Shown here one piece after another: positions 1-33,461 of a stretch of DNA of 33,461 nt (its first letter is position 1; each line of letters opens with the position of its first letter). Made by a program: the position numbers and the translations under genes. Source of the DNA: Nannochloropsis salina CCMP1776 (taxonomy: Eukaryota; Sar; Eustigmatophyceae; Eustigmatales; Monodopsidaceae); contig SDOX01000113.1 in the NCBI GenBank assembly GCA_004565275.1, positions 971 to 34,431 on the forward strand, written 5' to 3'. The notes under the pieces were generated by a model that was not told the DNA's origin, did not search any database, and saw nothing but the letters and a program-made list of their open reading frames with translations.

Positions 1-1839
1 AGGAAGAAGCCCCGCACGCCTGGGGAGGGAGGGAGGGAGGGAGGAGATTATTGAAAGACCTGCAAAAAGACGAAGGGGGCCGAAGGAAGCTTTGGAGACG
101 AGGCGCAGAACCGAAAACAATCCAGCCCTCCCGTTCTCCCCCCCTCCCTCCCTCCCTCCCTCCCTCCCTCCCTACCCAGTGCGTAGTGCCAAGAGGCTCG
201 AGCCAGCACGTGAACTGTCAGCATTTGTGAGAGTGGCTTCCCATCCACCTCTGAGGGAGGGAGGAAAGGAGAGAGGGAGGGAGGGAGGGAGGGAGGACGG
301 GAGGGAGGGAGGGAGGGAGGAAGGAAGGAAGGAAGGGAACGAGGGGCGGTATGCCATGCGGTTGGGGCTCGGTGGTGGAGGAGGGTAAGGGCAGGAAGGG
401 GAGAGGCGGCGAAGGAGGGAAAGGGGAAGGGGGGAGGCAGGCTTACGTTTCGTATTGATCATGAAAGAAGTGTTCAATGCGAAACGCGCGGCCAGGAGCA
501 TGTTGAAGAAGATGACGACGAAGTTGCCGATGCAGAGGCCAAAGCTGGAGGGGGAGGCGGGAGGGAGGGCGGAGGAGGGAGAGGGCGGGAGGGAGGGCGA
601 GGGGGAGGGAGGGAGGTGCTCAATATGACATGGCCATGTCTAAAGAGCGAGCCAAAGCGTGAAGGGAAGGAGGAAAGAAGGACAGGGGGGAGGGAGGGGA
701 GCAAGGAGGGGAGGGAGGGAGGCACAGGAGAGACAGAGAAGGAGCGTGGAAGGGAGGGAGGGAGGGAGGGAGGGAGGGAGGAAGGGAGGGAGGAAGGGAG
801 GGAGGAAGGGAGGGAGGAAGGGAGGGAGGAAGGGAGGGAGGGAGGGAGGGGAAAAGGTACCGAATCACGCGTAAATGCGCCTCGAACGAATTACATTCCG
901 GCCCATCTTCAGGGCGACAGCCCAGGAGGTTCAGGGTGAGGAGGTTGCTCTTGGAGAGCCCGATGAATATGGAGATGAAGGCCATGGCGGCCGTCGCTGA
1001 GGACATGCAGGTTCTGAGGGAGGGAAGGAGGGAGGGGAGGAGGGAGGGGAGGAGGGAGGGGAGGAGGGAGGGGAGGAGGGAGGAGGGGAGGAGGAAGTGG
1101 GGCGTGGCTGGTAAAGCATGGGCGCCTTTTGCGTGATGGGGAGGGAAGGGAAAGTAGCACGCTGGCGAGCGAGGACAGGAATCTGACAAGTGGAAGGAAG
1201 GGACGGAGGGAGGGAGACAGGGAGGAAAGGAGGGAGGGAGGGAGGGAGGGAGACAGGGAGGAAAGGAGGGAGGACCTGATCATGTCCCTGAGGGTCTGCA
1301 CGACCATATTCTTGCGCCCATGGTTCTCCAGAACCCAGCGAGTCCTCTGTTGGTGCATAAGTATTTAAATATATAAGGGCATAAATCTATATAGATGAGG
1401 ATTGTCAGAGCCGTGCCAGGGCGGAGGTGGAACGCCGCCTCCCCCCCCAGCGGCCCTACGTTTTTGGCCCCAGACGAGCTTGTGCTAAATACTGACGAAC
1501 CAGGGATGACAATAGTCACGAACCAGGTGTGATAAATACTAACGAACCAGGTGCTGATGAGTACTTACAATGCCGACAAACAAGGTGCGCAGGTTATGCA
1601 CGCTCTGAAGGTCCACCCGCGCGTGCGGGTCGGCCCATGCCGTGGGGGTGAGCCATAGCTAGGAAGGACGCAGAAAAATGGCCAAGGGAGGAAAGATGGA
1701 TGAGCGTGGAGAAGAAAGGGGTGCACGTCGGTGCGCACTCCCCGTCCGTTACCTTGAAGTACCGTGCATGCACCAGGAATATCGTGAGGAAGGAAATCAC
1801 GGGGACGAAAATCTGCTCCCATTTGAGCAAGGCACCCAT
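1..1839 (-). CDS. DUF599-like multi-pass membrane protein, 3' end missing
   Basis: A spliced gene on the minus strand. Exons read in order are 1866-1753 (start taken at the ATG at 1839), 1658-1569, 1346-1276, 1013-861, 544-447, 250-176 and 19-1; the gene continues past the left edge. All junctions are GT-AG and the phases close exactly. Segments seen are a first membrane helix (KWEQIFVPVISFLTIFLVHA), RTRWVLENHGRKNMVVQTLRDMI, a second helix (MAFISIFIGL), a third (NFVVIFFNMLLAARFALNTS) and ASWHYALG-VRGFFL. The order W-...-N-x-x-VQTLR-x-x-I, then small and hydrophobic residues, then R-x-L/ALNxxF, then ALGVR, is the pattern of the DUF599 family, whose biochemical role is not established. The true start is uncertain: the first exon is open back to an AG at 1867, and an upstream exon ending at 1958 would also splice in phase. 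The intron between 20 and 175 has a G-rich start and a C/T-rich end. Confidence 0.7.
748..851. repeat. (GGGA)n/(GGGAGGAA)n purine tract in an intron
   Basis: About 100 bases of GGGA and GGAA units on the plus strand, inside the DUF599 gene intron between exons ending at 861 and starting at 544. On the transcript strand it is a pyrimidine tract. Similar shorter tracts lie at about 137-172, 254-335, 1016-1095 and 1203-1273, all intronic. Confidence 0.9.
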
Positions 1840-1866
1840 CTTGTCTCCCCACTGCTGCTGCACCGT

Positions 1867-3369
1867 CTACACTCCGCTCGAGTCTCCTTTGATGGGGAAA
1901 AAAAACTTCTCCCCTCGACTCCGGTAGCCTTTTTGAGCGAGTGGGACGATTTGCTACCTGAATCAGGACATCCACTCCCCTTGAAAGCACCCTGATACCT
2001 CTTGTATAGGTGTCACCCTGTGTTTGTGTATAAAGACACGGAACATACGCGTGAATGCCCGGGACGCCAGCTTTTGGACATGACAGACGGCATACGCTGT
2101 GGCTACACTGCTGGGAAACGCTCCATTCAACAGCAAACAAAAATGAGAATGAGCAGTCCGGCGCAAAATACTGGCCTCGATTGACCAGCAGTCAAAGATA
2201 AAGAAAGACTGTCGCATGGTAGGTAGCTGAAACGCTTCGTATTCTCATGGCGTTATACTTTGTTTAAGAATTTTGCCCCTGCCCGTCGTTGCTGATGTGA
2301 TACCATGTTATCCAAGAAATGAGCGACGCTCTCTTTCCTCCTTGTCATATGTCGCGTCTGCAGGTCTTCACTCATCTTATGATAACCCACAATACACCCA
2401 TTTAACGTTTGATTGTTTTGTAAATGACAATACTTTTTTGGTAGAATTGATTATTTTTGGTTTGGACTTCTTTTTGGTCGGCACAAATAGTTTGTGATGG
2501 TCCAGCGTCACATGCCAGGCATCACCCAGACTAAAGCCATGCGGCATCGTCATAAATTGAACACGAGTCCGACAAAAAAACTTTCACATATTAATTTCTC
2601 AAATTTTTCATAGAGACATTACACTCTAAGTGTCTCCTCAACGCTTGATAACCTTGCCGTATCATAGTATTATCCATGTTGTGAATACTCACAAAAAAGT
2701 GCGCGAAACAAAAACTTTTTTATCGTCCTTAAAAGGAGTCATTCCTGTAAGACATCCGGAAAATACACCTGAGAGTCGCACAATCTCAGCGAAATACCCA
2801 CAAGCGACCCATATTACTTATCTGGCTGCTTCATGACAAAATTACGTGTCAAAACGCCGACCCAAATTCCAAAGGAAGAGTTGTTGAGAGCTAGAAATTC
2901 AAACTACGGCATCCTCTTGAAGGGAGTGATCGCACTCCCTCATATTTTTTCTCCGCTTTTGCTTATGCACCCGGGCATCGATCTGTCCCGTACTTTAACC
3001 GGGCTACATTTCGCATGTTGTTCAAAGGATGTCGTCGACAACCGCACCATGTTGGGGCGGAGGAAACCATGGCGCCAAGCAATTTGCCTTGTCACCCGTC
3101 CTGGCAGAAAGGGGGAGGGGTCAGCTCGGGACTTGTTGTTTTTTTGGGTCGCCTGGAAGTATTTCCCCCTGAAATTCAACACTTATCTCTATACCATTTG
3201 ATGATGTCACAAAAGCACACAGGAGGACACAAACGTGAAGGAAACGATTTGAGCTGAGTGAGCCCAATCGGCAACCTTCCCGACTGTCAACCCGAGCATC
3301 AAACATTCCCACTCAAGCCTCCAGCATCAAACCGCTGGCATTTCTTCGAAGTACGTTTATTAGAAAGAA
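1867..3369. other. AT-richer intergenic region, no convincing gene
   Basis: Between the DUF599 gene (minus) and the next plus-strand gene, so it holds two divergent promoters. The part at 2200-3250 is clearly less GC-rich than the genes and has no GGGA tracts. Open frames here are below about 125 codons, mostly lack ATG starts and show no recognisable domain. A possible 5' exon of the DUF599 gene may end at 1958 (CAG|gtagca on the minus strand). Confidence 0.6.
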
Positions 3370-4663
3370 ATGAGCTTCCGATGGGATTCCTTGCGGGCGC
3401 ACACGGGTTGTTTGAAACTCTTCGATTTGGACGACCTGGCCGTCCGAGCCAGTCGGCTCCAATTACGGCACGAGCAGAGGCAAGAGCAACAACAACAAGC
3501 CGCGTCCGATCACCCACGTGCCTATCACTTCAAACGTGTCACTCCCTCCATGCTCACCGCCCGGAGAAACGCGATCCAGGCGGCGATGGCGGCGGCGGCA
3601 GCTCCTCCCGGGCCCCCTCCCCCCCCCGCAGCCCTTCGCCCGTCTGTTGTCACTGAATCTGCAATGGCCGCCGGGTACGATACTGTAAGCATGGAAGGTT
3701 CCAGAAGGGATCGCGCATGGTTTCCAGGGCAAGGACGTACCCTGGTGGGGGAGAACGGTCTGGTGGTTTTCGTGCAGGAGGACGCGAAGATCAGCGTAAT
3801 GCGAGATCGGAGGCAGAAGGAGGATTTGCAACAGGTGGGTGATGAGCATGGACGGAAGGTTAAGGTTGTCACCCTGTGCGTTTGCTTTTCTTCCCCTCAC
3901 TTTTGTTTCAAGGGCCGCCAGAGTTTTTCCTTACCACTTGTCGCCCTTCTCTCGCGCCCCACCCCTCCCTCAGGCCTTCCCCACAGCCGACCTGACCCTG
4001 GTGGATACAGTGTGGGCACAAGCGCGTGCCAATTTCGCGGCGGCTTGTACGATCATGACCTCGTTGCGAAATAACGGGCATCATACCCGGAAGGAAGGCG
4101 AGGGGGAGGGAGAGGGCGAGGGAGCGGAAAGTGGTGGTCTGCGCATGGAAGACCCGCGCGTGTGGCCGTCGGTGGAGGAGGTTTGGGGGGAGGGCGGGAA
4201 GGAAGGAGGGACTGAGATAGGGTGGGAGCACGTGCTCTTATCGACGCGGGGAGAGCAGTGGGTGCTTTTGGGGGAAGGGGAGGCGGAGGAGGAGGACGAG
4301 GGGGAGGACGAGGGGGAGGAGGAATCGATGACGTATCGGTCTGTGTTGATGAGTAACTTGATGGAAATGGAGGGAGGAGAGGAGTGGCCAGCCGCCCCTC
4401 CGCGACGGACATTCCCGTCGCTCTCGTCCCTGGGGACCAGGAAGAAAGTGAGGAGGAGGGAGGAGGACGTGATGGGAGGCGAGGAGGGTGGATTTTTGGA
4501 AGAATACGAGCTGCAGAAAGCGGTCGGTGTGCGGACGCGAAGGAGCATGGGACGGAAGCGATTGACAGAGACCGGGAAGAGGAGGATGGCGGCGAAACTA
4601 CAGGCACGGCGGGCACCTCGAGCAGCAGGAGAAGAAGGGGAGGATGGGGTGGAGGTGTGGTGA
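3370..4663 (+). CDS. Unrecognised protein, N-terminal basic region and acidic low-complexity middle
   Basis: Two exons, 3370-3834 and 3974-4663, joined in phase 0 (CAACAG|gtgggt ... cctcag|GCC) to give 384 residues. The ATG at 3370 is the first in frame and begins MSFRWDSLRAHTGC. Residues 1-60 contain a Gln/Arg-rich helix-like stretch, followed by an Ala/Pro run and then a more ordered block (GQGRTLVGENGLVVFVQED, roughly 120-140). After the junction ADLTLVDTVWAQARANFAAA looks helical. The rest is Glu/Gly-rich and ends in an Arg/Lys-rich tail (TRKKVRRREEDV, RRSMGRKRL). No signal peptide or membrane segment is seen. The acidic-then-basic layout could suit a nuclear or nucleic-acid-associated protein, but that is a guess. 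The family is not recognised. Reading-frame openness across a phase-correct intron is the main support. Confidence 0.6.
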
Positions 4664-5584
4664 AAGAAAGGGGAGAGGAATGGGTCGCGTCCGTCCCAAA
4701 TCTGACATGCAAGGAGCGTGGATGGCAGTAATGGGGTCAAACGGCTTGTACACGAACTCGACGCGTGCACCGAGGGGGGAAGGATGGGGTAGGAAGTCTA
4801 TGACAGATATGACGTCTGGCTCAAGAATAGCCACAAACGAGGTGAGAGAGAGAAATGTGTAGTGCATCAAGACGTCTAAAGATTGTCGAGATTAGGTCAG
4901 GACAGGGGATCCTTGTGAATCGAGGTTTCGGAAGGTTTGCTGCCTTTTATAAATAGCTGGTGCCTTGTTTATAGTGTCAAATTATTGTGAGAAATTTTTG
5001 TCGAGGGGGGATGGAATAAATCGGGAAAACAGGAACTTCCGTCTGAGTTCTGTAACGCGCCCCAGAGGTCGTGGGAGAGGAGAAAAATTGGCAAAAAAGA
5101 AAACCCTTGTACAAAGTCACCACACCCAATGAGCAAGGACTTAATTTCCACGTGTGTCATGGACTTTTTCGACATTGTAAGGCACTTATAATGCGACATA
5201 GGCAAGCCAGAGGCGCCAGCCACGCGCCCCGGGAGACGAACCTCCTCCCCATCTCTGCATGTCTCAATAAAACTTTTAGCCACGAGCCCCTGCATACAGG
5301 GATAATCGGCCTGAAAAGCTCGTACAAGAAAGTTCTTTGCATCCCGTAGATCAACACGTCGTATTCCTCTTGCTTGGTGATGTTTTGTCATGGACTCAGT
5401 CGTCCCCATTCATATCAAGCAGAAGAGTTCCGCTTCAACGTTCCATCTCAGCTCAGGGCACGCGCATAGAAGTCTGTACGACACGTAATTCATGTTCAAT
5501 TCATGTCTTTCCCACTCATGCAGGAAGAAGAAAGACTGCACGGCCTGTCCAAGCTTACTCCGGTCAGGAGCATTGCGAAAGACG
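4664..5584. other. Intergenic region with one weak minus-strand reading frame
   Basis: About 920 bases between two plus-strand genes. A minus-strand ATG frame runs from 5409 to 4969 (146 codons, starting MGTTESMTKHHQARG); it has no recognised domain and no clear splice partners, so it is recorded only as a possibility (about 0.2). The stretch before 5585 has a pyrimidine-rich run ending in CATGCAG at 5516-5522, which could be the acceptor of a 5'-UTR intron of the next gene. Confidence 0.4.
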
Positions 5585-6700
5585 ATGGCGTTGCCCTCCT
5601 TTTTGGTCTGCCAGGTGGCCTTCACCATGTTGCTGGCATCCATGGCCCCGACCACGGCCTACCGTCCTCCCGCACCCCAAAAAAGCACGTCCTTCCTGCG
5701 GTCACGAGCATCATACCTGCAGCATTCCTGGGGGCAAGCCCTTCTTGTCGGTGGGGTGGGTGTAGCCGCCCCTACTCTGTTAGGCCTCCCAAAACCCTCG
5801 GCAGCCTTGGTCGACATCGGTCTGCGCAAGCAATACGTGGACCCCACGGAGCTTTGGCAGGTGGAATATCCCGTTGGATGGTATGTGTCCCGACGGGATC
5901 CCTCGCCTCAGAACGAGGCGCCCGCCGGTCTGATGAAAGCCAGTTCGACCGTATTGGTGGTGGCAGACTACTCCACTGGCGCCACTGCCAGCGTCGTCAA
6001 GACCAACCTTGCATCCTTGGTCAAAGAAGGGATGGGATGGGGCACGCTCATGCCGCAGTTCGGAGGGTTGGGGACCGTCGAGAAATTTGAGGATATTTTG
6101 GAGGGAAGGGGGGTGGCCACGCTGTTGATGAGGGACAGGGACGGGCAGTTGAAGGCCTCAGCGATGGCCCCGCCTCAAATGAACCGTGCGTTGGACACGG
6201 ACATGAGCGTGAACGACGGATTTTTGTCGCGCCTGACGGCGTGCTCGCCAGAAGGTGGGGTCATGGAGTTCGAAGTGAGGACGCCAGTGAACAGAATACC
6301 CGGCTCGGCGGGGGCAGCGATGAGGGGAGGGGCCGGGGGAGGGACCGGGGGAGGGGCCGGGGGAGGGACCGGGGGAGGGACCGGGGGAGGTAGGAGCCCG
6401 ACACGGGGACGTCCTCTGAAGGAGGTGTCGGACGTGTGGAGTGCGATTGAGGACGCGAGTCCCATCGAGCGGCGGGCCTCGCCGTCCAGTGAGAGCGTGA
6501 GCACGACCCGCAAACCGTCCCCGCCCACATTGATCAGGCAGCAGGCGGATGTGAGGCTGAGTAAAGCCAAGGCATATTTAAGGGCGGATGGAAGTGTCTT
6601 GACAGCTTGGGTCTCGGCGAATAGAAGCAGCTGGGAGGATCCGGATGCCTCCGCACGTTTGGATGCGATCTTGGCCTCGTTTGACGTGGCTCCTCGGTAG
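5585..6700 (+). CDS. PsbP/Mog1-fold-like plastid (probably thylakoid lumen) protein
   Basis: An intronless frame of 371 residues from the ATG at 5585 (MALPSFLVCQ). An upstream in-frame ATG at 5492 would put a basic, Cys-rich stretch before the signal peptide, so the inner start is preferred. Residues 1-25 form a signal peptide (hydrophobic core VAFTMLLASMAPTTA), followed by a Ser/Arg-rich transit-like stretch. A second hydrophobic segment (LLVGGVGVAAPTLLGL) ends in PSAA, fitting lumenal export. From about residue 80 the pattern WQVEYPVGW and later NRSSWEDPDA...LDAILASFDV resembles the first and last strands and helix of PsbP-domain proteins, which act around photosystem II or as lumenal assembly factors. 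The domain is interrupted by a Gly-rich and Ser/Pro-rich insert of about 100 residues. PsbP family membership is inferred from weak pattern similarity. Confidence 0.55.
   Translation: MALPSFLVCQVAFTMLLASMAPTTAYRPPAPQKSTSFLRSRASYLQHSWGQALLVGGVGVAAPTLLGLPKPSAALVDIGLRKQYVDPTELWQVEYPVGWYVSRRDPSPQNEAPAGLMKASSTVLVVADYSTGATASVVKTNLASLVKEGMGWGTLMPQFGGLGTVEKFEDILEGRGVATLLMRDRDGQLKASAMAPPQMNRALDTDMSVNDGFLSRLTACSPEGGVMEFEVRTPVNRIPGSAGAAMRGGAGGGTGGGAGGGTGGGTGGGRSPTRGRPLKEVSDVWSAIEDASPIERRASPSSESVSTTRKPSPPTLIRQQADVRLSKAKAYLRADGSVLTAWVSANRSSWEDPDASARLDAILASFDVAPR
6327..6391 (+). repeat. In-frame 12-base minisatellite coding for a Gly-rich linker
   Basis: Five and a half tandem units of the form GGAGGGRCCGGG inside the first PsbP-like gene. 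Because the unit is a multiple of three, the protein gains a GGAGGGTG-type linker without frame disruption. The core GGAGGG is the same kind of sequence as the intronic purine tracts. Confidence 0.9.
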
Positions 6701-7765
6701 GCGTGACGATTTATGGCGTGATGGAGCAGGCAAGAGCGGTAGCTGTAATCTAAATACGTAATGGACGCTGGCCCATGAAAAGAAACATTTTGATGCATGA
6801 TTGAGAAGAACCAGGGGAAAAGACGGCGGGACGCATGTCGATGCGATGGAACGAAACGCTGTTTCCAAATGACCTAGACTAGGTCTCTCTTTGTCTTCTG
6901 AAGGGTGGTCCGGCCGCGGCATGGTTCCCTCTGTCTTCGATGAGAGCACGTTTCCGAATGAAGCTCACTTCCGCAATTCTTTGGGTCACTTGGGTCTTTC
7001 ATCGGGTGGTGTTTCGCGATTCTTTTGCATGACGTGCATCATTCGAGAGATAAGAATAAATCCTTAGAAATGGTGCGTCGGCGATTACGTAATTGGTAAT
7101 ATATATAGACTTCTGGACCGTTGTTTTTTAAAAAGGTGCGCTCAAGTGTACAAAGGCAATGCTTCGATACAGCTGATATATGAGTAGCAAGAAATGCTCA
7201 TATGTTGGGGAATTTTATTTTGAAGGAGACTTTCGGCCACACGCGCATTCAAACTTGCCTCGAAGCTCTCGTGAAGTGTGTCGTCAACTTGTCCACTATA
7301 CATCGAAAAACTCATCATAAAACCTTAACCTCTCTTATCAACCTTGAGTCGCGCACTCTCCCTTTTAGACGTGTATGTTTTATACCTTTGGACCCTATGG
7401 ATGAAAGTCCAAAGTATGGTACATTTTAAAGGTATTTCTGACATAATATCACCACGAAGCATCGGCTCAATTCAAATTGATCGTCAACGGCTTTTCGACC
7501 GTTGAGCTTGAGGAGGCATCTCATTCACGGCTGGTATACATGTATCATGCACATACGCATATTTTTTTAGCGTAATATTGAATTTTGATTCACATTTATG
7601 ATATAAAACTGCATGAAATTTTGTCTCGTGGTTGTCAATTGAAGATTCGTGTCGAATTTCTCAGGGACATCTGCGTGTAGAATCCGTATCATTTTATGCT
7701 CATGTACTGTTTTACAAGTTTCATGATGTTATCTTCTTCATTTTTCCCACGAACATATTAAGACT
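6701..7765. other. AT-richer intergenic region
   Basis: About 1.06 kb between two plus-strand genes: the 3' flank of the PsbP-like gene and the promoter of the lipase gene. Base composition falls well below that of the exons, and there are several A/T runs (for example 7555-7575). A 75-codon frame at 7202-7429 has an ATG but no recognisable features and is treated as chance. Confidence 0.6.
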
Positions 7766-10700
7766 ATGTCAGGGCAAATACGAAGTCCATACTCAGGGAC
7801 TCTGTGGAGAATTTTGCTCCTGGTGATGTTGGCCCTGCGTGCAAGCTTCGTCATGGCAGCTAATGACATAAGTGATACGAGCCTTTCCGGGCAAAAGGTA
7901 GAAGTGTCAAAGAGGATATCAGAAGGAAACATGCATCCGCATGAACAACAGGAGGAAAATATGAAGCGCCTGTCCCCAGGGGAATCGGAAACAGGGCCGT
8001 TTAGCGATCATGTCCCAAGCCAAAATGTAGCGTCGTCCACGCTTACAGCCCACGATCCAAACTTCTTAGAAACTTCCGGTCGTCTGGATGGTAATTCACA
8101 ACGACTACGAACAAATTCGGCCTCACGAACAATTGGAAATTCGAGAGATGCAGCGTCCCGCGACGATCCATCTCCCGTTTCTGCGCCGAGACCGACCTCC
8201 GGGGGGCATCTTCCGCGGCAACTCCCTTGGGAATCAGAGGCCTGGCAACGAGACTTAGACGAACTTGAGACCCTCTTAGACATGGACATCGCCATGGAAG
8301 GAGGCAGCAAGGATGCAGGAGGCTCCTCGCTCTCCGCCGGGATCGGTAGCGACGGGCAGGTGGTCGGTATGAGCAGCATGAGCCGTGCGATGAATTTCTT
8401 CTCCCCGTCACCGGACCCGGACTGGCCTTTCTGCTCCCCCGCCGGTCTGCTTTACGAATCTGGACTGGTGTGCCCCGTCATGCAGGTCTCGGCGATGATT
8501 CTGATGCGGAGTCCTCCCGATTTTGAGAAGTTGACCAGCGAGCATCATTGCCCCAATCCGGAGGGTGCGCTGCCCATGGAGCTGGAAGCATTGAATGGAA
8601 ATGATGGGCAAGGCTCGATGCCGATGATGATACCACCCGAGCTGGTACAGAAAGAAAGGCCGACTTACGGTTGGTATTTAACCCATATTTACAACATGTA
8701 CGTTCCGTTTGGAAACGTGTGTTCAGGGACGGGGCTTTTCCTAATGGAGGGAGTGGGATGTCTGTTCCTCGGTGCCTCTAGGGTTGCCGTTGTTCAACTC
8801 TCTGGATATCAACGTGCATGCAGTCGATGCAACAACTGCATTCACATTTAAGCCTTTATTGTGTAATGCCTCGGACTTTCTAACCCTTCCTTACTTCCTT
8901 ATCTTTATCCCTCCCATCCTTCGTTCCGCGTTCTGTCTCCCCGATTTGTCTCCCTTCCTCCCTTCCTCCCCCACCCGCCGTCCAAACATGGCATATATAT
9001 ATATATATATATATAAGGTATGCGTACGCTTTCTCCTACGCAGACGACCTGCTGACCATGGACACAGACGGGGACCACCACACCCTCCGCCCCCTGATAC
9101 CGCACAAGTGGGGGAACCAGAACGTCTACTTCCTGGAGGACCCGGGGGGGTGGAAGTGGCCCATCGGCCAGTCCTTCACCCGGGGTCAACGGATGGTGGT
9201 CATCTTCCGAGGGACCATGTTCCCTGGGGGCTGGGAAACGGATTTTCAAACCAGCTACGCCGCTGCGGCGGCCACGGCGCGGCGGGGGCTTCCAGGGAGG
9301 GTCCATTACGGTCAGTGTGGGTGGGCGAGGGGAGGAAGAGGGAAGGGGGGGGGGACAGCAAGCTGTGAAAGGAAAAGAGGAGCGGCGAATCCTTGGCCCC
9401 GACTGGGGTGGTGCGGGGCTCTTAGACTGCTTCCATGCGTATGAACCGCGAGTTTTTGTCAATCTCGTAGGTTTATTTAAGGGTTTCAAGGGGCATCACT
9501 GGCCATGCATCTTATGCTGGTCGTGGGGCCCTTAATCTGTCTGCTGTTGTGTTTTGTCCTCCCGCTTCTTTCTCCTGTTACTCCCACCCTGTCCCCATCC
9601 CTTCCTCCTCACTTTCCCCTTGCTTTACGCTCCTGTTCCTGCCCACCAATCCAACTCCCCCCTTTGTCGCTCCAGGCTTCTTCAATTTCGCCGAGCAGTT
9701 TTTTGAAGAGTTTGAGAAAGAGGTGTCCTTGCACGGAATCAAAACAATTACCTTCGCTGGGCACAGGTAGGCTGGAAGGATCGGAACGGCTGGAGGCTAA
9801 GGCTTCCCCGGCATTATGAATTCATGCCTCTCGGTGGACCATCCATGCTCCTTCCCTCCCTCTCTCCTTCGATCCCTCCCTCCCTCCCTCCCTCCCTCCT
9901 TGGATCCTTCCCTCCCTCCCTCCTTGGATCCTTCCCTCCCTCCCTTTCTCCCCAGCCTGGGCGGGGCCATTTCACAGGTGGCTGCCGCTTTCCTTGTCAA
10001 GCATCATCGACATTTAAAGATCGATTGCGTGACCTTCGGGTACGCCATTTCCATACTTTCCTACCGCCCTCCCTCCCTCCCTCCCTCCCTCCCTCCCTCC
10101 CTCCCTCCCTCCCACCCTTTCGTCCTTCCCTCACTCTCATTTCTACCCTGTGCATCGCCCCGGCATCTCTCTTCTTGGCGATGCTCTTTTTTTCTCCTTC
10201 GCGCATTCACACTTCTTTTCTACCTTCGGCGCCACAAACACCCCTCCCTCGCTCACGTTTACTTCTTCTACCTCCCTCCCTCCCCGTCTTTTGGCCCTCC
10301 CAGCTCTCCCCAAGTAGGCGATCGCACTTTCACAGACTTCTTAAACGCCAACGTGAACCTTCGACGCGCCGTTTACGTCGGTTCTGGTCAACTGAACGAG
10401 CCGGTCCAGCGAGGCTTGAACTACGGCATGGGTGACGTCATCACACAGGTACCTGCGAACCTGATCACGTCCCGTCTCACGGCCCCCAGTTGCCTTGCGC
10501 GGTATGCCAAAATCCACGGATATTGCTTACTCACTTACTTTTTTTGCTTCTTCTCGCCACCCCCCTGCCTTTTTTCTTGTCTTTCCTCCTTCCTCCCTCC
10601 CTCCCTCCCTCCCTCCCTCCCTCCCTCCCTCCCCAGATGCCCCTGGCTTGCTACAACCTCTCCATTCCCTTCTGTGGAAGCATGAAATTTATCGAAAACC

Positions 10701-11246
10701 CCGACCACCTGGAAAGTTTCCAGTTCGTGATGGCTGCAGGGAACGTCCCATTCTACGCGAGCGACCTTCGGAACACCGAGGGCTGGTTGAGAAAGGTGAG
10801 TGGAGGGGGGCTTGTTCAGGCGAAAACTGCCTGCTGCTGGTTATGTTGCAGGAATGATGCATGAATATGAGCAATGACAGAGGAATATGCATAAACACGC
10901 CTTCCCCCAGGAAAATTATTTCTTCGGAGCCCGGAAATTCCGAGATATACCCGAGGGGACCATGGCCTGCCACATTTGTTCCTACGCCTGCTGGACTTCG
11001 GAGGCGACCGGAGATTCGGACACCCGCTGTTTTTTCCCCGGACAAGGTGTGCAAGAAGCAGGAGCGCTCTGCTCGGTCGATTTCATGGATTCCATGACCG
11101 CCCGTTTTCCCAACTTGGAGGGCTCTCCAGTGGAGGGCGACTTGGTGCATGCAGGGGCCGTGGCCGGACGGGGGGGGGGGATGGGGGAGGCGTCGTCGAT
11201 GTGGGACGGCTTCATGGGACGGGGCGGTCGGCTTCGGAAGACGTGA
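7766..11246 (+). CDS. Secretory class 3 (alpha/beta-hydrolase) lipase
   Basis: Seven exons (7766-8697, 9018-9310, 9676-9766, 9956-10039, 10304-10448, 10637-10795, 10911-11246) close in phase to 679 residues. The start MSGQIRSPYS leads into a signal peptide or anchor (ILLLVMLALRASFVMAA), then about 200 low-complexity residues. The Lipase_3 domain begins near YGWYLTHIYN. MVVIFRGT supplies the oxyanion strand, ITFAGHSLGGAISQ the catalytic Ser, CVTFGSPQVGD the next conserved strand, and NYGMGDVITQMP the likely catalytic Asp. The His is probably in CHICSYACW. The enzyme class hydrolyses acyl esters of glycerolipids; the substrate here is unknown. The Ser codon is split by an intron (AG|C), so unspliced translation reads GHR and looks inactive. 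The first junction (AT|gtacgt ... ataag|G) is the least certain. The C-terminus is Gly-rich. Confidence 0.85.
8993..9016. repeat. (TA)n microsatellite
   Basis: An uninterrupted alternating TA run placed directly upstream of the acceptor of lipase exon 2 (ATAAG|G at 9017/9018). It replaces the pyrimidine tract normally found there, so this acceptor is unusual. Confidence 0.85.
10067..10113 (+). repeat. (CCCT)n tract in lipase intron 4
   Basis: About 11 near-perfect CCCT units between the donor at 10040 and the acceptor before 10304. Lies about 190 bases from the acceptor, so it is not simply its polypyrimidine tract. Confidence 0.9.
10586..10634 (+). repeat. (CCCT)n polypyrimidine tract at the lipase exon 6 acceptor
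   Basis: About 12 CTCC units running straight into CCCCAG, the acceptor of exon 6 at 10637. Here the repeat takes the place of the polypyrimidine tract. Confidence 0.9.
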
Positions 11247-11513
11247 AGGGAAAAGAGAGGGAGGGAGGGAGGGTGGGAGGGAGGGAGGGAGGGAGGGCGG
11301 GTAGCGACGGGTAGGGGTAACCGTAGCATCGCGTCTAACCGGATACGCGCGATGGGACCGCGCTGACTTACAAAAAGCAATTTCTTTACGAACATGTGTC
11401 CAGCCTTTCGACACAATCAGCATTTTGAGGGCATCCCCCCTCCTTAACGGTTTCATTCTCCCGCCTTTTTTGAATTTCCGTTACGTCCTCCCCCTGCGCG
11501 GGGGCCCGTCATG

Positions 11514-12895
11514 CTACCGCCCTTCGCTTCGCACGCGTTGGACCTTCTCCAGCTTGGCACTCCTCTCGTGGAAGAGCTTGCGTTCTTTCAAATATTCAAA
11601 CTGCCAGGCTTCCAACGGCTTCTCGCCGGCGACGAAGGCCCGGGCGCATTCCTCGCTCCCTCGCTCACTCTCCCCCACCTGCCTCTCCAAGAGGAGGCAC
11701 ACCCCGTCGACCCCGCCCTCCGTCCCGCCCCCGGCCCCTTTAACTTTCTCCTCGTACGCCTTCTCGATTTCCTTGCAAATGTCCAACGTTTGCTTGGCTT
11801 CCTCCCGCAACGCCGTAACGGCCGGCCGTTTCTCGAGTGTTTCCCGAGCCACGTCGGCATTTGTCCGACGAATGGCTTCCAGTTGCCTGTTGCACTCCTT
11901 CACCTCCCGCAAGTTGGACAAGAACACGGAGAAGGCCACCTCATCCGTCAGCAGTTTATTCAACTCCTCCGCGGGCGCGGAGAGCAGGGATGGAGGGAGG
12001 GAGGGAGGGAGGGGAGGGAGGACGACGCTCGGACGGGGTGGGGAAGTGGAGGAAGAGGAGGTCGACGTGGACGAGGTCGTTCCCAGGGAAGGCCTCACCC
12101 CTTCATTCGTCGACGCCGGCCTCGCCCCCGAAGTCAGATGAGGGGGTATGGCCCCTCCTCCCCCTCCTCCTCCTCCTCCTCCTCCTCCCCCTCCTCCTCC
12201 CCCACCCCATTGAACGGCCATGCCCACGCCCACCGTCGGGGAACCCCCCACCGTTTTCGTGATCTCTTGCATGACGCTCGTGCACACCTCTGCGAGGGAG
12301 TGGGTACATTGCCAGGGACTGAGCTTCGGGTGCCGCACAACAGCGCCAGTGGCGTCAATCCAGGCATGCCGGACCCCTAGGCCCAGGAGGCGGAGGGACG
12401 GGGGCTCGTCCGGGAAGTTGTGGGGGAGGGAGACGCGAAGGACGGCTGTGGCGGAGGCGGAGGGGATCGGGAGGTCGAACAGAGAGGAGTCCTAAGATTG
12501 GGGGGGAGGGGGGGAGGGAGGGAGGGAGGGAAGAGAGGGAGGGAGGGAAGGAGGAAGGGAGGAGATGGACCGGTCGGAAAAGCTGATAGGTGCATTGTGG
12601 TATGAGCTAATCTAGAGAAAAAGATAGATCCTCAACGAAATGCTTTGTGAATGAAACACGCGGACTCACGGGCTTCCGAGGCAAGAAATGCATTGCGGAA
12701 GACTTAAATTTCAACACTTAGGAACCATAGACCTACGTCCGGAAAAGGTAGATGAATAAACCCTTGCACTTTTGGAACACGTACCGAGTTGACTGCCCTA
12801 GCTGTCGGTACAGCTTGCTTGAGTGCCTCTATTTGTTGACGTTTGAGGGCATCCAAGTCTCGGTCAGGTCGACGGGATCGACCGAAAGGGAACAT
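11514..12895 (-). CDS. VPS37: VPS37-like ESCRT-I subunit (UEV-like plus Mod_r domains)
   Basis: Two exons, 12895-12737 and 12491-11514, joined in phase 0, give 378 residues. The start MFPFGRSRRP is chosen because LKRQQIEALKQ right after it matches the N-terminus of VPS37A-type proteins; an upstream non-ATG extension is hydrophobic and unlikely. Residues about 35-140 resemble a degenerate UEV domain (GFIHLPFPD, LRVSLPHNFPDEPPSLRLLG, RHPKLSPWQ), followed by a run of Gly. The C-terminal part, from about residue 235, is a charged coiled-coil hairpin (EELNKLLTDEVAF, NRQLEAIRRTNADVARETLE, LEKVQRV) typical of Mod_r. VPS37 helps build ESCRT-I with VPS23 and VPS28 for sorting ubiquitinated cargo at endosomes. 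A Pro/Ser/Leu insert just before Mod_r comes from a CCCT tract read in frame and may instead be an unrecognised intron. Confidence 0.8.
12151..12209. repeat. GGA/GGG tract coding for poly-Gly in VPS37
   Basis: A CCT/CCC trinucleotide run on the plus strand, read on the minus strand as about 18 consecutive Gly codons between the UEV-like and Mod_r domains. Its length is probably variable between strains. Confidence 0.9.
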
Positions 12896-13349
12896 GGCAA
12901 GGCCGTGCAACACAGGAAAAAGAAAACCCAGGACCACCAAATTGATGCTCGGCTCGACGACGCGACGGAAGCCAGGCACGAGCAATGCACGTACACTGGC
13001 GGGCCACTTTGGTTGTGCCTGCGAAACCATGGGAATAGTGTGAAAAAATTGCTGGCAGGAATTTAGGCCTCCGCATGGTCGTACGAGGTTAACCTCCTCC
13101 CCTCTTATGAAGTGATAAGAGGAGCTGTCTACGGCGCATAAAGCTCCACATGTGCATCCACCTTATCGATGATTTGATTAAAAATGGCAGTATGCGTGTG
13201 TACCTTTCATGGTTGGGCAGAAAGAGGGGAATAGTGCTTTTCAGGGGTGATTGCATAAAGCTTTTTCATCCACTTTCCTCTTGCCGTACCCTTTTCCCTT
13301 CGACTCGTCACATTTTCCGTCTTCGGTCTTTCAGCAGGCCGCCCCCATT
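12896..13349. other. Shared divergent promoter of VPS37 and YAE1
   Basis: 454 bases between two head-to-head genes. A pyrimidine-rich run ends in TTTCAG at about 13329-13334, 16 bases before the YAE1 ATG, and could be the acceptor of a 5'-UTR intron. No other gene is visible. Confidence 0.5.
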
Positions 13350-14031
13350 ATGATAGACAGCAGTGACGAAGACAGCTATAGCGATCACAATGACGTACAT
13401 GACCCTTTGCATCGCCCGCCCCCGGCTGCGGGTATTCCTTCACGGCCCCTCCCTCCCCAGGAGGAACAACAACATGTTCTACATAACCAGGGATATAGGG
13501 ACGGTGCCAGCGCAGGGCATTCTGCCGGACTCCAAGAAGGTTTTGATGAAGGTTTCCGAAAAGGAATGATGGCAGGGGAGGTGGTGGGGCGGCTGTTGGG
13601 TGCCGCGAGGTACGAAAGAAGGGGGCACATGCGACGAGCCGTGCGATGAAGGGGACGGCCAGGCCGTGCATGTTCTGCTCCTAGTGATCGAAAACCATGC
13701 GCCCTTTCCACAACTCTAACTTCAGAGGAAAGCTCACGTGAAATTGCCCTCCTCTTCCTTCCCTCCGCGTGCCGCCAGTGCCATCCAGGGAATGGTGTCG
13801 GGAAACGCTCCATGGTGCGAGGCCCAGGAAGGCACTGAGGAGGTAGGGAAGGAGGCATCTTCCCTCGTAACGGCGTTGGCGGAAAGGGCGAGGGATCCGG
13901 AGCTGGTGGAAAAAGGAGGGGAAGGGGAAGGGGAGGGGGAGGGGGTCGGCTTCGTGGAGAGGGAGGGGGTGAGAAGCCTCCTTGCCCGGTGGGTGGGGGA
14001 TGAGGAGGGAAGGAAGGTTTTGGAGGGATAA
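13350..14031 (+). CDS. YAE1: YAE1-like cytosolic Fe-S adaptor protein
   Basis: Two exons, 13350-13609 and 13779-14031, joined in phase 2 (GCGAG|gtacga ... gccag|TGCC) to 170 residues. The ATG at 13350 opens an acidic start (MIDSSDEDSYSD). Residues about 49-86 carry the spaced-Gly pattern GYRDGASAGHSAGLQEGFDEG followed by FRKGMMAGEVVGRLLGA, which is the GX3-rich Yae1 N-terminal domain. In yeast, Yae1 with Lto1 recruits the ribosome-recycling ATPase Rli1/ABCE1 to the cytosolic Fe-S targeting complex. The related LTO1 shares the repeat, but the QEGFDEGF core and GRLLG ending fit YAE1 better. The C-terminal exon is lower in complexity, with a Glu/Gly run. It is head to head with VPS37 and tail to tail with RFC5. 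Confidence 0.75.
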
Positions 14032-14354
14032 GGAGGGGGCGAGGCGAAGGATTCATGTAGGGGAGACGAAGAACAAATATTCACAACAAATTCCATTGGG
14101 GAGGGCAACAAAACAAAACAAATGGACGTTGCCCGTCACCGCGGATCGGCCGAACATGTATATGGGCCCCCTGGCTGGCTCTGACGCCCTCCGTTGTGAG
14201 GAGAAAGGAGATAGAGGTATCCTTACTCACATGCTTTCATTCCTTTCCACCCACATTGATTTCTTGAGCTATCCCTCCGTGCCAAGAAACACACCCTCCT
14301 CTCAATCCTGCTGCTCGGTTCCCCCCTCCTCCCTCCCTCTACCCCTCCCTCCCT
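14032..14354. other. Intergenic region between convergent YAE1 and RFC5 ends
   Basis: About 320 bases holding both 3' flanks. No reading frame or RNA gene is recognised. The last 30 bases are C/T-rich. Confidence 0.5.
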
Positions 14355-14748
14355 CTACCCCTCCGCCATCATTTCTCTCGCGTATGCGAAGGCTCCCACC
14401 AGGCCTCCCAGCTGCAATTTTTCGCTCGCCCCGGATGCTAGATGATACTCGATGTCCGCCAGGGAGGAATAAATGTGGCCCAGCACCTGAGGGAGGGAGG
14501 GAGGGAGGGAGGGAGGGAGGGAGGGAGGGAGGGAGGGGGAGGACGCGTCATGGTTCTGCTCTCTTGTTCCCTCGTGCTTTGAATGGTTGTTTTATATATG
14601 ACCAATTTCACTTCCATCTCTCTGACTTTCTCTCTCTCTCTTTCTCTTTAGATTATATAAATACATACACACATCCACCTATCTTCCTATCTATCCATCT
14701 GTCTACCTATCTACCTATCTATCTACCTATCTATCTATCTATCCATCC

Positions 14749-14795
<47 letters not shown>

Positions 14796-17470
14796 CATCT
14801 ATCTCTCTATGTATATGTATATAAAATCATACTCACCCGCACCACACCCCCATTCGGCGAAGATCAGCCTCAAAATCCAAGCGTCGGACAATACTTAAGG
14901 CGACTGCATCCGGATGGGCGGAGACTTGATGAGGAGGGAGGAGGATGGTGTCCGTGCCCTGAGAGAGGAAGGAAGGAAGGGAGGGAGGGAGGGAAGGAGG
15001 GAGGGAGGGAGGGAGGAAGGGATGCCCTCAGTCATGCGGATGGGGGGCAGGAAGGGAGGAAGGAAAGAAGGAAACGAGGGAGGAGAGAAGAAGGGAGGAA
15101 AAGAGGGGAGGGAAAAGAAAGGAGGACAAAGAGGGGGGAGGGAAGGAGGGGGGGAGAAAGAAAGGGAAGGAAGGAGGGAAGGAGGGAAGGAAGGAAGGAG
15201 GGAAGGAGGGAGGGGAGGAGGGGTGGACACATGGCTCCATGAAGGGAAGGGGGGCGGATGGGCCAGACGGACTGGCGGCAAGGGCCTCCACAGTGGGAGA
15301 GAAAGTAGCGAATACAGGGGAGATACGAAAGGAACGCCACGAGAGAAAGAATGACATACTGAAGAGAAACGCGCGACGACACATCCTTTGGCCGGAAACG
15401 AGGACTGGGAATAACAGGAAGGGAGGAAGTGAGGGAGGGCGGGAGGGCGGGAGGGAGGGAGGGAGGGAGGGAGGGAGGGAGGGAGAGAGGGGTACCTTGA
15501 AGGAATCGTGAAGGAGGGACTCAATTATCGCATCTACGTCCTTGGGAAGAGGGTTCCCCGTCGAGAGGTAGATCGCCTCCTCCGAGATACCGTCCTTGTA
15601 GGCCATGGCGGTGGCCTGGAGGGAGGGAGGGTGAGAGGGAGGGAGGGAGGGAGGGAGGGAGGGAGGGAGGGTGAGAGGGCCGGGAAAAAAGATGTCGCAG
15701 GAGGAAGGACGCACCTGCATCACGTTCAGGACACGGCGCATGTCCCCTTGTCCCAACCGAACCAACGCCCGCACAGCCGTTTCATCCAACGTCAGGCCCT
15801 CCGTAACGGCTACGTGATGGATACGGCCTTCAACTTGTAGAGGGGCCAAGGGCGCGAACCGGAAACGGGTGCAACGGGATTGCAGGGCGGGGATAATTTT
15901 AGAGACGTAGTTGCATATGAGACAGAAGCTGTGGCGGGTGGGGAGAGAGGGAGGGAGGGAAGGAGGGAGGAAGGGAGGGGGGGAGGGGGGGAGGGTCGAG
16001 GCGATAGACGATAATTTCCGTGAGCGGGCGGGAGGAGGGAAGGGAGCGATCGAGGGAGAAGAGGGAAAGAGGGAGCACGAGCGGAAAGATTTGACCGCTT
16101 GTCCCACGAAAGGAGGCGTCGAAAGAAAGTAAAAGGAGGAAAGGGAGGGAGGGAGGGAGGGAGGGAGGGAGGGAGGACCGAGAGGTTGAAGGAACATGAG
16201 TGGAGGGCACAGAGTCAGAGTGAGAGAGAGGAAAGGTGGGAGAGGGAGGGTGTAAAGGAAGGAAGGGAGGCAGGGGCAGAGGGAGGGAGGGAAGGAGGGC
16301 GGGGAGGTGGGCACCTGAACAAACGCTTGGTGGCCGCGAACTCTTTGATCTGTTGACGCACCACGTCAATGCCTCTCTCGTCCGAAGCATTCAGCTCCAA
16401 TGTCATGGCCCCATATTTGCTCGCGCCGTACATCTGCTTGGCGCAGGCGAGGATGGTGGAGGTTTTGCCTGGGGGGAGGAGGGAGGGAGGGGAGGGAGGG
16501 AGGGAGGGGAGGGAGGGAGGGAGGGCAACGATGAGAGTTGCCGTGCCTGGTGAGGAAACCCGGTGACAGTGATGGAAAGCTACAGACTACAGACATACCG
16601 GAGAAGAGAAAAGAGAGCCAAGGATTAAAAAGAGGAGGGAAGGGAAGGAAGGAGGGGGGAGGGAGGGAGGGAGGGAGGGGAGCACGTACCGGTTCCAGGC
16701 GGGCCATAGAAAAGGAGGTGGGGCAGCTGGTTTTTTTCAATGAGACGCGTCACTGGTACGGGCATGCCACAGAGGAGGTGGAGAGGAGAGATGGGGGGGG
16801 GGAGGGGGAATGAAATGGAAGGGATGAGCGGGAGGAAGGGAGCTGAAAGGGAGGAGGGCGGAGAGGGACGGGGCGGTGGGAGGGATCCATCCAAACATGC
16901 AAAACGGCAGTGCATGCACGCTTCTGTGCCACCACAAGGGACGTGTGAAGCCAGGTGGAGAAAATGACACGTTCGAAATCAATTTGATGGGGAGGGAGGC
17001 GCGAGCTCGCACGGGACCTCGGGCACTGACGCCAAGACGAAGCAGCCTCCGTCATGGTGCCGACTTACGGATGGAGATAATCTCTTCATGGGCCACCAGG
17101 TCTTGTAGGGACCTGGGCCGGTATTTTTCAACCCAGGGCATGCTATTGAAGGCTTGATCGGGCGCGGCTGCAGGTTGGACGTGACGAATGTCTGGTGGGG
17201 CGTCTATTTTCTCTGTCTCGGTGCTGTATTGATGTGGATGGGAAAGGAGATCGGGGGCAGATGACGGGGATTTTACTGACAATGGTACGCGCATGCTCGA
17301 TCAAAGAAGAGATTAGTCCCAACCCAAACACTAAAAGAAACAAAAAATAAAGCACTTTTGTGGCCCAAAGACAGCTATGTTGAGGGGCTGAGGGAACAAC
17401 CTCAGGAGGAGGGCAAGGAGAAAGGGGACGCGATCTACCTGCTGGAAGCATCCATGTCCATGGATGTCAT
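14355..17470 (-). CDS. RFC5: Replication factor C subunit 5-like, Walker B exon not present
   Basis: Exons on the minus strand are 17470-17439, 17223-17069, 16752-16690, 16468-16315, 15928-15715, 15615-15496, 14958-14848 and 14486-14355. Phases close to 326 residues. The family loads the PCNA clamp. Seen are [13 protein letters not shown], Walker A GPPGTGKT (residues 79-86), [14 protein letters not shown], the sensor-1/SRC block [19 protein letters not shown] and GDMRRVLN; the last exon gives [27 protein letters not shown] and the C-terminus point to RFC5 (yeast Rfc3). The expected block of about 33 residues with LDEAD (Walker B) between KRLF and FCLICNYV is absent, although both flanking junctions are phase 2, so they join in frame. 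Exon 14958-14848 is the weakest and uses a poor donor (GGG|gtgtgg). A single-exon start at 17294 is an alternative N-terminus. Confidence 0.85.
14489..14540 (+). repeat. (GGGA)n tract at the last RFC5 acceptor
   Basis: About 12 GGGA units that, on the minus strand, form the polypyrimidine tract of the acceptor before the final RFC5 exon (starts at 14486). Confidence 0.9.
14677..14812 (+). repeat. (TATC)n tetranucleotide microsatellite
   Basis: About 135 bases of TATC/CTAT units with scattered CC or AC variants, within the last RFC5 intron. It is followed by a TATA-rich stretch. Likely length-polymorphic. Confidence 0.95.
14965..15220 (+). repeat. Long degenerate GGA/GAA/GGGA purine tract
   Basis: More than 250 bases almost free of pyrimidines on the plus strand, inside the RFC5 intron between exons ending at 15496 and starting at 14958. 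Further GGGA arrays inside RFC5 introns lie at about 15430-15488, 15618-15670, 15946-15992, 16140-16175, 16474-16523 and 16632-16680. Confidence 0.9.
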
Positions 17471-18604
17471 GCTGCTCTTTATCCTGACCAATACCGCAGC
17501 GTGGCGCCTAACATGAAAGTGTGCGCCGGAGAAGCGTGAGTTGGGAGGCGTCTGTTTTATTATGCCGCGGGGGGGTCGGGGGTGGGAGGGAAATGGCAGA
17601 AAGGCAGAAAAAGCGATCGGGTAGCGAGAACCTCCCCGTGGAGGGACGCCCCAAAAAAAAGAAAAAAAAAAGGAGAAAAGTGAAAGTCGCGGGGCAGAGC
17701 ACGTGAGACATGGTGTAGTGCTCCGATTGCGAGAGGTTTGCCTTAATGGGAAGCATGGTGATGAAAGTCTGACGGGCAGCGCTCATTCTGGGGGTCCTTG
17801 ATGCTTCCTCTCGTACTATTTTCTAGGGAATGAATGTTCTTTTCTGACAAGGAAGTATAGAATACGGCCTTTTTGTCTTTAATTACTCTTGTGTTTGGCT
17901 CCGAAAAATCGGCATCTGGCCGTAATGGTATGCCACGACATTAGATTGGGGTTTTGGAAGGGGAAAATGCAATGAGTCCGCCGTGACATAATATTTCTGA
18001 GGTCAAAACTTAGCAAAACATTTTTGATGCGTTCATTGCCATGTAATCAGAAGTAAGTAGCGCATGGTTTACTTTTTCCACAAATGTCCTCTGCATTACA
18101 GTTCCCCCACGACCGGTCAAAGTATGATATGTGTGCAATAGAAGCGCGCTTTCCTGCATCTGTCTACCTTTTTGGTACCCGTTGTGAAGAGCGAGTGAAT
18201 TAAACTTTTTGACAGCAAAGGATCCGAAAGCAATTGGCACAGAATCCCTCTTTAAATGAGGGTATGCTTTGTTTAATTTTTTTCCCATGAAAGGTTTTCG
18301 ACACGGCTTTTTGCCCATGGTGGATCATCCTGCCCGCCATCTTTTCGTGACACCGGGCGGAAATAATTCTTTCGAATCAAAGGGTACCCAAGAAGGTGGA
18401 CACAATCGTCGTCACTGTCGCTTAGTCAAACTTCCCTGTGGGTTCCCGATTTTTTCGTCCAATGAATCCAATTCCTGTGCACGGAGAGACAGGGGAAGAG
18501 AGAGAGAGAGAGAGGTGCATGCGAGAATGATGGAAGTTAGTGCCTTGTCACCGTCTGTCCGTGCCTTTCCAGATCCGCCTTCGTGAAAACTCTAAATCTG
18601 ATAC
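17471..18604. other. Intergenic region upstream of RFC5
   Basis: About 1.13 kb between the RFC5 start and the 3' end of the next minus-strand gene. It contains an A-rich run at 17652-17672. From 17800 it becomes AT-richer. A minus-strand ATG frame at 18318-18010 (102 codons, beginning MGKKPCRKPFMGKKLNKAYP) is the best candidate, but it has no recognised domain and no splice context (about 0.2). Confidence 0.45.
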
Positions 18605-20094
18605 TCAGGCGTCTCCGCCGGAGCATGTCTGCAGGGACAGACGTGGCATCACGTTCACTTTTCCAATGCCATGGCTCCTTTCCCTCCTGGGCTCCTCCTA
18701 GGCTCTGCCTTCATGGTACCATGAAAATCGCGGTCGCCATTTTTCGTTTCGGGCACACGTACCGATTCCGTCTCCTCGATCTCAGCGTCCAAGCGTTTGG
18801 CTTCGGAGAAAGCGCCTCTCGACTATCAAGAACGGAATGCAGAAAGAGTTGAAGAAATGAGTCGGCACTTGTTAGGGTTGGGCTTGGTATCAATTGGCGC
18901 ATGCTCAATGTCTTTTTCTCGTTACCTTCGCCCAGTCTCTGTGATAAATGCTGTCTTCCCGGCGCTGGTATGCCAGGGCATATGCTCTTTCCAAGTGCCG
19001 ACGTTCTTCAAAGTGAGCGAGTACGCGAGAAAGCGAGAATGTGCCGAAGCAAATGCGCAATATGAGCAAGGTCGCGCAGATGATTGTGAGGAGCAATAGG
19101 GCACAAAGCTGTACGGTCGGGGTGAGGGGGTAGGAAGGGGGAGGGAGAGGTTAGTAACGACCAGATGATAGTTATAGCATCGCTTAAATAGAATATATAT
19201 GCAATGGTCGAGCCGACTTTCATGACACTTACCGTGAGGGATGATTTACTGTGGCTGACGGTGGCCAAAAAATGGGACGCCATGGGGACGAAGGCCACCG
19301 AAACCTAAGAGTAAGCGTGTCCAAAGGGCCTTTGCTTCGTCCTTACGCACACGGGGTCTTGTATCAGCGCGATCACCTATCTGCATCCACAGCGAAGTCA
19401 CTGTCGTCGGAATGCCCAGAAGGTTCGGGGCGTACGCAATCATTACTGAGGCGCTAAATGGAACACTACACACGCAGGCGGCGCCCTCAATGCCTTCCGT
19501 GATTACTTCGTTGTAACACCACGGGGACGAAATCCAAACTACGCATCTCCAACCACTGTAGGAGGCCCCAAAAATAATTGCCTTTTTCAATCAAAGATTT
19601 TTGTCCAAAAGGCTGTGTATTCTTTGCAGGTACCGCATTACATGTCCACGGGACGTACAACATTTGAGCGAGGACGGTAGCCTCAGTCAGCGACTTGTCA
19701 AGCACCTGGACACTGAAGGCTTTTTTTCACTTGCACGACGGGGAGGACCAAACCAGGTCTGACAACCAGACCTTTTCCCTTTGCCCAGCGGCCTGTCCAG
19801 CAGCGGGGTGTACGGAGATTTTTTTCAGTTATCATCGTCCTCGATGTTGCGCGACCTGTGAAAACCTCCTCTATCCTTTTCTTCTTGGCATGCAGCCCCC
19901 TCCTATGTACTATGTCCCTCCCACGCGACAGAACCTGTTTCCAGGAACTCAGAAAGAACAGTTCAGGTAGCTAGACAAGGAACGTTCTGACTATAATACT
20001 TTTCGTCGTCTCTTGACATTTTCCTCGCGGTCATGCATGAGTCAAAGAAGGCCTCGCGAAAGAGAGCGCTGAACACACCCGTCATTAAAACCAT
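18605..20094 (-). CDS. Unrecognised multi-pass membrane protein (3' half well supported)
   Basis: On the minus strand the 3' exons are 19304-19233, 19108-18926, 18822-18763 and 18628-18605, all in phase 0 with GT-AG sites, ending in a stop. They encode VSVAFVPMASHFLATVSHS, a membrane helix (ALLLLTIICATLLILRICF), a charged helical stretch (LAHFEERRHLERAYALAYQR) and an acidic tail (AKRLDAEIEETES). Upstream, an open block 19555-19351 (CVCSVPFSASVMIAYAPNLL) and another at 19705-19634 (TEATVLAQMLYVPW) look like further exons, but their phases do not join simply. A possible first exon begins at the ATG at 20094 (MVLMTGVFSALFREAFFDSC). I cannot name the family. It may be intact with an exon I have missed, or a decaying gene; the divergent PsbP-like neighbour starts 315 bases away. 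Confidence 0.45.
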
Positions 20095-20409
20095 GCAGGC
20101 TTAGGGTGCACGATTCAACCGGGAATGCCGAATACGATTTGTCGAAGACGTGCATGAGATGTGAAGAAATCGTGGTGTCACTTTACCCTCAGGAGGTCAC
20201 TCTGCCCTTTTCCCTTCGGCAGTACATCTCTCTGCCACGTTTCGCTTTTACGCGGTCATTTGCCTCAGGCGTGCTCTCAAAAAAAGTGGAAAAACAAGAT
20301 AAGTAGATCTATGCTCATTTTATTCCTGGTTTTCGGGTCCACGTTTAGATTTTTCGACTGGGGGGGGGGAAACGTCTCTTCACCACCATTCCGGCCCACT
20401 GCTTGGGAA
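20095..20409. other. Divergent promoter region
   Basis: About 315 bases between the putative start of the minus-strand membrane gene and the plus-strand PsbP-like gene. The frame of the latter is open upstream to 20161 but lacks signal-peptide character there. No other feature is seen. Confidence 0.4.
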
Positions 20410-21728
20410 ATGGGCAAGAAGAAAGCATCCCGCCCTTTTCCCATTCTCGAACGCCCCCTGTGCCACTGCCACTTCCTTGCCATCCTGACATTACTCCCAC
20501 CGGCGCGTGCGTTTCTACTCCGTCCCTGCTCGCAATGGTACCTACCGACTTCCCACCCATCGTCAATTCGTTCTTCGCTTCGATCCTCTGCGCCTCCCAC
20601 TCCACCTTCAGACAATGACGGCCCCGCACCCTCCCTCAAAAATGGACCCGCTCCTTCTCCCTCCCCTGCTCCTTCCTCTCCTCCTACCCCTACTGCTTCC
20701 CGTCCCACGGCCAAGGAATATTTCTTCGGAACGGCCGGGGAGTTCGACGAGGATTTGGCCTACCTCGGCATTTCTCGGCAACGCCTGTTGTTGAACGCGG
20801 GCGTGGCCACCACGCTCGCCCTGGGTGCCAATTTCGTCGGGGTGACAAGCGCGTTGTTAAACACCTTCTCCACCCCAGAGACCATGTCGGATTTGAAACT
20901 GGACGTGCTCTACCCCGTGCGCGGGTTCAAACGCTTCGTCGATACCGACGACGGTTATGAGTTCAGGTAATGGACACAGCCAAGATACATACCTAGGGAA
21001 CAAGCGAGCGATTGGCTAGGATGGTGCATGTCCCAATGGTGGCCGTGGGCCCTGGCTGCCATCCTCCGTCATTCACAGCTCGTAGGGCCTAGGAGGTCAG
21101 GCCTCCCCTGCGTCTATCACCGTGTACCGACCTCTCTTTGCTTCCTCCGTCCCTGGCATTTCACAGGTACCCACAATCGTGGCTGTCGGACCAAGCGGTC
21201 CTCCTGGCAGATACCCAAGCCCGCACTGCCACTTTGTCTTCGCCTTCCTCTCCCTCCGATCGCCCTCCGAGGGCCCCGCCCTCCTCGACCAGAAAGGTCC
21301 GACCGGATGCGGCGTTTGGTCCCCCCGGAGGAAACCGGGAGGAGAATCTCTCGGTGATAAAATCGGTCGTTATGCCGGGCTTTTCCTTGGCCGAGACGCT
21401 GGGACCCCCGACAGCAGCGGCAGAGTTGCTCCTTTCTACAGCCATCGCCCCCCCTGGTTCCGGCAAGGTCGCCAGTTTGGTGATGGCGCAGGAAGAAACG
21501 CGAGATATAGGGGGGAAGACGTTGGAAAGGAAGGTGTATGTCTTCGAGTACCTGGTTGGAAGGGAGGGAGGAAGGGATGGCGACCGGTTGCATAGTTTGA
21601 GTGTGATTGCCCCACGGGAGGAGGAAAGCACGTTGTTCACCTTGACCGTATTAGCACCCGAGAGACGGTGGGAGGATCGAGAAAAAGAGCTGAGGGAAGT
21701 GGCGTCCAGTTTTCGATTGACGCGATGA
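20410..21728 (+). CDS. PsbP-domain plastid protein
   Basis: Two exons, 20410-20966 and 21167-21728, joined in phase 2 (TTCAG|gtaatg ... cacag|GTACC) give 372 residues. The ATG at 20410 is chosen because the product then starts with a signal peptide (HCHFLAILTLLPPARA) ending at A-R-A-F, which matches the cleavage motif of plastid proteins in red-derived complex plastids. A Ser/Pro-rich transit region and a second hydrophobic stretch (LLLNAGVATTLALGANFVGV) follow. The PsbP domain starts at VDTDDGYEFRYPQSWL (the motif is rebuilt across the junction) and ends with RWEDREKELREVASSFRLT. PsbP-type proteins work in the thylakoid lumen around photosystem II or in complex assembly; which subtype this is cannot be told. 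It contains a Ser/Pro-rich insert after the first strands. Confidence 0.75.
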
Positions 21729-21829
21729 GAGGCATCTTGGAACAGATGGTTAAATGCTCGTGGAAAGAATATATGGGGCTTCCCTTATTGCTGGGTTTTG
21801 ATTCGAGTCCCATTTACAAAACGTGCAGT

Positions 21830-21886
21830 AGCAGGCTGTACATATCGATACAAGATCTGTTGAGCAGGCTGTACATATCGATACAA
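21830..21886 (+). repeat. Two-copy 33-base tandem repeat
   Basis: The 24-base string starting AGCAGGCTGTACATATCG occurs at 21830-21853 and again at 21863-21886, a spacing of 33 bases. It lies between the PsbP-like gene and the SulP relic. Confidence 0.9.
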
Positions 21887-21943
21887 AGGGGTAGCAATCT
21901 CCATTTACTCATAAAATGGCTTTTATCAGTTGTCGGGCATTGA

Positions 21944-22441
21944 GTATGCGACGTAGCACAAGCCAACCTGACCAGCGGTCTCTGGAAAGAAATCCTGACA
22001 GGTGTGACCTATATCCTAATAAAAGTATTACTGGCCTTATCTTTTGTGGCTCTAGCGGGCTTGAACTCTATCATCGGGTCGTACACTGTAGATCTGACAT
22101 CCTGCAGCTACGGTCTCGAGGGCACAAGTGGGGTCAATTTAATTGGTCCCATGGCCTTGGTTTCCCTCTATCTGCCGTCTATTTTTAGAAATCCTCAGCC
22201 ATATATTAGGAAATAGATTACTGGCAGCCCTATAAGCTCGACGATTAGGAAGAAGATTGGGAATGAGGAAGGAGGGCGAAGTGAGGAAAGCCAGGCAGAT
22301 CGAGCGTTTTTGATGACCTTATTTCAAGCGTTTTTGGGAACGATGGCGCTCTCACCCCTTATAGCTCTGGTACTATATTCCCAGCTTTCTACCTTGGTCC
22401 GCCACTGGCAGGATATGCCCTTCCTGGACGGGTTCTTTTAA
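21944..22441 (+). pseudogene. Diverged SulP transporter relic (N-terminal membrane region)
   Basis: The frame starting at 21944, after a stop, encodes a block (21983-22186) that aligns without gaps over 68 residues to the intact SulP gene (23961-24164); I count 27 identities, the longest run being LVSLYLPS. It covers the first membrane helices through GTS...GP. A TAG follows at 22214-22216, then the same frame stays open to a TAA at 22439-22441 and contains a further membrane-like stretch (LMTLFQAFLGTMAL). There is no STAS domain, no clear start codon and no transport core, and the SulP-typical IPESLSY motif is replaced by VLLALSF. It is most simply an old tandem duplicate that decayed; a short expressed protein with unseen splicing is less likely. 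Confidence 0.65.
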
Positions 22442-23423
22442 GGGTCTTCAGTGGATTGTGCACTATAGGTTATGCTTAGTCCTGAAAAAACATTTTCTGC
22501 ATTTATGTGACAGGCCTAGCATTTAATTATAAGCCTTCGAGAAGAAACCTTTCGGCGCAAAAGTGAAGGGAATGCCGTGCATCACTCGGGAAATGTGGGA
22601 GCAAATACACAAAGGAGAAAGGCTTCAATTTCCTTGAGCACAAGCAAGGGGAGCATAGAAAACCACTTTGCACAACAGGCATCGACATAGGTGCGAGAAG
22701 CACAGGTGCGAGAGGCATCGAAAGCAATTGGAGCTACCTTTGAAAGAATGCTGTCGTAATCTCGTTTTTGACCCCTGGGTATATATTACAAATTCCGATG
22801 CGTGCAGCCCCTCTCCGGGACCTCCTTTCTTCTTCCTTTCCCTCTTTGGGATCTGTATTTTCAGTCCCCCGAGTGATACAAAGTAACTTAAATCTGTACC
22901 TTAAGAATCATCGTTCCTGCCTGGAAAGCTTCGTACTGTCATACAGTTGCGTTATGACAAATAACAACGAAAGAAATGGCCACAATACGCTTTCCAGGGA
23001 CCATGGAAAAGTTCAACAAAAGTTTGAAATTATTCCCGGCAACGGTTGGAACATTCACAGTCCTAGTGGATTTCAAAAAAAAATATTTGACGACGAACAA
23101 CGCCTTGAAAAGGTCCTGGTATACTCTGCAAACGTGTCATCTTACTGCTTTTTCACAAGCCGCACGAATTGGAGGGAAGCGCGGAGACTGAAGGCGGTGT
23201 ATGCACGGGATATTCCTTTTGAAATCATCTGACTTAGATCCGTCGTGCTAGAGATATACACGCGTATACCTACAATCGTCCCCACATTATACCATATAAC
23301 GGTCAGATTATTTGACGTATTTTCACAGACAACGTGGTAGACTGACGTTCTTGCCTTTCCCTGCTCCTCACAACAAAAAGGGCAACGGAAGAATCATCGC
23401 TTCCATCCCCTAACCCGTGTGCC
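22442..23423. other. Intergenic region upstream of SulP
   Basis: About 980 bases, AT-richer than the flanking exons. Small frames occur (for example an ATG frame at 22976-23191, 71 codons) but none has a recognisable domain. The region just before 23424 presumably holds the SulP promoter. No second relic block was recognised here. Confidence 0.5.
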
Positions 23424-26400
23424 ATGGCCTCAACACGAGGCGATGGCTTTGACCCTAAGGAGAATAACTCCTCGCAAATGCCGCCCTTGCGCGGCTTTCG
23501 TTCCACTTCTTCCCTTGCCGACTCCCCTCAGCCTCATCTGGAACCAAAAAGTACTTCGACAAACTTCTCGGGAAGACGTGCGACGCCGTCATCTCCGCGT
23601 CCACCGGAACGTCCCCTGGGACGTCCTGCGTCTCTTTCGTCGTCAGTGGACGATCTAGATCACATCGATTTGCAAATCCTCACCTCTACGCTTTCCCCGA
23701 CGGCCAATGCCCTGCCCCGAAACCCGTCGCATCGCTTGAAGCGCATCGATAGTGCGGCTTTGGCCACGCCCTACGGTCCCGAGCTACCTATGAACCTTGC
23801 AAGAGCCCCTTACTCCGACAGAATGAAATACAACTACACTTTCATCCCTTCCATAGGGCAGACTTGGCGTAAACTCGCCCAAGAACTCAAATCGCGGTTG
23901 CACATTCCGTACCTCCCCTGGTGGGGTTTGAGGGGCCGGGACTACTTCGTTCATGAAGTGTGGCACGACGCCATGGCCGGCTTGACCTGCGCCTTGCTTG
24001 CAATTCCTGAGTCCCTCTCCTACATGATCTTGGCCTCCCTCGCCCCCGTGGTGGGTCTTCACACTGCGGCCATTCCCCCATTTGCCTACGCTTTATTGGG
24101 TACGAGCCCGCACACCTCCGTGGGGCCCATTTCCCTGGTATCGCTCTACCTCCCGTCTGTCTTCGTTGCCCTGGGCTTGAAAATCGACGATTACTCGGCA
24201 GCGGCGCACAAAGCGCGGCAGGAAGCGGGCTCGGTGGTGGCGATTTATGTGTGTTGTCTGTTTGGGGTCATGTCTCTCTTGCGGCTGGGGGGGCTGATCC
24301 GCTTCCTCTCTCACACGGTCATGACGGGTTTCATCTGTGCTTCCGGTGTGTATGTCTCCATCAAAGGTGAGGACGGGCAGGGGGAGAGAGTGGAACAGAG
24401 GATAGGAAGAGGCGACGAGGGGAAGGAGCAGTAAACGGCAGAAAATCCTAGCCGTTCTTCGAGAACATTAGGCCCACCCAATCTAGTTGACCTGTGTTCA
24501 TTTATCTCTTTCGCCCTTCTTGTAGAGCTTCGGCATATCCTGCACGTGCCCCCGCCCAAGGAGGCCTTCCAATACAACTACCAGGTCCTGGTCTGGATCG
24601 TCCGAAGCTTCCCCCGGGCAGACCCACGGACCTTGGCCTTGGGCGGGGCGTCACTTTTAAGCCTATTGACGATCAAATTCCTCAAACGCCGATTTCCTGC
24701 CACGCCCGAACGCCTGCGTTCCCGGGCGTTTTACTGCTGGTATTACTTGTCCTCCTTCTCGACCCCTATCGTCATCTTCATCGGGACCTTGATCTCCAAA
24801 TCCTTGGCCGTGCACGGGCACGCCGTTCCAGTCTTGGGAAGTTTTCCATCAGGTCTTGCCATTCCCTCTTTCCCCCCCGTGGCCCGTTTCCCCCCCAGTG
24901 ACTTGATCAAGCAGGCCTTGCCCATCGCTCTCCTGGCCTACGTGGAAGCCGTCTCCATCGCCAAGAGATATTCCGCCCTGTTTGGCTACAAATTGGACTT
25001 GAACCAGGACATGGCAAGTTACTCCCTGGCCAACCTATTGTCGGCTTTGTGGGGAGGCGTGACGCCCTCTGGGTCCTTTGCCCGAACGGCCTTGCAGGCC
25101 GAAGTGGGTTCCCGGTCCAGTTGGGCCAATATTTTCACGGGAACCTTCGTGATTGTTTGCTTGTACCAAACGCACATATTGCACGACGTACCGTATTGCG
25201 TGTTGGGTGCGCTGGTCGTCTCCGCCATGGTGAATTTGATCAATTTCCGAGAATTTTACCATGCCCTGCGGATCGCACGCATGTCGGGCTTGGTCATGGT
25301 CTTCACATTCCTCGTGACACTGTTGTGGAGCGTCGAGCATGGCTTGTTCTACGGCATTGTCGCTTCGCTGGCTTTGCTCCTGAGTCAGCTGTCGGACGTG
25401 GTGAGAAGAGGCAGACTGGAATGGAAAGAGGGTCGATGGCCGGACGGAAAGAAGGGGTAGAGGGTTCGGGTTTAGTGGGTGTCTTTCCCATTCATATGCC
25501 CTCTCTCACTTCTTTAGTGGTAGTGTTTCTCGTTCATATGCCACCCTCGCTTATCTGTCGCCCCTTGTCTCCGGGTATCATCAGGACACGGTCATCCTGG
25601 GCGAAGAACCCCCTCGGGTGGACGCCAGCGGGAAGCGCGTCGCCGCCCACTACCCGCACTTGGTCTCCCTCCGCGACAACCCCCGGGCCCTGCCCTGCAA
25701 TGGGGGCCATGGCATTATCGTCCTCCGCCCCGTAGCCAGCCTTTTTTTTGGGAACGCGGAGCTTTTGGTGTCGATGATGGAGAAGCTTCTGGAAAACGAA
25801 AAGGGCGATGCCCGGAGCCGCGTCGCGGGGACGCCGCTCGCCACGGCCGAAGCGCTGGAGCAGGAATCTCCGAGTCAAGGACCCTCCCAAGAAGAAGATA
25901 CGTGCATCCCCAAACCCCAGCACCAGGCCCAAGACGAACTCGAAGCTCAAACCAAAAGCAATGGCACCACGGGCGGTGCGCCGCCGGCCTTGGTCCCAGG
26001 TACGTCGTGAGAGCAAGTGAGGGAGGGTACCATTCCCATCAGAAGACAATTTTCTTTCCTATCGTCCTGTTCCAGAGCTACATCGTTGTTTGCGCGTTCT
26101 TCCTCTGCGCACGTCGCACTTGCCACCTGTACGATGGCATGTCTCTTTCACTGCAGCACCACCGTAGCTTCATTCCTGATAACGAATACCTTTCCTTTCT
26201 CCCCTCTTCCCCCCCCCCCCCCGGCATATACCATCTTCTTCATATTCTCTCTCGTTCAGGAAAACTCCGTTTCCTCCTTCTCGACGTAAGCGGCATCCGC
26301 CTGCTGGACCTGCCTGCCCTGGCTGCTTTGGGGGAGATCGTGGACGTGTCCGCCGCCGCGGGCGTCGCCGTCATTCTCTCCAATGGTACCCGGAACATGA

Positions 26401-26663
26401 AGCGCTCCCTGAAAGCTTGCGGTCTCTGGGAGCAGGTTGGTGGTCCGTTGGTCATGCACAGCACCGAAGAGGTCTTTGCCCTCCTCTGTGAGGCGCCCAT
26501 GCTGGTGCCCAAATATTCGCAGGAAGCTTCCTCCTTCCAGCTCTCAGAGAACCGGGGTGTGGAAGAGGAAGGCGCGGAAATGACCGGCTTGGAGGGGCTG
26601 GGGAAGGTCACGGTGGAGGGAAGGGAAAGGAAGGGGAAAGGAAGGGGGGGGAGTTCCAAATAG
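23424..26663 (+). CDS. SulP family sulfate-type anion transporter with STAS domain
   Basis: Four exons, 23424-24366, 24526-25400, 25585-25999 and 26260-26663, close in phase to 878 residues. The ATG at 23424 gives MASTRGDGFDPKEN and a long Ser/Pro-rich cytosolic N-terminus. The transporter domain follows: GLTCALLAIPESLSYMILAS, then GLHTAAIPPFAYALLGTSPH and SVGPISLVSLYLPS, which together are the SulP signature region, then further helices (PIALLAYVEAVSIAKRYSAL, GVTPSGSFARTALQAEVGSR). The C-terminal STAS domain spans exons 3 and 4 (HGIIVLRPVASLFFGNAELL; LRFLLLDVSGIRLLDLPALA), with an acidic low-complexity insert of about 70 residues between them. SulP proteins move sulfate, bicarbonate or related anions across membranes, and the STAS domain regulates them. 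Substrate and membrane cannot be told from sequence. A possible polyadenylation signal AATAAA lies at 26772. Confidence 0.9.
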
Positions 26664-27569
26664 GGAAAGGGAGGGGGGGGGGGTTTATAGATAGGGAAAG
26701 GGGGGGAAGGACAGGATTTGGGGAAAGCGCAAGCGTGAGCGCACGGCAGTGTATAAAATGTATCCAGGAAAAATAAAAGAAACGGGGGAAAAATTAGGGA
26801 AGACTTTTCTTTCAAACCGGAGCAATTCGAAGGCGTTTATCATCATGTACACACGTCACCATGAATGGGACGGAGCTCGCCAGTAGTCTCATAAACAAGC
26901 CCCGACAGGCGGAGGGATGGAGCCTCCACATACGAAATTTGGGCCCCAAGGCAAAACCTGAGGACTTGACGCCTCGCTGTCATGAGCAAAACACATCTTA
27001 TTTTGGTGCAAATCCTGCCGACAGCCCGCCCAAGGTAAAAAGAACGTCATCCGTTGTCTCCACGCCTCGGTAGAAACAAGATACTGTACACTGCTACTCA
27101 ACCACCACCCTTGCTCCTGCGTGCCGCACCTATCCCCCCCCCTCCCTGTTCCCGCGAGGACGCAAAGGCCGCCTCCCCTACCTATCGCCCGGTCCATTCT
27201 GTCTCTTTTCCTCCTTCTTCGCGCCCTCTTTGCCTGCCTGATATTCCTCTTCCGCTTCCCTCTCACGTGCGGGCCATCCCCTCTCTCTGTCCCTCCTACC
27301 TTTTCTCTTTTTTCTTCCCGCCAATGCCTCCCTCCTCTATCGCCTGCATCCGTGCCGTCCATACGCTTACATGCCCTCCCCTCTAGCCACCTTCAAAACC
27401 ACACACAGCCTCCCCTTCCCCTGCCTCGTCCCACACGATAGAAAACGCAACATGCTTTGTCCACGTCCCCTCCCTCCCTCCCTCCCTCCCTCCCTCCCTG
27501 CCTCCCTCCTTTTTTCCCCATCTGTCCCCATACTCCGGCGGGAAGCGTTCTCCGGGTACCTTTTTCTGT
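26664..27569. other. Intergenic region between convergent SulP and START genes
   Basis: About 900 bases. It begins with poly-G-rich sequence (26645-26710) and has AATAAA at 26772-26777. After 27100 it is strongly C/T-rich on the plus strand, with a (CCCT)n tract at 27470-27509. A minus-strand frame of 157 codons in 27362-26889 is Arg/Gly-rich and complementary to this C/T-rich stretch; it is not supported as a gene. Confidence 0.5.
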
Positions 27570-30089
27570 TCACGGCCACAATCGCCAGCGGCGCCGTGGC
27601 GCCCCTGCCACTGCCTCCAAGGTCTGAAGAAAGTGCATTCCGGTAGTCCCGACGCTCTTGCTGAATACCCAGTGCGGAATGTTGCCCTTTAAGTCTGTGT
27701 CCCAGTGGGAATTGAGGGTGTGTGTGGTTTTGGGAGCAATCTCAGCATTCCGTCATTAAGGGCTTGGTTCGACGTACCCTCTTCCTAAACCACATTTTTG
27801 CCCCACCCTTTTCCATCTTCATCTCCCCCTGCCTCCCTCCCTCCCTCCCTCCCTCCCTCCCTCTCTTCTTCTTCCCCTCCTACCCGTCCTCATAATGATT
27901 AAGGCATGCGCTGCATTTTCAATCTCCCCCGAAGCGGCATAATAGCCGACCAGATCCTGAGAAGCCCGCACGTATCCTGGCTCCTCCCTAAGAACGTCAG
28001 GCGGGAGATCCCCCGCCGTGCTCCAAGGGAGAGAGATGCTGGCGGTGACAAAGGCCCTGCTGGGCCGAGGTTGCCCGCCTCCATCCTTGCGTGATGCTGT
28101 ATGGGCCGGTCTCCTCCCTTTTCCCTCCGTGGCTCCCGCGCCCTTTCTTGTGGGGACAACGGCGGACGGTGCCGCGCTTAAGGTTTCTTCAAAAGACGCG
28201 ACCAGGAAATCCCTCTTTCCGTAGACAAGAAGACGCTTGGTGGACCGACGTCCGATCTATGGAGAAGAAGGAAGGACGGATGGTAGCGGATAAGGCCTTC
28301 TTTAAACCAATTTTTAAATTTTGAATTGATGCATCCTCACTGTCTGTCGCCCAGGATGATGGACATCAATCTCAGCAGAGAGGAGATCACACCGCACATT
28401 GTACCAGGGTGGCGATAATTCGAGACAAACCGAGAATCGAAAACCATTGAGAAAGGGAAACAGGGAGGGAGGGAGGGAGGGGGGAGGGAGGGAGAGAGGG
28501 AGGGAGGGAGGAGGTCCGCGCACCTCCGTTTGGGGACCATAGACCTTGAGCTGGGTATAAGATTCGAAGAAAGGATCCAGCAACGGCATGGTGGTGAGGG
28601 TGCTGGGGGGGGGAGGAGGGAGAGGAGGGAGGGAGGAAGGCAAGGAAGGAGGGAGGGAGCGTCGGAGGGCCTGACGGACATCCAAAACATCGTGCGCCGC
28701 CCTCGCCAATCCCCTTCCCTCCTCCCTTCCCTCCCTCCCTCCTTCCCTCTCTCCCTCCCTCGCGTTCACGCACTTTCGAACCCGCATCGCCTCCCACAGC
28801 GCTTGCGGAGTCGTGTTAAGGTAGAGCCCTTCCGCAATCATCAAGGGAATGCCCTGCCCCGGCTTTAGGGGGTCGGGCCAACGGATCGAGACGCAAAGGC
28901 GGCTATCTCGGCTGAGGAAGGGAGAGAGCAGGGGAATGAAACGGATGTACGATTCCGAGTCAGTCTCCGATCGCAGAGGACGTAAGGGAAAGAAAGGGTG
29001 AGACAAGGAGGGAAAGAGGGAGGGCTATCTACGGTAAAGAGGGAGGGCTATCTAAAGTAAAGGGGAAAAGGGAGGGCTATCTACGGTAAAGGGGAAGAGG
29101 GAGGGCTATCTACGGTAAAGGGGAAGAACAGGGCGATGCCACCTGCGCGCGAGCACTGCCCATCCTCGCGGCTTGGCTTGATCCTCTCGCTCCTGAAGAA
29201 AGCTCTCAAATTCCCCGCGAATCTGACGGACCGAGGAAAATATGATGGGGAGGGAAGAGGGGATGGAACGGGAAGAGAGCAGGACGCCGATTGGAAACGG
29301 TTGAGAACAAGGGGCGGGGAAGAAAAACGCAGGCTGGATGCCGAATGCTTACAAGATAAAACATCAAGTGGTGCTGTCGAGATATCCCAATTTCCTCCCC
29401 TTTCATTTCTGCCTCCCTTCCTCTGTCCCTCCCTCCCTCCCTCCCTCCCTCACTCTCTCCTGGTCGCCCTTCCTCCCCCTCCACGCACCTACCGCACGGT
29501 ACCGCTGCCACAACGCCTGGGCTTCGGTGTGTTCTTTCATCCAGTGCCTCACCGATGATATAAATCCTCCTCCCTCCCGTCTTTCATTTCTGTCTCCCCT
29601 GCCATCACACCGAACCTCCTCCACTTCCATCACCGGCCCTCCCTCCCAAAAGGACTGGTTGTAATTTGCCACCTGCATCAGTATGACAGCCTCCACGAAC
29701 ATCACCACCACGGCCAGAGCAAGCAGTCCTCGCAATCTCGGCCAGCTTTCAACCTTTTCTGGAGCCACAACCTCCTCTCCATCGCCTATTCCTCCTCGAT
29801 CCCTACCTCCTCGCCTTCCTCCCCTCACATGGCCTCTATCCAACCGGGCACGTTGCCGCACTCCCCCCCCCCCCGGGCGCCCTGTCGCTCTCTCTTGGCC
29901 AAAATCCGCTCTCTGCACCTCATCTTCTCGCCGCTCTTCCCTGTGCCTCTCCCTTACATTTGCCGGAGGCCCAAAAGGGGGAGGGGTGAGGAGGGTAGTG
30001 ACAATGTTGGCTCCCTCCTCCTCGTTCTGCATGCCCGATGGAAGAAAAGCTAGATTTTGCAATGGAGACGATGGAACGTGTGGTGGCAT
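27570..30089 (-). CDS. START-domain lipid-binding protein with one predicted membrane segment
   Basis: Exons on the minus strand: 30089-29493, 29222-29143, 28911-28774, 28602-28524, 28370-28341, 28256-27884 and 27694-27570; phases close to 473 residues. The ATG at 30089 (MPPHVPSSPL) is the first in frame downstream of an AG at 30111, where the 5' leader may be spliced. Residues 40-115 are Arg/Glu/Gly-rich. Residues 121-142 form a membrane segment (LLALAVVVMFVEAVILMQV). The C-terminal half fits a START domain: GIPLMIAEGLYLNTTPQALW, PLLDPFFESYTQLKVYG, YGKRDFLVASFEE, EEPGYVRASQDLVGYY and TDLKGNIPHW, matching the family's RDF, GYVRA and D-x-KGxIP positions. START domains bind lipids or sterols; this one is probably tethered to a membrane. 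The 30-base exon is uncertain: continuous reading from 28602 to 28341 is also open but inserts a Pro/Ser/Leu repeat. Confidence 0.75.
29018..29127 (+). repeat. Four-copy minisatellite in a START-gene intron
   Basis: The unit GGGAGGGCTATCTACGGTAA (plus a few bases) begins at 29018, 29041, 29070 and 29099, giving periods of 23, 29 and 29 bases. The second copy has AAAG for ACGG. It ends 15 bases from the exon boundary at 29143, on the donor side. Confidence 0.9.
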
Positions 30090-32188
30090 GTCTTTATCCC
30101 CGGAGATCTCCTTGGAAGAAGAGAAGAGAAAGGCAGGGAGGGAGGGAATGAGGGAGGAAGGAGGGAGGAGGTTTGACGGTACGTAAGTCGGCTCATCACA
30201 TTTTCGGGCGCCCAAAACTCAATTTCGATACGAGCAGTTTAAAAGGCGACCCAATAATACGTTCGACCAAAGAATGTCGAAAAATACCACGGGTTGCGCA
30301 AGTAGTACATGCTAAGGTACGTCCAAGAGGGCGTGGATGACAGCAGGTCTTCGAGCCCTCCCAAAGTATCCACAGTCCTTCCTTTGAGGGCGTTGCCGTT
30401 GACTGCCCTAATTTGCGATATTTGTTTTCTTTATCACGTCCTGGAACATTTGTTGAAGCAGTCTATAGAATGGCGCTTACCTCCAGAAATATCATTCTCA
30501 AGTCTGTAAGCACGATACTTTTGTACCCTTGACGTGCAAGATGACCCTGCGGACAGGATTCCCGCGGGCACGTAAGTTGAATGACAGTGACTTAAAGAAG
30601 AAACATACGGCACTTCAAAAAAAAGCACAAGCACCCTTTCCAGATAACATACGAGGAAACTGATCTTTCTTATATATGCGAGACATACGCGAGGGAAAAT
30701 GATGGGCCCGGCATCGTCCTCCGCAGGAACAATGCATCTACAATAGATCTGCTGCTATAGGCAGCGAGAATGTAAGATTACGTAAGACAGGCCTCTCTAT
30801 TGCAACAAAGGCTTGCATTGTATCAGAAGGATAGCAAGGTTTTTATATTCCACGAGGTGAAAATTTAGAACTAGATCTTTCTACCCTGCAGCCATAAATC
30901 CCTCTTGAACTCCGATCTCCTTCGATGTATTTTGTTTTCACGAGTGTTGAGACAGAGACAATGAAACAGTATGTAGGAGATTTTCGCGTCAGAAGCCCCG
31001 AACATATATGCGCAGCACTGGGTGTCCTTGTACTATCGAAACGGAGCCGTGAGGAACGAAAAGAATCAACAACACTCAACTTCAAGAACGTCTTACTTCA
31101 ATTATTATAGAGGACTTAGGACACGGACTTCTTACGCAAAGTTTAGAACGCGGTCAAAAAAGTTAGTAGGGGTTTGGATTTGCAGTGGTCACACTCTATC
31201 CGCATCTACGCGCTTACAGGGCCTTGTCTGATCGGCTTGCCCTCATTTCCCCCCCGTCCAATCTTCTGGGATAATTGTCTCGAATACCTAGGACGGAACA
31301 AAAAGAACTAATGACGAGTCTGCACCATAGTATTTCGAATGCCTATGCTGCGCCGGTCATGGAGGAGGTAGACATCCTTCTCTTCGACATCGGCCTTGTT
31401 ATACATGTAGCACAAGACAGCTGGCTCCCTTTCTTTTTCAAAGGCAAGATGCAATGCGCCATATATCTCTAATCAAATTACAAAAGCTCCATCCGAATTT
31501 TAAGGGCGCATGAAATAGAGGGCGCAGGAAACGGCACTCGGAAACAAACCTTTCGGTTTGCCGATACTCCTTACAATTTCATTTTCACCCCAGTTTGCAG
31601 CATGGCAAATGGTTCGATGAGCTTGACTTGACGTCTTACAAAAATCTTATGACGCAGTTTCCTGTACAATGTTGATGTGTCCAGACAAAGGCTGTGTGGA
31701 GAGAACATGGAGTTTGCATACATGGCGGAGGGGGGGGGAGGTTGGGAGCAAAGCTCAGATAGGCCTCGTTACTCTCCGCCCCAAGAACCATGGGTATCGA
31801 TTCATCAAGGCATAATATCCATCGTTACATGTCAAAGTAGCCACCTATTTCTTTTCTTGAAAGAGTATTTAAGCTGCAGCATGGAAGAAAACAAACCTCC
31901 TTGTAACGGAATGTACCAGGGCGAGCAATCGCTTTAACGCAAGAATTTGATAAGCGCCAAATCGGGCGGATGGACATTAAAATACGACGCTAAAACCTGC
32001 AATGCCTGTAGAGAATGGCAAAAACATACATGCTATTTGGGGAAATGTCTGTGTCATAGATGATTGTAATGCCCTTTGACCGATTAAATTTTTGAGCATC
32101 TCCACTTGCCTTCTTGAAGTCGCCGTTAACAAATAATCGCCTTCTATCATTTCCTGCAACAACCCACTCCCTCCCGTACCAGCCCTAT
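30090..32188. other. 2.1 kb AT-richer intergenic region
   Basis: Lies between the divergent START and RABGGTB genes. The first 120 bases include a minus-strand leader with a pyrimidine tract and an AG at 30111. From about 30190 to 32100 the sequence is much less GC-rich and lacks GGGA tracts. Frames here stay below about 112 codons, mostly without ATG and without recognisable domains. I see no RNA gene or mobile element in it. Confidence 0.5.
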
Positions 32189-33427
32189 ATGACAGTCGGG
32201 AAAATTGAATCCCCCTCGACACCTGCGTCGGAAGATGCAGAGGTACTTGGGGAGGGGGACGCTGCAAGGGGAGAGAATTATCAAGAAGAAAAAGCAGAGA
32301 AGACGTCGACACTGCCGAAGGAGGTGTTTTGGGAAGAGAAGCACGTTTGCTTTATACGCGGCTTGGTGGAAAAGACTGATTCCTTCGAGCACGTGGTCAT
32401 GGAGCACTTGAAGGTATGTCCCGTGCACGGAAGAACACCCCTGTATAAATTATTATTTATTTATTATTTGTCCTCTAAATTAACTATTTGCAGTCCATCC
32501 CTCCCTGTCCCCCTTCCTCGCCCCCCCTCCCTCCTTCCTCTCCACCCTCACTATTGTTCCTCGTCTTTCCCTCCTTCCCTCTGCAGATGTCCGCAGTGTA
32601 CTGGGCCCTGATGGGGATGGCGTTGATGGGTCGTAATTTAGAAGAAGAGATGGAGTTGAGCGAGATCGTGGAATGGGTTCTGGGATGCCAGCACCCAAAC
32701 GGCGGGTAAGACGAGGCTTTCCCCATCCACCCTTTTTTCCCTTCCTCCTGCAACAGCGCTCCAATTTGTGGAACTTTTGCCAATATGTGTCTGTCGTTTT
32801 CGTGTTCTCTCCCTCTCTCTTACCCTTCCTCCTCTCCCTCCCCTCCTTCCTGCCTCCCTCCTCCCTTCCTTCTTTCCCTCCTTCCCTCCCTCCCTCCTCC
32901 CCTCCCTCCCTCCCTCCCTCACTCCCTCCCTCCCTCTTTCCCTCCAGCTTCGGCGGCAACCAAGGGCATGACCCCCACCTTCTCTACACCTTGTCAGCCG
33001 TGCAGATCCTCGCCATCGCGGATGCACTCGAGAAGATCGATCAGGACCGGGTGGCGAGCTACGTCCTAGGGTTGCAGCAGGTGCCGAGGGAGGGAGGGAA
33101 GGAGGGAGGGAAGGAGGGAGGGGAGGGGCGGGACGAATCCGACGATGGACGTGCTAAATCCATCTTGGGGCTGAGTCCTGACCATGCGTGAGGCCTCCCC
33201 CTCTTCCCGTCTCTCCGCTTGGAAGGCTCCCTCCGGCACACGACGGGCTTCAGCCAGCCTCCCACCTTCCCTCCTTCCTGTCCTTCCTCCCTCCCGCCCT
33301 CTCTCCCTCCCTCCCTCATGCCAGGCGGACGGCTCCTTCGCTGGGGACGAGTGGGGCGAGATCGATACTCGTTTCTCGTACTGCGCGCTGTCCACGCTGG
33401 CCATTATGGGGCGACTGCCTCGAGCTG
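32189..33427 (+). CDS. RABGGTB: Rab geranylgeranyltransferase (type II) beta subunit, 5' part
   Basis: Exons 32189-32413, 32587-32705, 32948-33080 and 33325-33427, with phases 0, 2 and 0 at the joins; the last ends at a donor in phase 1 and the gene runs off the right edge after about 193 codons. The ATG at 32189 ([12 protein letters not shown]) precedes a 40-residue charged leader that is longer than in animal or yeast proteins. Then come [60 protein letters not shown] and [20 protein letters not shown]. These are the prenyltransferase beta repeats, and the [14 protein letters not shown] and [16 protein letters not shown] blocks are characteristic of the RabGGTase beta subunit (yeast Bet2). 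With the alpha subunit and Rab escort protein it attaches geranylgeranyl groups to Rab GTPases. The zinc ligands would lie beyond the window. Confidence 0.93.
33086..33125 (+). repeat. (GGGA)n tract at the 5' end of RABGGTB intron 3
   Basis: GGGA/GGAA units begin 6 bases after the donor at 33081. The same intron ends with a TCCC tract (about 33263-33318) just before its acceptor at 33324. The next intron, starting at 33428, again opens with GGGA units and reaches the window edge. Confidence 0.9.
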
Positions 33428-33461
33428 GTGAGGGAGGGAGGGAGGGAGGGAGGGAGGGGCG

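What the first reader, a model, noticed from the sequence alone, without database searches (positions are those of the whole stretch)
15929..16314. RFC5 lacks the exon that should carry Walker B, yet the flanking exons join in frame
RFC small subunits need an LDEAD Walker B block of about 33 residues between the NASDERGID...KRLF segment and the FCLICNYV...SRC segment. Neither strand of the 386-base gap between these exons encodes it in any frame I could read; the only non-repetitive part (about 15996-16134) does not resemble it. The donor at 16315 leaves two bases of a codon and the acceptor at 15928 supplies the third, so the missing exon would be phase-symmetric and its loss keeps the frame ([13 protein letters not shown]). 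Either the assembly collapsed two introns between GGGA arrays and lost the exon, or the genome truly lost it and this copy cannot hydrolyse ATP normally.
Basis: partly seen in the sequence, partly recalled or inferred. Interest (0 to 1): 0.75.

Follow-up and report, generated by a model that had tools for sequence, protein, structure and literature searches.

The report
RFC5 exon lost in genome assembly
A vital DNA-replication gene of a marine alga seems to lack the exon for its ATP-splitting motif, most likely because the short-read assembly skipped over that exon at a simple repeat, so this is probably an artefact and not new biology.

Summary
The window carries the only RFC5 gene (human RFC5 / yeast Rfc3 type) found in its 26.5 Mb assembly, on the minus strand. 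The rest of the gene splices in frame (339 aa, no internal stop), but the Walker B block (human residues 116-150) is replaced by one serine. The 386-base gap holds no trace of it: alignment scores (15-17) equal shuffles (means 15.4, 16.0), while the RFC2 and RFC4 exons of the same genome score 81-88. The gap has only two AG dinucleotides, so no in-phase GT-AG exon fits. No third exact LDEADxMT motif exists in the assembly.

The genome is almost certainly Microchloropsis (Nannochloropsis) salina CCMP1776: one scaffold has the length published as the N50 of that 454/Illumina assembly (828,788), and the spliced leader equals that of M. gaditana. Three of 6 assembly-gap edges seen, including both ends of this window, lie within 22 bases of GGGA arrays. 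Intron 3 holds one internal 35-bp array where the exon's flanking arrays could have fused. RFC subunits are essential in yeast and Arabidopsis.

Best explanation: an assembly collapse deleted about 102 coding bases plus flanking intron. True loss is very unlikely. Raw reads, not available here, would settle it.

The parts
17069..17294 (-). RFC5 exon 1 (N-terminus to [22 protein letters not shown]); start codon inferred as first in-frame ATG
   Evidence: alignment to human RFC5; donor GTAAGT
16690..16752 (-). RFC5 exon 2 ([21 protein letters not shown], first part of Walker A)
16315..16468 (-). RFC5 exon 3 ([10 protein letters not shown]...[25 protein letters not shown])
15929..16314 (-). merged intron where the Walker B exon (expected about 102 nt, phase 2 on both sides) should lie; block absent on both strands
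16142..16176 (.). 35-bp perfect GGGA array, internal to the merged intron; proposed fusion point of the arrays that flanked the lost exon
   Evidence: array; fusion is inference
15941..15995 (.). GGGA array near the acceptor of the merged intron
15996..16141 (.). intronic stretch between the two arrays, found at one place in the assembly
15715..15928 (-). RFC5 exon after the gap ([24 protein letters not shown]...[11 protein letters not shown]; sensor 1 and SRC)
15496..15615 (-). RFC5 exon ([40 protein letters not shown]), with 37-bp perfect GGGA arrays 10 and 19 bases away on its two sides
14848..14958 (-). RFC5 exon (GTDTILL...[13 protein letters not shown]), divergent part of the collar
   Evidence: frame and splice sites; alignment with a slightly longer version of this exon
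14355..14486 (-). RFC5 last exon ([43 protein letters not shown])
33430..33458 (.). GGGA array 3 bases before the window's last base; the scaffold continues with N immediately after the window

Best explanation
The algal genome has an ordinary RFC5 gene with an intact Walker B exon of about 102 nt between window positions 15929 and 16314. That exon was flanked on both sides by intronic GGGA/TCCC arrays. The 454 plus Illumina assembly (shredded Newbler and Velvet contigs merged by Phrap, then Gap Resolution and Dupfinisher) joined the upstream array directly to the downstream one. It thereby deleted the exon and parts of both introns, leaving one merged intron with an internal 35-bp array at 16142-16176. 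The frame survives because the two original introns had the same phase (2). Shown: absence of the block, one gene copy in the held assembly, intact remainder, the assembly's data type (if the identification is right), and gaps at GGGA arrays. Inferred: that the exon exists in the living genome, that arrays flanked it, and that the join happened in this array.
For: RFC5 found only here in G000. The Walker B blocks of RFC2 (C41) and RFC4 (C15) and the degenerate one of an RFC3-like gene (C2) are present; no third exact LDEADxMT motif in 26.5 Mb. Scaffold C86 is 828,788 bases, the N50 printed for N. salina CCMP1776, made from 454 and Illumina reads with Newbler, Velvet, Phrap, Gap Resolution and Dupfinisher (PMC6953503, whole text). 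Three of the 6 N-gap edges seen lie 0, 3 and 22 nt from a GGGA array (N confirmed right after the window); within 30 nt of an array lie 2.1% of 3000 random points, 1.5% of points in the sampled loci and 5.4% in the array-rich window itself. On C56 a Cpn60/TCP1-type exon stands about 245 bases beyond an N run that ends in such an array, with no other exon of that gene reported near it. In introns 2, 4, 5 and 6 the longest TCCC run lies 2-17 nt from a splice site; only in the merged intron is it far inside, 138 nt from the donor and 213 nt from the acceptor. Another exon of this gene (15496-15615) has a 37-bp perfect array on each side, so the geometry needed for a collapse occurs here. Spliced-leader hits: 12 here (possibly a lower bound) against 239 SL RNA candidate genes given for the long-read M. 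gaditana assembly (PMC8570151, passage). Missing exons were among the most frequent false losses in earlier vertebrate assemblies (PMC9516821, passages). RFC subunits are essential in yeast and Arabidopsis (PMC6018503, passages).
Against: No raw read, transcript or second assembly could be examined. The same assembly kept many exons split by introns, often next to GGGA arrays: the 7 strong MCM loci are continuous, 9 of 11 Cpn60 loci are continuous in the hit table, and the tenth (C15) has exons recognisable by eye in its array-rich introns. The collapse is thus a rare event, not the rule. There is no N at the site. Perfect GGGA/TCCC runs in the sample thin out smoothly with length (max 61 bp in 189 kb), so no cut-off by read length is visible. 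The gap-edge test has only 6 edges, two of them the ends of an array-rich window and one fetched because its gene looked truncated. The intron comparison has four introns. The SL comparison is between two species and two counting methods.
Confidence: 0.9

Rival explanations
1. True deletion in the strain or species: RFC5 has lost its Walker B exon and works, or fails, without it.
For: The assembled sequence is gap-free here and the frame is kept across the junction. The other exons look conserved. A clamp-loader subunit can tolerate a degenerate site: yeast Rfc5 carries D141N in its Walker B (PMC3740443, passage).
Against: The loss would remove 35 contiguous residues, not one. Walker B is present in 80 of 80 GTDB relatives fetched (78 by script, 2 by eye; mostly archaeal small subunits, the best 80 of 570 found). 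Changing only the Walker B Glu in the four active yeast subunits already affects clamp and DNA interactions (PMC3740443, abstract seen). RFC subunits are essential where tested (PMC6018503, passages). No second RFC5 copy in the held assembly.
Confidence: 0.03
2. This locus is a damaged or partial duplicate, and the working RFC5 lies in sequence not held here (N gaps, or the difference between the published 194 scaffolds/27.6 Mb and the 103 contigs/26.5 Mb searched).
For: About 1.1 Mb of the published assembly is not in the searched set, if the identification is right, and N runs occur in the scaffolds.
Against: The other exons and their splice sites are intact, with no stop or frameshift, which is not what decay gives; no stray RFC5-like exon was reported elsewhere.
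Confidence: 0.04
3. The exon is present in the gap but hidden (diverged, split into micro-exons, non-canonical splice sites, or on the other strand).
For: The spliced-alignment script forced a stretch of the gap (about 16010-16097) onto human residues 113-146; 9 AG..GT/GC intervals exist, three of them multiples of 3 with GC donors (15, 21 and 72 nt).
Against: That stretch has few identities and the block scores no better than shuffles on either strand. Only one internal AG exists, so an in-phase GT-AG exon is excluded. No six-frame translation of the gap resembles the block (read by eye).
Confidence: 0.02

Closest known systems
RFC5 (human) / Rfc3 (yeast), small subunit of the eukaryotic clamp loader
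   Same: Walker [18 protein letters not shown], sensor-1 FCLICNY, SRC box, GDMRR, ADIEY...KLQL collar; 48% identity to human RFC5 in the alignment, where yeast Rfc3 has 52%
   Different: Walker B block (human 116-150) absent in the assembled sequence; 52 residues before PWVEKYRP if the first ATG is used, against 20 in human
False exon loss in older genome assemblies (Vertebrate Genomes Project comparison, PMC9516821, passages)
   Same: Exons missing from earlier assemblies in GC- and repeat-rich sequence, so that important residues appear lost although the gene is intact
   Different: There shown by new assemblies of the same species; here inferred, because no second assembly or reads could be opened
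Simple-repeat-rich genomes of eustigmatophyte algae (Monodopsis and Vischeria, PMC8570151, passages)
   Same: Dense simple repeats
   Different: That paper stresses Monodopsis and Vischeria; here the arrays are in Microchloropsis introns next to splice sites

Membership tests
RFC small subunit, RFC5/Rfc3 clade | best match is human RFC5 / yeast Rfc3 rather than RFC2, RFC3 or RFC4 | tested here: met
   PDB search ranks human RFC5 chains first (219.6 bits), yeast Rfc3 next (195.6), human RFC4 162.5, human RFC2 118.6, human RFC3 61.6; RFC2, RFC4 and an RFC3-like gene are separate loci
RFC small subunit, RFC5/Rfc3 clade | Walker A GxxGxGKT | tested here: met
   GPPGTGKT across exons 2 and 3
RFC small subunit, RFC5/Rfc3 clade | Walker B hhhhDE (LDEAD) | tested here: not met
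   absent from the assembled locus; judged an assembly defect
RFC small subunit, RFC5/Rfc3 clade | sensor-1 Asn and SRC arginine finger | tested here: met
   [19 protein letters not shown]
RFC small subunit, RFC5/Rfc3 clade | incorporation in the RFC pentamer and clamp loading | not testable with these tools
   needs protein or genetics
assembly collapse at a tandem repeat | missing unique sequence bounded by similar repeat arrays | tested here: inconclusive
   an internal 35-bp array in the merged intron but the missing sequence itself is not in hand
assembly collapse at a tandem repeat | assembly built from reads too short for such arrays, with other failures at the same repeat type | tested here: met
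   454/Illumina assembly identified by its N50; 3 of 6 N edges within 22 nt of GGGA arrays against 1.5-5.4% of background points within 30 nt
assembly collapse at a tandem repeat | read depth or split reads at the join | not testable with these tools
   raw reads not available here

The most novel reading that the evidence does not exclude
The alga really has an RFC5 that lacks the whole Walker B strand and the following helix, so that its clamp loader runs with a non-ATPase, structurally reduced subunit in the RFC5 position.
Probability: 0.03. Interest if true: 0.8.

Novelty: not a real feature. Interest (0 to 1): 0.12.

Why it matters
If the loss were real it would overturn the expectation that an RFC5-position subunit keeps a complete AAA+ core. 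As an artefact it matters in a practical way: gene models and comparative studies built on this assembly would report a catalytically dead or shortened RFC5. Other genes with exons set between GGGA arrays may be silently shortened in frame, which neither an N-gap filter nor a stop-codon filter would catch.

Tried and rejected
A second missing RFC5 segment (between LLHDSFK and VHRVDF) was suspected. It was withdrawn: the exon 14848-14958 joins in phase 0 on both sides and the length fits (alignment, made with four extra residues at the end of that exon; final splicing).

Hidden exon in the gap: rejected by alignment scores with shuffles and positive controls and by the lack of AG dinucleotides. 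The RFC3-like locus was meant as a third control but scored only 17, with no trace of its block; the slice was apparently taken beside the match or in the wrong orientation, so that row is void. Its block ILTEVDRLS is legible.

Exon elsewhere in the assembly: the LDEADxMT pattern with up to 2 mismatches gave 28 places; the 2 exact ones are RFC4 and RFC2. C45 (LDEADSML) is a DEAD-box helicase; the other 25 were not opened.

Related sequences: a degenerate pattern for FCLICNY followed by a variable residue pair and KIIP found nothing in GTDB or IMG/VR contigs, so no eukaryotic relative of this locus could be fetched. Walker B was found by script in 78 of 80 GTDB loci and by eye in the other 2. 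In IMG/VR it was found by script in 26 of 30; of the other 4, L155 and L157 read as other AAA proteins, L146 and L153 were not resolved.

Controls: the MCM search gave 25 rows. I counted 7 strong loci (C56, C15, C1, C55, C78, C57, C70), all continuous (C56 covers 21-208 of 224). I dropped 5 weak rows on four more contigs (C72, C86, C37, C103), taken as other AAA proteins without opening them; the rows on C72, C86 and C103 were marked as over the family's cut-off. Cpn60 search: 11 loci, 9 continuous (two of them with one stop inside a matched stretch), C15 lacking positions 78-355 in the table but with exons recognisable by eye in the DNA, C56 with one exon beyond an N run.

Pfam on 20 window ORFs gave only a sulfate permease/STAS gene; on 5 frames of the RFC5 region it gave three lid-domain matches, all below their curated cut-offs. 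PF13177 on the whole genome did not report the window gene.

Full report
What is there. The window lies at G000:C8:971-34431 of a 26.5 Mb, 103-contig assembly of a eukaryote. On its minus strand, between 17294 and 14355, is an RFC5 gene (human RFC5, yeast Rfc3). PDB chains of RFC5 rank first in a sequence search with the joined exons, ahead of RFC4, RFC2 and RFC3. Seven exons splice with GT-AG borders to a 1020-base reading frame, 339 residues and a stop, with no internal stop. Walker [25 protein letters not shown] and the collar motif ADIEY...KLQL are present. The Walker B block, human residues 116-150, is not: KRLF is followed by a single serine and then FCLICNYV.

Is the block hidden? No. 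A protein-to-DNA alignment that allows frameshifts gives 15-17 for the human and yeast blocks on either strand of the 386-base gap, the same as 60 shuffles per query (means 15.4 and 16.0, maxima 25 and 23); the Walker B exons of RFC2 and RFC4 of the same genome give 81-88. The minus strand of the gap has two AG dinucleotides, of which one is the known acceptor; the three AG..GT intervals that remain are 2, 19 and 88 bases, none of which keeps the frame, and three AG..GC intervals of 15, 21 and 72 bases would keep it but encode nothing like the block. A spliced-alignment script did force a poor stretch of the gap onto the block, which the score test shows to be no better than chance. My first suspicion of a second missing segment in the same gene was wrong.

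Is there another copy? The own-genome searches with the window protein, with human RFC5 and with the block find RFC2 on C41, RFC4 on C15, an RFC3-like gene on C2, and RFC5 only here (reading frames). The pattern LDEADxMT occurs without mismatch only in RFC4 and RFC2; with up to two mismatches there are 28 places, of which I opened one more, C45, a DEAD-box helicase. The stretch 15996-16141 was found at one place.

Whose genome and how was it made? The 12 spliced-leader hits carry the full 40-base M. gaditana leader, one of them with a single-base change (leader sequence from a passage of PMC8570151). Scaffold C86 is 828,788 bases long, exactly the N50 printed for the N. salina CCMP1776 assembly (PMC6953503, whole text). 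That assembly used 454 and Illumina reads, Newbler, Velvet and Phrap, with Gap Resolution and Dupfinisher; it is published as 27.6 Mb in 194 scaffolds, so about 1.1 Mb is not in the set searched here. The identification rests on that number and on the leader; no accession was shown to me.

Why an assembly collapse. (1) N gaps in this assembly favour GGGA arrays: of the 6 gap edges seen, 3 lie 0, 3 and 22 bases from an array. Within 30 bases of an array lie 2.1% of 3000 random points, 1.5% of points in the sampled loci and 5.4% of points in this array-rich window. Two of the three edges are the ends of the window itself (N confirmed right after its last base). The third, fetched because its gene looked truncated, stands on C56 about 245 bases before a lone Cpn60/TCP1-type exon. 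Of the other three edges, one has its nearest array 178 bases away and two have none within 3 kb. (2) In introns 2, 4, 5 and 6 the longest TCCC run lies 2-17 bases from a splice site, and one exon (15496-15615) has a 37-bp perfect array on each side. The longest run of the merged intron alone is internal, 138 bases from the donor and 213 from the acceptor. This is what a fusion of the two arrays that flanked the missing exon would leave; the comparison has only four other introns, and intron 1 has no such run. (3) Spliced-leader repeats are few: 12 hits here (possibly a lower bound) against 239 SL RNA candidate genes given for the long-read assembly of the sister species (PMC8570151, passage); species and method differ. 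(4) False exon loss is a documented and frequent fault of older assemblies (PMC9516821, passages).

Why not a true loss. Yeast needs all five subunits and Arabidopsis rfc2, rfc3 and rfc5 mutants are seed-lethal (PMC6018503, passages). Changing the Walker B Glu alone in the four active yeast subunits affects clamp and DNA interactions as well as hydrolysis (PMC3740443, abstract and passages). In 80 of 80 GTDB relatives fetched the block is present (78 by script, 2 read by eye); these are mostly archaeal small subunits and the best 80 of 570 found. In IMG/VR loci the script found it in 26 of 30. That losing 35 contiguous residues of the AAA+ core would wreck the fold is inference from established knowledge; I did not model it.

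What speaks against collapse. The assembly handles most intron-split conserved genes well: the 7 strong MCM loci are continuous, down to matches of 17-18 profile positions (5 weak rows on four more contigs were not opened); Cpn60 9 of 11 continuous in the table, the tenth with exons recognisable by eye in an array-rich gene. There is no N at the site, the perfect arrays in 189 kb thin out smoothly with length, and no reads were available. So the event is uncommon in this assembly, but a few such joins among a genome's many array-bearing introns would be unremarkable (inference).

Verdict. A correct and careful observation of a probable artefact. Odds: collapse 0.9, true deletion 0.03, working second copy in unheld sequence 0.04, hidden exon 0.02.

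Noticed in passing
G000:C1:973398 (L030) and G000:C3:135945 minus (L031): Two repeats about 80% alike over 859 bases begin about 16 bases before a complete spliced-leader sequence that is not followed by a GT donor; downstream is a frame that looks (from memory, not tested) like a copia-type gag. A retroelement family may carry the spliced leader at its 5' end.
   Followed up: partly
window 14355-16752: The last TCCC run ends 2-17 bases before the acceptor in five of six RFC5 introns, so the arrays may double as polypyrimidine tracts.
   Followed up: partly
G000:C56:3189-3600 (L160): A lone Cpn60/TCP1-type exon follows an N run whose edge is a GGGA array.
   Followed up: partly
G000:C43:15815-18599 (L028): Seven spliced-leader copies in alternating orientation, same-strand copies about 920 bases apart, on a 24.6 kb contig.
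   Followed up: no
window 23346-26660 plus strand: Sulfate permease with a STAS domain, in three successive frames.
   Followed up: no
window as a whole: Perfect GGGA/TCCC runs of 12 or more are about four times denser in this window (13.5 per 10 kb) than in 189 kb sampled from the same assembly (3.2 per 10 kb).
   Followed up: no
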